DNA of 64,000 nt, taken from assembly GCF_900176425.1 (NCBI RefSeq), contig NZ_FWXS01000008.1:1-64000 (forward strand). The letters run 5' to 3'. Source of the stretch: Moheibacter sediminis. GTDB lineage: Bacteria; Bacteroidota; Bacteroidia; Flavobacteriales; Weeksellaceae. The position numbers were made by a program, and so were the translations under genes. The notes beneath the pieces were generated by a model. The model was not told the DNA's origin, ran no database searches, and was given only the letters and a program-made list of their open reading frames with translations. Positions 1 to 64,000 of this stretch are shown here, in pieces (the stretch's first letter is position 1; each line of letters starts with the position of its first letter).

Positions 1-1020
1 AAAATAATGGAAGAGAACCATTATTACCCATTCGGATTGAAGCACTCCACATACGCCGACCCCAAACAAAAGTATGAGCTTGTAGACAATATGGAGAACA
101 CCGCAAGGCCTACTTATGTCCTGAAAACCGATTACCAGTATAAGTACAACGGAAAAGAATACCAGGATGAGTTGAATCTGAACCTTTATGATTATGGCGC
201 AAGGAATTATGATGCTGCTTTGGGAAGGTGGAATACAATGGATAAATTATCGGAATTATATTTTGATACTTCCGCGTATGCTTATGCCAAAAATACTCCT
301 ATACAAGCAATAGATCCAGATGGGAATTTAGTTATTTTTATTAATGGCAATCATTTTGGTGAGGGTTCTAAAGGATACAGGAGACCCCAAGATTCCAAGA
401 ATACTATATATGGGAATCCAAAGGATTACAATTTTAATGGAACGTCAGCTTATTGGGGAAGTTTTGATAATAAAGTACAATCTCATTTAAATGATAATAA
501 TGCTATATATAGAGATGGTTCTTTAGGAGGATGGGGAGGATCCGGAGCCAAAAGTAGGCATGATGGAGGTGAAAAGCAGGGGTATTTAGATGCTAAACAA
601 ATTATCAAAAATTTAGAAAGAGATAAAACAACAGGAGAAATTATTGAAACCATAAAAATAATAACTCATAGCATGGGTGGAACTTACGGAAAAGGATATG
701 TAAAAGGCCTATTGAAATACATTAAAGAAAAAGGGTATGAAAAAAGCGTAAGAATTACATTAGTGGCAGACTTTGATCCATTTCAAGCAGCTAGTTCATA
801 TACAAATGCGCATCCCGATATATTTACTCAACAATTTACTCATATAGGAGGATCATTCGGACTTGCAGATCAAGAGCAAGAGGGAGTAGATGAATATCAT
901 GAAAAAAAAGGAGAACACTCAATATCTACATTCTTTGATGATATTTCAAAATTAAAAGAAGGAACCTATAAGTGGAATGATAAAACAAACCAGTGGGATT
1001 GTACAGATTGTAAAAAATAA
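1..1020 (+). CDS. RHS-repeat protein, C-terminal end with lipase-like toxin tail (5' partial)
   Basis: The reading frame is open from base 1, so this is the 3' part of a longer gene; the ATG at 7 is internal. The first ~100 codons are the conserved end of an RHS/YD core: YYPFGLKH, then YNGKEYQDELNLNLYDYGAR and DGN around codon 108. RHS cores encapsulate a variable C-terminal toxin. The unique tail here contains THSMGG (Ser codon 670-672), which resembles the GxSxG nucleophile elbow of alpha/beta hydrolases with Gly replaced by Thr; Asp at 769-771 and His at 916-918 are possible partners. I infer a lipase- or esterase-type effector acting on membranes. The next gene encodes a small membrane protein that fits an immunity role. 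The RHS call is strong; the tail activity is inferred from motif only. Confidence 0.85.
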   Translation, partial: KIMEENHYYPFGLKHSTYADPKQKYELVDNMENTARPTYVLKTDYQYKYNGKEYQDELNLNLYDYGARNYDAALGRWNTMDKLSELYFDTSAYAYAKNTPIQAIDPDGNLVIFINGNHFGEGSKGYRRPQDSKNTIYGNPKDYNFNGTSAYWGSFDNKVQSHLNDNNAIYRDGSLGGWGGSGAKSRHDGGEKQGYLDAKQIIKNLERDKTTGEIIETIKIITHSMGGTYGKGYVKGLLKYIKEKGYEKSVRITLVADFDPFQAASSYTNAHPDIFTQQFTHIGGSFGLADQEQEGVDEYHEKKGEHSISTFFDDISKLKEGTYKWNDKTNQWDCTDCKK

Positions 1021-1024
1021 AAAA

Positions 1025-1393
1025 ATGAATCAAAACCGTATCGTTGCAAAATATTATGCATTGCACCTTTCATATTTTCCTTTGAGTATCGTTTACTCAT
1101 TATTTGCCACAAATGAAGATAAAAATACTATTTTCCTCTTTCTTTTTTTGGTTTTATTAGTCTCTGTAACTCTATACATTTACAATTTTGTTATAACTGT
1201 TATAAGTAATATAATATTCAAAGGAACACCTTTTGTTTCTTTCATATTGCCAGTTATAATACTTATTCCTTTGAAATTTTTATTTGATAATTTAGACTTT
1301 GGAGGAAAATATGGTTTTATTATATTATTGGTAGGAAACTTATTTGTAAATGTATTTACTTGGAAATCAATTATTAATTTGAAAAAGAAATAA
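1025..1393 (+). CDS. Small multi-pass membrane protein, candidate immunity protein
   Basis: A 122-residue protein beginning at the ATG only 4 nt after the RHS stop codon; the frame also opens upstream at 977, but that would overlap the RHS gene and adds no conserved residues. Hydrophobic stretches at about residues 12-26, 33-58, 68-86 and 94-112 predict three or four membrane spans, and the C-terminus is basic (KKK). I recognise no family. Position directly after a polymorphic-toxin gene, small size and co-transcription suggest it protects the producer from the RHS tail; a membrane location would suit a lipase-type toxin. A terminator follows about 120 bp downstream. The coding call is fairly secure, the immunity role is inference. 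Confidence 0.7.
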   Translation: MNQNRIVAKYYALHLSYFPLSIVYSLFATNEDKNTIFLFLFLVLLVSVTLYIYNFVITVISNIIFKGTPFVSFILPVIILIPLKFLFDNLDFGGKYGFIILLVGNLFVNVFTWKSIINLKKK

Positions 1394-1510
1394 AAAAATG
1401 AAGATAGTTATTTATATCTACGTTCGGCGATGTATCAGAGTTAGTGATGAAATAAATAATTATTTTAAATCACTGAAAATCAGAAAATAATTTTCATAAT
1501 ATTTTAATTT

Positions 1511-1544
1511 AAGAGTGGACATAACGTCCACTCTTTCTATTTTT
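1511..1544 (+). terminator. Rho-independent terminator after RHS/immunity pair
   Basis: A perfect 10-bp stem (1511-1520 with 1526-1535, loop ATAAC) is followed by the T-rich tail TCTATTTTT. It closes the RHS/immunity transcription unit. Confidence 0.8.
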
Positions 1545-1568
1545 AGCATCTTAAACTGCCTGAAAAAC

Positions 1569-1883
1569 ATGAAAACTGAGACCAAGTGTTTCAAAGTTAG
1601 TGATACAAGAATCAGCCCTCATTGTAAAGAAAATCAAATTATAAAGAATGATAAATATAAATACCTTATAGATAAAAGTATTGATCAAACTACCCGTTTT
1701 GGAACCAATTCAGTCGAAAGAAAAAACTTAGATTTAAGAATTCACCTCAAAAGATTGAACTGCAGAGCGATTTGTTTTTCAAAGAGTGTTGTAGTCCTGA
1801 GCGCTGTGTTAAAGATTTATTTTTGGAGTGGAAGAAACCCTAATCTCGATTTCGACTATTTTAAAGTTGGTTGTTTGATCTGA
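1569..1883 (+). pseudogene. IS1-family transposase C-terminal remnant
   Basis: Translation from the ATG at 1569 contains NSVERKNLDLRIHLKRL followed by CRAICFSKS and KIYFW. This matches the C-terminal block of IS1-type (InsB) transposases, where the Glu of the ERxNLxxR segment is the third residue of the DDE site and the RTICFSKS-like sequence follows. The N-terminal zinc-ribbon/HTH part and the two catalytic Asp blocks are missing, because only ~105 codons are open and the region before 1569 is the terminator hairpin. It is therefore a decayed insertion-sequence fragment beside the RHS locus, not an active transposase. Family assignment rests on recalled motif similarity. I could not find inverted repeats or a target duplication by eye. 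Confidence 0.6.
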
Positions 1884-1888
1884 CAAAT

Positions 1889-2539
1889 CTAGATCTCCTT
1901 CAACCACTTCATCAAATCAAAATAATTTTGAGGAACCAATCCATGTCCGCTTCTGTATTCATGGTATTGATTTTTGATGTTTAAGTTATCTAAAAACGGT
2001 TTGCTTTTTTGTGCCCATTCGATTGGAATGACCATATCCTCGATACCATGTGAGATGAAGAAATTTAATTTCGAATAATCTTTTTCAGGATTGATTTCTC
2101 CGATGAAATCCATTTCGGGATAGCCACTCAGGCAAGCAATGTTTTTTACTTTTTCGGGATAATTCATCGCAATCGAATAGCTCAAAATCGCTCCCTGACT
2201 GAATCCAAAAACCGTTACATTTTCTTTGTCTAAATTTTCTTTTGAAGTAATCTCATCTATGAATTCAACCAATTTATTTCTTGATTCGATGGCTTGAGGA
2301 ACATTGTTGAATTTCTGCATATTGACAAAATCAATTTCATACCACGCATACATTCCCAGGCTCAAAGTATGAATTCCCTGCACGCTTATCACATGAAATT
2401 CATCGGGAATATCATCCGCAAAACTGAATAAATCCTGCTCGTTACTTCCGTAACCGTGAATTAGTAGGAGTAGAGGATTTTTGTCTAAAGCTTTTTTTGG
2501 TTTTCTTTCCAGATAATTGATTCCGTTTAATTCTTTCAT
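1889..2539 (-). CDS. Serine esterase of the alpha/beta hydrolase (phospholipase/carboxylesterase) family
   Basis: A 216-residue cytoplasmic hydrolase. It has the oxyanion segment LLIHGYGSNE (residues 25-34), the nucleophile elbow GFSQG with Ser114, Asp168 in HGIEDMVIP and His199 in RSGHGL, the complete catalytic triad in the usual order. Length and motif spacing match the YpfH/carboxylesterase-like group, which hydrolyses short acyl esters or thioesters. There is no signal peptide. It starts only 3 bp after the stop of the upstream ABC exporter gene and is surely co-transcribed with it. The natural substrate cannot be told from sequence. Confidence 0.9.
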   Translation of the reverse strand: MKELNGINYLERKPKKALDKNPLLLLIHGYGSNEQDLFSFADDIPDEFHVISVQGIHTLSLGMYAWYEIDFVNMQKFNNVPQAIESRNKLVEFIDEITSKENLDKENVTVFGFSQGAILSYSIAMNYPEKVKNIACLSGYPEMDFIGEINPEKDYSKLNFFISHGIEDMVIPIEWAQKSKPFLDNLNIKNQYHEYRSGHGLVPQNYFDLMKWLKEI

Positions 2540-2542
2540 GTA

Positions 2543-4339
2543 TTAAAAATTTTCTTCTTCGTCTTCTAAAGTTTTCGCGATTTTATCAATGTTTAAACTT
2601 CTCGCCATCGCATCGAAAATGTTTTTATAGATTCCGTTCTGCTCATAGATTTCTTCGTGTGCGCCAGATTCCATCACTTTTCCTTGTTCCATCGCATAAA
2701 TTTTATCCGAATCTATAATCTGTGAAATGCTGTGCGAAATTATGATAACTGTGCGGTTTTTCTTAATAGCATCTAAACTATTTTTTATTTGCTCCGTTGC
2801 AATTGCATCAAGACTTGCAGTTGGTTCGTCCAGGAAAATAATCGGAGGATTTTTCAAAAACATTCTGGCAATGGCAATTCGCTGTTGCTGACCGCCTGAA
2901 AGAAGCAAAGCATTACTGTCGAATTTGTCATGCAAATCCATTACTTGGTCGTAGATGTATGCTTGTTTCGCAGCTTCATGAACTTCATTTTCAGAAGCAC
3001 TTGGATTTCCATAACGGATGTTTTCTTCAATAGTTCCGCTGAAAATGTGGTTTTTCTGTAAAACCAAACCGATATTATTTCGGAGGAAATCTGTGTCGTA
3101 TTCTTTTAAATTAATTCCATCAAGGAAAATTTCGCCCGAAGAAGGTTCATAAAATTTATCGAGTAAATTGATTACAGTACTTTTTCCCGCGCCGCTAAGC
3201 CCCACCAACGCTGTGATTTTATTAGGAAGAATTTCCATATCGACGTTGAAAAGTGCCTGTGTTCCGTTTGGATAAATGAAATCAACATTCTTCAATTCAA
3301 ATTTTCCTGTAATTTTTTCCGGTTTGTAAGTTCCTGAATTCTCAATTTCATTTTCTGCATGTAAAATTTCAAAGAAACTTTCCGAATAAATCATCGCATC
3401 ATTCATTTCGTCAAAAATCCTGTGCAATTGCCCAATTGGCGCAGTTACATTGCTGAAAAGTAAGATGTGAAACATAATCATGCCGATGCTCATTTTCCCA
3501 TCCAAAACCAAATATGCCGTGAGAATGATAATAATCACGACACCGATTTGCTCTACAAAAGTTTTAATTCCATTGAAAACAAAACTGGTTTTTTGGGTTT
3601 TTAATTGGTTTTCAGTTAAATCAATTTGGATTTGATTTTGTTTTTCAGATTCAATTTTTTCCCGGTTAAATGATTTGATTACCGTGATGGATTGGATAAT
3701 ATTGACGATTCCCTGGCTTTTACTTTCCCGGAATTGACGCATGTTTCTGCGCCATCCGCTCAATGTTTTGGCTTGTTTAATGGTGATGAAAATGTAAACC
3801 GGAACAATCATCAAACCTACCAATCCAACCCAAAAATTGGCATTGAACATCAAAATCAATGCAATAAATGAATTGGCAAAAAGTGGTAAAATATTGATGA
3901 AGAAATTCTGAACTAAACGCGTTAAACTTTCAATTCCGCGATCGATTCGGGTTTGTAGTTTTCCCGATTCGTTGTCATTGGCAGTATAAAATGCCATGCG
4001 GTAAGTAAGTATTTTATCAACGATTGCTTGTGCCAAATCGCGTGAAACATAAATTCTCAGTTTTTCTCCATAAAATTTTTGTCCGAAAGTGATGACAACG
4101 TTGACAACTTCTTTGACCAAAAGAATTAAGGTGATGGTCACAAGAAGATTTAGTCCTGAATTTAAACCTTTGCCCGATTCTACCAATTTATTCACTTCAT
4201 CAACAGTATATTGAAGTGTCAAAGCATTTACTTGTGCGGTAAATGAGCCAATCAATGTCAGAAATAATGCAGCGAAAACTAGCCATTTGTATGGTTTTAC
4301 ATAAGGCCAAAGATTTTTGAATAAGGTCAGGAGTGTCAT
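2543..4339 (-). CDS. ABC exporter, fused permease and ATPase (MsbA/ABCB-like half transporter)
   Basis: A 598-residue half-transporter with six membrane segments in residues ~15-300 and a C-terminal nucleotide-binding domain: Walker A GLSGAGKST (380-388), signature LSGGQQQR (480-487), Walker B IIFLDE (500-505) and H-loop ISHS (His536). Such proteins work as dimers in the inner membrane exporting lipids, peptides or drugs; the cargo is unknown. A TTG three codons upstream would extend the frame, but the ATG at 4339 is preferred because a TAAATTTG -7 box lies at 4346-4353, overlapping that TTG. It forms an operon with the downstream esterase. Confidence 0.92.
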   Translation of the reverse strand: MTLLTLFKNLWPYVKPYKWLVFAALFLTLIGSFTAQVNALTLQYTVDEVNKLVESGKGLNSGLNLLVTITLILLVKEVVNVVITFGQKFYGEKLRIYVSRDLAQAIVDKILTYRMAFYTANDNESGKLQTRIDRGIESLTRLVQNFFINILPLFANSFIALILMFNANFWVGLVGLMIVPVYIFITIKQAKTLSGWRRNMRQFRESKSQGIVNIIQSITVIKSFNREKIESEKQNQIQIDLTENQLKTQKTSFVFNGIKTFVEQIGVVIIIILTAYLVLDGKMSIGMIMFHILLFSNVTAPIGQLHRIFDEMNDAMIYSESFFEILHAENEIENSGTYKPEKITGKFELKNVDFIYPNGTQALFNVDMEILPNKITALVGLSGAGKSTVINLLDKFYEPSSGEIFLDGINLKEYDTDFLRNNIGLVLQKNHIFSGTIEENIRYGNPSASENEVHEAAKQAYIYDQVMDLHDKFDSNALLLSGGQQQRIAIARMFLKNPPIIFLDEPTASLDAIATEQIKNSLDAIKKNRTVIIISHSISQIIDSDKIYAMEQGKVMESGAHEEIYEQNGIYKNIFDAMARSLNIDKIAKTLEDEEENF

Positions 4340-4345
4340 ACAAAT

Positions 4346-4353
4346 CAAATTTA
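4346..4353 (-). promoter_or_regulatory. Bacteroidota -7 box for ABC exporter
   Basis: Minus-strand TAAATTTG matches TAnnTTTG and ends 6 nt before the ATG at 4339, so transcription would begin at or next to the start codon. No good -33 TTTG was seen at the usual distance. Confidence 0.5.
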
Positions 4354-4394
4354 GTAAAGATTCGTATGCGGAATAATTATTTCTGTTAAATAAA

Positions 4395-4431
4395 AAAAGG
4401 GAATGATTGATTTCTCAATTCATTCCCTTTT
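4395..4431 (-). terminator. Terminator after secreted surface protein gene
   Basis: A 12-bp stem (4395-4406 with 4420-4431, AAAAGGGAATGA and its complement), with further pairing towards the loop, lies between the stop of the 4459-5241 gene and the exporter promoter. The minus-strand copy ends in a T-run. Confidence 0.75.
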
Positions 4432-4458
4432 CACAGGTTTGGTTTCGATTGTGTATTG

Positions 4459-5241
4459 TTATTGTGGAGAACCAGCGATTTTTCTAATGTGAAAAGATGC
4501 AATGCTGCTGGTTAATAAACTTAAAGTAATTACAGAAGAATTTGTCATTCCAAAAGTCAATTGATCATCTTGTTGCAAGGAATAAACGAAATTCATTTTT
4601 GTGTCGGTGATTGTTATGTTTAACAGAGCGCCCAATCCACTAAAAGATTTACTATCTAATAATATACTGCTTCCACCGCGAGTACGAACAATTCCAATTC
4701 CGGGGTTTCCAGTTAGAAGCGAGGCTTGTAACCCTGTTCCCATTTTAAAATCAAAGTCTATTTCATAAACTCCACTCGATGGAACAGTATAAGCATGAGT
4801 AGTATCTGAAAACAAAGCTTGATTTCCAATTGTTCGATTTGCATTTGTAAAATCAATAGGACGAAACCCTGCAACCAATAAACCTATGCTCAGCAGTGTG
4901 AAACCACTTGTCTTTTTAGCGGCATAAATGGATGTATTAGGCCTGTTTAAATCATAAGTTCCTAGACCATTGCTAAGATTTTGTAAACTTACTTCCTTTA
5001 CAATATTTTGATCATTTAAGTCTGCGATCAAAACAATCTCATTTCCTGTCAGTTGTGTAACCGCTTCACTATGTATATATTCAAGTTTTAGAGGTTGCTG
5101 AAGGGTTGTTTCGCCTTGTACCAATACAGTTCCTGCTACATCAAGCATGGCTTGTGGTGTCTCTGTTCCTATTCCTACTTGTGCATAATTTAAATTTGCT
5201 CCTAAGAGAACTACTATTAAAGAAGTGATTAATTTAGTCAT
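4459..5241 (-). CDS. Secreted flavobacterial surface protein with C1q-like C-terminus
   Basis: A 260-residue protein with a signal peptide (MTKLITSLIVVLLGANLNYAQ), directly followed by VGIGTETPQAMLDVAG. That motif is the hallmark of a large group of flavobacterial cell-surface or tail-fibre-like proteins and starts a beta-structured stalk. Residues ~140-255 (YEIDFDFKMGTG onward, Ser/Thr/Leu-rich beta strands) resemble a C1q/TNF-like jelly roll; this part is my structural inference. The ATG at 5241 is preferred to the TTG at 5262 because it gives a compact signal peptide. No enzyme motif was seen. It is flanked by its own terminator and looks monocistronic. Confidence 0.8.
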   Translation of the reverse strand: MTKLITSLIVVLLGANLNYAQVGIGTETPQAMLDVAGTVLVQGETTLQQPLKLEYIHSEAVTQLTGNEIVLIADLNDQNIVKEVSLQNLSNGLGTYDLNRPNTSIYAAKKTSGFTLLSIGLLVAGFRPIDFTNANRTIGNQALFSDTTHAYTVPSSGVYEIDFDFKMGTGLQASLLTGNPGIGIVRTRGGSSILLDSKSFSGLGALLNITITDTKMNFVYSLQQDDQLTFGMTNSSVITLSLLTSSIASFHIRKIAGSPQ

Positions 5242-5493
5242 AACGTTAGTTTTTAGTGTCAAACAATAAGTGCACTAGAACAAAAACGTTACGAAATTGC
5301 TACTCAAATAACAAAAGGTTTAGAGTTTTCAAAAGGGTCAAAATTTATTCATTTGAGATAAATTTAATAAAATCATTTTTGTTTTAGTTATATTTTCTTG
5401 ATGTCATTTATAATTATTAGCATTGTAAAATTAGCTCTATAAATTATGGCATTCAAGAGGATATAACCTGAATTTTCAGAAGATTAAACCTGT

Positions 5494-6279
5494 TTATTTA
5501 ACAGGAGAAACCCTGTTAAAATTTTCGAAGACGCCCAGTCCGAACAAAGCGAAGTCATATTTTACCGGGTCTTCTGCATCAAACTCTTTTAATTTTAAAT
5601 TAAGTTCAGATACAGCTTTCCAATCATTTTGTGTACGAGTAAGAATTTTTAAGCTGCGAGCCACATTTCCGGAATGTATGTCTAACGGACAAACTAATTG
5701 TGAAGAGGAGATATTTTTCCAGATTCCAAAATCAACGCCTTGGTTGTCCTGGCGGACCACCCAGCGGAGGAACATGTTCAATCTTTTCGCCGCAGAATTA
5801 TTAGCCGGACTAGACAAATGTTTTTCTGAACGTTTTTCGTGCGAAATTTCCAAAAACAATTCCCTAAATCTTTCTATTGCATGAAAACTATCCGTTTCAT
5901 CTTTTTTAAAATGAAATGAATTTTCTAATCCGCGATGATTTTTATAAATGTTTTGAAGCGATTTTAAATAGAAGCTTAAATCTGTAGAATTGATGGTTCT
6001 GTGTTTGAATGTTTCGATTTTATCAAATTGATTTTCAGAATAATTCATTACAAAATCAAAGGGGGAATTTCCCATGCGGTTCATCAAATCCGTCGCTTTG
6101 TTGATGATCATTTTCCGGTTTCCCCAAGCCATCGTCGCCGCAAAAAATGCTGCAATTTCTATGTCTTCTTTAATCGAAAATCGATGCGGAATCTGTATCG
6201 GATCAGATTCTATGAAATTAGGATGATTGTATTGTATGACTTTTTCGTCCAGAAATTCTTTTAATTCATTTGAATTCAT
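5494..6279 (-). CDS. TIGR02757 (DUF2400) family protein
   Basis: A 261-residue cytoplasmic protein typical in length and sequence for TIGR02757: N-terminal DEKVxxYNxPxFIExDPIxIPH, then the highly conserved FFAATMAWGNRKMIINK segment, WVVRQDxxGVDFGIW in the middle and the C-terminal KYDFALFGLGVFE. The family is widespread in Bacteroidota and also occurs in spirochaetes; it has no proven function, although its helical fold recalls HhH-type DNA glycosylases. The start overlaps the stop of the upstream membrane-protein gene by 4 nt, showing translational coupling. It is the last gene of a three-gene operon that begins with the LolD-like ATPase. Confidence 0.9.
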   Translation of the reverse strand: MNSNELKEFLDEKVIQYNHPNFIESDPIQIPHRFSIKEDIEIAAFFAATMAWGNRKMIINKATDLMNRMGNSPFDFVMNYSENQFDKIETFKHRTINSTDLSFYLKSLQNIYKNHRGLENSFHFKKDETDSFHAIERFRELFLEISHEKRSEKHLSSPANNSAAKRLNMFLRWVVRQDNQGVDFGIWKNISSSQLVCPLDIHSGNVARSLKILTRTQNDWKAVSELNLKLKEFDAEDPVKYDFALFGLGVFENFNRVSPVK

Positions 6280-7964
6280 TCGGTTATGTTTTCACTGTAA
6301 AATCCGTCTTTCAAATTCGAAGTGCGAAGCTGTGGCCGGACCTTGCATTTTTTTCTAATTAAAATGATATGTTTTTCATTGAGACTTGGCAGCTCTCCAT
6401 CAAAACTTCCCCAAGTAAAATCGTTAATTTCTTTTGGCGTATTGTATTTGAGGTTTCCCTCTTTTATTATTTTGAATTCCAGTTTGTAGCGGGAGTTTTC
6501 ATGAGGAATTATGATTTGTTTTGCTTCAAATGAATTAAATGGCTGAGGCTGGGAATTTACTTTTATAATTTTAAAATTGAGAAACAAACTTACAAAGGCA
6601 ATCAATATACTCATCATTATGAAACCTTGAACAAGATTTGAGTTTTTTAATGAAATAATCGCAAATGAAATTAAACTCAGCGCTATCATAAAATGAAAGA
6701 AAAAGCGATACTGAGGAGAAGTCAAAAATAACATGATAAGATTGATGACTGCGATTCCCCAAATCAACCAAAATGATTTTTCTTTTTTTGCGATGAATGG
6801 AAATAAAATCAAGATGATTAAAAACAAATTATTGAAAATTAACTCTAAGCCTTTATTTTCTATAGTCCACGCAATTAATTTGTCTTGGAAATTATGATGT
6901 TTCAATTCCCGCGGACTTATATGCTTCCATCCGGAATCATTGGTTATCTGTACATATAAAGATTGTAAACTTTCAGGAACTTGCCAGTCTGGAGTCAGAA
7001 ATTTTCCTAAAATATTAAAAGGATAGAGCGGATATCCTGTAATTATATAATTTTTAGTGATAAATAAAATCCCTGAAATAATGCCAATCGCTGCAACAAT
7101 TTTCCATTTTTCAGAAATAATTTTATGACGGAAAGCCAAAATCAAAGGAAATAATAAAATAATAGAAGAAGTTATTTTAATCAAAATCAACATGATGCAT
7201 AATACAAGTATCAAATTGAAATCGCCGCGATTTTTCTTATAATTCAAAATAAATAAAGAAAAAATCACCTGGCTTATCAAAAATACAGGCAGGTCAGGAG
7301 AAGGAGAAGTTACAAATTGGAAAAAGAAAAGATTTGCACAAAGAATCAAAGCTAAATAAAGATTTGTCAACTCTTTTTTCTTTAAATACAAATGAAAATG
7401 ATTCAAAGAAAAAAAACTGAATATCAGCATCAAAAAGCCATTCAGATCATTTAATCGATTGGAAATAAATCCAAAATTCAATCCGCTTTGAAGAATATGC
7501 CAACCTGACATTTGTCCAAAATAAATGTGCAGATTAGCCAAGCCTTTTACAAATCCATATTCATTTAGCCATTTGATGGTTTGGATATAATAAGATTCAT
7601 TGTCAACCAGATAAGGGATTCCTGCTGATTTTGCTAATACAGAAAATGAAATAATAAAAGCAGAAAATTTTATTGGAACAGACCAATTATTGAATTCTTC
7701 GATAGTTTTTTTTAAAATTTCCAAAGCAAATTGACGGTGCTGGTATAAAATAAGAATACTTACGAATGAATTGATTAAATAAAAAATGAAGTCTGTGGGC
7801 AGAAAAATTAAGGTGAAATGCAGAAACAACATTTCTAAAAACATTCCAGAAATCAATATGTAAAATAAATTCTGAGTTTTAATTCTAAATAATGCAACTC
7901 CTAAAGTTCCCATTGCTAAAAGGATAAAGAAGCTATAAATCCAGCTAAATAGAATTAATGCCAT
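6276..7964 (-). CDS. Polytopic membrane protein, LIC_10190-like (glycosyltransferase-like)
   Basis: A 562-residue protein with about 12-14 hydrophobic spans covering residues ~1-470, followed by a soluble C-terminal tail of about 90 residues. The second half of the first periplasmic loop contains LVDNESYYIQTIKWLNEYG, reminiscent of the acidic first loop of GT-C glycosyltransferases. It resembles the LIC_10190 family of membrane proteins found in Bacteroidota and spirochaetes, but I assign this only tentatively. It lies 6 bp after lolD and overlaps the TIGR02757 gene by 4 nt, so all three are one unit. A role in envelope glycoconjugates is plausible, not shown. Confidence 0.7.
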   Translation of the reverse strand: MALILFSWIYSFFILLAMGTLGVALFRIKTQNLFYILISGMFLEMLFLHFTLIFLPTDFIFYLINSFVSILILYQHRQFALEILKKTIEEFNNWSVPIKFSAFIISFSVLAKSAGIPYLVDNESYYIQTIKWLNEYGFVKGLANLHIYFGQMSGWHILQSGLNFGFISNRLNDLNGFLMLIFSFFSLNHFHLYLKKKELTNLYLALILCANLFFFQFVTSPSPDLPVFLISQVIFSLFILNYKKNRGDFNLILVLCIMLILIKITSSIILLFPLILAFRHKIISEKWKIVAAIGIISGILFITKNYIITGYPLYPFNILGKFLTPDWQVPESLQSLYVQITNDSGWKHISPRELKHHNFQDKLIAWTIENKGLELIFNNLFLIILILFPFIAKKEKSFWLIWGIAVINLIMLFLTSPQYRFFFHFMIALSLISFAIISLKNSNLVQGFIMMSILIAFVSLFLNFKIIKVNSQPQPFNSFEAKQIIIPHENSRYKLEFKIIKEGNLKYNTPKEINDFTWGSFDGELPSLNEKHIILIRKKCKVRPQLRTSNLKDGFYSENITE

Positions 7965-7970
7965 AAGAAT

Positions 7971-8639
7971 TTAAATCTCAAATCTTCCGTCAGTCATCAC
8001 GAGTTTGCGGTCAGCCATGTTGGCTAGTTCCTCATTGTGTGTTACCAATACAAAAGTTTGCCCGAATTCATCCCTCAATCGGAAAAATAATTGATGAAGC
8101 TCTTCCGCATTTTTCGAATCTAAATTTCCCGAAGGTTCATCCGCGAAAATAACTTTTGGCTGATTGACCAAAGCCCTTGCAACGGCAACACGCTGCTGTT
8201 CTCCGCCTGAAAGTTGAGAAGGTTTGTGGTGCAGTCTTTTTTCTAAACCCAGGAAGTTTAAAAGTTCTTTTGCTTTTTCATGCACCGCAGATTTCTTTGA
8301 ATTGCTTATGTAGCCGGGAATACAAACATTTTCAAAAGCATTGAACTCAGGTAGTAATTGATGAAATTGAAAGATAAATCCGATGTTTTCATTTCGAAAT
8401 TCAGATAATTTTCGATCAGACAAATGGGTAATGTCTTCACGTTTGATGAGTATTTCAGTATAATGCCCGGCAGGGTCAGAACTCTTTTCCAAACTACTCA
8501 AAATCTGTAAAAGTGTTGTCTTTCCTGCACCCGAAGCACCTACAATTGAAACAACTTCGCCTTCACCTACATCTAGAGAAACACCTTTTAATACCTCTAA
8601 TTCTCCGTATTTCTTGTAAATATTCTTTGCTGAAATCAT
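7971..8639 (-). CDS. lolD: LolD-type ABC transporter ATP-binding protein
   Basis: A 222-residue ATPase with Walker A GASGAGKT (34-41), a Q-loop FQFHQLLPEF, signature LSGGEQQR, Walker B VIFADEPSGNLD and H-loop VTHN. The FQFHxLLPEFxAxENV stretch and the DEPSGNLD sequence are characteristic of the MacB/LolD/FtsE group. In Gram-negative bacteria LolD powers LolCE, which releases lipoproteins from the inner membrane to LolA. No LolC/E permease is adjacent; the downstream neighbours are a polytopic protein and a TIGR02757 protein, so the partner must be encoded elsewhere or differ from classic LolCE. Family assignment is strong, the exact LolD role probable. Confidence 0.88.
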   Translation of the reverse strand: MISAKNIYKKYGELEVLKGVSLDVGEGEVVSIVGASGAGKTTLLQILSSLEKSSDPAGHYTEILIKREDITHLSDRKLSEFRNENIGFIFQFHQLLPEFNAFENVCIPGYISNSKKSAVHEKAKELLNFLGLEKRLHHKPSQLSGGEQQRVAVARALVNQPKVIFADEPSGNLDSKNAEELHQLFFRLRDEFGQTFVLVTHNEELANMADRKLVMTDGRFEI

Positions 8640-8760
8640 AGGGCTAAATTAAGGTTTAAAGTTTAAGCCTCAAAGTTTAATATTGGTTTTCCAAATTCAA
8701 ATCATTTAGAATTTAATCTAATTCTAACATTGGCGTAATCATAAAGATACGTGGCTGCTT

Positions 8761-8768
8761 TAATTTTG
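8761..8768 (+). promoter_or_regulatory. -7 box for the LpxH-like gene
   Basis: TAATTTTG, a perfect TAnnTTTG, ends 12 nt before the ATG at 8781. It lies inside the 5' extension of the longest reading frame (GTG at 8751), which supports the shorter start. Confidence 0.55.
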
Positions 8769-8780
8769 CAGAAACACTCT

Positions 8781-9608
8781 ATGCGTAGAAAAGTGGATTT
8801 AGTCATCCTGTCTGATGTACACCTCGGAACGTATGGCTGCCGTGCAAAAGAATTGAATAATTACCTCGATTCGATACAGCCCAAAATGCTAATTCTAAAC
8901 GGCGACATCATCGATATCTGGCAATTCAAAAAGAGGTATTTCCCCAAAAAACACCTCAGCGTTGTCAAAAAAATCATCGGTTTGGCTGCAAAAGGAACCG
9001 AAGTGATTTACATCACCGGCAATCATGATGAAATGCTTCGCAAATTTACCGATTTGGAATTGGGGAAAATTACTTTGGTCAATAAAAAAGTACTCGATCT
9101 GAAAGACGGAAAGAAAGCCTGGGTTTTCCATGGAGACGTTTTCGACGCATCGGTTCAGCATTCCAAATGGATTGCAAAATTAGGCGGAGTAGGGTATGAT
9201 TTGCTGATTCAGCTCAATAATGCAATCAATTGGATTTTGGCAAAATTTGGAAGAGAAAAATATTCACTTTCGAAAAAAATTAAAAAAAGCGTAAAAAAAG
9301 CAGTCAAATACATTTCAGATTTTGAAAATACAGCTTCAGAATTGGCAATAGAAAATGGATATGATTACGTAATTTGCGGTCACATTCACCAGCCGCAAAT
9401 GCGCGAAGTGGAAACTAAAAAAGGAAAATGTATCTATCTGAATTCCGGCGACTGGATTGAGAACTTAAGCGCTTTGGAATACCACAAAGGAAAATGGTCT
9501 TTGTTTTCTTACGAAGAAAATAAACATAAATTAGGATTGAAAGAAGAGGAAGAAGTAGCGGACATGACATTGGAAGAATTGATTTCTTCGGTAACCAACT
9601 TGAAATAA
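8781..9608 (+). CDS. UDP-2,3-diacylglucosamine diphosphatase-like metallophosphoesterase (LpxH-like)
   Basis: A 275-residue calcineurin-like phosphoesterase. All metal-binding blocks are present in order: SDVHLG near the N-terminus, NGDIIDIWQF, GNHDE, HGDVFD and GHIHQP. The combination with WQFK and the aromatic insert resembles the Bacteroidota LpxH-type enzymes that cleave UDP-2,3-diacylglucosamine to lipid X in lipid A synthesis at the cytoplasmic membrane. The frame opens at GTG 8751, but a -7 box at 8761-8768 places the real start at ATG 8781. A glycosyltransferase gene follows after 4 bp and should be co-transcribed. The pathway assignment is by similarity to the family only. Confidence 0.82.
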   Translation: MRRKVDLVILSDVHLGTYGCRAKELNNYLDSIQPKMLILNGDIIDIWQFKKRYFPKKHLSVVKKIIGLAAKGTEVIYITGNHDEMLRKFTDLELGKITLVNKKVLDLKDGKKAWVFHGDVFDASVQHSKWIAKLGGVGYDLLIQLNNAINWILAKFGREKYSLSKKIKKSVKKAVKYISDFENTASELAIENGYDYVICGHIHQPQMREVETKKGKCIYLNSGDWIENLSALEYHKGKWSLFSYEENKHKLGLKEEEEVADMTLEELISSVTNLK

Positions 9609-9612
9609 AAAA

Positions 9613-10590
9613 ATGAAAATATTATATGCCCTGCAGTGCACCGGAAACGGACACATCGCACGCGCGCAGGAAATAATCCCCATTCTGGAAAAATATGCAG
9701 AAGTAGATTTGCTCGTAAGCGGTCACCAGTCACAAATTGCATTACCGAAAGATCCTAAATATTCATTCAAAGGAATTTCGCTTTTGTATGACAGCAAAGG
9801 CGGATTGTCTTATTGGAACACGGCTTTTAAGAATAATTTTTTGAAAGCGATAAAAGATATTAAGAGTGTTCCTGTAGAAAATTATGATTTGGTTTTAAAT
9901 GATTTTGAACCAATTTCTGCTTGGGCCTGTAAATTGAAAAAGTTTGATAAAATATTAGGATTCAGTCATCAAGCATCGATGCTTTTTTCGGAAACGCCTA
10001 AGCCTGAGAGCAAAGATTTCTTTGGCGAATTGGTTTTGCAGCGTTATGCTCCGGTGGAAAATAAATTTGGATTTCACTTTCACGAATACAATCCATCGAT
10101 TTTTAAACCTGTTATTCGTTCTTCAATCCGACAATTAAATCCCGAAAATAAAGGATTTTATATGACTTATCTGCCGAGTTATTCGGACGAATTTTTAATT
10201 GAAAGATTAAATGAAACCCATGTCGATTGGAGAGTTTTTTCCAAAACTTCGAAAGAAATTTATGAAAACGGGAATGTGAAAATTTATCCCATTGACCAGA
10301 AAAAATACCTGAAAGCATTTGAAAGCTGTGAAGGAATTCTCTGCAATGCCGGATTTGAAACGCCTGCAGAAGCATTATTTCTGCAAAAGAAATTATTCGT
10401 GATTCCAATTAAAAATCAATACGAACAAGAATGTAATTGTGTAGCATTGGAAAAAATGGGAGTTGATGCCAGCCGTGATTTCAATATGCGGAAAATTCAG
10501 GAATGGATTGATTCTGAGAAAAGGGTAGAGGTAAACTATGAAGATGAAACCGAAGAAATCATCTATCACGAGGTTTTGAAATTGTCATAG
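9613..10590 (+). CDS. MurG-like glycosyltransferase family protein
   Basis: A 325-residue protein starting MKILYALQCTGNGHIARAQE, the nucleotide-sugar-transferase N-terminal signature (GxGHxxRA) seen in MurG/UGT-type GT-B enzymes. A second conserved patch near residues 240-255 reads CNAGFETPAEALFLQKKLFVIP, the C-terminal donor-site motif (GGxxTxxEA-like), followed by QYEQECNC. It is annotated in Bacteroidota as a glycosyltransferase of unknown acceptor. It sits 4 bp after the LpxH-like gene, so a role in a lipid A or other envelope glycolipid is a reasonable inference. No transmembrane segment or signal peptide is present. Confidence 0.82.
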   Translation: MKILYALQCTGNGHIARAQEIIPILEKYAEVDLLVSGHQSQIALPKDPKYSFKGISLLYDSKGGLSYWNTAFKNNFLKAIKDIKSVPVENYDLVLNDFEPISAWACKLKKFDKILGFSHQASMLFSETPKPESKDFFGELVLQRYAPVENKFGFHFHEYNPSIFKPVIRSSIRQLNPENKGFYMTYLPSYSDEFLIERLNETHVDWRVFSKTSKEIYENGNVKIYPIDQKKYLKAFESCEGILCNAGFETPAEALFLQKKLFVIPIKNQYEQECNCVALEKMGVDASRDFNMRKIQEWIDSEKRVEVNYEDETEEIIYHEVLKLS

Positions 10591-10606
10591 TAGTTTGAAA
10601 AGAACT

Positions 10607-12469
10607 TTAATGTTTGATAATTAATCTTTTACTGTAAGAATTCGTTTTTCCTTCCATACTGATTATGTAAATTCCAGCCGGAAAATTTGATAGTTGAATC
10701 GCGATCGTTTGATTTTTGCTAATCAACTTCTGCGCAATACTATATACAGCTTTTCCTGAATTATCATAAATTTTTACACTGTAAAGCCCTTCCTCATTGT
10801 TTTTAAGATAAATTAAATCAGATGCAGGATTTGGAGAAAATGAAAATCCTTGTAAAACTTCAATGTCATTTACAGACATTTCCGCTAAAGAAACAAGTTC
10901 TGTATTGACGATTTCTCCATTTTCATTGTCAATTAAAACAACAGCAAATTGTAAGTTTTGAAGGTTGTATTCTTCTGGAATTGTATAGTTAAATGTATAT
11001 TCAACCGATTGTCCGTCTGTTATGTTTTCAGGAATGGAATTTTCTGTTCCATGATATCCTCCGATAATCTCTCTGGCAACATGATCGTGGTTAATCATAT
11101 CAGCGGGAATAGGGTCCGGAAGACTTTCGAAGCCTCCCATTGGACCATTAGTTCCTCCTGCATAATAATTTACTTGACCATAACCTGGAAGATTATTTTC
11201 CATTACAAGAACCGCTAATCTGAAATCAGATTGAGAAAAATTTGAATAGAAAGTAGTATTTACCCGGATTGATAGTTCTCTTCCGGTTATATCTGGTACT
11301 AATTGCAGAGCCGCTGGATTTTTTCTTTGACGTCTGAGGTTGAACAATTCTTCCATTGATTCTGAACTAACATGCTGGTTAAATAAGGTTCTGTCAACAT
11401 GCATTAAAGGAAAACCTGCAAAATTGGAATTAGAGGCATATTCCTCATTCTCAAGGACATCTCCGTCATGTACAGCAATACCTATGAATTGATTAGAATA
11501 ATGTGCATCCATATATTTCATGGCTACAATCCCTCTCGGACACCAGCCGCACCACGTACCCGTTCCTTCTTCAATAAGAATCTTCGGAGTAATGGATTGG
11601 GAGAGTGTATTAATTTTTGCATGTAAAATATTGTCCGCTTGGTCGAAATCAATCTCCCCGTTGACATGAGTCGCTGTAATGGAGATATCTGCTTGTCTTA
11701 TGTCCGAATAATTAACGGCAAAAGGATGTTGTAAAGAAACTGTTTCGTCTGGTAAGATATTTATCGGAATATTGGAAGTATGATCATTGGTTCCATCATT
11801 CCACATAATGTTGACAGAAGTTATATTATTTTCGCCTCTGTTGGTCAATGATAATTCAATGGTATTATCTTGATTTGGCAATGTATATCTTTCTAATTGA
11901 TAGTTATTTAGCTTTACATTATTAGTCCCCATTTTTCTTACTTCAATGTTGTCGAGTAAAATAGAGAATTGACTGCAATCATAGTGTCGGAATGTGATGT
12001 AAACTATTTGCCCGATATAACCAGAAATATCCAGTCTTTTTTTATGAATAATCCCTCCCGTTTGAACTGTTTCTGTATAAACTGGTACGGCATTTACAAT
12101 GTCTTCAGGATTTGAAGAATGGGTAATATATACACTGTATTTTTCGTATGGATTAGAAACCGAAGTAGCAATTTGATAATCTAAAGCAATATAATTTCCA
12201 TTCTCAAGCGAAATATTTGATAAATTGACAGCAGGTGAGACAGCCAAATTATCAGGGGTGATCGAAATTGAACGGGATGAAATGGATTTAGTTCCGAAAC
12301 TGGGATATGCTCCGGGAACATATGTACCCCAGTTTCTGCCGTCATTATTATAATCTACAAAATCCCAATGATCAACTCCATTTTCAAAGTCTTCAAAAAA
12401 ATAGGATTGAGCTAATGTATTATTGCACAGAATCAATAAAAAAAGAAAGAAAATAAATGTAGTTTTCAT
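10607..12469 (-). CDS. Secreted Omp28-like protein with T9SS C-terminal sorting domain
   Basis: A 620-residue exported protein. The ATG at 12469 gives a clean signal peptide (MKTTFIFFLF to about residue 20); a longer frame from 12496 adds a charged stretch and is less likely. Residues ~20-160 form a jelly-roll-like beta region (EDFENGVDHW). A thioredoxin-like Omp28 segment follows with CGWC (Cys307, Cys310) in EGTGTWCGWCPRG. The last ~75 residues (SFSPNPASDLIYL through KRLIIKH) are a type A T9SS sorting domain, so the protein should cross the outer membrane and be anchored or released at the surface. Convergent with the preceding glycosyltransferase, with only 16 bp between them. Confidence 0.88.
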   Translation of the reverse strand: MKTTFIFFLFLLILCNNTLAQSYFFEDFENGVDHWDFVDYNNDGRNWGTYVPGAYPSFGTKSISSRSISITPDNLAVSPAVNLSNISLENGNYIALDYQIATSVSNPYEKYSVYITHSSNPEDIVNAVPVYTETVQTGGIIHKKRLDISGYIGQIVYITFRHYDCSQFSILLDNIEVRKMGTNNVKLNNYQLERYTLPNQDNTIELSLTNRGENNITSVNIMWNDGTNDHTSNIPINILPDETVSLQHPFAVNYSDIRQADISITATHVNGEIDFDQADNILHAKINTLSQSITPKILIEEGTGTWCGWCPRGIVAMKYMDAHYSNQFIGIAVHDGDVLENEEYASNSNFAGFPLMHVDRTLFNQHVSSESMEELFNLRRQRKNPAALQLVPDITGRELSIRVNTTFYSNFSQSDFRLAVLVMENNLPGYGQVNYYAGGTNGPMGGFESLPDPIPADMINHDHVAREIIGGYHGTENSIPENITDGQSVEYTFNYTIPEEYNLQNLQFAVVLIDNENGEIVNTELVSLAEMSVNDIEVLQGFSFSPNPASDLIYLKNNEEGLYSVKIYDNSGKAVYSIAQKLISKNQTIAIQLSNFPAGIYIISMEGKTNSYSKRLIIKH

Positions 12470-12522
12470 GGTGAGTTCAGCTTCAAATTTTACCATGATA
12501 AATGTAGAAAATAAAATTTGAA

Positions 12523-14007
12523 TTATTTCAACCGCACACTCTGCTCAAAACTAAATAAATCTTCCGGATCAAATTTCGATTTGATTTCCTGTAATTTTTT
12601 GTAATTATTTCCATAATAAGCCGTTTCCCAATTCGGAAAATTGATGTCAGGATAATTTCTGTATTGCGCTGAAATCCCTTTCGAATGAAACAATTGCTGA
12701 ATTTCTTCAAATGCTGTCAAAAATTTATTTTCTGCTGAAGCATTGTCCCAATAAGACTGCAATTCACTTAAATAAGGATATTCACGATGTGGATAAGATG
12801 AATTTTTCTCAAAATCAGAATTCTGAATATTTCCGCCCAAAGTATTGATTTGATAAATCATTCCTGAATTGGAAATTACTTTTTCAAAAACCTTCGGAAG
12901 AAAATCCTGAATTTCTTCAATTCCTTTGTACAAGCCTGCAGAAGCATTTTTAAAAAACAAAGGTTCTTTGCGCCCGTAGTATCTTTTCAGTGCATTTGCC
13001 AGAGGTTGATTGTAAGTCGGTTTATACTCGTCAGAAAGATTTTTTAATTCATCAAATGAACTTTCAAAAGTAGCATTGTGATTGAGGAAATTAGTAACGA
13101 GAATCGTCAAAGTTTTTCCATTCAAAACAAAAGCAGAAAAAGCCTCTTGTGGTAAATTTCCTGTAAAATTAAACCAAGCTTGGATGAGCTGCATAAACCT
13201 TTCCTGATTCAGATTTCGATATTTCAAACGGTAACTGCTGAATGAATTGGGAGCAGAATGAGTTTTGAAATACATTTCGGTCACTACACCAAAATTCCCG
13301 TTTCCGCCGCCGCGGCAAGCCCAAAGCAATTCTGGATTTTCTTTGGAATCAATCAAATTTCCGTTTCCATCAACCATTTTTATGCGTGTTAAATTGTCGC
13401 AGGTCAATCCATATTTCCGACTGAAAAATCCATATCCGCCACCTAATGCTAATCCTGCGATACCCACAGTTCCGCATGAACCGGCAGGAATTATTCGTTT
13501 TTTTGGTAAAAATTCTGCATAAATTTCTTGTAAAAGACAAGCCGGCTGTAGCATCACTTCATCGTTTTCGAGCCACTGGGTTTTGTTCATCTGAGAAAGA
13601 TTGATGAGCATTGAGTCTGTTCCGCAGGAGAAAGCTTCAAAGCTGTGTCCACCGCTTTTTACAGATATTTTGAGCTTATCAGTTTTTGCTTTCTGAACCG
13701 CTGCTTGTACGCCAATTGTAGTTAAACACAGCGCGATTGTTTTTGGGAACTTATCGAAACGTTTGTTAAACCCTTGTCGTAGTGTATTGTATTTTTCATC
13801 ATTTCGGGTAATGAAAATGACGTCTTTGTCAGTGAATTCTAATTTTGGTTCGGGATTTGAATTTAATTTTGGTTCGGAATCTGATTCTGTCAATAATTCA
13901 TTTTCTTCTTCCTTTTTGAAATCATAGCATTGCCAGAAAATTAAACTTAAACTTCCCAATCCTGCTATTTTCAAAAATTCGCGTTTGCTATAGTTTTTTG
14001 ATTCCAT
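12523..14007 (-). CDS. FAD-binding berberine-bridge-like oxidase, predicted lipoprotein
   Basis: A 494-residue flavoprotein. The start at ATG 14007 is favoured over TTG 14013. The N-terminus (SKREFLKIAG then LSLIFWQC) ends in a lipobox Cys27, indicating a lipoprotein, followed by an acidic linker. The FAD_binding_4 domain shows SGGHS, whose His is the usual 8-alpha FAD attachment site, and GSCGTVGIAGLALGGGYG, whose Cys corresponds to the second covalent link in bicovalent oxidases. The C-terminus PEDLFSFEQSV is the BBE domain ending. Members oxidise alcohols or oligosaccharides using oxygen; the substrate here is unknown. A second, unrelated FAD oxidase lies at 33.9 kb. Confidence 0.87.
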   Translation of the reverse strand: MESKNYSKREFLKIAGLGSLSLIFWQCYDFKKEEENELLTESDSEPKLNSNPEPKLEFTDKDVIFITRNDEKYNTLRQGFNKRFDKFPKTIALCLTTIGVQAAVQKAKTDKLKISVKSGGHSFEAFSCGTDSMLINLSQMNKTQWLENDEVMLQPACLLQEIYAEFLPKKRIIPAGSCGTVGIAGLALGGGYGFFSRKYGLTCDNLTRIKMVDGNGNLIDSKENPELLWACRGGGNGNFGVVTEMYFKTHSAPNSFSSYRLKYRNLNQERFMQLIQAWFNFTGNLPQEAFSAFVLNGKTLTILVTNFLNHNATFESSFDELKNLSDEYKPTYNQPLANALKRYYGRKEPLFFKNASAGLYKGIEEIQDFLPKVFEKVISNSGMIYQINTLGGNIQNSDFEKNSSYPHREYPYLSELQSYWDNASAENKFLTAFEEIQQLFHSKGISAQYRNYPDINFPNWETAYYGNNYKKLQEIKSKFDPEDLFSFEQSVRLK

Positions 14008-14080
14008 TTCCAATTAATTTTTAAATAACTATTGTCATTGACTTCGTCGGAAGGACATTTTCATTAAATTTAGAATTAAT

Positions 14081-14596
14081 TTAATACAACCCCGCTTCGC
14101 TCACGAAATAAATCGTCGGAATGTGAATCGTCAGTCCGAATTTAATTCCGTCAAAACTTGCATAATCATGTTTGTTGAATTCAAATGAATAACCAATATT
14201 CGCTTCTACAATTCCAATCAATGCAATTCCGATCTCGGGGGTAACATTCCATGGAGAAACATTTATACGCGCAGAATAAAAAGTACTGTTGACATATTCG
14301 CGGTAAGGGTCGACACGGTTGCCGACTTTTTTTGAATTGAACTGATAGCCGATTCCTAATTCAGGAACGACCACAAAATGTTTGGAAAAATAGGCCATGT
14401 TTGCGGTCAGACTTAAATCGATGAGGTTACCATTGGGTTGTGTCAGATAGACTTCGGGACCTAGCTTGAAATAATTTCCGTTGAGGTTGGCGTAACCGAC
14501 ATTTACCAGCAGATGGCTCATCAATCCTCCTTTATCTTCCTGCGCTTTTCCAAATCCTAACATGAATAAGAAAACAATTATGAATAATTTTTTCAT
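14081..14596 (-). CDS. Small outer-membrane beta-barrel-like protein
   Basis: A 171-residue exported protein. ATG 14596 begins the signal peptide MKKLFIIVFLFMLGFGKAQ; the GTG nine codons upstream lies inside the terminator hairpin of htrA and is rejected. The mature part consists of alternating polar and aromatic strands (LLVNVGYANLNGNYFKLGPEVY, NIGYSFEFNKHDYASF) typical of small outer-membrane barrels in Bacteroidota. I recognise no named family. It has its own promoter directly abutting the htrA terminator, so it is expressed separately from htrA although nearby and on the same strand. Confidence 0.75.
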   Translation of the reverse strand: MKKLFIIVFLFMLGFGKAQEDKGGLMSHLLVNVGYANLNGNYFKLGPEVYLTQPNGNLIDLSLTANMAYFSKHFVVVPELGIGYQFNSKKVGNRVDPYREYVNSTFYSARINVSPWNVTPEIGIALIGIVEANIGYSFEFNKHDYASFDGIKFGLTIHIPTIYFVSEAGLY

Positions 14597-14601
14597 GAAT
14601 T

Positions 14602-14609
14602 CAAAGATA
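14602..14609 (-). promoter_or_regulatory. -7 box for the small outer-membrane protein
   Basis: Minus-strand TATCTTTG matches TAnnTTTG, and ends 5 nt before ATG 14596, consistent with a leaderless or near-leaderless message. It follows directly after the T-run of the htrA terminator. Confidence 0.55.
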
Positions 14610-14610
14610 T

Positions 14611-14644
14611 AAAAAATCGGCACAACCGCTTGTGTTGTGCCGAT
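14611..14644 (-). terminator. htrA terminator
   Basis: An 11-bp perfect stem, ATCGGCACAAC (14616-14626) pairing with 14634-14644, is followed on the minus strand by a T6 run at 14611-14616. Confidence 0.85.
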
Positions 14645-14668
14645 CCAAAAACTATGAAAATTATGGGT

Positions 14669-16156
14669 TTAATCTAGTGTAAATCCTCTCGTATAGATTC
14701 TTCCATACGGATCTACATAGCTGATAGAAACTTTTCCTTTGTGGCTTTTGAGAATTTTTTCAATGTCATCTTCTTTACTCACATTTTTCTCATTTACCTT
14801 CAAGATGATAAATCCATCACTAATCCCAATGCTGCTGAGCTTTCCACCTTGCTCTGTTCCTTTTACCATCAAACCATGATCGATTCCGAAACTTACTTTT
14901 TGTCGGTCTGTCAAAGGCTCAAATTCTGCCCCTAATTTTTCTGTAACCGTAAGGTCAGAAAGAGAACGTGTGGTCGTGTTTCCTTTTGTATCTCGCAACG
15001 TGACAGTGTATTCACGCTCTTTTCCGGCTCTCAAGACTTTCACTTTTACTTTGTCGCCCGGATATTTGCTTCCTACTGCTAATGTCAATTTGTTGAAACT
15101 TGTGATTTTCACGCCGTCAATTTCAGTGATGATGTCACCTTTTTCCAATCCTGCATCCAATGCGCCTCCGTTGTCAGTAATTCTCTGGATGATTACTCCC
15201 GGCTGGCTTTTTAGGTTTTCGCTGTTGCGTTTATTGTATTCTCTTACTAACGCTTCATCAGACAAATCCATTCCTTCGATTCCTAAATAACCGCGTTGAA
15301 CCAATCCATACTTCTTAATGTCTTCCACAACCTTCTTCACAAGATTTGATGGGACTGCAAAACCGTATCCTACATAACTTCCTGTTTGAGATGAAATTGC
15401 TGTGTTGATTCCAACCAAATCTCCGTTTGGATTGACCAAAGCACCACCGCTGTTTCCAGGGTTGATTGCCGCATCCGTTTGGATGAATGATTCAATCGGA
15501 CTTGATGCGTTATTTCTTCTTAAAATATCGATGCTTCTTCCTTTTGCAGAAACAATTCCAGCAGTTACGGTAGAGTTTAACCCGAATGGATTTCCTACTG
15601 CCAATACCCAATCTCCTACATTAATTGCATCTGAATCAACGAATTTGATGAATGGCAAACCTTTTTCCTCGATTTTAATCAAAGCGATATCTGTATTCGG
15701 ATCCGTTCCGATTAATTCTGCCGTATAAGATTTTTGATTGTTGAGAATGACTTCAATTTTGTCCGAACCTTTAATCACGTGGTTGTTCGTCACGATGTAA
15801 CCATCATCAGAAATAATCACACCCGAACCCGAGCCAGTAGGCTGATTGGGGTCACGCTCCTGTTGAGGAAATCCGAAGAAATACTCAAAAGGGTCGTTTG
15901 ACCTTTGTCTTTGTGTATTGGTTGAAAAGTTATTGATGCTCACAACAGCATTTACAGTTCTTTGTGAAGCATCCACAAAATCCGGCGCATTGAATCCGTA
16001 ATTTCCTTTGTAATCTACGAAGTCGAACGCTCCGTTTTGTTTGTCTGCATTGGTTGTAATTTCTCCGTCTTGGCTGTTAGAGAAAAATTGCATTCCTAAA
16101 ATTGTAAATGCTGCACTGAAAAGTCCAACACTTAAATAGCCGATATATTTTTTCAT
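14669..16156 (-). CDS. degP: HtrA/DegP-type periplasmic serine protease
   Basis: A 495-residue periplasmic protease-chaperone. ATG 16156 starts a membrane-anchor/signal segment (residues 4-25); the upstream TTG at 16204 is rejected because a complete promoter sits in that stretch. The trypsin-like triad is His126 (VTNNHV), Asp156 (NTDIALI) and Ser236 (GNSGGAL). Two PDZ domains follow, with PDZ1 at about 290-390 and PDZ2 at about 405-490. The family degrades or refolds misfolded envelope proteins. Length and order match the family closely. A strong terminator isolates it from the next gene, so it is likely monocistronic and stress-regulated, although no stress-sigma site is visible. Confidence 0.95.
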   Translation of the reverse strand: MKKYIGYLSVGLFSAAFTILGMQFFSNSQDGEITTNADKQNGAFDFVDYKGNYGFNAPDFVDASQRTVNAVVSINNFSTNTQRQRSNDPFEYFFGFPQQERDPNQPTGSGSGVIISDDGYIVTNNHVIKGSDKIEVILNNQKSYTAELIGTDPNTDIALIKIEEKGLPFIKFVDSDAINVGDWVLAVGNPFGLNSTVTAGIVSAKGRSIDILRRNNASSPIESFIQTDAAINPGNSGGALVNPNGDLVGINTAISSQTGSYVGYGFAVPSNLVKKVVEDIKKYGLVQRGYLGIEGMDLSDEALVREYNKRNSENLKSQPGVIIQRITDNGGALDAGLEKGDIITEIDGVKITSFNKLTLAVGSKYPGDKVKVKVLRAGKEREYTVTLRDTKGNTTTRSLSDLTVTEKLGAEFEPLTDRQKVSFGIDHGLMVKGTEQGGKLSSIGISDGFIILKVNEKNVSKEDDIEKILKSHKGKVSISYVDPYGRIYTRGFTLD

Positions 16157-16189
16157 AAATGGTTTAAAATATTTTCTTGTTCTTCGAAT

Positions 16190-16222
16190 CAAATTTAACA
16201 CCAAAGTTTCCTTATTGACAAA
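16190..16222 (-). promoter_or_regulatory. Complete Bacteroidota promoter for htrA
   Basis: On the minus strand, TTTG (16219-16222), a 21-nt spacer and TAAATTTG (16190-16197) form both promoter elements with typical spacing, about 34 nt before ATG 16156. This is the best-formed promoter of the window. Confidence 0.65.
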
Positions 16223-16303
16223 TGGTTTAACGCTGTTTTAACAAAGATTATCAAATTGTTAAGCAGAAACATAGCATTGTTTATGATTCCAACTAAATTT
16301 AAC

Positions 16304-16311
16304 TAATTTTG
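16304..16311 (+). promoter_or_regulatory. -7 box for dapF
   Basis: TAATTTTG matches TAnnTTTG exactly and ends 17 nt before the TTG start of dapF. Confidence 0.55.
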
Positions 16312-16328
16312 TAAGTAAAATTTATCCA

Positions 16329-17108
16329 TTGAGTTTTAATTTTTATAAATACCAAGGTGCAGGAAACGATTTTGTAATGATAGATGACAGAAACCAGACT
16401 TTTCCTGTCAGTGAGGAAACGATTGCGAAACTTTGCAACCGTTATTTCGGAATAGGAGGAGATGGTTTGATTCTATTGCAGAATGATGCGGAGTCTGATT
16501 TCAAAATGGTTTATTTCAATTCTGACGGGAGAGAAAGTACTATGTGTGGAAACGGTGGTAGATGCGTCGTTCGCTTCGCTCATAATTTGGGTTTAATTCA
16601 AAATGAAACAAAATTCCATGCAATTGACGGCATCCATGAAGCTATAATAGAAGAAGATAAAATTCACTTGAAAATGACGGATGTTCTGGAAGTCTTCGCA
16701 AATATGGATTTTGTGTTTCTCAATACCGGTTCACCGCACCATGTGGAATTTGTGAAGAATGTAGAAAAGGTTGATGTTCAAAAAATAGGAGCGAGAATCC
16801 GTTCGGGTGAACCTTATTTTGAAGAGGGCACCAACGTAAATTTCATCGAAATCACGGGCAATAACTCATTAAGCATAAGAACCTACGAACGAGGAGTAGA
16901 AGGGGAGACTTTGGCTTGTGGTACGGGCGTGACGGCAGCGGCAATTGCAGCATTTGAAACAGGGAAATTACATGAAAATGAAATCCAGGTAAAAGCAGTT
17001 GGCGGAAATCTTTCAGTCAAATTTGAAAGAACGCTTGCCGGGCATTACGAAAATATATGGCTGACTGGTTCTGCGGAATTTGTATTCAAAGGGGAAATCT
17101 ATTTCTAA
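16329..17108 (+). CDS. dapF: Diaminopimelate epimerase
   Basis: A 259-residue enzyme that converts LL- to meso-diaminopimelate for lysine and peptidoglycan synthesis in the cytoplasm. It shows the N-terminal KYQGAGNDFVMID, and the two catalytic cysteines in MCGNGGRC (Cys73) and ACGTGVTAA (Cys197). The start is TTG: MSFNFYKYQGAGNDF leaves no in-frame ATG before the conserved N-terminal strand, and the -7 box lies 17 nt upstream, so TTG is the best choice. It heads a plus-strand run with the WG-repeat gene (19 bp gap) and mltG. The use of a rare start may keep expression low. Confidence 0.95.
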   Translation: MSFNFYKYQGAGNDFVMIDDRNQTFPVSEETIAKLCNRYFGIGGDGLILLQNDAESDFKMVYFNSDGRESTMCGNGGRCVVRFAHNLGLIQNETKFHAIDGIHEAIIEEDKIHLKMTDVLEVFANMDFVFLNTGSPHHVEFVKNVEKVDVQKIGARIRSGEPYFEEGTNVNFIEITGNNSLSIRTYERGVEGETLACGTGVTAAAIAAFETGKLHENEIQVKAVGGNLSVKFERTLAGHYENIWLTGSAEFVFKGEIYF

Positions 17109-17127
17109 TTACATTTTTTGATTTATT

Positions 17128-19566
17128 ATGAAAAGCAAATTATCTTTTTTTGTTTTGGCTTTATTTTCAATTATTCAAGCACAAGTTCCAGATGGAACCA
17201 AATATTTAGGAGATAAAGAAGTCGTTCCTCCGGGTGGTGACAGTTTTAGGGTATTTACCGAAGGCAATAAAAAAGGCGGGAAATTTAACAATGTTGTCGT
17301 AGTCGAACCTGTCTATGATTATATAAATACCGTAAACAGTGGTTTTCTTGTGAAGAAAGATAAAAAATTCGGTTTCTTGGATAAACAAGGAAATTTCATT
17401 ATTCCATTGGAAAATGATTCGCTTTATTATTCATATGCTGATGAATTTTTTACAGCCGTCAAAAAAAGTAAAAAAGGAAGTTTTGATAAATCCGGCAAGC
17501 TGATGCTTCCCATTAAATTTGATGATATACTTTATTCTAGTGCTGCCAATTCTTATTCCATCGTTAAGGAAAAAGAAAAAATTGGAATATATTTCAAGGA
17601 TAAGGAAATAAAAGGAGACTTCTCACAAATTACAGTTTATAACAATGGAATCAAAGCACTCAAAGACGGAAAATATGGGTTGCTCATAGATGGGAGAACG
17701 GTCATTCCTTTCGAATATGAAGATATAAATTATAAATCGGATGAAAAACCGCTGAAAGGAAATTTAGAATATTCTCAGATACGTTTTGCTCCGCGAAATT
17801 TTATTGTTTCCAAGGATGGTAAATTTGGTGTTTATGATACGAATGGTAAAATGGTCATTCCTATGGAATATAAAACCATACGCTATGATGAGCATCGCAG
17901 GCTTTATTTTTTAACTCATGAGCAAAACCTGCAGGGACTTTATATAGAAAACAGTAAAGTTTACCTAAAACCGGAATATCAGGCTATACACACAGATGGA
18001 ACTTCTTATATCACTCTGAAAAAGAATAATAAATACGGACTCATCAACTACAAAGGAGTGGAAGTACTTCCAATGATATATGAAGAAACCCTTTATCAAA
18101 GCACAAATTCAAATTTTAAAGTCAAAAAAGACGGAAAATATGGGTGGGTGAATGCTGATGGCTCAGTGCTTGTTCCTGCTATTTATGATAAACTGGACAA
18201 TTTTTACGATAAATCTTCATTTACCAAAGGATTGCTCGATGGTAAATACGGTATTTTGAGCATAGCAAATAATGAAATAATAATACCATTTCAATTTGAT
18301 GAAATCTATGAATATTACGACAGATATTTGCTGGTTGAGAAGGACAAAAAAAGAGGCCTATATGATACAAATGGGAAGAAAATCACTGAAGTAAGCTATG
18401 ATGGGTTCAAACGCAGTGATACTGAAGGTAGCCAGATGATCTTTCCTATGAAAGATAAATTTTACAGTGTGCTCGATAAAAATGGTAATTTGAAATACCA
18501 GAATGAAATCATAAACGTATCCTATTTGCACAACGAAAATTATTGGCTTGCTCCCTATCGTTCAAAAATTCAGGCTATATTAATCCAGAAGAAAGATGGA
18601 AAATATGGATTGCTGGATGAAAATACTGCAGAAATGATTGTGCCGGCTGTATATGACGAAATCACTCAGAAATATGACCCTGGCGAAACTGCTTACTTCA
18701 TTGTAAAACAAGGAAAGAAATATGGTATCGTAAACCAAGAACATCAAATCATCGTTCCCATGGATTATTCCTTTATTGATTTTTTCAATTTGGATTATCT
18801 GGCTAAGCATGAAAAAGACTTACAATTTATAGCCAAAAAAGGTGAAAAATTTGGTGTAATTAATTTAAAAAATGAGACAATCATTCCATTCCAGTACAAC
18901 GAAATGTCCAAGATTTCAAATACAAATCTTTACAAAGCGAAAAAAGATAAATTGTTTTCAATTATTAATGGAAGTGGTAAACCAATCAGTAATGAATTAT
19001 TTGATCAAGTGGCCAATTTCGAACGTGTAAATGAATATGGTGAAGAACGCATCGCCCTCACCTTCAAAGAAGGAAAAATGCGTATCATAGATGACAACGG
19101 AAATTTCAAAACCCAACCAGTATCTATGAAACCTCATAAAGGTTTTGCAAAATTTGATGACCTCAAAATGGAATTGATAAAAGTGCTCGATAATCCAGAT
19201 GACAATGCTTTGCTTGAATTTGCAGAAAAGATAACGCCATCTGAGCATTTGGTTTATTTCCTAAAAAATTATCCCAACAAGATGCGTGACGAATTCAAAT
19301 ATATAAGTCCTGAATATGAAATACAAAAAATCTACGAAGGATTGCTGAAATTTAAACATTCCGAATGGAGTGACAAAATTCCGGAGGAATACAGATACAA
19401 CAGAAGCCACCTCATAAACGTTATGGATTATATGACCATAAAAGAAGGTGTTGTGATGAACAAACGTACTACAGATTGGGATTATGGCTCCAGATTTTTG
19501 GAGAAATTATTGAGGAATTCTATTAAAATCAACGGATTCTGGGTAAGTACTTATTTTGCTTATTAA
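17128..19566 (+). CDS. WG-repeat-containing secreted protein
   Basis: An 812-residue exported protein with signal peptide MKSKLSFFVLALFSIIQAQ. From about residue 50 to 620 it contains many tandem WG-type repeats of the form DGKYGLLxxxGxxVIPxxYDxI, for example DGKYGWVNADGSVLVPAIYD and KGEKFGVINLKNETIIPFQY; many copies have F or Y in place of W. The repeats are thought to form beta-propeller-like or solenoid surfaces for binding. Residues ~640-812 form a distinct C-terminal region rich in charged helices with no recognised family. It lies between dapF and mltG and may share their transcript. Function unknown; a surface or periplasmic binding role is an inference. Confidence 0.88.
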   Translation: MKSKLSFFVLALFSIIQAQVPDGTKYLGDKEVVPPGGDSFRVFTEGNKKGGKFNNVVVVEPVYDYINTVNSGFLVKKDKKFGFLDKQGNFIIPLENDSLYYSYADEFFTAVKKSKKGSFDKSGKLMLPIKFDDILYSSAANSYSIVKEKEKIGIYFKDKEIKGDFSQITVYNNGIKALKDGKYGLLIDGRTVIPFEYEDINYKSDEKPLKGNLEYSQIRFAPRNFIVSKDGKFGVYDTNGKMVIPMEYKTIRYDEHRRLYFLTHEQNLQGLYIENSKVYLKPEYQAIHTDGTSYITLKKNNKYGLINYKGVEVLPMIYEETLYQSTNSNFKVKKDGKYGWVNADGSVLVPAIYDKLDNFYDKSSFTKGLLDGKYGILSIANNEIIIPFQFDEIYEYYDRYLLVEKDKKRGLYDTNGKKITEVSYDGFKRSDTEGSQMIFPMKDKFYSVLDKNGNLKYQNEIINVSYLHNENYWLAPYRSKIQAILIQKKDGKYGLLDENTAEMIVPAVYDEITQKYDPGETAYFIVKQGKKYGIVNQEHQIIVPMDYSFIDFFNLDYLAKHEKDLQFIAKKGEKFGVINLKNETIIPFQYNEMSKISNTNLYKAKKDKLFSIINGSGKPISNELFDQVANFERVNEYGEERIALTFKEGKMRIIDDNGNFKTQPVSMKPHKGFAKFDDLKMELIKVLDNPDDNALLEFAEKITPSEHLVYFLKNYPNKMRDEFKYISPEYEIQKIYEGLLKFKHSEWSDKIPEEYRYNRSHLINVMDYMTIKEGVVMNKRTTDWDYGSRFLEKLLRNSIKINGFWVSTYFAY

Positions 19567-19570
19567 AAAT

Positions 19571-20575
19571 ATGAAAAAAATAATTTTAGGAATTTTAGCA
19601 GTTATGACTTTGACGAGTTGTAACTTTTTTACAGGATTAAAAAGCAATGTAGAAGAAGATGGGTTTCTATATGTGAAAACAAATTCCACTATGGATGCCG
19701 TGATGGACTCACTTCAGGGAAAATTAAAAGACATCAAATCTTTTCGTAAATATGCCGAAGCCAAAGATTATGCTTCGGAAATCAAACCCGGAAAATACAA
19801 GCTCGAAAAAGGAGAATCCAACAGTAGTTTATTAGATAAATTGATAGACGGAAAACAAACAGAAGTTCATCTTATGGTTAAAAATGAACCGACTATTTTC
19901 CATCTGGCGGGTTCGGTTTCCAAAAAAATTGAAGCGGATTCAGTACAAATTGTAGAATCAATTGTCAAATTGGCAAAATCTAAAAACCTTGATGCCGAAA
20001 CGGTCAAACAATATTTCATCCCCAATACTTACAACTATTGGTGGGCAACGTCTGCCGATACTTTCGTAGAGAAAATGATGAAAGAATACGACAAAGTCTG
20101 GACGGAAGAAAGGCAAAACAAAGCCAAATCGATGAACTTCACATCGCTTCAGGTTTTTACATTGGCTTCAATCGTTCAGCTGGAAGCTTCTAAAGTAGAC
20201 GAACAACCCAAAGTCGCACAGGCTTACCTCAACCGACTTGCCAAGGACATGCGCCTCGAAGCCGACCCGACTTCCATTTATGCATATCGTCTGCAGAACG
20301 GATTTAACAATAAAATTCAGCGTGTTTACCACGGGCATCTGGCGATCCCTTCCGATTACAATACCTACCGCGTGAAAGGCCTTCCGCCTGCGCCCATTTG
20401 TATGCCTAACATGACGGCCATAGATGCAGTGCTCAACCCTGACGGACACGATTTTATCTACTTCTGTGCCGACCCTGATAGACCGGGTTACCACAGTTTT
20501 ACAAATGATTATGAGGAACATAAACGCAATGCAGAGAAATACCGTAAGTGGTTGGAAGATAATAATATTAGGTAG
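19571..20575 (+). CDS. mltG: Endolytic transglycosylase MltG
   Basis: A 334-residue YceG-like enzyme that cleaves nascent glycan strands and sets peptidoglycan chain length. The start at ATG 19571 gives a lipoprotein-like N-terminus with lipobox LTSC (Cys17) instead of the usual transmembrane anchor; an earlier in-frame start at 19556 would overlap the WG-repeat gene. The catalytic region VFTLASIVQLEASKVDEQPKVAQAYLNRL, with its essential Glu, and DPTSIYAY, GLPPAPICMPN and YFCADPDRPGYHSF all match the family. It follows the WG gene by 4 bp. Clustering with dapF points to cell-wall metabolism. Confidence 0.94.
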   Translation: MKKIILGILAVMTLTSCNFFTGLKSNVEEDGFLYVKTNSTMDAVMDSLQGKLKDIKSFRKYAEAKDYASEIKPGKYKLEKGESNSSLLDKLIDGKQTEVHLMVKNEPTIFHLAGSVSKKIEADSVQIVESIVKLAKSKNLDAETVKQYFIPNTYNYWWATSADTFVEKMMKEYDKVWTEERQNKAKSMNFTSLQVFTLASIVQLEASKVDEQPKVAQAYLNRLAKDMRLEADPTSIYAYRLQNGFNNKIQRVYHGHLAIPSDYNTYRVKGLPPAPICMPNMTAIDAVLNPDGHDFIYFCADPDRPGYHSFTNDYEEHKRNAEKYRKWLEDNNIR

Positions 20576-20593
20576 GAGGTTCAAAGGCTTTCA

Positions 20594-21082
20594 ATGAGCA
20601 TGAAATTAAATCAAGACGAAAAGCACAAAGAACTTCTAAAATACAGAGCATTGGTTTTGGCTACTATTGATTATTACCTAGACAATAAACAACTCGAAGT
20701 CAAAACTGTGGATTTTGATTCAGAAACTCATTTTCTTGAACTAAAGCTTATTACAGAAAAGTTTTTTGAATTAGGTCAACTTACACGTTTAAAAAGTTGG
20801 TTCAGAGATTTAACCGAAGTGCCAATTGAAGGCAGAGATTTTAAATTCAACCAATATATTAAAGAAAAAACCAATTATGATGTGGATATTTTTCAATCCT
20901 TTTTCGAGAAAATTGATAAGATTGTAAAACAAGGAAAAATCAAAACTAATCAACAATTTTATGATGTAAGAACGATGGTTGATTATCTTGAGGGTGATTG
21001 TTCTAAATCAAATGAGTTAAGAATTCAGAATTTGATTGAAATGCTGGATGATTTTGACCAAAAATTAAATTCAAAAAAATAA
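20594..21082 (+). CDS. Uncharacterised small cytoplasmic protein
   Basis: A 162-residue protein without signal peptide or membrane segment. It is highly charged and predicted mostly helical (KHKELLKYRALVLATIDYYLDN; FFEKIDKIVKQGKIKTNQQFYD). I do not recognise a family. A good Shine-Dalgarno-like AGGAGG at 20574-20579 overlaps the mltG stop region and precedes the ATG by 14 nt, which suggests coupled expression with mltG. Base composition resembles the neighbours. The length, position and coding quality support a real gene; the role is unknown. Confidence 0.7.
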   Translation: MSMKLNQDEKHKELLKYRALVLATIDYYLDNKQLEVKTVDFDSETHFLELKLITEKFFELGQLTRLKSWFRDLTEVPIEGRDFKFNQYIKEKTNYDVDIFQSFFEKIDKIVKQGKIKTNQQFYDVRTMVDYLEGDCSKSNELRIQNLIEMLDDFDQKLNSKK

Positions 21083-21175
21083 TAAAATTCCTCTTTTAAG
21101 TCATGTCATGAAGTTTAAATAAAACGCCAAAGGCATGAAAGAATTGTAATAAAAATGAAATATTTCAATCCGAAA

Positions 21176-22882
21176 TTATTTTACATTTAAATTAACCACA
21201 TTAGAAACATAAGTCGTTCCGATTTGTGAATTGTTGATGCCCACGCAGGCTTTGTAATCTCCCGGTTTTGAAATGTTCAGAAATGAAATCTGAATGTCCA
21301 GTTCTTCTCCCGGAGCGAGGATGATTTTTCCCATTTCCACCAGCGGACTGTAAAGGATATTGTACTGAAAATCCTGGTAATAATTTACTGTAAACTGCAG
21401 ATTGGAATTGCCGCCGATTTCGATTTCGCGGCTGTGGTAGTTGGTAATTTTCAGTCCTAAATTTATTTTTTCGCCCGCTGCCGTTTCCAGATTTGTCAGG
21501 GTTTTTACTTCCACCAGATGGTAAGTTTCGTATTCAGGAATTACTTTGAGAAAATAATCACGGTTTTTAAATCCTTTGAATGAATTTTCACTTTGCGTCC
21601 ACGGTGAAATGAAAGTAATTGTTTTGCCATTCATTTCTTCCTCCCAGTTCCAAAGGTCAAACTGGCTTTTGCGGTTGCCCAGCGTTCTGTGCACTACTGC
21701 TCTTTGATCCGGATGAAAGAAGTTGTATACAGAAGCTTCCTGATATTTTTCAAAAACAGGATTTACAGGATTTAACTTTCCCGCATTTTCAGCAAATATT
21801 TCATTTTTAGTAAAAGGAGAAATGGACGGAACCGCAATCAAAATTCTTAATGCCAAAACCAAAGCGATTCCTGCAATACCCAATCCGATAAGCAAATTAT
21901 TTTGCCTTTTGCCCCTTGCGTTTTGATTTAAAAATTCAACGTCCTGATACTCAATGCTTGTGTCTTGCGTCTCTGAGTAATTCCAATACATCAAAAGAAT
22001 CATCGCGATAAAACTGATGAGCAGCCATTGAGGTTGTACGTTATCTTTGAGCAAAGAAAAAAGAAAAAATATACCCGGAATCACTGCAAGAGATAAAATA
22101 CTTTTTCTGAACAAATCTTTGGATTTAAACCTAAAAATTGAATTAAAAATAAAATAACTTAACATTGGTGCAGCTCCCATAAAATACATTCCGAAATAAT
22201 TCAAAACCCTTTGCCACTGGAAGCTGTCATCAGCGCTTCTCTCCATAAAATGGTAACGAAGCGGCGAGAAATCATGCGTGATAATCCAGATAGTATGCGG
22301 GAGATAAAGTACAATTCCAAACAAAATTGCTCCGTATAATTTTTTATTTTGGTAAAAATCTTTAATCAATGGAATCAGCGTGAAAATAATCACCAAAATC
22401 CCATGGTATTTGCTGTAAACCAATCCAGCCATGGAGAATCCCAGCAATAACGTGTTGGTTAAATTTTGGTTTGAAATAAATTTCTGCAAAACATACAAAT
22501 ACAGCAAAGTGAAAAACAGCAAAGGCGCATCAGGTGTAGTGATGAAGCTGAAAAAATGAATAATCAAAACCGATAAAACCGAAGTCCAGAAAAGTTTGAC
22601 TTGATTCCGTGTTTTAGGTTTTAATATTTCCCACAAAAAGAAATACGAAAAAGAATTAAGTAAAACTGTGACCAATCTTACACCCAATTCATTTTGAAAA
22701 ATACTGTATCCTAAAGAAATCCACCAGGCAACCATAGGCGGATGGTCAAAATATCCCCAATCCAAATTTTGCGACCATAGCCAATAGTAAGCTTCATCTT
22801 CGCTGATAGGCGTAAAAAATGCCTGCAAAATATTTACAGTTAGCATTATCAAAATTCCTATGATGAGTCGTTTGTCTGGCAC
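21176..22882 (-). CDS. GT39-family (ArnT/PMT-like) membrane glycosyltransferase
   Basis: A 568-residue integral membrane enzyme. The first periplasmic loop has FTPISEDEAYYWLW and the downstream DWGYFDHPPMVAW, the DE/acidic and HPP signatures of ArnT-like dolichyl/undecaprenyl-phosphate sugar transferases. About 11 membrane spans fill residues 5-360, and the last ~200 residues form a soluble beta-rich periplasmic domain (LGLKITNYHSREIEIGG). These enzymes transfer a lipid-linked sugar to lipid A, glycan or protein. The acceptor here cannot be determined. It stands alone between genes of other functions. Confidence 0.87.
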   Translation of the reverse strand: MPDKRLIIGILIMLTVNILQAFFTPISEDEAYYWLWSQNLDWGYFDHPPMVAWWISLGYSIFQNELGVRLVTVLLNSFSYFFLWEILKPKTRNQVKLFWTSVLSVLIIHFFSFITTPDAPLLFFTLLYLYVLQKFISNQNLTNTLLLGFSMAGLVYSKYHGILVIIFTLIPLIKDFYQNKKLYGAILFGIVLYLPHTIWIITHDFSPLRYHFMERSADDSFQWQRVLNYFGMYFMGAAPMLSYFIFNSIFRFKSKDLFRKSILSLAVIPGIFFLFSLLKDNVQPQWLLISFIAMILLMYWNYSETQDTSIEYQDVEFLNQNARGKRQNNLLIGLGIAGIALVLALRILIAVPSISPFTKNEIFAENAGKLNPVNPVFEKYQEASVYNFFHPDQRAVVHRTLGNRKSQFDLWNWEEEMNGKTITFISPWTQSENSFKGFKNRDYFLKVIPEYETYHLVEVKTLTNLETAAGEKINLGLKITNYHSREIEIGGNSNLQFTVNYYQDFQYNILYSPLVEMGKIILAPGEELDIQISFLNISKPGDYKACVGINNSQIGTTYVSNVVNLNVK

Positions 22883-22986
22883 GTGTAGATTTAATTAGTA
22901 CAAAATAAGTTGATTTTTTGTAAATATCAAGCATTTAAACCTTTGAGGTTTTAGAAACCTAAAAGGTTTTTCACGAAATTCTTTTT

Positions 22987-22994
22987 TATATTTG
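22987..22994 (+). promoter_or_regulatory. -7 box for the queuosine precursor transporter gene
   Basis: TATATTTG matches TAnnTTTG and ends only 4 nt before ATG 22999, so the message should be leaderless. Confidence 0.55.
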
Positions 22995-22998
22995 ATTC

Positions 22999-23766
22999 AT
23001 GACATTCAAAACCAAAGAAAGCCGGCTGCTCATCATTCTCTCTGCATTTTTCGTTGCCAATACTGTTTTGTCCGAATTCATCGGCGTGAAAATATTTTCA
23101 GTAGAAAGAACTTTCGGTTTTGAACCAGTCAATTGGGAACTTTTCGGTGTGAAGGATTTGTCATTCAATATGTCGGCAGGAAGTTTGACCTGGCCGTTGG
23201 TTTTCATCATGACGGACATTATCAATGAATATTTCGGAGTAAAGCAAGTGAAATTTCTCTCTGTGATGACGGCTGCGTTGATTTTATTTTTGTTTGGAAT
23301 GACTTGGATTTCGATTCAAACTATTCCTGCAGATTTTTGGGTAAATGAAAAAGTGGACGGGCAGGATCTGAATATGCACTTGGCATTTAATAAAGTTTTC
23401 GGTCAGGGAATGTGGATTATTTTCGGGTCGCTGACAGCATTTATCATCGGACAAATTTTAGATGTTTATATTTTCCACAAAATTAAAAAGGTAACAGGCG
23501 AAAAGAAACTTTGGCTGCGAGCGACGGGTTCCACAGTGGTTTCTCAACTGATTGATTCTTTTGTGGTTGCTTTCATTGCTTTTTATTTAAACCCCGCTTA
23601 TGACTGGACTTGGCAGACGGTTCTGGCGATTTGTCTGGTCGGATATATTTATAAATTTACGGTTGCGGTTTTATTGACGCCTTTGCTTTATATCATTCAT
23701 AAAATTGTGGATACTTTTTTAGGGAAAGATTTGTCGCAGAAGCTTTTGAAGGACGCGCAGTCGTAG
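22999..23766 (+). CDS. yhhQ: Queuosine precursor transporter (YhhQ/DUF165 family)
   Basis: A 255-residue inner-membrane protein with about six spans. The family signature is clear: ANTVLSEFIGVKIF, GSLTWPLVFIMTDIINEYFG, GQILDVYIFHKIKK and STVVSQLIDSFVVAFIAFY. Members take up preQ0/preQ1, precursors of the tRNA base queuosine. It is monocistronic, with the -7 box abutting the start codon. No preQ1 riboswitch was noticed, and a leaderless message would leave no room for one. Family assignment is strong. Confidence 0.92.
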   Translation: MTFKTKESRLLIILSAFFVANTVLSEFIGVKIFSVERTFGFEPVNWELFGVKDLSFNMSAGSLTWPLVFIMTDIINEYFGVKQVKFLSVMTAALILFLFGMTWISIQTIPADFWVNEKVDGQDLNMHLAFNKVFGQGMWIIFGSLTAFIIGQILDVYIFHKIKKVTGEKKLWLRATGSTVVSQLIDSFVVAFIAFYLNPAYDWTWQTVLAICLVGYIYKFTVAVLLTPLLYIIHKIVDTFLGKDLSQKLLKDAQS

Positions 23767-23793
23767 TTTATTTTGAATGAAGAATTTTAAATT

Positions 23794-24150
23794 TTAAATG
23801 GACTCTCCAAAAGTCAACAAATTATTATCAGGGTCAAGCAAATGAAATTCCTTCATTCCCCAAGGAGTAGCTTTCAATGCACCGTTGGGGTGAATGGATG
23901 TTTTCTCATCTAAAAAATCCTGATAAACTTTCTCGATATTTTCTACACGAATGTAAACCTGACCGTAATTTTCTTTCGGGTTTAATTCTTTGAACAAAAA
24001 GAAATGAATTTCAATATTTCCTTTTTTGACCATCAGATAATCCGGAAATTCATCACTTCCAAATTGCTGGAAACCCAATTCGTTGAGGTAATAATTTTTG
24101 GTCGCCGATTTATCGCGCATCGGAAGTTTGGGGCAGATGGATGTAATCAT
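23794..24150 (-). CDS. VOC (glyoxalase/bleomycin-resistance-like) protein
   Basis: A 118-residue single-domain protein with paired beta-alpha-beta-beta-beta halves: PKLPMRDKSATKNYYLNELGF opens the first, IEIHFFLF contains an His in the usual binding strand, and WGMKEFHLLDPDNNLLTF closes the second with the typical DPDGNLIEF-like ending. Such proteins act as metal enzymes or sequester antibiotics such as bleomycin; the sequence most resembles the bleomycin-resistance subgroup. Its stop is 28 nt from the convergent yhhQ stop. Specific activity unknown. Confidence 0.85.
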   Translation of the reverse strand: MITSICPKLPMRDKSATKNYYLNELGFQQFGSDEFPDYLMVKKGNIEIHFFLFKELNPKENYGQVYIRVENIEKVYQDFLDEKTSIHPNGALKATPWGMKEFHLLDPDNNLLTFGESI

Positions 24151-24169
24151 TTTTTTTGTTTAAATATAA

Positions 24170-25459
24170 TTATTTAAAAGTAGAAAAACCAATCAAATAA
24201 GGAACCAACGGATAACCTTTTGCTGAACGAAATCCAAAGTCAACTAAGATTTGATATTGTTTATTGGGTTCGAGATTTGATTCAAAAGTAAAAGATTTCT
24301 TATCATCAGAGAATCCTATAATCTTTGAAATTCTAAGTAAGTTATTTTCTCCAAGCGGTCCCAGTTCAAAATTCCTAAAATCGCTGTTCATTTCTTCCGA
24401 GAAATTAATCGTGAAAGTTTTGATTTCAGGATTTACATTTTGACTTCCATTGTCAAATTGGTGGATTCCAATCACTCTGGGTCTTGAGTTTTCAAATTCC
24501 TTTTTGTAAAATGACAAAGGATGATCAAAATATTTCGTTCTCTCTACAAATCTGATTAAATCATTTTCATTGTTGTAATCCAATTCGATCATTTCCTTTA
24601 CTGCAGATTCTTTATGGGAAGATTGTTCGTAATATTTTTTACAAATCGCATATCCTACAAAATATCCTAAGTCGCGCATTCCAAATTGATTATTGGCATC
24701 ATTCATTATCCAATTGTAAATATTTGGAGAAAACATTTCCTTTTGGAATGCAGTTTTGATTTTTTTTTGATTTTTAAATCCAAATTCAATTTGCGGATTC
24801 GGAGATTTTTGATTCAAAGCAATTTCAGCTAAAAACTCCGCAATACCTTCCATAATCGTTTGTGACAAAAGCGTATTTCCGATAGTTTCTTTTTGCTGTG
24901 TGTGGATGTATTCGTGAACATTCAAAAATATGACGTCTTTGATCGGTTCTGTATCGAAATAACTTCTCAGGTGCGGATAAACTACATCAAATTCAGATGT
25001 TATAACGGATTTGTCTGCCAAGGCAACTTCGCTACCGATAAGCGACATTCCATCTATGGTCGTACCACCGGTTCTCAAAATCCCGATTTCAAAATAGATA
25101 TTGACAGGTTTCAAATCCGGATATATATTTTTCAAATTATTTACCGCTTTTTGAATGTCTTTGGAAAATTGATTCGATTTTAAAGTGTTTTTTCTGATAG
25201 ATTGCCAGAATTTCGGATAATTATTGATGGCATAAATATATTCTTCCGCAGAATATCTTCTAGCTCTCATTATTCCATCCAAACCCGGCGTTCCTTTGTC
25301 GATGTAAAGTGTGTTTATTAAATCTAATTGTTTGACAGAATCTTTTTCCACAATAATTTTGTCATAAGCATTCCAAAAATTACCGATGTCAGAAGTGATG
25401 ATTTTCTGGCTGAATACATTTATTGAAAACAATAAAATTAGGACTGGTAAGAATTTCAT
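24170..25459 (-). CDS. Secreted gluzincin-like metalloprotease with C-terminal Ig-like domain
   Basis: A 429-residue exported protein. ATG 25459 begins the signal peptide MKFLPVLILLFSINVFSQ; the TTG upstream overlaps the -7 box. The zinc motif HEYIH (His182, Glu183, His186) lies in VHEYIHTQQ, and a downstream TIMEGIAEFLAE supplies candidate third ligands Glu204/Glu208, as in gluzincins. Residues ~325-429 form a beta-sandwich with IKTFTINFSEEMNSDF, the SbsA-type Ig-like signature. I do not recognise a named peptidase family, although the DUF2268/M48-like folds are comparable. Likely acts in the periplasm or outside the cell. Gene reality is high, protease activity inferred. Confidence 0.75.
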   Translation of the reverse strand: MKFLPVLILLFSINVFSQKIITSDIGNFWNAYDKIIVEKDSVKQLDLINTLYIDKGTPGLDGIMRARRYSAEEYIYAINNYPKFWQSIRKNTLKSNQFSKDIQKAVNNLKNIYPDLKPVNIYFEIGILRTGGTTIDGMSLIGSEVALADKSVITSEFDVVYPHLRSYFDTEPIKDVIFLNVHEYIHTQQKETIGNTLLSQTIMEGIAEFLAEIALNQKSPNPQIEFGFKNQKKIKTAFQKEMFSPNIYNWIMNDANNQFGMRDLGYFVGYAICKKYYEQSSHKESAVKEMIELDYNNENDLIRFVERTKYFDHPLSFYKKEFENSRPRVIGIHQFDNGSQNVNPEIKTFTINFSEEMNSDFRNFELGPLGENNLLRISKIIGFSDDKKSFTFESNLEPNKQYQILVDFGFRSAKGYPLVPYLIGFSTFK

Positions 25460-25477
25460 AGTTGAGTTTATTGAATC

Positions 25478-25485
25478 CAAATTTA
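25478..25485 (-). promoter_or_regulatory. -7 box for the gluzincin-like gene
   Basis: Minus-strand TAAATTTG matches TAnnTTTG, ending 18 nt before ATG 25459. Confidence 0.45.
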
Positions 25486-25495
25486 ATCAAACAAA

Positions 25496-27991
25496 TCATC
25501 CATTCCTCCTGTACGCCATACTTTTGTATTCTCGGTAAGAACTTTTGGTTGTGTTTTCTTCGATTTGAGGACGTTTTTTAAACCAGTTTTTCATACGGTT
25601 ATAATCAAGGAAATAGCTCACGCGAACCGAAAAACTGTTCAATTGCGGTTGGTCAAACAAATAATCAAAATTTTCTCGGAAACTCATCCTTGAAATTTCA
25701 TCATAACTTTCCATCGAATTTCTGTAAAGTAATGATAACTGACTTCCCGGCGCAAACCACCAGCTGAAACGCAAATCGATGTTCCAACTGTTGTAAGTGG
25801 CATTGTGGTTGGTAGTATAATTTTCATCTGGAGTCAAATCTCCGTTTTCTTCTAATGTGAAATATTTATCATAAGTCACTTCAGTGTAATAATGTCTGAA
25901 TGCTAGGCTCAAAGCCATTTTATCATTGAAAATGTATTGAGATTCCAAAGTGTTTTCGAGTGTGTTTCTGTCACGTTCACCAAAATAAATATTGCTTTCA
26001 TCTCTGGAAACATAGCCTTGTTCTTTGTCAGAGAAAGTTGCATTTGAGAAATAATACAATTTCCATTTGTCTGAAATTCTGTAACGCGGCTCAAATTCAA
26101 AATACAATTTTCCTCTTCCATGCTGGTCATATTTATACCAATCTACCGTAGACTCTAATGCGAATTTTTTGCGAAAATCCGTTGATATCCAAACCCAAGG
26201 ATCGTAATAAGCAGGAACTTTTACGTGACGCCCATGCACGCGTGGTTCGTAAATGTCATAATTTTCAAAGATTGTACTTTCAAATCCACCACCAAATCCA
26301 AAGAATTTTTTAGTTGTAAAACTTGAGTTAAAATTAAATACAAAGTTGTTGAACAAATCAGGTTCCAGTCTTCTATTGTAATTAAAATTAAAATTAAGGT
26401 TCAAATTGTTTAAAAATCCTTTTGGCTGCAAATATCTGTAACCGTAATAAGCGTAATAATTGATGTAATTCGTCTGTCCGGTATAACCCAAATCATCAAT
26501 GTTGTAATCTTTGGTTCTGAAAAATATACTCGCTTGATAGCGGTGTTCACCGCTGATTTTTGCCGCCGCAATGCTACCTTCAGTTCCGAATTTCGTTTTT
26601 CCGTTCATTACCCAGCTTCCTTCCAGATTTCCCCAGTAATTCCAGGTTTTGGCTTTATTTGTCAAATCAAAATAAACACCAGAAGCATTTGCATCTCGGA
26701 AATCGCCTTCACGAAGTGTATTTGTGTTGACAAATGAAATGGAATTGTTGTCGCCAAATCGTTGGTCCAAAACCAAAACATTGTAATTGGCAAGTGGTTC
26801 TACAACCGATTTTCGGGATTGAAGACTTTGTGAATCGTAAATTTTGGCGTAAGTTTTTTCTGTAATCGCATTGAAAATCCCGATTCCTAGGTTCTTTTCA
26901 GTTCTCCCTGAAATTTTAAATGCATTGATCAAATCTACTCTTGCAGGAAATTCAGTTATTTCTTCATTTTCACCCAAGTCAGGATAACCGGTCGGGTAAC
27001 CGCCAATTCTTCTGGAATAAAATAAATTTCCTTTGTTAAACAATTCCGTTCCTTCCGTAAAAAATGGACGCTGTTCCGCATATTGAACTTCAAATGCAGA
27101 AAGGTTCAGAACCGCATTGTCAAATTTGGTTTGTCCAAAATCTGGAATCAAAACCATGTCTAACGTGAAAGCATCATTGATTCCATATTTCAAATCCATT
27201 CCGCCGTTGAAAACGAACTCAGATTCACCATCATAACTATTCAAATAAGTCGAAACATAGGGCTGAAATGAAAGTCTGGTAGGGGTTTCTATATTTTGGA
27301 TCCCATGAATTTCTCCGTCATAAGTTGAAAATGCACCTTTGGTATTGTCAACAAAATTCCAGCTGTAACGGCTTCGCGTTCTTCTAAATTCACGTTCTAT
27401 CTGTAGTCCCCAGGTTTGGATATCTTTTTTCGGAAATCGAACTTCTGAATAAGGAATGAACAATTCCGCTACCCAGCTGTCCGCATTGATTTTCACCGCG
27501 CTGTACCAAACGCCATTCCAAGAACTATCCTCATTTCCATTGGTCATTTTGGCATCATACTGAACACCTGCTGCCGTCACGATGAACTGTAAACTTTGCT
27601 GGCGGTCGTTGTAACCATTTAACAAAATGAAAAAGAAATCATCATTTCCGATGCCGTCGCGTTCGGTTAGTTCTTTCAGGATTTTATCGGGTTCTGGATC
27701 GTACATTGTTGCACCAAAATAAATTCCCAAATCATCGTAAACCACTTTCACTTCGGTACGTAGGCTGTCAGGAATAGGTCTTCCGTTGGTAGGATTTCTT
27801 TCTACAAAATCTTTAGCAATTGCCGCATTTTGCCATGCCAAATCATCTAAAACACCATCAATTTTTGGTGCATCTGAAATCTTTGTGATGTTCAGTTTTT
27901 TTCTGGAAATGGAATCCAATTCCTGTCCTTTGACAAAAATTGCCAGTAATAATATGGTAATTGCAAATACGGTTTTCAAAATCAGGTGCAT
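25496..27991 (-). CDS. DUF5916 protein with N-terminal CBM9-like domain, outer-membrane barrel
   Basis: An 831-residue exported protein with signal peptide MHLILKTVFAITILLLAIFVKG. Residues ~35-215 contain APKIDGVLDDLAWQNA and later SWVAELFIPYSEVRF, the signature of a family 9 carbohydrate-binding-module-like domain. The long remainder (LKYGINDAFTLDMVLIPDFGQ, AEQRPFFTEGTELF, then repeated aromatic amphipathic strands) is DUF5916, predicted to form an outer-membrane barrel. The family is common in Bacteroidota and of unknown function, possibly linked to saccharide or protein handling at the surface. It is followed closely by the gluzincin-like gene on the same strand. Confidence 0.9.
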   Translation of the reverse strand: MHLILKTVFAITILLLAIFVKGQELDSISRKKLNITKISDAPKIDGVLDDLAWQNAAIAKDFVERNPTNGRPIPDSLRTEVKVVYDDLGIYFGATMYDPEPDKILKELTERDGIGNDDFFFILLNGYNDRQQSLQFIVTAAGVQYDAKMTNGNEDSSWNGVWYSAVKINADSWVAELFIPYSEVRFPKKDIQTWGLQIEREFRRTRSRYSWNFVDNTKGAFSTYDGEIHGIQNIETPTRLSFQPYVSTYLNSYDGESEFVFNGGMDLKYGINDAFTLDMVLIPDFGQTKFDNAVLNLSAFEVQYAEQRPFFTEGTELFNKGNLFYSRRIGGYPTGYPDLGENEEITEFPARVDLINAFKISGRTEKNLGIGIFNAITEKTYAKIYDSQSLQSRKSVVEPLANYNVLVLDQRFGDNNSISFVNTNTLREGDFRDANASGVYFDLTNKAKTWNYWGNLEGSWVMNGKTKFGTEGSIAAAKISGEHRYQASIFFRTKDYNIDDLGYTGQTNYINYYAYYGYRYLQPKGFLNNLNLNFNFNYNRRLEPDLFNNFVFNFNSSFTTKKFFGFGGGFESTIFENYDIYEPRVHGRHVKVPAYYDPWVWISTDFRKKFALESTVDWYKYDQHGRGKLYFEFEPRYRISDKWKLYYFSNATFSDKEQGYVSRDESNIYFGERDRNTLENTLESQYIFNDKMALSLAFRHYYTEVTYDKYFTLEENGDLTPDENYTTNHNATYNSWNIDLRFSWWFAPGSQLSLLYRNSMESYDEISRMSFRENFDYLFDQPQLNSFSVRVSYFLDYNRMKNWFKKRPQIEENTTKSSYREYKSMAYRRNG

Positions 27992-28043
27992 TGAATTTTA
28001 GTTTTTTAATAGACGATGGGAAATTTGAAATGTTACAAATTAA

Positions 28044-28958
28044 TTATTCGAATTGTTTTAAAATCCAACTCATGGTATCTTTTGAATCCATTATATTCCA
28101 AGAATGTGGATGTTTAAGTCCGTTAAGTCTTTTTCCCTTGTTGAAAGTTGTTATTAATTCTGCGTTTTTGTGTCCTTTGAGTTGAAGTAAATTTATCATT
28201 GCGGAAATATTGGTGCAATTCAAATCATATAAATCTCTGTGTCTTTGTTCTAATTGCCACTCGATACCCGGTTCTGTGTAAATTCTGATGGGAATATTAA
28301 GTAAATATTTTGCATTTCCGCCATCTTCTTTTCGATAAGTAAACATAGAATATTTTTCATATTCTTTCGGAAATTCAGAAGGGCTTCCTCCAAAATTTTG
28401 AATTAAATCATTCAAGATAAATTTTGCCTCGCTTACCCCAATTTCAGAAAAATTTCTTTTGATTTCTCGTTCGCTTCTTTGGTACATTTGTTCAAAATCC
28501 AAAGGAACATCAATTGCAAAAATCGCTTTAGGAATGAACGAGGTATTTTGATCTCTAACCGCTCTTTCAGCAAAGGTTATGGAAAGCATACCGCCTCCAG
28601 AAAAACCACCCAAAACAATTTTATTTTTTTCAATATTATATTCTTTCATCAATTGAATCGCAATTTTATTTGTATAATTTACTTCTTCAATCATTTTCGT
28701 AGTGTCATTAGAAAAATGAGGGAGAATTACCAAAAAATTATTTTTAGAAGCCAATTTTGGAAGTTCAATTTGTTTGAGAACATCTTCTGGAATTTCTCCA
28801 CCACCATGAAATAAAAACAAAATAGCAGTTGGTTTGTTTTTAGGGATGATTTTTAAATAATAATCTTCCGAATTTTGGAGTTGAATTTTTTCAGTTTTCT
28901 GAGCAGAAGCTTTAAAAGAAAAAACAAAAAGTAAGGCTATGATTATTCTGTATTTCAT
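28044..28958 (-). CDS. Secreted alpha/beta hydrolase
   Basis: A 304-residue exported hydrolase with signal peptide MKYRIIIALLFVFSFKASAQ. The oxyanion-hole sequence ILFLFHGGGE (residues 46-55) precedes the nucleophile elbow GGFSGGG (Ser120), and a C-terminal KHPHSW supplies a candidate catalytic His; the Asp is probably in the IPIRIYTEPGIEW strand region, where Glu may serve instead. It resembles poly(3-hydroxybutyrate)-depolymerase/esterase-like folds, but I cannot name a substrate. It lies in a minus-strand row of secreted enzymes but 86 bp from the DUF5916 gene start region, so co-transcription is uncertain. Confidence 0.75.
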   Translation of the reverse strand: MKYRIIIALLFVFSFKASAQKTEKIQLQNSEDYYLKIIPKNKPTAILFLFHGGGEIPEDVLKQIELPKLASKNNFLVILPHFSNDTTKMIEEVNYTNKIAIQLMKEYNIEKNKIVLGGFSGGGMLSITFAERAVRDQNTSFIPKAIFAIDVPLDFEQMYQRSEREIKRNFSEIGVSEAKFILNDLIQNFGGSPSEFPKEYEKYSMFTYRKEDGGNAKYLLNIPIRIYTEPGIEWQLEQRHRDLYDLNCTNISAMINLLQLKGHKNAELITTFNKGKRLNGLKHPHSWNIMDSKDTMSWILKQFE

Positions 28959-29013
28959 TGGATTATAGTTTATTAATAAATGATGAGAAAATTTAAATGT
29001 TAAAAGGAATAAA

Positions 29014-29913
29014 TTAATAAAAAGCAGTGTACAGATTTTTGTTCAATTTTAGGTAAATGAATTCATTCTTTAAATCCAGAACGATGTTGAACCTTTTCAA
29101 GATGCTGTTCCCGTAAAATCCTGCAATTTCTTTGGTAGCATGAACGCCACTCGCTGATTGTGACAAATCGATTGGAACTTCGTACAAAGACTTATTGCCT
29201 AAATGTATTTCCGGTGCGAGAACAACAGGACTTTCGTACTTTGATCCGTCTGAACCTTGTGAAATGGCCAATCCGATTTTTTTCATCTTTTCTTCAAATT
29301 TATTTTTAACGGAATAAAAAGGCGAAATCGTCAATGTATTATCGGCGCCTGTATCCAAACCAAAAAATCCGGAATATTTTTTACCATTCACCCACAATGC
29401 ACTTTTAATTGTGGGATAATTTTCTACGTAATGAATTTTAAATTTTTCATAACTTTTTAAATCATTTTGATAACTTGAAATTTCATAAAACCTCAATTCA
29501 CTTTTGTCATAATCGATTTCAATGATGTGTTTGCTCATTAGGTTTGTCCCAAAAACACCGTCAAATTGAGTAGTTTCATAAGGGATAATCGGCAATGGTA
29601 CACCCGTTGCTGTAATTCCACCAAACAAAATTGTATTGCTCGAACTTACATCAACCATATTGCTTCCGTTTGAACCAATGTTGAGTGTTTGACTGTCAAT
29701 TTTCAGATTTAATTTCTCGAGCGATTGTCCATTGATCACCGTTCCATCTGCTCCAGTATCAAAAAGAAATTTCAAACTATCCGTTTCATTGATTTTGCAA
29801 TAAATGTAAATCCCATTATTTTCCAAAGTGAAAGGAACAACTGAAATGGAATTGCTTTGTCCGAAAACTGAAAAACTTATCAGACAAAGCAAAATGGATT
29901 GAAACGAACTCAT
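29014..29913 (-). CDS. Secreted retropepsin-like aspartic protease with two DTG motifs
   Basis: A 299-residue exported protein with signal peptide MSSFQSILLCLISFSVFGQ. It has two aspartic protease motifs, FDTGADGTVING (Asp52) and LDTGADNTLTIS (Asp187), one in each half, so a single chain could form the complete two-lobed active site of a pepsin-like enzyme. The family (aspartyl protease / retropepsin-like) is frequent in Bacteroidota. The start overlaps the stop of the preceding small Ser-rich protein by 1 nt (TAATG), strong translational coupling. The pair is divergent from a sensor kinase/response regulator operon, which may control or sense it. Confidence 0.88.
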   Translation of the reverse strand: MSSFQSILLCLISFSVFGQSNSISVVPFTLENNGIYIYCKINETDSLKFLFDTGADGTVINGQSLEKLNLKIDSQTLNIGSNGSNMVDVSSSNTILFGGITATGVPLPIIPYETTQFDGVFGTNLMSKHIIEIDYDKSELRFYEISSYQNDLKSYEKFKIHYVENYPTIKSALWVNGKKYSGFFGLDTGADNTLTISPFYSVKNKFEEKMKKIGLAISQGSDGSKYESPVVLAPEIHLGNKSLYEVPIDLSQSASGVHATKEIAGFYGNSILKRFNIVLDLKNEFIYLKLNKNLYTAFY

Positions 29914-30326
29914 TATTTTTTAGGTGGATTTGGCGGGGTTGGAGCCTTTGGTGAACCTAAAGCTTCTGAAATCTGATCGCCCATATCTTCAAATTTCAAT
30001 CGAAAAGATTTCGTTACTTTTTCAAAATCCATTTCCATTTCGATTTTACCCGTACGAACGCTTACGCTGTATCCTTTCCCTTCCCAGATTGCCGTTCTAT
30101 CTGTTTTTTGGGTTGGTTCTCCTAAGTTTTTAATGATTACATTTTGAGCCGCTTTCGTTTTATCACCGTCAAATTTTGCAGTGTAAGAATAATCATCGTC
30201 ATCACTGTGAACGGAAATAGATAAATTAGAAGATGAAGTTGTAGAACTTGAACTCGACTTTGAAGTTTGTGCGCCCAACATCGCAGAAAGCAATGTCAAA
30301 GCAATAATGGTGATAATGTTTTTCAT
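29913..30326 (-). CDS. Small exported Ser-rich protein of unknown function
   Basis: A 137-residue exported protein: signal peptide MKNIITIIALTLLSAMLGAQ, then a Ser/Thr-rich stretch (residues 21-40), a folded middle with VHSDDDDYSYTAKFDGDK and AIWEGKGYSVSVRTGKIEMEMD, and a Pro-rich tail PTPPNPPKK. I do not recognise a family. It overlaps the downstream aspartic protease by 1 nt, so the two products are made together; it may be a partner, inhibitor or substrate of the protease, which is conjecture. It is divergent from the two-component system at 30471, with 144 bp between the starts. Confidence 0.75.
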   Translation of the reverse strand: MKNIITIIALTLLSAMLGAQTSKSSSSSTTSSSNLSISVHSDDDDYSYTAKFDGDKTKAAQNVIIKNLGEPTQKTDRTAIWEGKGYSVSVRTGKIEMEMDFEKVTKSFRLKFEDMGDQISEALGSPKAPTPPNPPKK

Positions 30327-30447
30327 AATTGATGTGTTTTAAATTTGATGAGACAAAATTCATACATCCCAAAAACAAAATGGGTTAATCCTAGGTTAAT
30401 GATGAGTTAATGGCTTAAATTGCTGATGGAGAATTGGTTTTCTTAAT

Positions 30448-30455
30448 TAATTTTG
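30448..30455 (+). promoter_or_regulatory. -7 box for the two-component operon
   Basis: TAATTTTG matches TAnnTTTG exactly and ends 15 nt before ATG 30471. Confidence 0.5.
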
Positions 30456-30470
30456 TCCTGATAATTTAAA

Positions 30471-31838
30471 ATGAAACAACAAAACCAAGTCAAATTATTA
30501 ATAATCACCTGCTTTCTGATTTTAGGGGGACTTATTTCCATTCAATATTATTTGATTCGCAATACTTATCAGTTGACTTCGGAAACCTATGTAAATGACG
30601 TCAAAAAGGAAATTGCACCTGTTGTGGAAGCGCCTGAATTGGACAGTCTCGAAGACCATTTTATGGAAAGGGTCAAAAAACTCTGTTTGCAACAATCTCA
30701 AGACAGCATTTCTATGGCGGAATTCAAGAGAAGTATTTATTACACAGCAGATTCCATCCGCAGGTTGAGTGATAATTTTTTACAATCGCAGGTCAGTGAT
30801 TATCCGATTTTAAATGAAATCAAACTCCGCATACAGTTGACGCAAATTATATTTGATTCGAACGGTGTTTACGATACTTTACTAAAGATCAAAGACAAAC
30901 CGATTGTTTTTATCGGTAAATCTTTTGAAAATAAAGCTTTTAATATCAATATAGGAACCTCACATTCTTCCGTTGATCTTGAAAACGATTCTATCAAAAA
31001 CGGAATCAAATACTTTTACAAACATACGCAAACGGCAGATATTGACATTTCCAACTTTCAACAAAAAGTTTGGGGAAAAATGATGTGGATGCTCATTGCC
31101 GCTGTCGGATTGATTTTAGCAGTTATTTTTCTATTTTTCTGGATGTATCGTTCATTAATCAAACAGAAAAAAATTGCGGAAATAAAAACAGATTTCGCCA
31201 ACAATATCACCCACGAACTCAAAACGCCAATGGCTTCGCTAGCATTGATTATCAAATCTTTGAAAAATGAAGAAATCAATCAAGATGCTGAAAAAAGAAT
31301 GGAATTGATCCAAGCTTTAGAACGTCAAAATAAACGTATTCAAAATATAACTGACCGCGTTTTAGAAAGTTCGATGAATTATCAAAATGAATTAAAAAAA
31401 GAAAATATCGTTCAGTTTTTAAAAGAAACTTCTTCTGATTTTAATTCTGAAACGCATTCGTTCAAAACCGATATTAATCCTGAAGAATTTTATGCAAAAA
31501 CAGATTTAAGCCAGCTAGAAAGAGTTATCCAAAATGTTTTGGAAAATGCACAGAAATACAGCCCGAAAAATTCAGAGATTTTATTGAAATCTTATGAAAA
31601 TAATTCTGAATATATAATCGAAATTCATGACCAAGGAAAAGGAATTCCAGCTAATGAACAAACAAAAATATTTGACAAATTTCACCGTGTTTCAGAAGGG
31701 AATCAGCACAATATAAAAGGTTTGGGATTAGGTTTGTATTTGAGTAAACAAATTATGAAAAGCCTTGGCGGAACGATTTCGGTCAAAAGTAAATTAGGCG
31801 AAGGAAGTACATTCATCTTAAAAATTCCTGTTGTATGA
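30471..31838 (+). CDS. Membrane sensor histidine kinase
   Basis: A 455-residue inner-membrane kinase. Transmembrane segments at about 8-29 and 204-226 enclose a periplasmic sensor region of ~170 residues without a recognised domain. The HisKA block NNITHELKTPMASL carries phospho-acceptor His248, and the HATPase_c domain shows an N-box NVLENAQKYS, G1 DQGKGIP and G2 GLGLGLYL. The last 4 nt overlap the response-regulator start (ATGA), so both are translated together. It is divergent from the secreted protease/Ser-rich pair. The signal is unknown, but envelope or proteolysis-related input is possible from context. Confidence 0.93.
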   Translation: MKQQNQVKLLIITCFLILGGLISIQYYLIRNTYQLTSETYVNDVKKEIAPVVEAPELDSLEDHFMERVKKLCLQQSQDSISMAEFKRSIYYTADSIRRLSDNFLQSQVSDYPILNEIKLRIQLTQIIFDSNGVYDTLLKIKDKPIVFIGKSFENKAFNINIGTSHSSVDLENDSIKNGIKYFYKHTQTADIDISNFQQKVWGKMMWMLIAAVGLILAVIFLFFWMYRSLIKQKKIAEIKTDFANNITHELKTPMASLALIIKSLKNEEINQDAEKRMELIQALERQNKRIQNITDRVLESSMNYQNELKKENIVQFLKETSSDFNSETHSFKTDINPEEFYAKTDLSQLERVIQNVLENAQKYSPKNSEILLKSYENNSEYIIEIHDQGKGIPANEQTKIFDKFHRVSEGNQHNIKGLGLGLYLSKQIMKSLGGTISVKSKLGEGSTFILKIPVV

Positions 31839-32512
31839 TTCGTGTTTTGATTGTGGAAGATGATTTGGATTTGGGTAATCTGCTCAAACAATATCTAGAA
31901 TTAAATAGTTTTTCCGTTAACCGTGTGTTTGATGGAATTGAAGCACGCGAAGAATTAAAATCAAACGAATATGACATCGCCATTTTAGACGTCATGATGC
32001 CGCGGGAAGACGGATTTGAATTGGCACAAAAAATCCACATTCAACACCCAAATCTTCCATTTTTGTTTGTAACAGCGCGAAAATTAAAAGAAGATGTTTT
32101 GACCGGATTGAAATTGGGCGCTGACGATTACATCACAAAACCTTTTGATGCCGACGAATTAATTCTCAGAATTAAAAACATTTTGAAACGAAAACAAAAT
32201 GCCATTCCGCCAAAAATTGATACGTATCAAATGGGGCTTTTCACTTTCGAACCGGAAAATTTTGCATTGATTTCTCATCATTCAACCAAAACTTTGACCG
32301 AAAAAGAAGTGCAGCTGTTGAGTTATTTCATCCAGCACAAAAATCAACTGATCAAAAGAAATGAGATACTCAGCCATCTTTGGGAAGAAGCAGATTTTTT
32401 CAGCGGCAGAAGTCTTGATGTCTTTGTCAGCCGTCTTCGCAAATATCTTTCAGAAGACCCATCCATCCAGATTGAAAGCGTAAGAGGAGTAGGTTTTCGA
32501 TTTTTGGTGTGA
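31835..32512 (+). CDS. OmpR-family response regulator
   Basis: A 225-residue DNA-binding response regulator. The receiver has the acidic pair EDD (residues 8-10), phospho-acceptor Asp52 in LDVMMP and Lys in ITKPFDADEL. The C-terminal winged helix (TLTEKEVQLLSYFIQHKNQLIKRNEIL to DVFVSRLRKYLSEDP and RGVGFRFLV) is the Trans_reg_C type. It overlaps the kinase gene by 4 nt and is its cognate partner. The target genes are not visible, although the divergent protease pair is a natural candidate. Confidence 0.94.
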   Translation: MIRVLIVEDDLDLGNLLKQYLELNSFSVNRVFDGIEAREELKSNEYDIAILDVMMPREDGFELAQKIHIQHPNLPFLFVTARKLKEDVLTGLKLGADDYITKPFDADELILRIKNILKRKQNAIPPKIDTYQMGLFTFEPENFALISHHSTKTLTEKEVQLLSYFIQHKNQLIKRNEILSHLWEEADFFSGRSLDVFVSRLRKYLSEDPSIQIESVRGVGFRFLV

Positions 32513-32572
32513 AACTTATGCTACCTGACCAAAATCAACCCGCAATAAATAGTTAAAATCCAATAGAATTCT

Positions 32573-32580
32573 TACTTTTG
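32573..32580 (+). promoter_or_regulatory. -7 box for sucC
   Basis: TACTTTTG matches TAnnTTTG and ends 19 nt before ATG 32600. Confidence 0.55.
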
Positions 32581-32599
32581 CGACACAAAATTAAATAAG

Positions 32600-33793
32600 A
32601 TGAATCTTCACGAATACCAAAGCAAAGAGATTTTAAGCAAATATGGCGTAAAAATTCAAAAAGGAATTGTAGCCGAAACTCCAGAAGCTGCTGTAGAAGC
32701 TGCTAAAAAATTAACCGAGGAAACCGGAACAGGGTGGCACGTAGTGAAAGCCCAAATCCATGCTGGTGGACGCGGAAAAGGCGGAGGAGTGAAATTAGCT
32801 AAAAACCTTGACGAGGTAAAACAAAAAGCGTCCGAAATCATCGGTATGCAGTTGATTACACCTCAGACTTCTGCTGAAGGGAAAACGGTTCATCAGGTTT
32901 TGATAGCTGAAGATGTTTATTATCCTGGCGAGTCTGAAACGGAAGAATTTTATGTTTCAGTTTTATTGAACCGAGCGACGGGTAAAAACATGATCATGTA
33001 TTCTACTGAAGGTGGTATGGACATCGAAGAAGTAGCTGAACACACACCGGAAAAAATCTTTACAGAAGAAATCGACCCGGGTGTAGGTTTACAAGGATTC
33101 CAGGCTCGTAAAATTGCTTTCAACTTAGGTTTGAGCGGTGCGGCTTTCAAAGATTGTGTGATTTTTATCGATGCATTGTACAAAGCATTTATCGGAATCG
33201 ACGCTTCTATGTTTGAAATCAATCCGGTATTGAAAACTTCAGACAACAAAATAATCGCAGTAGATGCAAAAGTAACTTTGGATGGAAATTCACTTTTCCG
33301 TCACCAAGATTTGGCTGCATTGCGCGATAAAAGAGAAGAAGATGCAACAGAAGTTGAGGCGGATGAAGCAGGTTTGAACTTCGTAAAATTAGACGGAAAC
33401 GTAGGTTGTATGGTAAATGGAGCGGGATTGGCGATGGCTACTATGGACATCATCAAACTTTCTGGCGGTAACCCTGCAAACTTCTTGGATGTTGGAGGAA
33501 CGGCTGACGCAGAGCGTGTTGAAAAAGCATTCCGTATCATCTTGAAAGACGAAAACGTAAAAGCAATTTTGATCAATATCTTTGGAGGAATCGTTCGTTG
33601 TGACCGTGTGGCACAAGGGATCTTAGATGCTTACAAAAACATGGGCGACGCTATCAAAGTTCCAATCATCGTTCGTTTGCAAGGAACCAATGCTGAAATC
33701 GCTAAGAAAATGATTGACGATTCAGGATTAGAAGTTCTTTCTGCAATCACTTTGCAAGAAGCAGCAGACCGCGTAAAAGCTGTGGTTGCTTAA
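32600..33793 (+). CDS. sucC: ADP-forming succinate--CoA ligase subunit beta
   Basis: A 397-residue TCA-cycle enzyme subunit that, with SucD, converts succinyl-CoA to succinate with ATP formation. The N-terminus MNLHEYQSKEILSKYGV, the ATP-grasp segment KAQIHAGGRGKGGGVK and the C-terminal NPANFLDVGGTADAERVEKAF and INIFGGIVRCDRVAQGI are all diagnostic. Length matches the family. sucD is not adjacent, as is usual in this group where the subunits are sometimes separated. The terminator that follows makes it monocistronic. Confidence 0.97.
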   Translation: MNLHEYQSKEILSKYGVKIQKGIVAETPEAAVEAAKKLTEETGTGWHVVKAQIHAGGRGKGGGVKLAKNLDEVKQKASEIIGMQLITPQTSAEGKTVHQVLIAEDVYYPGESETEEFYVSVLLNRATGKNMIMYSTEGGMDIEEVAEHTPEKIFTEEIDPGVGLQGFQARKIAFNLGLSGAAFKDCVIFIDALYKAFIGIDASMFEINPVLKTSDNKIIAVDAKVTLDGNSLFRHQDLAALRDKREEDATEVEADEAGLNFVKLDGNVGCMVNGAGLAMATMDIIKLSGGNPANFLDVGGTADAERVEKAFRIILKDENVKAILINIFGGIVRCDRVAQGILDAYKNMGDAIKVPIIVRLQGTNAEIAKKMIDDSGLEVLSAITLQEAADRVKAVVA

Positions 33794-33826
33794 TTTTTTA
33801 GAAATAAAAATTACAAGTATAAATTT

Positions 33827-33857
33827 AAAAGGAACTCAATTCGGGTTCCTTTTTTTA
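33827..33857 (+). terminator. sucC terminator
   Basis: Stem AAAAGGAAC (33827-33835) pairs with GTTCCTTTT (33845-33853) and continues into T7. Confidence 0.85.
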
Positions 33858-33888
33858 TTAATTTAACCAAAGAAAATACTATACCTAA

Positions 33889-35358
33889 ATGAAGAAAAAA
33901 TATATCTGGATTCTCAGTATTTTATTGACTCTGGTTTTCATATCCTTTCCGTTATTTCATCTTTTGAAAACAAAATTGAAAGAATCAGATGCCGCTATAA
34001 ATTTATCCGCAGGATATACAAATGATGCGAGTCGGTTAAATCTTACTAAAGTTGATACTATTATAAAAGTTCCTGCGGATAAGTTGGAAATGGAGTTACA
34101 ATTGCGCTCCATTTTGAAACACGCACAGCAAAATAATCTTAAAATTTCAATTGCTGGCGCACAGCATAGCATGGGCGGTCATACGATTTATCCTGATGGG
34201 ATCCTACTCAATATGCTACCGTATAATCACATGCAATTAGATAAAGAAAATGATGTTTTGACTATAGGTTCTGGTGCACTTTGGGAAGACGCCATAAAAT
34301 ATTTGGATCAATATGGGAAGTCCATTATGGTCATGCAGGCTTTTAGTTCATTTTCCGTAGGTGGTTCCATAAGCGTAAACGGACATGGCTGGCAAAAAGA
34401 TTTACCGCCGGTTTCCTCAAGTGTTCTTTCATTTACTTTGATGAATGCTCAAGGCGAAATATTGAATTGTAGCAGAGAAGAAAATCCTGAATTATTCAAG
34501 CTTGTGGTGGGAGGTTATGGGCTTTTTGGAATTATCTTGGATATCAAATTAAAAGTTGTAGACAATGTTGCGTTGAAATACAAATATATTCGTTTAAGTC
34601 CTGAAAATTACGTGGCTCATTATCATAAGTTTGTTTCGCAAAATCCTGATGTAAATCTCGTTTTTGGAAGGCTCCGTATTTCAGATAAACATTTTTTAGA
34701 GGAGGCAACAATCAATTTTTTTGAAAAAACATATGATAAACCGTTACCAATAGTTGAGCAAAATGCTAAAAATTTTGAAGCAAAGCGACTGGTATTCAGA
34801 GGCAGTGTAGATAGTGAATATGGAAAAAGATTACGTTGGGATTTGGAAACAGGAATGAATAAAATAACGAAAAATAGTATTTACTCTAGAAATGAATTGC
34901 TCAATGACCATGTATCATTAATTGAAAATAAAGATTCAAATTCTACAGATTTACTTCAGGAATACTTCATCCCGGAAAGAAATTTTGTGCAATTCATTCA
35001 AGATATTAAACCCATTCTCCAAAAATCTAAACTTGATTTACTCAACATCACAATCCGTCGTGTTCATAAAGATGAAGATGCTTTTATGAATTTTGCAAGA
35101 GAAGACGTTTTCGGTTTTGTGTTTTTATTCAACCAAAAGAAAACATCGGAACAAGAAAGTGAAATGAAAATCCTTACAAATCACTTGGCAGATGCAGCGA
35201 TAAAGAATCAGGGAACATTTTATTTGCCTTACAGATTGCACATTGACAAGGAAAAGATGAGAAAAGTTTATCCGCAAGCAGATATATTTTTTGAACAAAA
35301 AAAGAAATACGATTCACAAGAAATTTTCAGCAATAAGTTTTATGAACATTATAAATAA
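33889..35358 (+). CDS. Membrane-anchored FAD-binding oxidase (FAD_PCMH family)
   Basis: A 489-residue protein with an N-terminal membrane anchor (residues 5-25) and a FAD_PCMH domain: IAGAQHSMGGHTIYPDG contains the His that may bind FAD covalently, and SFSVGGSISVNGHG the second flavin loop. The C-terminal part (LLNITIRRVHKDEDAFMNFAR, IDKEKMRKVYPQADIFFEQK) resembles the catalytic domain of L-gulonolactone/alditol oxidase-like enzymes. It differs from the berberine-type oxidase at 12.5 kb because it lacks the Cys flavin link. Orientation of the catalytic domain (periplasmic or cytoplasmic) follows from the anchor and is probably periplasmic. Substrate unknown. Confidence 0.85.
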   Translation: MKKKYIWILSILLTLVFISFPLFHLLKTKLKESDAAINLSAGYTNDASRLNLTKVDTIIKVPADKLEMELQLRSILKHAQQNNLKISIAGAQHSMGGHTIYPDGILLNMLPYNHMQLDKENDVLTIGSGALWEDAIKYLDQYGKSIMVMQAFSSFSVGGSISVNGHGWQKDLPPVSSSVLSFTLMNAQGEILNCSREENPELFKLVVGGYGLFGIILDIKLKVVDNVALKYKYIRLSPENYVAHYHKFVSQNPDVNLVFGRLRISDKHFLEEATINFFEKTYDKPLPIVEQNAKNFEAKRLVFRGSVDSEYGKRLRWDLETGMNKITKNSIYSRNELLNDHVSLIENKDSNSTDLLQEYFIPERNFVQFIQDIKPILQKSKLDLLNITIRRVHKDEDAFMNFAREDVFGFVFLFNQKKTSEQESEMKILTNHLADAAIKNQGTFYLPYRLHIDKEKMRKVYPQADIFFEQKKKYDSQEIFSNKFYEHYK

Positions 35359-35375
35359 AGCAGACCAAAGACCAT

Positions 35376-35383
35376 TATATTTG
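35376..35383 (+). promoter_or_regulatory. -7 box for the MazG-like gene
   Basis: TATATTTG matches TAnnTTTG and ends 23 nt before ATG 35407. Confidence 0.45.
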
Positions 35384-35406
35384 TAAAACTAAATTCAAAT
35401 AACAAG

Positions 35407-35877
35407 ATGCAAGACCCAAAAAGTTTAACTTCCGTAGCCGAATTTCACAAAACATTTCAGCACCCTATATTAGATACACCTCAAATTCCTTCTGAAGCCC
35501 GTTGCAACCTACGCGTTTCCCTCATCGAAGAAGAATTAAAAGAACTCGAAGAAGCCATCGCTGACAACAACATCGTAGAAATTGCAGATGCTCTTTGCGA
35601 CATCCAATATGTACTTTCCGGCGCGATTCTGGAATTTGGATTGAAAGATAAATTCTCCGATTTATTTGACGAAGTTCAGCGTTCCAACATGAGCAAAGCC
35701 TGTAAAACGGTCGAAGAAGCAGAGGCAACGATGCAACATTATCTTCAAAAGGACGGAACAGAAAGTTATTATAAAGAAGTGGACGGATTGTTTTTGGTAT
35801 TCAGAAAAGGAGATCACAAAACTTTGAAATCCATCAATTATTCGCCTGCAGATTTGAAAACTATTTTGGATAGATAA
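35407..35877 (+). CDS. MazG-like nucleoside triphosphate pyrophosphohydrolase
   Basis: A 156-residue all-helical enzyme. The metal site is EEELKELEEAI (residues 42-52) followed by EIADALCDIQYVL, the EExxE...ExxD pattern of the all-alpha NTP pyrophosphatase superfamily. The second half adds EVQRSNMSKA and a YYKEVDG... tail typical of the phosphoribosyl-ATP-pyrophosphohydrolase-like subgroup in Bacteroidota. It likely cleans up non-canonical nucleotides in the cytoplasm. It has its own promoter and lies between unrelated genes. Confident in superfamily, less so in substrate. Confidence 0.88.
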   Translation: MQDPKSLTSVAEFHKTFQHPILDTPQIPSEARCNLRVSLIEEELKELEEAIADNNIVEIADALCDIQYVLSGAILEFGLKDKFSDLFDEVQRSNMSKACKTVEEAEATMQHYLQKDGTESYYKEVDGLFLVFRKGDHKTLKSINYSPADLKTILDR

Positions 35878-35880
35878 AAT

Positions 35881-35922
35881 AACAACAAACCCTTATTTAT
35901 GTGGAGGTAAGGGTTTGTTGTT
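35881..35922 (-). terminator. Convergent terminator
   Basis: A perfect 15-bp stem (35881-35895 with 35908-35922, loop TTTATGTGGAGG) lies between the convergent MazG-like and GH114-like genes. A T-rich tail is present only on the minus-strand side, so it mainly stops the GH114 transcript. Confidence 0.8.
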
Positions 35923-35939
35923 GAGTGAATTTATAGATT

Positions 35940-36929
35940 TTAATTCTCATAATACTCAAAAGCATCAATGATATCTAAATATACACCATCAAAATTTGCG
36001 TCAATAATTTTTTTCAGGTAAGAATTTTCATTTCCGTAAATGATGCTTTGCCAATCAGTATTCCAATACTTAACCTTGAAATTGCCTGCCCAATCTGGAT
36101 TTTCTGCGTCTAACCATTCGGGTGGATTATTGTTCCAACTGCTTAGCCAATAGTACCTGTAATTTTCAGCTTCACCGATGGACATATAAGAAATAACCAA
36201 TCTTTTTCCGCCGTTGGACTTACTTTTTAGGTAATTAATCTCATTTTGTGTAAAAGATGTTCCATCTTTGAAATATAAGTCCATAATCAAAAGGTCGTAA
36301 TTTGTAGAGACTACTGCATTGATGAATTCATTTTTTGTATTGAAATTAGAAGTATTAATCAGATAAAGAAAATTCTTTACCTGAGAAATCTGCGTAACAA
36401 CATTTGCATTTTCCTGATGAATTGGATTTGGGAACGTTGGAATAACATTTAATTCTCTTTCATTCGCAGCAAATGAAATAAAACCAGCATTTAAGTTTTG
36501 ATTATATGAACTTTCAACTTTTGATTGCGTAGAACAATAATCTGTAACCAAAATCACCTTTCCCGCATTTTTCGAGACATCCAATAATTCACGCAAATAA
36601 TTATTATCCCGGGTATGTGTCGCGACATCATCCTCATCATATCCGAAAAACAAATCCTCCTGACCGTTGGCGTCAATCGCATTCAGATAAGACTGATGCG
36701 GCTGTCCCGAAATATCACCATTGCCAGAAACGAGCTCAATTCCATTTTGAGGAATGATGCTGAAGTTGGGATTGATGGATTTTGCATATTGGCTGATGCC
36801 AATTACAAACTCACGCATTTCTTGTTTGTATTCTGTTTCATTTTCACTTCCGGAACTATTGTCATCATCTTTTTGGCAGGAAAAAATGAATGAAAAGACG
36901 ACGAATAGGATTGCGATATTTGTTTTCAT
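35940..36929 (-). CDS. GH114-like (endo-alpha-1,4-polygalactosaminidase family) lipoprotein
   Basis: A 329-residue lipoprotein with lipobox FIFSC (Cys18). The TIM-barrel region contains DLLIMDLYFKDG, RLVISYMSIGEAENYRYYW, WAGNFKVKYWNTDW and FDGVYLDIIDAFEYYEN. These correspond to the TM1410/GH114 family, in which conserved Asp and Glu residues form the active site; here Asp in MDLYF and YLDIIDAFE and Glu in SIGEAE are the candidates. Members hydrolyse alpha-1,4-galactosaminan exopolysaccharide. Exported to the outer or inner membrane. The N-terminal ~170 residues (CSTQSKVESSYNQ, HQENANVVTQI) belong to the same barrel. Confidence 0.88.
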   Translation of the reverse strand: MKTNIAILFVVFSFIFSCQKDDDNSSGSENETEYKQEMREFVIGISQYAKSINPNFSIIPQNGIELVSGNGDISGQPHQSYLNAIDANGQEDLFFGYDEDDVATHTRDNNYLRELLDVSKNAGKVILVTDYCSTQSKVESSYNQNLNAGFISFAANERELNVIPTFPNPIHQENANVVTQISQVKNFLYLINTSNFNTKNEFINAVVSTNYDLLIMDLYFKDGTSFTQNEINYLKSKSNGGKRLVISYMSIGEAENYRYYWLSSWNNNPPEWLDAENPDWAGNFKVKYWNTDWQSIIYGNENSYLKKIIDANFDGVYLDIIDAFEYYEN

Positions 36930-36989
36930 ATATCTTAAAATTAATCTCGAGATGGAAATGATTCAGATATATAACGTGAAAAAAGAATT

Positions 36990-37754
36990 TTAATTCAAAA
37001 TTTCATTCATTTCAGTCAATATGATTGGTTTTCCATCCGTAACGACAATTGTATGCTCATGTTGTGCCATGTATCCGCCTTTATCACCTACCATAGTCCA
37101 GCCGTCATTGAGTTCTACCGCATAAGTGGAAGAAGTCGAAATGAAAGTTTCAATCGCTACAACCGAATTTTTTCTAAAACGCCTTTGGTCATTTCTATTT
37201 TTATAATTCATTAATTCATCCGGTTGTTCATGTAGGCTTCTGCCGATGCCATGTCCACCCAGATTTTTGATGACTTTGAAACCTTTCTTTTTGGCTTCGG
37301 TTTCCATGATGTGACCAATGTCTGAAATTTTTACGCCACCTTTTATGTTGTTCAGCGTTTTCTTTAAAATTTCTTTGGATGCATCTACCAGTTTCTGATG
37401 TTGATGGATGTCATTTCCAAGCACAAACGAAGCACCATTATCAGCCCAAAAACCATTCAATTCAGCAGAAACATCGATGTTGATGAGGTCACCTTCTTTA
37501 AAAATTCTTTTATTAGAAGGAATTCCGTGGCAAAATTCATTCTCCACACTGATACAAGTCCATCCCGGAAATCCATAAGTGAGATGAGGCGCGGATTTCG
37601 CTCCGAATTCTTCCAGAATTTTTGCGCCGTATTCATCCAGCTCTTTTGTATCCATCCCTGGCTGGGCATAATTCATCATCTGCTTCAGAGTGTAAGCAAC
37701 AGCTCTGCAGGCTTCTTGCATTCCAGTTAATTCAGATTCATTTGTAATTGACAC
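36990..37754 (-). CDS. map: Type I methionyl aminopeptidase
   Basis: A 254-residue cytoplasmic enzyme that removes the initiator Met. All five metal ligands are in place: the two Asp in NIDVSAELNGFWADNGA, His in GHGIGRSLHEQP, and the two Glu in VVAIETF and QHEHTIVV. The N-terminal sequence and total length fit the type Ia enzymes of this phylum. It is monocistronic; no promoter box is clear upstream. Preceding the gene is a divergent intergenic region with an orphan hairpin. Confidence 0.96.
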   Translation of the reverse strand: MSITNESELTGMQEACRAVAYTLKQMMNYAQPGMDTKELDEYGAKILEEFGAKSAPHLTYGFPGWTCISVENEFCHGIPSNKRIFKEGDLINIDVSAELNGFWADNGASFVLGNDIHQHQKLVDASKEILKKTLNNIKGGVKISDIGHIMETEAKKKGFKVIKNLGGHGIGRSLHEQPDELMNYKNRNDQRRFRKNSVVAIETFISTSSTYAVELNDGWTMVGDKGGYMAQHEHTIVVTDGKPIILTEMNEILN

Positions 37755-37866
37755 TATTTTATGATTTTAAGTTATTGCTAAATTAATTAAAAATAGCCAA
37801 AACGTTTAGTTTGTAGAAATTGGATTTTTAATTTAGCATTTGTATAGTTGTTTATTCTTAAAGTAA

Positions 37867-37903
37867 AAAACCTTGTACGGGTTAGGGTTTCCGACAAGGT
37901 TTT
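37867..37903 (-). terminator. Orphan terminator-like hairpin
   Basis: Stem AAAACCTTGT (37867-37876) pairs perfectly with 37894-37903. On the minus strand the second arm continues into a T6 run, so it looks like a terminator for a minus-strand transcript, but no gene lies to its right on that strand. Confidence 0.55.
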
Positions 37904-38076
37904 CTTAGATTCAAGTATAATAGTGGGTTAAAAATATTTCAAATCATAATTAATGTAAAAAATCTTATGTTTTTGCCTCAAACAAAAGGTAGTTGAGTTT
38001 TCATGACATTAATTTTTTTGCAAATCTCAGTAAATTGATAACATCAAAAAATACCTCAAAAGGGGGATTTTTTTGT

Positions 38077-38084
38077 TAGTTTTG
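38077..38084 (+). promoter_or_regulatory. -7 box for the PAS-LuxR regulator
   Basis: TAGTTTTG matches TAnnTTTG and ends 14 nt before ATG 38099. It overlaps the GTG of the longest reading frame, which argues for the ATG start. Confidence 0.5.
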
Positions 38085-38098
38085 TGGGATTATCAAGA

Positions 38099-38896
38099 AT
38101 GGAAAACGAAGACAATTTTATTTCTGAAAGTAAGGAACATGTTTTGAATAAAGTTTGGAGCAATTATCCGAATGTGATGAACTATGAAAATAAGTCGATT
38201 AAGTCACCTTCTATTCAACGTTACATCGCAGAAATATTTGCGGCAGGAGAATTTTATTTCTACGTGCTCAGCATCGGTGATAGTTCGCTTTCCCACCACC
38301 ATGAAAACATTTTGAAAATGCATGGATTGGAAGAGTATCCTAGGCATTTGAAAGATATAATTGATTTGATTCATCCTGACGATATTCCATTTGTAATCGA
38401 AGCAGAAAGAATGGCAATTGAAAAAATGATGGAAATTGGTTTCGAGCATCAGTTAAATTTGAAAAGTTCTTATTGTTTCCGCATGAAAACCGGAAAAGGA
38501 AATTATGAACTTTTTTACCATCAGGCATTGCACACTCTCAAAGATGAAAATGACAGATTGTTGCAGGCAATTAACATTCACACAAATATTCAGCATATTA
38601 CGCAGGAAAATTCGTACACCGTTTTGATTTCCGGAATAGGAGAGAGGAACGATTTTCATCAGATGAATTACCAAGCCAATAAAACTATTACCTCAGGTAT
38701 TCATAAAAAATTAACCAAAAGAGAACTTGAGATACTTACTTTTCTCGCAAAAGGCTTCACAGGAAAAGAAATTTCAAACATTCTCAATATTTCTGAGCAT
38801 ACCACGCGTACACATCGTAAAAATTTACTTCAAAAATTAAATGCAAGAAATACTTCTGATCTTGTAAGGCAGGCATTTGAAAATGCAATTGTTTAA
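38099..38896 (+). CDS. PAS-like / LuxR-family transcriptional regulator
   Basis: A 265-residue regulator. ATG 38099 is chosen because the -7 box covers the upstream GTG. The central part has DLIHPDDIPFVIEAE, the PAS-fold signature (IHPDD), and FRMKTGKGNYELFYHQ from the same sensor domain. Residues ~205-262 (KLTKRELEILTFLAKGFTGKEIS, then ISEHTTRTHRKNLLQKLNARNTSDLV) form a GerE/LuxR HTH. It probably binds a small signal via the PAS domain and activates transcription. No kinase or receiver domain is present, so it is a one-component regulator. Targets are unknown. Confidence 0.9.
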   Translation: MENEDNFISESKEHVLNKVWSNYPNVMNYENKSIKSPSIQRYIAEIFAAGEFYFYVLSIGDSSLSHHHENILKMHGLEEYPRHLKDIIDLIHPDDIPFVIEAERMAIEKMMEIGFEHQLNLKSSYCFRMKTGKGNYELFYHQALHTLKDENDRLLQAINIHTNIQHITQENSYTVLISGIGERNDFHQMNYQANKTITSGIHKKLTKRELEILTFLAKGFTGKEISNILNISEHTTRTHRKNLLQKLNARNTSDLVRQAFENAIV

Positions 38897-38912
38897 ATTT
38901 TATCAAAATAAA

Positions 38913-38939
38913 AAAGATTCCCCTTTTGAGAGAATCTTT
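38913..38939 (-). terminator. Terminator shared by LuxR-type and M48 genes
   Basis: Stem AAAGATTC (38913-38920) with GAATCTTT (38932-38939) in the convergent gap; the T-rich tail (TTTTTTATTTT) occurs on the minus strand, serving the M48 gene. Confidence 0.7.
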
Positions 38940-38962
38940 CAAACTAATATTATATTTTTTGA

Positions 38963-39766
38963 TTATTTTCCTTTGTATGGGCTCGCGTTGTAATATGCCA
39001 AGGCTTTTGGCATGATAGCCTGAATCTGTGCAATTCTATTTCCCGGATTTGGGTGCGTGCTCAAAAATTCAGGAGTTCCTGAACTTCCCGATGCTTGTTG
39101 CATTCTTTCCCAAAAAGCCGTAGCTTCCTGCGGATTGTATCCAGCCATAGCCATCAAATAAAGCCCTGCTTCATCAGCATCCAATTCCATTTTTCTTCCA
39201 TAGCGTAACAAACCAACTTGTGCAACGGCTGGGTAATACTGATTGAAAATATTTGCCCATTGATCATTTGAAATCGCACCGCTGGCAATTTGGCCGCCGT
39301 ATTGAGCAACTACCGCTTGGCTCATTTGCTCTGCACTGTGACCTGCCAATGCATGCGAAACTTCATGCCCCATTACCACAGCAACCCCCGTCTCATTTTT
39401 ACAAACAGGTAGAATTCCTGAATAGAAAGCAACTTTTCCCCCTGGCATACACCAGGCATTCAATTGATTGTTTTGGATTAAAGTAAATTCCCACTCGTAG
39501 CCTTGTAACGATTGTGAAAGTCCTTGTTCTTTATAAAATTTTTCTGCTGCGTATTTGATTCTTTGCCCTACATTGTTGATCATTTTTGCATCGGCAGAAG
39601 TTTTATCTATTTTACTTTCTCCTAAAACCTGATCATATTGAGCAAATGCTTGTGGGAAAAGTTGTGCGTTTGATACCAAAGAAAGTGATTGTCTTCCTGT
39701 CAAAGGATTGGTCGCGCAACTCCAGATCAGAAGAATCATTAAAGGTAAAATTGCAATTTTTTTCAT
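38963..39766 (-). CDS. M48-family metallopeptidase lipoprotein
   Basis: A 267-residue lipoprotein with lipobox IWSC (Cys17). The zinc motif is HEVSH (His134, Glu135, His138) in VVMGHEVSHALAGH, and MELDADEAGLYLM supplies the third ligand Glu. The gene resembles the Bacteroidota LoiP/YcaL-like M48 proteins that take part in quality control of outer-membrane assembly. N-terminal CATNPLTGRQSLSLVS is a family signature. Convergent with the PAS-LuxR gene. Reliable family call; specific target inferred. Confidence 0.93.
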   Translation of the reverse strand: MKKIAILPLMILLIWSCATNPLTGRQSLSLVSNAQLFPQAFAQYDQVLGESKIDKTSADAKMINNVGQRIKYAAEKFYKEQGLSQSLQGYEWEFTLIQNNQLNAWCMPGGKVAFYSGILPVCKNETGVAVVMGHEVSHALAGHSAEQMSQAVVAQYGGQIASGAISNDQWANIFNQYYPAVAQVGLLRYGRKMELDADEAGLYLMAMAGYNPQEATAFWERMQQASGSSGTPEFLSTHPNPGNRIAQIQAIMPKALAYYNASPYKGK

Positions 39767-39815
39767 CTTATTAGGTTTTTATTATAGTGTCAAAATTACA
39801 ATTATTGTTCCAAAA

Positions 39816-42389
39816 CTAACGGCCTAATTTACGTTTGATTTCGTTTAGTTTCATCAATGCTTCAACAGGTGTAAGTGTATTAATGTCAATTCCTAAAAGT
39901 TCTTCGCGAATCGTTTCCAGAATCGGGTCATCTAATTGAAAAAAACTCAATTGCATATTTTCTTCCGTAATTTTTTTTGTCTTGTCTGAAATTTTTTCAT
40001 TCGAATGAGAATTTTCCAATGTTCCCAAAACTTCATTTGCTCTTTTCAAAACCTTTTCGGGCATTCCAGCCAGTTTTGCAACGTGGATTCCAAAGCTGTG
40101 TTCGCTTCCGCCCGGAACCAATTTGCGCAAAAACAAAATCGTATTTTGCATTTCTTTGACGCTCACATTGAAATTTTTAATTCGTGGAAATGATTTCGTC
40201 ATTTCATTCAATTCATGGTAATGCGTGGCGAATAATGTTTTCGGTTTAAATTTATGTTCATGGATGAATTCTGAAATCGCCCACGCAATCGAAATCCCAT
40301 CATAGGTACTGGTTCCACGCCCGATTTCATCCAAAAGAATTAAACTTTTATCTGATAAATTATTGAGGATGCTCGCTGTTTCATTCATTTCCACCATGAA
40401 AGTTGATTCGCCCGAAGAAATGTTATCCGAGGCACCGACACGTGTAAAAATTTTATCAACTAACCCGATTTTTGCATTTTTTGCCGGAACGAAACTTCCC
40501 ATTTGCGCCATCAAAACAATCAAAGCAGTTTGTCGCAATAAAGCGGATTTACCTGACATATTCGGTCCGGTAATCATGATGATTTGCTGTTCATTTGGAA
40601 GTAATGAAACAGAATTTGCAATATAAGTATCACCGATTTTCAATTGTTTTTCGATGACCGGATGACGACCGTCTTCGATGATCAAATCTGAACTTTCATT
40701 GATTTCGGGTTTTATGTAATGATTTTGTTCCGCCAATTCAGCAAAAGAAGAAAGTACATCCAACTGCGCGATGACCTGTGCAGATTTCTGCAATTCATCT
40801 AAATGTTCCAGCATTTCTGCCAATAAATTCTGAAATAATTGTGTTTCCAAACTCAGGATTTTCTCTTCTGCACCGAGAATTTGTGTTTCGTATTCTTTCA
40901 ATTCTTCGGTGATGTATCGCTCTGCATTTACCAAAGTTTGCTTGCGGATCCAGTCCTCCGGAATTTTGTCTTTATGCGTATTTCGGATTTCTATGTAATA
41001 CCCAAAAACGTTGTTAAATGAAACTTTTATACTTGGAATTCCCGTTCGATTTGTTTCACGAATGCGTAAATCTTCGAGGTAATCTTTCCCTTTGGTTTGT
41101 AAATTTCTGAGTTTGTCTAATTCCTCTGAAACTCCTTCTGCGATTACATTTCCTTTGACCAGCTGGTGTGGAGGCTCGGCAGAAAGCGTTTGAAATAAAT
41201 TTCTGTAAACATCTTCCCAATCCTTCAAAGCATCAATTAGAAAACTGATTTTTTTGTCTTTATTTAATTTGGATTTAATTTCTTGGATAAATTCTAAACT
41301 TTGACCCACCAAAAGTAATTGTCTTGGTGTTATTTTCCCAGTAGAAATCTTGGCTGCCATCCGTTCCAAATCAGATAATTTGCCCAAGTTTTCTCTGACG
41401 AAATTTCTTTTTTCATCATTTTTCAGGAAAAATTCAACGATGGTTTGCCTCAATTTAATTTTTTCTAAATCTTTCAAAACCATTACCATCCATCGGTTGA
41501 GCAAACGCCCGCCCATCGGCGTGCATGTTTTGTCTAAAATATGAAGCAACGTCGTGGCGTTGAGATGTGGTGAATGGATCAATTCCAAATTTCGAATCGT
41601 AAACGGATCCATCCACACAAAACTGTTGGCATCCAATCGTTGGATTTGTGTGATATGCTGAATTTCAAAATGATGCGTTTCATCTAAATAAGAAAAAACT
41701 GCACCTGCAGCAATTGTTCCCAATAACTGATTTTCAATTCCGAATCCTTTCAAGGATTTTACTTTGAAATGTTGTGTCAATTTGTCCAAAGCATAATCAT
41801 ACTGAAATGCCCAATCTTCAATCTGAAACGAACTTTTGATGTCAGAAACATCGATTTTTTTTCTTTTTTGGTAAATCACTTCGCTCGGACGAAAACTTTG
41901 CATCAGTTTTTTCAGATGTTCCAAATTTCCTTCAGAAACCAAAAATTCTCCGGTTGAAATGTCTAAAAGCGCAATTCCATACAGTTCATTTTCTGTATGG
42001 ATAGCCATCAAAAAATTATTGGTTTTGGCAGAAAGAACTTCATCATTTAGTGCAACTCCGGGCGTAACTAATTCCGTAACGCCACGTTTGACGATGGTTT
42101 TGGTCATTTTCGGGTCTTCCAATTGGTCGCAAATAGCGACGCGCAATCCGGCACGAACCAATTTCGGCAAATAAGTATCTAAGGAATGATGCGGAAATCC
42201 CGCGAGTTCCTTTTGTTCTGAACCGTTGTTTCTTTTAGTCAAAACTATATCAAGAATCCGCGATGCACGAATGGCATCTTCACCAAAAGTTTCGTAGAAA
42301 TCACCCACACGAAATAGGAGCAAAGCGTCTGGATATTTTGCTTTGATACCATTGTATTGCTTCATTAGTGGGGTTTCTTGCTTTGCCAA
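39816..42389 (-). CDS. mutS: DNA mismatch repair protein MutS
   Basis: An 857-residue mismatch-recognition ATPase. The N-terminal mismatch-binding domain shows the FRVGDFYETFGEDA motif, the core and clamp domains follow, and the ATPase region has Walker A GPNMSGKSALLRQ (about residue 608-620), LLDEIGRGTSTYDG and the ATHYHEL switch. The C-terminal helix ends in LMKLNEIKRKLGR. Length is normal. It acts with MutL to start repair. No MutL gene is adjacent. Divergent from a TrmH-type methyltransferase gene. Confidence 0.98.
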   Translation of the reverse strand: MAKQETPLMKQYNGIKAKYPDALLLFRVGDFYETFGEDAIRASRILDIVLTKRNNGSEQKELAGFPHHSLDTYLPKLVRAGLRVAICDQLEDPKMTKTIVKRGVTELVTPGVALNDEVLSAKTNNFLMAIHTENELYGIALLDISTGEFLVSEGNLEHLKKLMQSFRPSEVIYQKRKKIDVSDIKSSFQIEDWAFQYDYALDKLTQHFKVKSLKGFGIENQLLGTIAAGAVFSYLDETHHFEIQHITQIQRLDANSFVWMDPFTIRNLELIHSPHLNATTLLHILDKTCTPMGGRLLNRWMVMVLKDLEKIKLRQTIVEFFLKNDEKRNFVRENLGKLSDLERMAAKISTGKITPRQLLLVGQSLEFIQEIKSKLNKDKKISFLIDALKDWEDVYRNLFQTLSAEPPHQLVKGNVIAEGVSEELDKLRNLQTKGKDYLEDLRIRETNRTGIPSIKVSFNNVFGYYIEIRNTHKDKIPEDWIRKQTLVNAERYITEELKEYETQILGAEEKILSLETQLFQNLLAEMLEHLDELQKSAQVIAQLDVLSSFAELAEQNHYIKPEINESSDLIIEDGRHPVIEKQLKIGDTYIANSVSLLPNEQQIIMITGPNMSGKSALLRQTALIVLMAQMGSFVPAKNAKIGLVDKIFTRVGASDNISSGESTFMVEMNETASILNNLSDKSLILLDEIGRGTSTYDGISIAWAISEFIHEHKFKPKTLFATHYHELNEMTKSFPRIKNFNVSVKEMQNTILFLRKLVPGGSEHSFGIHVAKLAGMPEKVLKRANEVLGTLENSHSNEKISDKTKKITEENMQLSFFQLDDPILETIREELLGIDINTLTPVEALMKLNEIKRKLGR

Positions 42390-42508
42390 TTTTTTTTGAT
42401 TTTGAGGTTGCTAATTTAACCAAATTATAGCGTTTAACCTTTGAGTGTTTATAAAATTATAAAAAGAAGATTGATTGTGAAATGCGATTAATTAACGAAT
42501 TTTGCAAA

Positions 42509-43042
42509 ATGAGAAAACTAAAGTTAGAAGAATTAGGACGGATTTCGGTGGATGATTTCAAGAGTGTGGAAAAAATCCCGGTTGTGGTTATTTTGGATAA
42601 CATCAGAAGTATGCATAACATCGGTTCAGTCTTCAGAACGAGTGATGCTTTTCTCATCGAAAAAATTTATTTGTGCGGAATTACGGCAACACCGCCTAAC
42701 AAAGAAATTCGCAAAACAGCTCTGGGAGCGACAGAGAGTGTAGATTGGGAATATGTACAAGAAATTAATGAATTAATTCCTCAATTGAAATCGTATGGAT
42801 TTAAAATTTTATCGATTGAACAAACTGAAGGAAGCACAAATCTCTCTGATTTTAAATTAAACCCAAATGAAAAATATGCGGTCATTTTTGGAAATGAAGT
42901 CGATGGCGTACAGCAATCGGTAATTAACCAAAGCGATTTCTGTTTGGAAATTCCGCAGGGCGGAACGAAACATTCGCTTAACGTAAGTGTTTGTGCAGGA
43001 ATTGTTTTGTGGGAGTTTTTTGTTAAATTAGAAAAAAAATAA
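42509..43042 (+). CDS. TrmH/SpoU-family RNA methyltransferase
   Basis: A 177-residue SPOUT methyltransferase that modifies a ribose in tRNA or rRNA using SAM. The three motifs are DNIRSMHNIGSVFRTSDAF, VIFGNEVDGVQQ and KHSLNVSVCAGI. The start is chosen at ATG 42509 (MRKLKLEELGR); the earlier ATG at 42482 would overlap an almost perfect -7 box at 42497-42504 (GAATTTTG), four nt before the ATG. The single-domain length is that of tRNA(Gm18)-like short members. Substrate unknown. Confidence 0.92.
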   Translation: MRKLKLEELGRISVDDFKSVEKIPVVVILDNIRSMHNIGSVFRTSDAFLIEKIYLCGITATPPNKEIRKTALGATESVDWEYVQEINELIPQLKSYGFKILSIEQTEGSTNLSDFKLNPNEKYAVIFGNEVDGVQQSVINQSDFCLEIPQGGTKHSLNVSVCAGIVLWEFFVKLEKK

Positions 43043-43064
43043 ACATCCATCATCCCGCCTAATA

Positions 43065-43946
43065 TCATGCATGCAAAATCTCCTGCACATGTTTTTTAAT
43101 GTTTTCTGAAATTTTCTCAATTGGTAAATCATCTGAATCCGTTCCAAATGGATCTTCAATGGATTCGGCGATTAATTCAAGCGAAGCCAAAACATAAAAA
43201 ATAAAGGGAACCGCCAAGATCACAAAATAACCGATGGAAAATACATATCCGACTGGTAAAGTAGCAACGTAAATCACGATGAATTTTTTCAAAAAGGAAG
43301 TGTAAGATTGCGGGATGGGTGTGTTTTTAATTCTTTCACAAGCACCGCAAATATTGGTAAAATCCTGAATTTCGTTATTTAGTGTAATCAATTGATCACC
43401 TGAAATTTTTCCTTCCTGATATAGATTATTTATTTTTTTGTACATCAAAGCAGCGATTTGATTCGGACCATGTTTTTGCGATTCAAATTTGTGCTCCAAT
43501 TCTTCAGAATCGTCCAGCATAAAAGTTGTATAATCTGAACGCAGATAAGTAAACAAAGAACTGGCAAACATCGGGACTATTTTTCTGAAAAAATGACGGT
43601 TATTTTTATCATTTTCATCGAGCATAGCATTCATCTTGATGGCAAATGTGCGGCTGATATTAGTCAGACTTCCCCATTGCTTTCGTGCTTCCCACCAACG
43701 GTCATAAGCAGTATTTGTCCTGAAAACAAGCAATAATGACAATGCAAAACCGAGCAAACTGTGCACTACGGTAATGTTTCCTACCCAGCTTTTTTGAGCC
43801 ATTTTCAGGTATTCCAATTCAAGATAGGCGACTCCTGCAGAAAATGCCGCAGTCAAAATAAGATATGGATAGAGTTTGCGTAAAGTATCGGATTTGTGAA
43901 CGAACAAAACCGAGTGAAACCATTCTTTTGGATTGTAAATTTGCAT
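43065..43946 (-). CDS. Bestrophin-family membrane protein
   Basis: A 293-residue integral membrane protein. The ATG at 43946 ([25 protein letters not shown]) matches the usual bestrophin N-terminus; the frame extends 15 residues further upstream but without conserved sequence. Conserved features are [29 protein letters not shown] and [21 protein letters not shown], plus [13 protein letters not shown] near the C-terminus. Bacterial homologues are pentameric channels for ions. The stop is 22 nt from that of the convergent TrmH-type gene, and the start is divergent from yidD. Confidence 0.93.
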
Positions 43947-44008
43947 GTGCAAATATAAATTCTTCTTCAAAGTTGCGGAAGTTAAATCCATCCGAAACTG
44001 ATATTTCT

Positions 44009-44016
44009 TACTTTTG
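44009..44016 (+). promoter_or_regulatory. -7 box for the yidD-lgt cluster
   Basis: TACTTTTG matches TAnnTTTG and ends 7 nt before ATG 44024 of yidD. Confidence 0.55.
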
Positions 44017-44023
44017 CGTAGAA

Positions 44024-44269
44024 ATGAATTTAATTCAGAAAATTTTAATTTATCCTTTTATCGGCTTGGTAAGGTTTTACCAACTTGCGATATCTCCGTG
44101 GATGGGAAGCAATTGCAGGTTCAGCCCGACTTGTTCGCATTATATGATTGAAGCTTTGAAAACGCACGGATTGATAAAAGGTTTATATTTGGGGACGAAA
44201 AGGATTTTCAGATGCCATCCGTGGGGCGGAAGCGGCTATGATCCGGTACCGAAAAAAGAAAAAATATGA
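44024..44269 (+). CDS. yidD: Membrane protein insertion efficiency factor YidD
   Basis: An 81-residue protein with the whole family signature: [19 protein letters not shown], then [19 protein letters not shown] and [14 protein letters not shown]. Three cysteines in the CRFxPTCS and RCHPW motifs are typical. YidD assists the YidC insertase at the inner membrane. The frame opens much further upstream at 43865, but the conserved start and the -7 box fix ATG 44024. It overlaps lgt by 4 nt, so both are translated together. Confidence 0.96.
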
Positions 44270-45171
44270 GTAATTTTTTAGCAATTGTCTGGGATATCAA
44301 CCCGGTTTTATTTGACATTGGATTCATCAAAATCCATTATTACAGTTTGATGTGGATTTTGGCATTTGTCATGGGTTGGTATGTGATGAAACATATATTT
44401 GAAACAGACAAAGTGGATATCAAAATCCTTGATCCTTTGTTTCTTTATGCTTTCTTGGGAGTAGTTATTGGAGCAAGGTTAGGAGAATTATTTTACAATA
44501 TAGACTCATACTGGGGACAGCCCATCGGACAAGTTTTGATTGAAGTTTTCTTACCGGTTCAGAAAAATCCGGAAGCATCGACGATGTTTGGATTGTTGCA
44601 AGGCTATGAATTTTCCGGTTTCAGAGGGTTGGCTAGTCATGGTGCGGCCTGTGGGTTTTTGATTACCGCTTATTTGTTCAACCGAAAATATTTGAAAAAG
44701 AATTTGTTGTGGTTGCTTGACAGGGTTGCGCTTACAGTTCCGTTGGGTGGTGCTGCTATTCGTGTGGGGAATTTTATCAATGGCGAAATTGTGGGGACTC
44801 CTACCAATTTACCCTGGGCTGTTGAATTTAAAAATCAAAGTGCAGAATATGGGGAAATCGTAGGTCGCCATCCATCTCAATTATATGAAGCAATTGGATA
44901 TGTAATTATTTTCTTTATTATTTGGCATTTTTATAAAAGGACAAACAAAAAATTTCAGCTTGGATTTATCTTCGGATTGTTCTTCGTTTTACTTTGGTCG
45001 GTTAGATTTTTTGTAGAATTTTTCAAAGAAAGCCAGAATAAATCTTCGGGTGAATTTGTTGCTAAAACGATTGATATTGGATTGAATAACGGACAGATCC
45101 TGAGCATTCCTTTTATTTTATTGGGATTAATTATCATGATTACTTCCAAAAACAGAATTTATAAAGATTAA
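44266..45171 (+). CDS. lgt: Prolipoprotein diacylglyceryl transferase
   Basis: A 301-residue inner-membrane enzyme with about seven spans that adds a diacylglyceryl group to the lipobox Cys of prolipoproteins. Signatures are [35 protein letters not shown], the diagnostic [21 protein letters not shown] and [10 protein letters not shown]. The Arg in RxGN and His in SHG are important for activity in the family. It follows yidD with a 4-nt overlap and precedes a DUF192 lipoprotein by 13 bp. It would modify the many lipoproteins encoded in this window. Confidence 0.97.
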
Positions 45172-45184
45172 AAATTTAACATAA

Positions 45185-45703
45185 ATGAAAAAGATATTTT
45201 TTGCGTTAGGCATCATCTCATTGGTAATTTCTTGCGAGAAAAAAGATGCTGCAGTTTCTGATGGGGCTAATGAGGTTGTAGAGATCCCATTCAAGAAAGA
45301 AGGCGAATTGGAATTCATCAACGCAAAGGGCGAAGCTTTCAAAAAAATAGACATCGAAATTGCAGAAACAAACAACGAGCGTGCGCGTGGTTTGATGGAT
45401 CGCTCAAAAATGGAAGAAAACAATGGAATGATCTTCATTTTCGGAGATGATGAAATCAGACCGCATACTTTTTACATGAAAAATACAAGAATTCCTTTGG
45501 ACATTATGTATTTCTCAAAAGATTCCGTTTTGATAAATATTGCAAGGAACGCACAACCCGGCGCGGACTCTGAACAAGGAGGCGGAACGGTTGCCGGAGC
45601 AGCTTCTGATTCGAAATTTGTAGTTGAAATCAATGGTGGTTTGGCTGATGTTTGGGGAATCAAAGAAGGAGAAACAAAAATCCGCTGGAATACAGTGAAT
45701 TAA
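45185..45703 (+). CDS. DUF192 lipoprotein
   Basis: A 172-residue lipoprotein with lipobox LVISC (Cys17) followed by an acidic linker and a DUF192 domain (EIAETNNERARGLMDRSKMEENNGMIFIF, FYMKNTRIPLDIMYF, GGLADVWGIKEGE). The family forms a small beta-fold and has no known biochemical role. It lies 13 bp behind lgt, whose product would lipidate it. It is probably part of the yidD-lgt transcript. Confidence 0.93.
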   Translation: MKKIFFALGIISLVISCEKKDAAVSDGANEVVEIPFKKEGELEFINAKGEAFKKIDIEIAETNNERARGLMDRSKMEENNGMIFIFGDDEIRPHTFYMKNTRIPLDIMYFSKDSVLINIARNAQPGADSEQGGGTVAGAASDSKFVVEINGGLADVWGIKEGETKIRWNTVN

Positions 45704-45745
45704 AAATAATTCATAAATTTAAACCTTAACTAAAAATTCATAAAT

Positions 45746-46135
45746 ATGGGAATGTTGAAAGAATTCAAAGAGTTTGCAATGCGCGGAAATGTAATCGACC
45801 TGGCAGTGGGTGTGGTTATTGGTGGTGCATTTGGTAAGATCGTTACTTCGTTGGTGGATGATGTCATCACACCTGCGATTTTGACTCCAGCACTCAATGC
45901 TGCCAATCTTGACAATTTAAGTCAATTGGTGATTCCTGGAACGGCAATTAAATACGGTAATTTTATTTCGAATGTAATTTCTTTCATGATCATTGCTTTT
46001 GCTTTGTTTTTGATTATTAAAGGAATTAATCAGCTTCAAAAGAAAAAAGCCGCAGAACCAGCTGCACCTCCTGCTCCGACAAAAGAAGAAGTTCTTTTAA
46101 CAGAAATCAGAGATTTACTGAAAGAGAAGAATTAA
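45746..46135 (+). CDS. mscL: Large-conductance mechanosensitive channel MscL
   Basis: A 129-residue channel protein. [41 protein letters not shown] is the amphipathic N-terminal helix and TM1; TM2 ([25 protein letters not shown]) follows, and the C-terminal helix ([16 protein letters not shown]) gives the pentamer bundle. It opens on membrane tension during hypo-osmotic shock. A strong terminator lies 21 bp after the stop. Confidence 0.97.
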
Positions 46136-46155
46136 TTAAGGATTCTATAAAAGTA

Positions 46156-46187
46156 AAAAGCTCATCTTTGGATGGGCTTTTTTTGTT
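46156..46187 (+). terminator. mscL terminator
   Basis: Stem AAAAGCTCATC (46156-46166) with GATGGGCTTTT (46171-46181; one G-T pair), tetraloop TTTG, then T-run. Confidence 0.88.
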
Positions 46188-46350
46188 TTTGAAATTGGAA
46201 AAGCAAATTATTTAAGTCTGAGAGAAATAAAAACTTAATCAATAGTCAATGTAATCATATTTCTACCCGTTTGCTATGTCAATTAATTTCGTTCTTTTCG
46301 CAACTCTCATATTGAGTGATTTTATTGAAAATGAGATTAAGATATAGAAC

Positions 46351-46381
46351 AAAAAAAGCGGCACCGATTAAGATGCCGCTT
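46351..46381 (-). terminator. Terminator for the OmpA-type gene
   Basis: AAGCGGCA (46356-46363) pairs with TGCCGCTT (46374-46381); the minus-strand exit is T7. Confidence 0.85.
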
Positions 46382-46400
46382 ATATGATTAATTTATTTTA

Positions 46401-47882
46401 TTAGTTTTTGATTTCTAAGTTATCAATCTTAGCGCCATATTCTTTGAAGATAACTCTACGGTTTTCTAAGTTTTTCCAAGGTGGACAGTTGCTTATTGGG
46501 TCACACTCTGGGTGCTTCAAGTCAGACTCTCCTTTTCCTACAGGGTATAATTGGTTTGCAGGGACTCCTTTGTTAACTAAATAACGTACTACTGAAGCAG
46601 CTCTTCTTTCAGATAAATTCTGGTTGTATTGTGCACTACCAGCAGCGTCAGTATGACCTTCTACGTAGAATCTGTAGTTAGGGTGAGCTTCCAATACGTC
46701 AAATGCAGCATTCAATTTAGAGTATGATACAGTTCTGATTACATCTTTGTCATAGTCAAATTCAATTCCTTCAAGCAATTGATTTAAGTTGTCAATGATG
46801 TTTTCGATACTAACTTCTACAACCGGAAGTGGACAACCGTTATTTGTCGGAGGACCCGGGATGGTAGGACATTCATCGTTAGAATCCGGAGTTCCGTCAC
46901 CATCTGCATCTAGTGGACAGCCAGCACCGTCAACTTTGATTCCCTCTGGCGTATCCGGACATTTGTCTTGCTCGTCACAGACACCATCATTGTCACTGTC
47001 AACACAAGGCTTGTATTCACCACCCCCTGTTGTAACAAGGTCTTTTAATGGATCATGCCATCTCAAGTGTTCTTTGTGTTTTCCTAATTTGTAATGAATA
47101 CCTAATGAAAATGTTATCATATTATCATCACGGCCTTCTTCAAAATCAGCCAATGTTTCTATGCCTGGATCTGGTCTTCCTGATCCGTCAAACTCTTCAT
47201 CACCTGTAAGTACATACATAGCTCTAAGTTCCATGTCAAATCTATTGTTGATTTTATACATTAAACCCGTTCCAATCTGCCAAAATACAGAAAAAGATGA
47301 TAGATCTTGTTTGTCAACTACTAACCAGTCATGATATTTATGACCTTCTGGAGCACCAGGTGCAATTCTACTTGCTTCATAGGCCAAAATACCAACTCCT
47401 CCATATAAATGTTGTGACCACCTATATGGTGAGTGATTGTCTGTTCTTCTTAATAAGGAACTTAAATTCAAGTCCCCTATAAGCGTGATTGCCTGATATT
47501 TGGTTTTTGCTTCCCAAGGAATGTAACTGTCATAATGACTAGTTCCCTCGTTTGCCTGACGTGTTTGTCCCATTTGGTACATAACTCCTATGCCTACGGC
47601 ATGGGTCATCTGCTTGGTAAGCTGTAATTGTACATCATAGCCTGGGTAAAATCCTACTGCACCCCAACTCATTAGATCTGCTCCCTGCAAGAGACTAGTT
47701 CCTCCATAAACTGCTATAGACCAGTCGTTGAATTTTTTGTCTGCTTGGGTGAATTTTTTTTTGTTCGAATTTTGAGCGCTAGACTCAAAATTAGTCTCTG
47801 TCAACTCAGTGCTTTGGGAAAATAAGTTTCCTGAAAAGATAAGTAAGGACAGAACACTAATCAATCGTAGTTCTTTCTTCAT
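46401..47882 (-). CDS. OmpA-family outer-membrane protein with thrombospondin type-3 repeats
   Basis: A 493-residue protein. ATG 47882 starts the signal peptide MKKELRLISVLSLLIFSGNLFSQ; the longer frame from 47918 adds only a charged lead. An eight-stranded barrel-like region (residues ~50-290) is followed by calcium-binding DxDxDGxxDxxDxCP repeats (DSDNDGVCDEQDKCPDTPEG, DADGDGTPDSNDECP) and a C-terminal OmpA domain with FYVEGHTDAAGS and NLSERRAASVVRYLV, which binds peptidoglycan. It anchors the outer membrane to the wall. It has its own -7 box and terminator. Confidence 0.95.
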   Translation of the reverse strand: MKKELRLISVLSLLIFSGNLFSQSTELTETNFESSAQNSNKKKFTQADKKFNDWSIAVYGGTSLLQGADLMSWGAVGFYPGYDVQLQLTKQMTHAVGIGVMYQMGQTRQANEGTSHYDSYIPWEAKTKYQAITLIGDLNLSSLLRRTDNHSPYRWSQHLYGGVGILAYEASRIAPGAPEGHKYHDWLVVDKQDLSSFSVFWQIGTGLMYKINNRFDMELRAMYVLTGDEEFDGSGRPDPGIETLADFEEGRDDNMITFSLGIHYKLGKHKEHLRWHDPLKDLVTTGGGEYKPCVDSDNDGVCDEQDKCPDTPEGIKVDGAGCPLDADGDGTPDSNDECPTIPGPPTNNGCPLPVVEVSIENIIDNLNQLLEGIEFDYDKDVIRTVSYSKLNAAFDVLEAHPNYRFYVEGHTDAAGSAQYNQNLSERRAASVVRYLVNKGVPANQLYPVGKGESDLKHPECDPISNCPPWKNLENRRVIFKEYGAKIDNLEIKN

Positions 47883-47940
47883 AGATTTGTTTTTTGGTGG
47901 TTGTTGTTTTTCAAACAATTATTTCTAAAAGTTTGAACTG

Positions 47941-47948
47941 CAAATTTA
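47941..47948 (-). promoter_or_regulatory. -7 box for the OmpA-type gene
   Basis: Minus-strand TAAATTTG matches TAnnTTTG, about 58 nt before ATG 47882 and just beyond the folK stop, leaving a leader of roughly 50 nt. Confidence 0.45.
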
Positions 47949-47972
47949 GAAAAATTATCTATTTAATAAATA

Positions 47973-48377
47973 TCATAGGAGCTTTTTCACAAAATTTCTT
48001 GAAAATATTTGATTATGAGGTAATTTTAAGGTCTTAGATTCAAAATTTATACTGTTAAAAATGAGTATGTCGATGTCAATAATCCTGTCTTCATATTTTC
48101 CTTCGGCTCTGTTTCTTGTATAAATCCTTCCCATATCATTTTCTATGAGTTTAATCTCAGTGAGTAATTTCATAGGGGAGAATTCAGTTGAAATCCATAG
48201 TGTCTGATTGAGAAAATTATTTTCAGAATCAAAACCCACAGGTTCTGTTTCGATAATTTCTGACATTCTTGTGATTTCACCTATCTTGCTGCCGATAAGC
48301 TCCTGCGCAGTTTGCAGGTTTAAATTTTTATCTCCTAAATTTGTTCCGAGTAACAAAATGACTTGATTGTGCGACAT
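47973..48377 (-). CDS. folK: 2-amino-4-hydroxy-6-hydroxymethyldihydropteridine diphosphokinase
   Basis: A 134-residue HPPK of the folate pathway, transferring pyrophosphate from ATP to the hydroxymethyl pterin. ATG 48377 (MSHNQVILLLGTNLGDK) is preferred to the ATG three codons upstream. LLGTNLGDKNLNL, VGFDSENNFLNQTL, and RNRAEGKYEDRIIDIDILIF with the essential Asp residues are diagnostic. The C-terminus is shorter than in E. coli HPPK, but retains KLPHNQIFSRNFV. Divergent from sppA. Confidence 0.93.
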   Translation of the reverse strand: MSHNQVILLLGTNLGDKNLNLQTAQELIGSKIGEITRMSEIIETEPVGFDSENNFLNQTLWISTEFSPMKLLTEIKLIENDMGRIYTRNRAEGKYEDRIIDIDILIFNSINFESKTLKLPHNQIFSRNFVKKLL

Positions 48378-48412
48378 ATGTTGCAAAGTAATAAATTATA
48401 TAAATTAAACTA

Positions 48413-50188
48413 ATGAAAAAATTCTTCGGAAATGTATCTGCAGTTGTAGTAGGAAATTTCGTGACATTTGCTGTGATTGCTCTCGTAATCGGTGGTATTG
48501 TTTTAGTTTCGTCTCTACCTTCATTTTTTAAAGGGAAAGGACCTAAAGACGGTTCTGTACTTGAAATCACGCTTAATTCTCCTATCAAAGAAAGCAGTAT
48601 GGACGATGAGGCTACTTTGTTTGGTCCTCCTCCCGGCACAAGTACTTACCTGAGAGACATTCTTCGTTCGATTGAAGAAGCGAAAGAAGACGATAAAATA
48701 AAAGGAATCAGTCTGCGTATAGGTACCTTTAACGGTGGCGCGACTCAGCTTGCTGATGTAAGAACTGCATTGGAAGATTTCAAAGAAAGCGGTAAATTCA
48801 TATATGCTTATTCACACAATTCTTCTCAGGGAGGTTATATTTTGAATTCGGTAGCAGATTCGGTTTTTCAGAATCCTATGGGAATGGTGTTGGTGCAGGG
48901 TATGAGTGCAGAGGTGATGTTCTTTAAAAATCTAGGAGATAAATTTGGAATTGACTTTCAGGTTATACGTCATGGTCAGTATAAATCTGCTGTAGAACCT
49001 TATCTGAGAGAAGATATGTCAGAGGAAAACCGTGAGCAATTGTCATTAATTTTAAATGATATCTGGAAAAATATGTCAGACAAAGTGATGGCTTCTAGAA
49101 AATTGACTTCGGAAGAATGGAATACTGCTGTAGATAGTTTGTACAGTTTCAATCCTGAAAAAGCAGTTCAGTATAAACTGGTTGATAAAATTGCGCTTGA
49201 ACCTGAATATGAGCAGGCGCTGGCAAATAAATTAGAACTTAAGATCAAAGAAGATGAGAGTTTGCATGAGAAACTGGATGAGTACACTATTACTATAGAG
49301 AAGTATGCTGAGAATCTGAAGCCAGAGAGTGGGAAAGACCAGGTTGCTATACTATATGCGTCGGGAACCATCTTGCCTGGCGAAGGTTTTAGCGGGATTC
49401 AGTCTGAGACTTACAAGCAGACCATACGTGATCTGAAAGAAGATGACAATGTAAAGGCAGTTGTTTTGAGAATTAATTCTCCGGGGGGAAGCGCTGATGC
49501 GTCTGAAGAGATCTTGTTTGAATTGAGAGAATTGAGAAAGAAGAAACCAATCATTGTTTCTTTTGGTGATGTGGCTGCGTCAGGTGGATATTATATGGCG
49601 ATGGAAGCGGATTCTATTTTTGCGCATCCGTCAACGATTACAGGTTCTATAGGTGTATTTGGGATGATGCCCAATTTTAAGAAACTGGCAAATAATCTGG
49701 GTGTCACGACAGATTATGTGAATACCAATGCAAATTCTGACTTTTTGAAAACTCCGTTTAAACCGCTTACGCCAAGCGGCCTGAAAGCGATGACCAATAT
49801 GACAGAGAGTGTTTATTCTATCTTTGTGAATCATGTGATGAAAGCACGTAAGATGACTTACGAGCAGGTGGATACGATAGGCGGAGGCCGTGTCTGGTCG
49901 GGTGTACAGGCTAAGAAAATAGGACTGATAGATGCTTTCGGGGGATTGAATGATGCAATAGATGCTGCGGCGAAAAAAGCAAAGCTGGATAAATATTCGA
50001 TCGTTGATTATCCGTTCCGTAAGGGAGGTATTGAGGAATTTATGGCGCAGTTTCAGGGTGTGAAATCGGAAGCATTTGTAAAGGAAGAACTGGGTGAAGA
50101 TTATTACAATCTTTATACAGAGCTCAAAGCCATCCGTGAGCATCAGGGAATACAGGTACGCATGCCTTTCAATGTGAAGATCAGATAA
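48413..50188 (+). CDS. sppA: Signal peptide peptidase SppA (67K type)
   Basis: A 591-residue membrane-bound serine protease that degrades signal peptides after cleavage. A single transmembrane helix near residues 13-34 is followed by the two tandem SppA domains. The catalytic pair is Lys191 (GQYKSAVEPYLR, in the N-terminal half) and Ser390 (DVAASGGYYMA, in the C-terminal half), the same split dyad as E. coli SppA. Length fits the 67K class. A terminator at 50244-50278 ends the gene. Codon use becomes noticeably GC-richer towards the 3' end. Confidence 0.96.
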   Translation: MKKFFGNVSAVVVGNFVTFAVIALVIGGIVLVSSLPSFFKGKGPKDGSVLEITLNSPIKESSMDDEATLFGPPPGTSTYLRDILRSIEEAKEDDKIKGISLRIGTFNGGATQLADVRTALEDFKESGKFIYAYSHNSSQGGYILNSVADSVFQNPMGMVLVQGMSAEVMFFKNLGDKFGIDFQVIRHGQYKSAVEPYLREDMSEENREQLSLILNDIWKNMSDKVMASRKLTSEEWNTAVDSLYSFNPEKAVQYKLVDKIALEPEYEQALANKLELKIKEDESLHEKLDEYTITIEKYAENLKPESGKDQVAILYASGTILPGEGFSGIQSETYKQTIRDLKEDDNVKAVVLRINSPGGSADASEEILFELRELRKKKPIIVSFGDVAASGGYYMAMEADSIFAHPSTITGSIGVFGMMPNFKKLANNLGVTTDYVNTNANSDFLKTPFKPLTPSGLKAMTNMTESVYSIFVNHVMKARKMTYEQVDTIGGGRVWSGVQAKKIGLIDAFGGLNDAIDAAAKKAKLDKYSIVDYPFRKGGIEEFMAQFQGVKSEAFVKEELGEDYYNLYTELKAIREHQGIQVRMPFNVKIR

Positions 50189-50243
50189 AATTAATACAGA
50201 GTACGGGATATTCTTTTGAAGATTTCCGGTAAAATATATAGTG

Positions 50244-50278
50244 AAATCCCTGTCATGTGTTTGTGGCGGGGATTTTTT
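50244..50278 (+). terminator. sppA terminator
   Basis: A 12-bp stem with two G-T pairs (50244-50255 with 50264-50275) and T6 tail. Confidence 0.85.
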
Positions 50279-50307
50279 ATTTTAATATAATGAATGGGGA
50301 GAAAAAA

Positions 50308-50682
50308 TTACTTTTTCTCCAGCTCTGAAATACGTTTGGTCAGTTCTTCTATTTGGGAATCTTTGGCTTTACTGGATTCTATTAGGCTCTTGATTTGTTC
50401 GATGATATTTTCTGGAAAATTATTTATTGTTCCATGATTAATTCCAACGACGCCTCCTTCATTTTTATCTACATTATTTATCGTTTTCTCATCAACAAAA
50501 TATTCAAAATCCTTGTCAAATATTTTACAGACTTTGTCCATGAGCAGAAAATCGATCTTTTTGGAAGCCTCACTTTCTATATTGCTGAGTGTACTTTGTG
50601 AAATGTTCAAAAGCTCTGCCAGCTCAGGTTGTGAGATTTTTCTCTCTTCGCGTAAACGTTTGATTTTGATTCCTACTCCCAT
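50308..50682 (-). CDS. Xre-type HTH regulator with C-terminal coiled coil
   Basis: A 124-residue DNA-binding protein. The N-terminal ~65 residues form an HTH_3 domain (IKRLREERKISQPELAELLNISQSTLSNIESEA), followed by IDFLLMDKVCKIFDKDFEYFV. A short linker with VVGINHGTINNFP leads to a coiled coil (residues ~90-124) that should mediate dimerisation. Tandem 21-bp repeats lie directly upstream of its start codon, between it and the divergent lipoprotein gene, pointing to autoregulation and control of that gene. No partner toxin gene is adjacent. Confidence 0.88.
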   Translation of the reverse strand: MGVGIKIKRLREERKISQPELAELLNISQSTLSNIESEASKKIDFLLMDKVCKIFDKDFEYFVDEKTINNVDKNEGGVVGINHGTINNFPENIIEQIKSLIESSKAKDSQIEELTKRISELEKK

Positions 50683-50724
50683 AATTTTATCGGTTTTCCG
50701 GTTAAAATTATCAATTTTCCGATT
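50683..50724. promoter_or_regulatory. Tandem 21-bp operator-like repeats of the Xre regulator
   Basis: Two directly adjacent 21-bp units (50683-50703 and 50704-50724) agree at 16 of 21 positions and share TATC then TTTTCCG and TT. The period is exactly two helical turns. They begin at the ATG of the Xre gene and lie ~80 bp before the divergent lipoprotein gene, an arrangement expected of a cooperative repressor site. Confidence 0.5.
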
Positions 50725-50802
50725 GGTAAACCTAGAAAATTCTTAAAAATTTGTAAAAATCAAAAATTTAATTAATTTTATTTAACCTAAAAATCAACGC
50801 CT

Positions 50803-52188
50803 ATGAAAAAAGTGCTGCCGCTATTGCTGTTCAGCTGGCTGTTTGTGATGTTTTCCTGTAAGGAAGATGATCTGGAAACAAGAGGTCATGAACATGCAGA
50901 ACATTCAATGAAAAAGAATAAAGTTAGCTTTCAAAAAATGAAAAGCTACCTTTTGTATCACACTGATTCCTCACTACCCGCTTATTTTGAGCCTGCTTAC
51001 AGCAGAGGAAATGATGCTTTTGTCACAGCAGTGGATACTACCAGTATAGTCCAGATCGTGAGTGGGGATATCACAACATTTACTTTGCATGTCAATACGC
51101 TGGATGATGAACTTTATGCCTATTCAAATCTAGTTATAAGATTGGAAGAAGGTAAAATTACAGAATCCATACTGCATTACAATCCCACAGCAGATTGGCA
51201 GACAGCCTATAATAGAGGAGAAAGACTGCCGTATGAAGGGGATCTGACTGTAACGGATATCAATGGAGAAGCAAGAGGAACGGGAGGAGCCGGTTGTATG
51301 CTGGAAATCCAGATTGCCTGCTATGGAGGTTCTTGTCCATGTACCGATGGAAATGGTCAGACAATTTATGTACAGATTTCTTGTGGTGGTGGTGGCTCAG
51401 ACCCAGGCGATGGTAATCCTACAGACCCAAATCCGGGAGGCTATGACCCATCTGAAGGAGGCGGCGGGGGTAATAACAATGGTGCACATAATTCCTGCCA
51501 GTTTCTCAAGAATAAGCTCACAGAGCCTTTGCAAAATGGTCAAAATTTCAAGACAAGGCTGCAGGAACTAAAGCCTAAAGTATTTAACTCTCCCGATGAA
51601 TGGGGCTACATAAACCAAAATCCGAGTGAAGACCCAAATGTAAGCAGCGGTGCAACCAACCAGTATAATCCTGCAAAAGCAACAACGATACCAGACGGAA
51701 GGAAAGCAGTAAAGTTAGATATTTCCGGGCCTCACATATTTGGCTACATGCACACGCATCCTAACAACGAATCAACGGCAGGCATTCCTTCCATGGAAGA
51801 CATAATAGAATTTTTGAGAATGGTAAAATACCGTTATCAATCGGGATTGCCGACCAATAATACTTATAGTATCGTAGTCGGTAACCATGGTGTATATGCC
51901 ATCACAATAGATAATATAGATGATTTCATATCGGGCTACGGAAGCTTCAGCAGGGAGCTGATGAAAGATTTTGTACAGAGGTTCGAAAATAATTATTACG
52001 ATAAAGTAAAGAACCGTCCTTTAAGTGAAAACGACCGTCCAAATAATGAAAAAGCATTGCTTAAGTTTCTGAATACCATTAAATTTGATACAGGCATCGG
52101 GGTTTACAGAGCCAATGATAACCTGACCGGATGGGATAAGCTTCAGCTCAATGCCAGCGGACAAGTCCAACCAACCAATTGCAACTAA
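50803..52188 (+). CDS. Lipoprotein with C-terminal JAMM/JAB-like domain
   Basis: A 461-residue lipoprotein with lipobox VMFSC (Cys19). Residues ~25-160 are a domain of unknown type. A Cys-rich segment (GAGCMLEIQIACYGGSCPC) and a long Gly/Pro/Asp linker (residues ~195-230) lead to a C-terminal domain. It contains FGYMHTHPNNESTAGIPSMEDI: His317, His319, Ser330 and Asp333 follow the JAMM metal motif H[ST]H...SxxD, although the gap of 10 residues is three longer than usual. JAB/JAMM proteins are zinc isopeptidases or amidases. Next to an Xre regulator and a DUF6705-like gene. The metal-dependent activity is inferred. Confidence 0.72.
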   Translation: MKKVLPLLLFSWLFVMFSCKEDDLETRGHEHAEHSMKKNKVSFQKMKSYLLYHTDSSLPAYFEPAYSRGNDAFVTAVDTTSIVQIVSGDITTFTLHVNTLDDELYAYSNLVIRLEEGKITESILHYNPTADWQTAYNRGERLPYEGDLTVTDINGEARGTGGAGCMLEIQIACYGGSCPCTDGNGQTIYVQISCGGGGSDPGDGNPTDPNPGGYDPSEGGGGGNNNGAHNSCQFLKNKLTEPLQNGQNFKTRLQELKPKVFNSPDEWGYINQNPSEDPNVSSGATNQYNPAKATTIPDGRKAVKLDISGPHIFGYMHTHPNNESTAGIPSMEDIIEFLRMVKYRYQSGLPTNNTYSIVVGNHGVYAITIDNIDDFISGYGSFSRELMKDFVQRFENNYYDKVKNRPLSENDRPNNEKALLKFLNTIKFDTGIGVYRANDNLTGWDKLQLNASGQVQPTNCN

Positions 52189-52200
52189 AAAAATAGAATT

Positions 52201-52785
52201 ATGAAAAATGTATTTATTATATTAATGATATCCTTATCCGGTATGATAGCCAATGCTCAAAGCCCTGTGCTTCCCCTGCGTTCACACGGAGATTACATTA
52301 CAAACGGCTGTTATCTAAAAGACAGCCAGAATGAGCTCTTGCCCTTTACCGGAACCTGGGTATACCAAAACGGAAATACTAAGGTAACTTTGAAATTTCA
52401 AAGAGTAAAATTACATCTTGATATGAGCTATCCCAGCTATTATAAAGATATTCTGGAGGCAAAATATAAAGTAGAGGTAAATAATATGGTTATTTTTGAT
52501 AACCTGAATGAAGCTTATAATATTGTAGGCACAAGTATGATTTCCGGAGGAATATTTCAGGGAGATAAGTACTTGGTTACTTTTGTAGATGACCTGAAAT
52601 GTGAGATATGGGGAGAAGCTAAGATATGGATAGAGAACGGTAAGCTCCATTGGGACATGATGCCGACTTTGCTGAGCATAGACCCCGAATATGACTGCCC
52701 TCAGTCCAATGACGACCATTTTTATGACAATATGACCTTGCCCTGGAATATGGTGCTTACCAAGCAGGGGTTTGGAGGTTTGTAA
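52201..52785 (+). CDS. Exported DUF6705-like protein
   Basis: A 194-residue exported protein with signal peptide MKNVFIILMISLSGMIANAQ. The start of the mature part, PLRSHGDYITNGCYLKDSQNELLPFTGTWVYQNG, and VTLKFQRVKLHL resemble DUF6705, a family I recall from Chryseobacterium and relatives; other features are a beta-rich body and FDNLNEAYNIVGTSMISGG. No catalytic motif was found. It lies 12 bp after the JAMM lipoprotein gene, so both form one unit, ended by a terminator at 52803-52828. The family assignment is from memory and moderate. Confidence 0.68.
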   Translation: MKNVFIILMISLSGMIANAQSPVLPLRSHGDYITNGCYLKDSQNELLPFTGTWVYQNGNTKVTLKFQRVKLHLDMSYPSYYKDILEAKYKVEVNNMVIFDNLNEAYNIVGTSMISGGIFQGDKYLVTFVDDLKCEIWGEAKIWIENGKLHWDMMPTLLSIDPEYDCPQSNDDHFYDNMTLPWNMVLTKQGFGGL

Positions 52786-52802
52786 ATAAAATATATGTAT
52801 AT

Positions 52803-52828
52803 AACAGCATCTGAAAGGATGCTGTTTT
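52803..52828 (+). terminator. Terminator after the DUF6705-like gene
   Basis: AACAGCATC (52803-52811) pairs with GATGCTGTT (52818-52826), loop TGAAAG, followed by a short T-run. Confidence 0.8.
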
Positions 52829-52841
52829 AGTTTAATTAATA

Positions 52842-53543
52842 ATGAAAAAATCAATTTTACTGCTATTCTTTTTTATTTTCCGTAGTATCTTAAATGCGCA
52901 GGTTACTTATTATATCACAACAGATAGTATAAAGATGACAGAGGAAAATTACCTCCAGATCAAAAAAGAAATGAATGAGAGAAAAGATCTTGTAGGTAAG
53001 TATCAGGAAATCCTCATAAAATCTGACCATGGGAACGATACAATCATTAAGACAATTAAATTTGAAAAAATAACTTTTGCAATTGGTAAAAATCAAAAGT
53101 TTTATGATCCTTATGCTGAGCAAAGGAAATTAATCGGGAGCCATTTTCCTATAGAGTTATTCCGGGACGAAAATGATAACTATTACGATACTGATTTTTT
53201 AAAAGGAAAACCGACGGTTGTAAATTTCTGGTTTACAAATTGTCCGCCTTGCATAGAAGAAATACCTGATTTATATAAATTGAAAAAAGAGTATGACGAT
53301 TCTGTAAATTTTATAGCCATTACTTTTGAAAGCAGGAAAAAAGTGAACAAATTTTTAGAGAAAAAACCTTTTTTTAACTTCTATCATATTCCTGACTCCC
53401 AAAAACCAATCAATAAGTTAAAAGTTGAATCTTATCCGATAACCTTTTTATTGAATAAAGAGGGTGAAATTGTAAATATCTACGGCGGAAATTTGTTCTT
53501 TCAGATGCAAAACTTGAAAAATCTATTAGGATGGTTGAAGTAA
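52842..53543 (+). CDS. TlpA-like exported thioredoxin-fold protein
   Basis: A 233-residue exported protein with an N-terminal signal segment (residues 3-19). The thioredoxin motif CPPC (Cys134, Cys137) sits in VNFWFTNCPPCIEEIPDLY, and SYPITFLLNKEGEIVNIYGG supplies the conserved cis-Pro. Such TlpA/ResA proteins reduce disulphides in the periplasm. The preceding terminator means it may be transcribed by read-through or on its own. It could maintain the cysteines of the JAMM lipoprotein upstream, which is only a suggestion from the context. Confidence 0.87.
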   Translation: MKKSILLLFFFIFRSILNAQVTYYITTDSIKMTEENYLQIKKEMNERKDLVGKYQEILIKSDHGNDTIIKTIKFEKITFAIGKNQKFYDPYAEQRKLIGSHFPIELFRDENDNYYDTDFLKGKPTVVNFWFTNCPPCIEEIPDLYKLKKEYDDSVNFIAITFESRKKVNKFLEKKPFFNFYHIPDSQKPINKLKVESYPITFLLNKEGEIVNIYGGNLFFQMQNLKNLLGWLK

Positions 53544-53559
53544 GTAATTCATAAACAAA

Positions 53560-53592
53560 AAACCCTCCCCGACAATCTGCCTCGGAGGGTTT
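53560..53592 (-). terminator. Terminator for the CarboxypepD-like gene (duplicate family)
   Basis: AAACCCTCC (53560-53568) pairs with GGAGGGTTT (53584-53592), with T-run on the minus strand. Its core at 53564-53581 is identical over 18 nt to that of the terminator at 54616. Confidence 0.8.
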
Positions 53593-53619
53593 GTAATATG
53601 TAAATTATTTATCTGTGAA

Positions 53620-54483
53620 TTATTCAGGCTCATCCTGAACCACATCTTTCTCACCTTTTTGTTTGAGGTATGCAATTTCTAAACTAGCTATAAATATGCC
53701 GCCGTTTTTCTCCCATTCACTCTGACTCTGGCGACGAAACAAAAGATTTTTTGAGAGTGAATTTTTTGCAGAGACACCAAATACAAAATCATGGTTTTCC
53801 AATGATTTGTAATCTACAAGTTGTAATGTGACTGCAATTTGATTTAAATCATTGAATACAAGCCCATATTGTGACAGGTCTATTTTCTGCCAGCCTGTAG
53901 TAGTTGTTTTATAAATGATGTTTTCGTCAAGAATTAATTTTCCGGGAAGATTATCTTTTACATCATAAATATTAATTTTCAAAGTGATTTCCTCGTATTT
54001 CGAACTTGGAATGATATGGAAATTGTAATCTTTCAATTTGGTTTTCCGGTAAATGTTGAAAATATTTCCCTGTTCTACGGTAGGTAAATTTTCGTCAAAC
54101 ATTTTAGAGAAGGTAAGCATCGGCTTAGATTTCTGACCTATTATTTTGTCTTTCATCTTGTTATTGCTTAGCACTGCAGTTTCCAAAACTATAGAATTGT
54201 ATTCCAGAGTAACATTGCCGTTGGCTGCCAAATCATTTTTGTTTTGAATCTGATCAAAATAGCCGGTAGCGCTGAAAACGATTTGAGTGTGAATGCTGTC
54301 AGGGATTATAATTTTGTAAATTCCGTTTTCATCTGAAATTGTTCCCAAATCGGAGTCTTTTATTCCGACAGAACAATATGCCAGAGGTTCATTATCCTGA
54401 TTTTTGATTATTCCGTTGATGGTTGTTTGTGAATAAGTGAGAACTGCAACTAATGAAATTGTCAGATATAAATATTTATGCAT
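53620..54483 (-). CDS. Exported carboxypeptidase-regulatory-like protein
   Basis: A 287-residue exported protein with signal peptide MHKYLYLTISLVAVLTYSQ. Residues 22-95 form a CarboxypepD_reg-like beta-sandwich (TTINGIIKNQDNEPLAYCSVGIKDSDLGTISDENG), a domain often used as N-terminal plug extension in TonB receptors and alone in surface proteins. The rest (FNIYRKTKLKDYNFHIIPSSKYEEI; LSQYGLVFNDLNQIAVTLQLVDY) is a beta-rich region of unknown family. It lies upstream of the TonB-receptor gene's 3' end on the same strand, but a terminator separates them. Function unknown. Confidence 0.82.
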   Translation of the reverse strand: MHKYLYLTISLVAVLTYSQTTINGIIKNQDNEPLAYCSVGIKDSDLGTISDENGIYKIIIPDSIHTQIVFSATGYFDQIQNKNDLAANGNVTLEYNSIVLETAVLSNNKMKDKIIGQKSKPMLTFSKMFDENLPTVEQGNIFNIYRKTKLKDYNFHIIPSSKYEEITLKINIYDVKDNLPGKLILDENIIYKTTTTGWQKIDLSQYGLVFNDLNQIAVTLQLVDYKSLENHDFVFGVSAKNSLSKNLLFRRQSQSEWEKNGGIFIASLEIAYLKQKGEKDVVQDEPE

Positions 54484-54615
54484 TTTTGGTTTTTTTATAA
54501 GACGACTAAAAGCCTGAAAAGGTTTCAGGGAATATGAAAAATTGACTTTTAATTATAAGAGAGGTATATCTGAATTCAGATAATTCAACCAATAAATATA
54601 AATTAATAGAAATAA

Positions 54616-54646
54616 AAACCTCCCCGACAATCTGCCGGAGAGGTTT
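54616..54646 (-). terminator. TonB-receptor terminator (duplicate family)
   Basis: AAACCTC (54616-54622) pairs with GAGGTTT (54640-54646); the minus-strand arm ends in TTTTT. Shares the 18-nt core CCTCCCCGACAATCTGCC with the terminator at 53564. Confidence 0.8.
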
Positions 54647-54675
54647 ATTATATGAAATTTATAAAGTCTAAAGAA

Positions 54676-57117
54676 TTACATTTCGCCACCCATTTCATCT
54701 TCCATACCGCCTTGTCTGTCTTGTCTTCTCTGGTCTCTTTTAGACTGGTTAAAACGGTAAGTGAAGTTGAGGTTGAATGTACGCACGCCCCAACGGTTTT
54801 CACTGCTGACAACGAAATCCTCTCCCCATGAATCTACCTCAAATCCTCTGGTGTCGAATACGTCACGTACATTAAATGTGATGGTTGCACGGTCATTGAA
54901 GAGGTCTTTGCTGAGTGATAAGTCAACACTGTAGTTGGCTTTTCTGTCCATCTGTGCAGTTTTTTGTCCTCCTCTGTAATTTCCTGCAATCTGTGCAGAG
55001 AAGCTTGCCGGCAATGTAAATGTACTGCTCAAGCGTCCGAACCAGCTGGTTCCTTCTCCATCGAAGCTTGTGATTCTTGTGATGGTTTCGCCTGTGTCGG
55101 GATTGGTGCGTGTATCGGTAATCTCACCATCGGTTTTGTAACCAAATACGTTTACATTCCCCATGATGTTCCACCATTTCCAAGGACGGTAAGTGAAGGT
55201 CAAATCTCCCCCGTAACGCTGTTCCGTACCTACGTTGACTGGCCGTGTAACTAATGACATATCGTCTAATGTGGACTGGTAACGCTGAATGTTGTCGGTA
55301 GTATTGGAGTAATAAACATTGGGTGTCAACATCAGCTTTCCGATTTTGGTGATGTAAGAAAGTTCATACGAATCTGTGTATTGCGGATCTAAATCAGGGT
55401 TACCCATGAAGATAATCCTGTTGTTGGAATAAGACGTAAACGGAATCAGATCCCATCCGCGCGGTCTCCTTATGCGGCGGCTGTAACTTAACTGTAGCTG
55501 GTCTTCGCTTTCGAATTGGTAGTTCAGGAATAAACTCGGGAAGAAATCTACGTAGTTTTTCTTGGTTTTGCTTTGGTTTAAAATGGAATTGACGGTGATG
55601 TCTGAGTTTTCCATTCTCAATCCTGCAAAGAATGAGAATTTACCAAAAGCGTTTCCGTACTGTGCATAAGCTGCATATACGTTTTGTAAATAGTCGGTAT
55701 TGTTTGAGAAATCAGGTTTTGATATCCAGCCCTCTGTGCCTAAACTGTCCACGCTGAAATTGGTCAATGTACCTTCCATTTCTCCTCTTGCACCCAATTC
55801 AAATCTTCCTTTTTCTCCGAATGGATAAATATAATCTGCTGAAATCAATACTCTGCGCTGACGCTCATAGCTGAATGATCTTTCTGTAGAATTAACGGCA
55901 TCGCCGATCTCTCTCAAAAATGCATCTTCTGTTTCTTTGCTGTATGAAGCCCTTGCATCTACCGTGAATTCGTGTCCGGGTTCGTTGAATTCATGCTTGA
56001 AATTGAAATTAATTTCTCCGCTGTAGTCATCTTCCTCTTCGTTTTCTGTACGAATGGAATTCCCTGTTGGTGAGAAGTTTGAGTCAAACATATTGTAAGC
56101 AATGCTTGAAATATTTTCGTTTTTACCATCTCTGTAGTTACCTGAAACTGTAAAAGTGTTTCTGTCGTCGAGGTAATATTCAGTTCCTAAATTGATGTTA
56201 TAGCCGTTGTTTATACGGTTTGATTCTCCAATCATGTTTTCATAACGCGCCGTACCATTGGAGTCGAAACGGGTTGTGTTGGATTTATTTTCTCCTTCTC
56301 TTTCCTGGTATCTGTACCCTAAAGTGGTAAATAAATTCCACTTGCCTGTGCGGTAATTGATGGTTGCGGATGCTCCAGCGGTTTCAGGAATTCCTCCGAA
56401 AACGCTTACGGAACCATTCATTCCCTGCAATTTTCCTTTTTTGAGGATGATGTTGATGATACCTGCAGTTCCTTCTGCTTCGTATCTTGCAGATGGATTG
56501 GTTACAATTTCGATTCGCTGCACAGCATCAGCAGGTAAATTTTGTAATGCGGTTGCAGGATCTGAAATCCCAACCATGCTCGATGGTTTTCCGTCAATCA
56601 AAATCCTTACGTTTTCATTTCCACGAAGACTTACATTTCCTTCGCCGTCGACTTGTACAGAAGGTACGTTTTGTAATGCGTCTGACATGGAAGCTCCTTT
56701 TGCCAATGCGTCTTGTGAGAGATCATATACCTTTTTGTCGAGTTCCATTTTATAAGTTTGATTGGTTCCGACGATATTGGCACCTTCCAAAGCAACGACT
56801 GAATTTTCACCTAATTTGATGTTCCCGACACTCATGGTCTGGGTAATTGAAATGGGCTGCTCGTATTTGCTGCCACCGAAAGATTCTAAATAAAGAATGT
56901 AATCTCCGGGAGTAACTTCTATAGAAAATACGCCTGTGCTGTCGGTGATGCCTGCGAATAATTCTGCGTAGGTTCCGGGTTCTTGTATAGAAACGGTAAC
57001 GTATTCCAACGGAGCGTTGGCATTATCGGTTACTTTTCCTGTAAGGTTTACATTTTGTGCAATCGATTGAATGGCTAAGAAGGAAATGATGAACGTGTAA
57101 ATGGATTTTGTAAACAT
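54676..57117 (-). CDS. TonB-dependent receptor, outer-membrane barrel family
   Basis: An 813-residue outer-membrane receptor. ATG 57117 starts the signal peptide MFTKSIYTFIISFLAIQSIAQ. Residues 22-100 form a CarboxypepD_reg-like domain (NLTGKVTDNANAPLEYVTVSI). The plug follows with MSDALQNVPSVQVDGEGNVSLRG and VRILIDGKPSS, then NPSARYEAEGTAGIINIILKKG. The rest is an OMP_b-brl_3-type barrel of about 550 residues. The acidic/Met-rich tail GGMEDEMGGEM is odd. Ligand unknown; such receptors take up large nutrients using TonB energy. Its terminator resembles that of the next gene. Confidence 0.93.
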   Translation of the reverse strand: MFTKSIYTFIISFLAIQSIAQNVNLTGKVTDNANAPLEYVTVSIQEPGTYAELFAGITDSTGVFSIEVTPGDYILYLESFGGSKYEQPISITQTMSVGNIKLGENSVVALEGANIVGTNQTYKMELDKKVYDLSQDALAKGASMSDALQNVPSVQVDGEGNVSLRGNENVRILIDGKPSSMVGISDPATALQNLPADAVQRIEIVTNPSARYEAEGTAGIINIILKKGKLQGMNGSVSVFGGIPETAGASATINYRTGKWNLFTTLGYRYQEREGENKSNTTRFDSNGTARYENMIGESNRINNGYNINLGTEYYLDDRNTFTVSGNYRDGKNENISSIAYNMFDSNFSPTGNSIRTENEEEDDYSGEINFNFKHEFNEPGHEFTVDARASYSKETEDAFLREIGDAVNSTERSFSYERQRRVLISADYIYPFGEKGRFELGARGEMEGTLTNFSVDSLGTEGWISKPDFSNNTDYLQNVYAAYAQYGNAFGKFSFFAGLRMENSDITVNSILNQSKTKKNYVDFFPSLFLNYQFESEDQLQLSYSRRIRRPRGWDLIPFTSYSNNRIIFMGNPDLDPQYTDSYELSYITKIGKLMLTPNVYYSNTTDNIQRYQSTLDDMSLVTRPVNVGTEQRYGGDLTFTYRPWKWWNIMGNVNVFGYKTDGEITDTRTNPDTGETITRITSFDGEGTSWFGRLSSTFTLPASFSAQIAGNYRGGQKTAQMDRKANYSVDLSLSKDLFNDRATITFNVRDVFDTRGFEVDSWGEDFVVSSENRWGVRTFNLNFTYRFNQSKRDQRRQDRQGGMEDEMGGEM

Positions 57118-57153
57118 TTTGATTTTTGTACTATTGGTGTTTTTTTTCAAGAA

Positions 57154-57179
57154 AAATGCCTTATGTGTATAAGGCATTT
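57154..57179 (-). terminator. Terminator for the Spy-like gene
   Basis: A perfect 11-bp stem AAATGCCTTAT (57154-57164) with 57169-57179, tetraloop GTGT. It is followed on the minus strand by TTTTC and a T8 run. Confidence 0.82.
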
Positions 57180-57207
57180 GATTAGTGTGTTTATAATCAG
57201 ATGATTA

Positions 57208-57579
57208 TTATTTTGAAGCTTTCAAGTCAGCTTTTTTGTTTTTTTCATCTACTTTTTGCTGATGGAGCTTATCTTGTTTTGCTCTTTGTTCCGGTGTAAG
57301 AACCGCATCAATGGCAGCTTGTTTTTCGTCATTCAGTTTTTTGAAATCTGTAGCTGTTCCATTTGCTCTTATGGCTTGTTTTTTGGTTTTGTAATCATCG
57401 TTGATTTTCTGTACCTGAACTTTCTGAGCTTCTGTAAGATTTAACTCTTTGCTCCACTCATCTAAGTTGTTCTTTTTATCAACTTTTACAGCAGAAGATT
57501 CTTTCGTTTTTGATTTTTCCTGAGCGCTGCTGATGCCTACGAAAGCAAATACAGCAACTAATAAGAATAATTTTTTCAT
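57208..57579 (-). CDS. Small exported Spy/CpxP-like helical protein
   Basis: A 123-residue exported protein. ATG 57579 (MKKLFLLVAVFAFVGISSAQ signal peptide) is chosen over the start at 57627, which adds a polar lead. The mature part is a lysine-rich helix (residues 40-123) with LTEAQKVQVQKI and later LTPEQRAKQDKL, two LTxxQ-like motifs typical of Spy/CpxP periplasmic chaperones and of DUF4890-like proteins in Bacteroidota. It may bind unfolded proteins or metals in the periplasm. Terminated by a strong hairpin. Moderately sure of the family. Confidence 0.8.
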   Translation of the reverse strand: MKKLFLLVAVFAFVGISSAQEKSKTKESSAVKVDKKNNLDEWSKELNLTEAQKVQVQKINDDYKTKKQAIRANGTATDFKKLNDEKQAAIDAVLTPEQRAKQDKLHQQKVDEKNKKADLKASK

Positions 57580-57672
57580 TGTAATGTTTTTTTTAGTTAA
57601 AAATTGTTCACATCTCTGACTCACCAATATTAAGCCAAATCCAAAGACGAAAATAATAATTTTTTGTTAAAC

Positions 57673-59154
57673 TTAATAAGCTTTCGCGTACAATACTTTG
57701 AACTTTGCAGGTTTTTCCGAATAAAAATCTGTTCCGGTTTCCGTTCCTTCAATATTTTCTAAAGGAATACAACGGATGGTTGCTTTGGTTTCGTTCTTGA
57801 TTTTTTCTTCCGTTTCAGGAGTTCCGTCCCAATAAGCTGAAATGAACCCGCCTTTGTTTTCTAAAACTTCTTTGAATTCTTCGTAAGATGTAACTTCAGT
57901 TATGTTTTCTTCTCTGAATTTATGCGCTCTGTCGAATATACTTGTCTGGATTTCTTCTAATTTTAATTCAATCGTATCCGCTAAACCATCTAATTTCTCA
58001 AATGATTTTTCCAAAGTATCACGACGCGCCATTTCCACTTGTCCATTTTCCAAATCTCTTGGTCCGATGGCAATTCTCAATGGAACTCCTTTCAGTTCGT
58101 ATTCATTAAATTTCCATCCTGGTTTTACTGTATCGTCATCATCAAATTTGACAGAAATTCCTTTTGATTTTAATTCTTTGACCAACTTATCAGCTACTTC
58201 AGAAATTTTATTTTTCTGTTCGTCGTCTCTGTAAATCGGAACAATTACCACTTGAATCGGAGCCAGTTTTGGAGGTAAAACCAATCCGTTATCATCCGAA
58301 TGTGTCATGATCAAAGCCCCAATCAATCTCGTAGAAACGCCCCATGAAGTTGCCCAAACATAATCTAAAGTTCCCTCTTTTGTTGCGAATTTTACATCGA
58401 ATGCTTTGGCAAAATTTTGTCCTAAAAAGTGTGATGTTCCTGCTTGTAATGCTTTTCCATCCTGCATCAATGCTTCGATGCAATAAGTATCTTCCGCTCC
58501 AGCAAATCTTTCGTTTGCAGATTTAACTCCTTTCACAACCGGAATTCCCATGAAACCTTCTACAAAATCAGCATACACATCCAACATTTGTTTGGTTTCC
58601 ACGATTGCCTCTTCTTTGGTTGCGTGCGCGGTATGTCCTTCTTGCCATAAGAATTCGGCAGTTCTCAAAAATAAACGCGTTCTCATTTCCCAACGAACAA
58701 CGTTTGCCCATTGGTTGATCAAAATCGGTAAATCACGGTAAGACTGAATCCAACCTTTGTACGTGCTCCAAATAATTGCTTCAGAAGTAGGCCTTACAAT
58801 AAGTTCTTCTTCTAATTTTGCATTTGGATCCACGATTAATTTTCCCGGATTATTTTCATCATTTTTTAAACGATAATGTGTAACTACTGCACATTCTTTA
58901 GCAAATCCTTCTGCATTTTTTTCTTCTGCTTCAAACAAACTTTTGGGCACAAAAAGAGGGAAATAAGCATTTTGGTGACCTGTTTCTTTGAACATACGGT
59001 CTAATTCTGCCTGCATTTTTTCCCAAATGGCATATCCGTAGGGTTTGATAACCATACAGCCTCTGACTTTTGAGTTTTCTGCCATTCCGGTTTGGATGAC
59101 TAACTCGTTGTACCACTTGGAATAATCCTCTTTTCTTGATGTAAGTTTTGCCAT
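57673..59154 (-). CDS. proS: Proline--tRNA ligase
   Basis: A 493-residue class II aminoacyl-tRNA synthetase of the archaeal/eukaryotic-like type without the editing insertion. ATG 59154 ([19 protein letters not shown]) matches the family start; the frame is open back to 59259 but without conserved sequence. Motif 2 is around [11 protein letters not shown]... [31 protein letters not shown], and motif 3 [15 protein letters not shown] with [28 protein letters not shown]. It charges tRNA-Pro. Divergent from the Trp/Gly-rich lipoprotein gene. Confidence 0.96.
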
Positions 59155-59256
59155 AAAAATGTCTCTTTGTCTATTAATTTTACGATTTCGTCTATAATTC
59201 AGAATTGGCATAGAAATTGCGCCTGAATTCTGTAAAAAATCTGTAACTTGCAGATG

Positions 59257-59264
59257 CAAAAATA
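59257..59264 (-). promoter_or_regulatory. -7 box for proS
   Basis: Minus-strand TATTTTTG matches TAnnTTTG, about 103 nt before ATG 59154, leaving a leader near 100 nt. Confidence 0.35.
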
Positions 59265-59293
59265 AAGATTACAACCTTGCTAAAAATATAAAA

Positions 59294-60484
59294 ATGAACA
59301 AAGTTTATACATACCCTCAAAAAATCTTCAAATCTTTAGCTGCTCTAGCCGTAATTTTTGGAGTAACTTCTTGTGCTACTTCTCAGTCAACTGCTGCTTC
59401 AAGCGGAGAAACGGATGGAATTTATTACAGTCCTTCCAAAGATGGACAGGTTCAGTATGTTTCAAATGAAACTCCTCAAGACTACGAAATCAAAGTTGGC
59501 GGTGCTTATTTTGATGCCAATGGAAATGGGGCAGAAGAATTTTATTACGAAGAAGGAACTGCTCAAGAAACACAGGATGTGAATGTATATACCGGATCAA
59601 ATAATATTTATGTTGCTTCCGGAACTACAGACTGGGGACGCTATGACGGTGTAGATATCACAGTTAACAACTGGGGCTGGAATGACCCTTGGATGGGTGG
59701 CTGGGGCTACGGTTATGGATTCAACAACTGGGGTTGGGGAATGGGCTGGAATTCTTGGGGCATGGGCTGGAACTGGGGATATCCTAGATGGGGCTGGCAC
59801 AATCCTTACTGGGGAGGTGGCTGGGGCTACAACAACTGGGGTTGGGGTGGTTACCCATACTATGGTGGTTTTTACGGAGGTTACTATGGTGGCTATTATG
59901 GAAACGGATATTATTACAGAAACAGAGTTCAGTCAGGTATACGTCCCGGTTCAAACTTAGCATATTCTCCGTTTAATGATAGAGGCGGAAATGTAAGAAG
60001 AGGAAACAGCTTCGCTCAAGGAAGTTCAGGAGTGAGACCGACCCGAAATGGAAATGTAAGAATGGACAATAGTTCAGGAGTTAGATCAAACCAATCCAAT
60101 GTACGCCCGGTAAGAACTGAACAACCTGTAAGAAATAATAATACAATATCTGGGGATAATCCAGTAAGACCAACCAGAAGCGAAGGAAATGTAAGACCGG
60201 TTCGTGCTACAGTTCCAAATGAAATTAGACAAAACAATACGCCGGTTCGCACAAACAACAATCCAGTTCGTACTAATAATAATCAAATCAGAACGAACGA
60301 GCCAAACAGATCAGTTTCACCACAAAGAAATAATCAGCAGCCTGTAAGAAGCAACCAAGGAATTCAAAGTTCACCAAACAGAGGTTCATCAAATAGCGGT
60401 GGAATCAGAAGCGGTGGTGGAAGTCCTTCAAGAGGTTCTAGCGGTGGTGGCGGCGGAGTTAGAAGCGGCGGTGGAAGAAGGTAA
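59294..60484 (+). CDS. Low-complexity Trp/Gly-rich lipoprotein with Val-Arg repeats
   Basis: A 396-residue lipoprotein with lipobox VTSC (Cys27). Residues ~30-110 are ordinary, then a Trp/Gly/Tyr-rich block (NWGW, GMGWNSWGMGWN, GGYYGGYYGN) extends to about 215. The C-terminal half consists of repeats around NVRPVRT, VRTNNNPVRTNN, ending in GGIRSGGG and GGGGGVRSGGGRR, strongly basic. The family is common in flavobacteria and is sometimes mislabelled as prolyl-tRNA synthetase because it lies beside proS. Such aromatic-Gly and Arg-rich low-complexity sequence may stick to surface or nucleic acid. Function unknown. Confidence 0.85.
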   Translation: MNKVYTYPQKIFKSLAALAVIFGVTSCATSQSTAASSGETDGIYYSPSKDGQVQYVSNETPQDYEIKVGGAYFDANGNGAEEFYYEEGTAQETQDVNVYTGSNNIYVASGTTDWGRYDGVDITVNNWGWNDPWMGGWGYGYGFNNWGWGMGWNSWGMGWNWGYPRWGWHNPYWGGGWGYNNWGWGGYPYYGGFYGGYYGGYYGNGYYYRNRVQSGIRPGSNLAYSPFNDRGGNVRRGNSFAQGSSGVRPTRNGNVRMDNSSGVRSNQSNVRPVRTEQPVRNNNTISGDNPVRPTRSEGNVRPVRATVPNEIRQNNTPVRTNNNPVRTNNNQIRTNEPNRSVSPQRNNQQPVRSNQGIQSSPNRGSSNSGGIRSGGGSPSRGSSGGGGGVRSGGGRR

Positions 60485-60518
60485 TTAATTTCAGATTAAA
60501 AAATTTTTAAAGAATTAA

Positions 60519-61934
60519 ATGAAAAAGATAATAGTAGGATTGGGATTGTTAGGAGGAATTGGATACGCACAAACTGTGCAGGACATAAATTCAATTTCAG
60601 CTTTCTCAAATGACATCAATGCAGGAAGTGCGAGATACATAGGGATGGGTGGTGCCATGGGTGCATTGGGTGGAGACATTTCTTCCATCGAACAAAACCC
60701 TGCCGGTATAGCACTTGCCATTACAAGTGAAGTAAGTGCGACATTGGGAGTGACTTCTTTTAAAAATGAAGCCAAATTTGGAAACACTACCAAAGCAGAT
60801 GACAACGATTTCTTATTTACAAATGTGGGTGGTGTTTTTGTTTTTCATAATGATGCCGGTTTGTGGAATCGTTTTTCTATTGGATTTAAATATTCGCAGG
60901 AATCTTTGGACAACCATATACAAATGGCAAGGAATAATAATATTGCCATGTCATTGCCTGATGTTGACGATCCGAATTTAATTACAAATTATACAATGGC
61001 AGGCTACCAGGATCAGGTTGTGGGTTATAAAACCAAAATGACTTTGGATTTCGGTGCCAGCTACAACGACAGACTTTATTTAGGTTTAGGTTTAAATCTG
61101 CATGATACTGAATTCAATAATTATGTGGTTTTTGATGAAGACACAAATGGAACTGTTTACCGTTATGATTTGAATGGAACTCCATATTATACAAGAGGCT
61201 CCGGAGTTTCGGTAAGCGTAGGGGCAATTGGTAAGATCAACGATAATTTCAGATTGGGTCTTGCTTATCATAGTCCAACCTGGTATGGTCAGGCTGAGGA
61301 AGAATTTTTGGCTGATTTACCGATTTCAGATTCTACAAATTATTACGACAGATATTATTCGCAATACGACAGAACCTCTAACGGAAGATTGGTAGGTAGT
61401 GCGGGATTGGTTTTGGCCAAATCTTTGGCATTAAATTTTGATTATACTTATCATATGAATGGTACAACCCAATTCAGACCATCAGGAAATTTCCAAAACA
61501 TCAATAATTTCTTAGATGATTACATGGTAAACAGCAGTGAGTTCAGAGTTGGTGGAGAATATAGAATCGAAAAATTCAGATTGAGAGCAGGTTACAACTT
61601 TGTTCAGTCTCCTTATGATGAATTGTCTTTGGTAGCTGATTTAGGAAATGGAACTCAGGTTACAGAAAATTTCTCTCAGGTATTCCGCGGAGATATCAAC
61701 CGTTTCAGCGTTGGTGCAGGATATGATTTTGGAGGATTTTATCTTGATGCAGCTTATCAGTTGCAAAACCAAAAATATAAATATGTATTTGGCTACGCAG
61801 ATTATGTAGATTTTGATATAAATGACAATTATGCTTATTATGCAACATTGCCTTTAAACTCAGACTATAACTACGTTGCGGATGTAAAAGAAAACAGAGG
61901 AATGTTTCTTCTGACTGCAGGTTGGCAGTTTTAA
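60519..61934 (+). CDS. OmpP1/FadL-type outer-membrane transporter
   Basis: A 471-residue outer-membrane protein with signal peptide MKKIIVGLGLLGGIGYA. The N-terminus SARYIGMGGAMGALGGDISSIEQNPAGIALA matches the conserved hatch of OmpP1/FadL/TodX-type barrels. Amphipathic barrel strands run to the end, which is aromatic (LLTAGWQF), the outer-membrane assembly signal. The family moves hydrophobic compounds such as fatty acids across the outer membrane. It lies 34 bp behind the Trp/Gly-rich lipoprotein and may be co-transcribed. Followed by a bidirectional terminator. Confidence 0.9.
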   Translation: MKKIIVGLGLLGGIGYAQTVQDINSISAFSNDINAGSARYIGMGGAMGALGGDISSIEQNPAGIALAITSEVSATLGVTSFKNEAKFGNTTKADDNDFLFTNVGGVFVFHNDAGLWNRFSIGFKYSQESLDNHIQMARNNNIAMSLPDVDDPNLITNYTMAGYQDQVVGYKTKMTLDFGASYNDRLYLGLGLNLHDTEFNNYVVFDEDTNGTVYRYDLNGTPYYTRGSGVSVSVGAIGKINDNFRLGLAYHSPTWYGQAEEEFLADLPISDSTNYYDRYYSQYDRTSNGRLVGSAGLVLAKSLALNFDYTYHMNGTTQFRPSGNFQNINNFLDDYMVNSSEFRVGGEYRIEKFRLRAGYNFVQSPYDELSLVADLGNGTQVTENFSQVFRGDINRFSVGAGYDFGGFYLDAAYQLQNQKYKYVFGYADYVDFDINDNYAYYATLPLNSDYNYVADVKENRGMFLLTAGWQF

Positions 61935-61957
61935 ATTGGACTAGGTTAATACAAATG

Positions 61958-61993
61958 AAAAGGTGACTTGAATCAAATCAAGTCACCTTTTTC
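61958..61993. terminator. Bidirectional terminator
   Basis: A perfect 14-bp stem (61958-61971 with 61978-61991) between the convergent FadL-type and guaB genes, with T5 on the plus side and AAAA/TTTT on the other. Confidence 0.88.
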
Positions 61994-62011
61994 TATTTAT
62001 CTTAGTTTGAA

Positions 62012-63472
62012 TTAATTCGAATAATTCGGAGCTTCTTTGGTAATCACAACATCGTGTGGATGACTTTCGTTCAAGCCTGCATTGGTGATTTTTACCATCT
62101 TTCCATTTTTGATTAATGAATCAATGTCAGGCGTTCCGCAATAACCCATTCCGGCACGTAAACCACCACACAATTGGTAAACTACTTCAGCCAAAGAACC
62201 TTTGTAAGGAACTCTTCCTTCAATTCCTTCCGGAACCAATTTCTTCGCATCCGACTGGAAATAACGGTCTTTGCTTCCGCGTTTCATCGCCGAAAGGGAG
62301 CCCATTCCTTGATAGGTTTTGAATTTTCTTCCTTGATAAATGATTTCTTCTCCTGGAGCTTCGTCTGTTCCTGCAAATAAACTTCCCACCATCACACAAT
62401 TTGCTCCTGAAGCAATTGCTTTTACGATGTCACCCGAAAGTTTGATTCCACCATCGGCGATGATAGAAACATTTTTGGAATGTGCATATTCATACACGTC
62501 ATAAATCGCAGAAAGTTGAGGTACACCCACGCCTGCAACAACTCTTGTAGTACAGATAGAACCCGGTCCAACGCCCACTTTCAAAACATTTGCGCCAGCA
62601 TCAATTAAATCTTTTGCTGCCCATCCGGTAACGATATTTCCACCTACAATATCTAATTGAGGAAATGCATTTCTTACTTCCCTTACTTTGTCAATCACAC
62701 CTTTTGAATGTCCGTGTGCAGAATCCAAAGCGATGATGTCCACACCCTTATTGATTAATGCTTGTACTCTTTCCATCGTGTCCGGCCCTACGCCAACGCC
62801 TGCACCAACTCTCAATCTTCCTTTGCTGTCTTTGCTTGCATTTGGAAATTCAGATAAATTGTCGATGTCTTTGATAGTAATCAATCCTATTAATTTATAA
62901 GAATCATCCACGATAGGAAGTTTCTCTACACGGTTTTTGAGTAAAATGTCTTTGGCTCTGTGTAAATCGGTATTGATGTCAGAAGTGATTAAATTTTCTT
63001 TGGTCATCACATCTTCCACAACTTGTTCCATATCGGTTTGGTAACGGATGTCACGGTTGGTAATGATTCCAACCAATGTTTTATCGTCTTCGACAACAGG
63101 CAGACCTGAAATGCGGTAACGCTGCATCAATTGCTCTGCATCTTTCAGTTTGTGGTGCCGGCTCAACGTAATCGGGTCGGTAATCATTCCACTTTCGGAA
63201 CGTTTTACGTTATCGATTTCATTGGCCTGCTCCTCAATAGTCATATTTTTATGAATGAATGAAAGTCCGCCTTCGCGCGCTAGAGCAATCGCAAGTTTGG
63301 CTTCTGAAACAGTATCCATCGCGGCTGAAACCAAAGGAATGTTCAACTCTATTTTTTCTGTGAGTCTTGTTTTGAGGGAAACTTGATTGGGTAAAACTTC
63401 TGAATAAGAAGGGACTAAAAGAACATCGTCAAATGTGATTGCGTCCTGAATAATTTTATCTGAAAGTGGCAT
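62012..63472 (-). CDS. guaB: Inosine-5'-monophosphate dehydrogenase
   Basis: A 486-residue enzyme that oxidises IMP to XMP, the first step of guanine nucleotide synthesis. The catalytic loop GPGSICTTR (Cys near residue 303) and the substrate segments [39 protein letters not shown] and [16 protein letters not shown] are diagnostic. Two CBS domains (residues ~95-205: [30 protein letters not shown]) are inserted as usual. The start at ATG 63472 is confirmed by the -7 box upstream. Confidence 0.97.
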
Positions 63473-63486
63473 TGCTTTTTGCCAAG

Positions 63487-63494
63487 CAAATTTA
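63487..63494 (-). promoter_or_regulatory. -7 box for guaB
   Basis: Minus-strand TAAATTTG matches TAnnTTTG and ends 14 nt before ATG 63472. Confidence 0.5.
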
Positions 63495-63540
63495 GGGAAT
63501 TAATTTGTATAGAATGAATTAAATATGAAAAAATGTTGAG

Positions 63541-63716
63541 AATTTGCCGGATGCGGGTGTTGGATATGAGGGGCTTGCGCGAAGGATGTGCAGGGCGGCG
63601 AGGAACGAGCCGGTCTGTAGTGCAGCAGAAGACCGAAGCGAAGCGCAGCCCGAAGCAGCCTGACCCCGACGGATGTAAAAAAAAGGAATTTTACATCCGT
63701 CGGGGATGCGCCCCAA
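63541..63716. repeat. GC-rich REP-like intergenic element with strong hairpin
   Basis: This ~175-bp segment is strikingly GC-rich in an AT-rich genome. Its right end is a perfect 17-bp inverted repeat, CCCCGACGGATGTAAAA (63664-63680) with 63689-63705, 8-nt loop. It contains further self-complementary words such as CGGC and GCCG around 63596-63612. It has no plausible protein and is not a terminator by sequence. It resembles REP/MITE-like elements that occur in many copies in Bacteroidota; copy number cannot be judged from one window. Confidence 0.55.
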
Positions 63717-63877
63717 TTAATTACAAAATAGGGAAACAGAGAAGAGAATATAGAAATTAGTTTGGTAGAGTTTTCTGAAAAGATGGATGATTATGGGTAT
63801 TGACTTAACATTTACATTTCATTAACCGTGTAAACAATAAAAATGTTCTTATTTTCGCAGGATATAATTTTTAGAGG

Positions 63878-64000
63878 ATGAATATCAATTTCAAAAAGTT
63901 GAATAATTATACAGGTTGGGCAATGTTTGCGATTGCTTCCACGGTTTATTTAATGACCATGGAGCGCAAGTTGAGTTTCTGGGACTGTGGTGAATATATT
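63878..64000 (+). CDS. DUF2723 membrane protein, N-terminal fragment (3' partial)
   Basis: The first 41 codons of a gene cut by the window end. Translation begins MNINFKKLNNYTGWAMFAIAS and continues VYLMTMERKLSFWDCGEYI. The TGW...F..A..VYxxTxxxxxSFWDCGEYI sequence is the N-terminus of DUF2723 (GT117-like) membrane proteins, large polytopic proteins of Bacteroidota thought to be O-mannosyltransferase-related; FWDCGEYI corresponds to the acidic first loop. A TATTTTCG near-match to the -7 box lies 20 nt upstream of the ATG. A GGATG/AGAGG context is near the start codon. Confidence 0.85.
   Translation, partial: MNINFKKLNNYTGWAMFAIASTVYLMTMERKLSFWDCGEYI

Follow-up and report, generated by a model that had tools for sequence, protein, structure and literature searches.

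What does the variable tail of an RHS gene in Moheibacter sediminis encode, and what is the role of the small membrane gene that directly follows it? The window analyzed here is a 64,000-nucleotide stretch starting at base 1 of contig NZ_FWXS01000008.1 (C8), from a genome of 3.2 Mb that is 99.5% complete and belongs to a bacterial family that is also home to Chryseobacterium. The original prediction, made from the window's letters, was that the tail bears a lipase-like nucleophile elbow and forms a toxin-immunity pair with its neighbor. The explanation we favor is a polymorphic-toxin cassette, in which the tail would be the C-terminal enzyme of the RHS protein, a serine α/β hydrolase targeting a competitor's cell envelope, most probably through phospholipase A-type cleavage of membrane lipids. 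The product of the downstream gene (1025-1393) would be a small integral membrane immunity protein, acting at the inner membrane to protect producing cells and their kin. We regard this reading as a whole, a phospholipase-type RHS envelope toxin with an inner-membrane immunity protein, as probable.

The RHS gene end and its partner gene

The open reading frame at 1-1020 (+) comprises 339 codons, has an open 5′ end and corresponds to the 3′-terminal part of an RHS gene. It lacks the N terminus because the window begins at the first base of the contig; the RHS protein is incomplete, with its N terminus absent from the contig, and the original prediction requires correction on this point. A profile search matched the RHS associated core TIGR03696 at residues 38-108 (E 5.1e-14, above the cut-off). 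The core portion (1-315, +) is cut by the contig start and ends in the AIDPDG motif, and the unique tail, the candidate toxin domain, spans residues 106-339 (316-1017, +; 234 aa). The arrangement has the features of an RHS polymorphic toxin, with a TIGR03696 core, then a variable C-terminal domain and, directly downstream across a 4 nt gap, a small immunity-like gene. The stop codon of the toxin frame occupies 1018-1020, and the partner gene extends from its ATG at 1025 to 1393 (+). Thus, the small membrane gene of the original prediction lies where it had been placed, and the other coordinates given with it are also correct.

The predicted immunity protein is a polytopic protein of 122 aa with three to four hydrophobic segments, three of them strongly hydrophobic. 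A longer in-frame ATG exists at 977, and the start at 1025 was preferred because the only relative detected, located behind a related tail at locus L048, begins with the same MN[QN]N motif. The AlphaFold model of the partner, based on two sequences only, is all helical and moderately confident (pLDDT 72, pTM 0.57). Downstream, a terminator-like hairpin (1511-1545, +), recognized as a consensus match only, has a 10-pair stem with five GC pairs and a T-rich tail, and it probably closes the two-gene unit. The 3′ flank at 1422-1780 (+) is common to two other RHS loci of the genome (C9:15543-15900 and C15:37447-37675; 93-94% identity), in both of which it follows an RHS core. This flank, including the hairpin, is a possible homology handle for tail exchange. 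A second α/β-hydrolase-like gene, with a GFSQG elbow of the carboxylesterase type as judged by eye, adjoins the locus at 1889-2539 (−), probably by coincidence. An Rfam search, a comparison of the tail with plasmids and a PADLOC search each returned no match.

Other contigs of the genome contain related pieces. Contig C7 starts with three RHS cassettes (1-4564), with core ends 80-83% identical to that of the window and with different tails. Lipoprotein-like ORFs come after two of them, at 2373-2789 for the second cassette and at 4103-4564 for the third. An N-terminal RHS part with a signal-peptide-like start, at 1-2520 (−) of contig C24, resembles the N-terminal region of complete relatives; it runs off the contig end and is possibly the origin of the missing N terminus. 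Given that the contig edge at the start of the window cuts through the RHS core, and that C7 opens with three more cassettes, the window tail may not be the one joined to a full-length gene. The cassette could then be a silent, unexpressed orphan in an RHS array with a frame that is merely preserved, which we consider unlikely, as the frame, the triad candidates and the partner are all intact and are accompanied by the terminator-like hairpin.

The tail family and its predicted fold

The tail is carried by about 60 Bacteroidota loci. Of 320 genomes from the window's bacterial family, 18 contain a related tail, and an alignment-based search retrieved 50 loci in other genomes, covering many Bacteroidota lineages by title, together with one Chlorobiota bin; a pattern search based on the window tail alone had retrieved none. 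At nearly all of the 50 loci, the homologous tail sits directly after an RHS core, which is more than chance. Homology extends to a second group, the THSRGG tails (L011-L023), with a profile comparison probability of 99.7% and an E-value of 2e-25.

Among 46 aligned tails, the elbow serine, the glycine two residues on, an upstream arginine and two further glycines are invariant, and N10-G11 at the first strand, Y46-W47, D60, H118, P155 and H201 are at least 90% conserved. The residue preceding HSxG is a threonine in nearly all tails, so an elbow with threonine is characteristic of the family, and the original view of this residue as unusual was rejected. Neither domain had been recognized in the original prediction, and this still holds for Pfam and NCBIfam: no model in either covers the tail, no match of the partner was obtained, and the tail matches no curated lipase or effector family of the T6SS Tle1-5 kind there. 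Among the relatives, weak matches were limited to PGAP1 (four members), Lipase_3 (two) and DUF676 (one), along with weak matches to lipases in the PDB. A match of the tail to Tubulin fell below the cut-off and was taken as a composition or short-motif artefact.

AlphaFold2 modeling of the tail with 30 aligned tails yielded a confident structure (pLDDT 87.8, pTM 0.87). The strands at residues 5-10, 62-67, 113-118, 147-153, 171-177 and 193-198, with helix 121-138 after S119 and helix 203-212 after H201, follow the element order of a minimal α/β hydrolase. The least confident stretch, around residues 11-40, corresponds to an insertion after the first strand (346-456, +; INGxH...YW; pLDDT 52-70) that is the most variable among homologues in both length and sequence, and it could serve as a lid. 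A Foldseek search against the PDB found thioesterases, lipases and PETase-like cutinases (best E 8.5e-5), and a structural aligner gave Z scores of 13.7 for TesA and 13.0 for Bacillus subtilis LipA (1i6w; 163 residues, 3.0 Å). With AlphaFold2, Foldseek and VIA in agreement, the tail is almost certainly an α/β hydrolase as modeled, and the structure prediction that had been proposed as a check on the lipase-like fold bears it out.

Within this model, the elbow, an acid and a histidine occur in the canonical order at strand ends, and a candidate triad of S119, D154 and H201 is predicted from conservation and strand placement. S119 (codon 670-672), in the elbow THSMGG (664-681, +) between strand 113-118 and helix 121-138, is the predicted nucleophile; it is invariant in the 46 tails, and the histidine before it is retained in at least 90% of them. 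H201 (916-918, +), in the EHSI motif on the loop between strand 193-198 and helix 203-212, does not vary in alignment A4 (30 members) and is conserved in at least 90% of A3. D154 (775-777, +), the second aspartate of ADFDP, lies just after strand 147-153 (β6) and is present in all 28 subfamily tails with a readable motif, including two with histidine at position 152. The downstream aspartate and histidine candidates of the original prediction are therefore both conserved, as is the elbow. Where position 154 is alanine, threonine or asparagine, 19 of 24 tails carry an aspartate in an S/H-xx-D-xx-A/S-G motif just after the next strand, where lipases usually have their acid, and this second motif is absent from that loop in tails with D154 (row L013 of the acid-motif table was read by eye). 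Apparent second motifs in five D154 tails were rejected, since the pattern there matches at a later position in the chain and not in this loop. On this sequence evidence, the acid would follow β6 in the window's branch and β7 in the other tails. A difference of this kind is known between pancreatic lipase and other α/β hydrolases.

Lipase or phospholipase chemistry is somewhat favored. The structural neighbors, however, include thioesterases, cutinases and carboxylesterases, and lipid is therefore not the only possible substrate.

Partner genes, co-inheritance and decay

At 53 loci with a readable neighbor (three were omitted, where the tail was broken, the next ORF was part of the tail or the neighbor was transposon-like), the start of the next same-strand ORF falls in an interval reaching from 25 nt upstream of the toxin frame's end to about 60 nt downstream of it. 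All 53 of these ORFs have an envelope signature, on hydropathy as a coarse predictor and with a few near-duplicates among the loci: 25 have at least three hydrophobic segments, 17 are lipoprotein-like and 11 have an N-terminal anchor or signal. For comparison, the genes behind 23 other RHS tails of the same bacterial family, picked by exact RHS core positions, included no polytopic protein, two with two segments, seven lipoprotein-like, six anchored and eight with no envelope sign. With kinship not corrected for, the difference is marked both for envelope-like partners (53/53 versus 15/23, Fisher 2.6e-5) and for polytopic ones (25/53 versus 0/23, Fisher 1.3e-5).

An envelope target is thus what the partners suggest, and we hold it to be likely. 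Since lipoprotein-like or anchored ORFs also follow 13 of the 23 unrelated tails, Sec export, not a lipid target, may account for part of the envelope location. The same pair might accordingly have a non-lipid envelope target, with the tail attacking, for example, bonds of the cell wall, of lipoprotein acyl groups or of surface polysaccharides in the manner of an esterase, amidase or peptidase. The similar Z scores of thioesterases (TesA, RedJ) and carboxylesterases fit such an enzyme, and envelope-like partners would suit any target in the envelope. On the other hand, the partner is often a membrane protein of three to four helices, far more often than after other RHS tails, which best fits action at the membrane, and small lipases are among the nearest solved folds. 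We consider a non-lipid target rather improbable, and a membrane lipid the better candidate substrate.

The partners themselves fall into unrelated groups, comprising one anchored family of 19, several polytopic groups and the pair formed by the window and L048. This grouping comes from an all-against-all comparison with composition correction; the uncorrected version merged nearly everything. No Pfam match was found for any of ten partners tested. The family of 19 is a putative immunity family of about 190-300 aa, anchored or lipoprotein-like (L024, L025, L028, L030, L033, L034, L037-L043, L049, L053, L056, L062, L063 and L066), and five scanned members (L024, L028, L034, L037 and L066) gave no Pfam match.

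The window's own partner is confined to the window's toxin lineage. The window tail and the L048 tail are sisters in a quick tree (SH-aLRT 92), and no homologue of either partner was detected apart from the other (33% identity, E 1e-13). When the phylum was searched with a profile built from the two partner sequences, the window was the only hit, and none came from any other of 395 Bacteroidota genomes. Candidate homologues with E-values of 1e-4 to 1e-2 from genomes of the same family were rejected, most of them having in-frame stops or short spans, and matches to an orthopoxvirus protein and to lipoprotein signal peptidase were below the cut-off and were regarded as composition or short-motif artefacts. 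Mapped on the tail tree, partner kind requires a minimum of 11 changes, as compared to a mean of 16 for shuffled labels, with one of 200 shuffles as low. Partner kind is thus partly inherited and often replaced.

One such replacement can be followed within the toxin domain. Between the tails of L025 (Chryseobacterium carnipullorum; 428-1191) and L026 (a Weeksellaceae bin; 6001-6729), the front two thirds share 95-100% DNA identity, the last third falls to 63-75%, and the partners are unrelated. The switch in identity inside the domain looks like recombination. The last third of the domain thus moves together with the partner gene, suggesting that the surface recognized by the partner is located there. 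At L047 (Chryseobacterium sp. SC28; 6001-6788), the C-terminal half of the toxin domain is missing and the partner is kept, 99.6% identical in DNA to that of L026; by its sequence, this locus appears to be a case of protection retained after loss of the weapon.

The synteny, the co-inheritance, the recombination and the degraded toxin with an intact partner all support the pairing put forward in the original prediction, and from these sequence patterns we consider a toxin-immunity pair highly probable. Alternatively, the tail could be a nutritional or housekeeping esterase displayed on the surface, with the membrane gene as an accessory rather than an antidote. Such a role would accord with the Sec signal peptides on complete relatives, in a group of RHS proteins, those of Bacteroidota, that has been little studied. 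However, cassette arrays and alternative tails behind nearly identical cores are a signature of antagonism, the toxin C terminus changes together with the partner gene, and partners turn over between unrelated families and are kept after toxin decay, making this alternative very unlikely.

Delivery and comparison with known systems

Complete relatives of the tail protein have a Sec-type signal peptide, as judged by eye, followed by DUF6443 (PF20041) and RHS repeats, which makes Sec the probable first step of export. TssC (PF17541) of the Bacteroidota T6SS was not found in the genome of the window by a search that detects it in 9 of 198 Bacteroidota genomes. The genome encodes 114 type IX (T9SS) cargo tails, and the RHS protein ends in the candidate toxin domain, not in a type IX tail. 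Taken further, the data might describe a Bacteroidota-wide family of RHS lipase toxins, in which the C-terminal third would set immunity specificity, protection would have switched repeatedly between polytopic and anchored periplasmic forms, the acid would have moved from β7 to β6, and toxins exported through Sec would be delivered without a T6SS; we propose this only tentatively.

If the toxin-immunity reading is correct, the tails would add an unnamed and widespread enzyme family to the RHS toxin arsenal of Bacteroidota, whose RHS proteins are poorly studied. Nearly identical toxins with unrelated antidotes would make it possible to study in a natural setting how immunity specificity becomes rewired and how a small membrane protein can neutralize a hydrolase. 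As the genome has no detectable T6SS sheath, delivery becomes a testable question.

Among solved structures, B. subtilis lipase A is a minimal α/β hydrolase that ranks with the nearest folds, and its elbow, AHSMGG, likewise lacks the first glycine. It is a secreted housekeeping lipase in which the acid follows strand β7, as opposed to the predicted position after β6 in the window tail.

Among toxins, the closest in kind are the Tox-ABhydrolase-1, -2 and -3 domains, lipase-like α/β hydrolase domains of polymorphic toxins, a class described in 2012 (Zhang et al. 2012, PMC3482391). The kind of toxin seen here is thus not new, and the original suggestion that the pair may be new stands in part: the tail family, its partners and the partner switching were not found in a literature search limited to open-licence texts, but the lipase-like class was already known. 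The immunity families linked to Tox-ABhydrolase-2 and -3 in a table of that source include SUKH, Imm66 and Imm69, whereas the partners here are polytopic membrane proteins or lipoproteins; the comparison of Tox-ABhydrolase-3 with the window tail is by description only (PMC3482391).

Several characterized systems combine a phospholipase toxin with envelope-located protection. TslA/TilA of Staphylococcus pairs a T7SS phospholipase A toxin with a Ser-Asp-His triad, active outside the cytoplasm, with an envelope lipoprotein antidote, and many relatives of the window have lipoprotein-like partners (PMC10730906). TslA differs in its N-terminal toxin domain, its T7SS export, its GXSXG elbow and the lack of RHS, and the window's partner is polytopic (PMC10730906). 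The TslA type, with an N-terminal lipase and a C-terminal helical targeting domain, does not describe the window protein, which is an RHS protein ending in the hydrolase. Phospholipase toxins of the Tle class are likewise used against bacteria, and in the T6SS pair Tle3/Tli3 the immunity protein Tli3 is an outer-membrane lipoprotein (PMC9860674). Those toxins are delivered by the T6SS, while the window's genome has no detectable TssC and the window tail no Pfam or NCBIfam match. For membrane partners, Tox-Act1/Imm-Act1 joins a phospholipase toxin to a two-helix membrane protein (PMC12994826), and in ExiCD polytopic antidotes are known against a membrane-depolarizing toxin (PMC12744356). The TANFOR toxins, finally, share with the present family their occurrence in Bacteroidota, a Sec signal peptide, exchangeable C-terminal toxins and a downstream immunity gene, and they differ in their N-terminal TANFOR domain, in place of which the complete relatives of the window tail have DUF6443 and RHS (PMC7073777).
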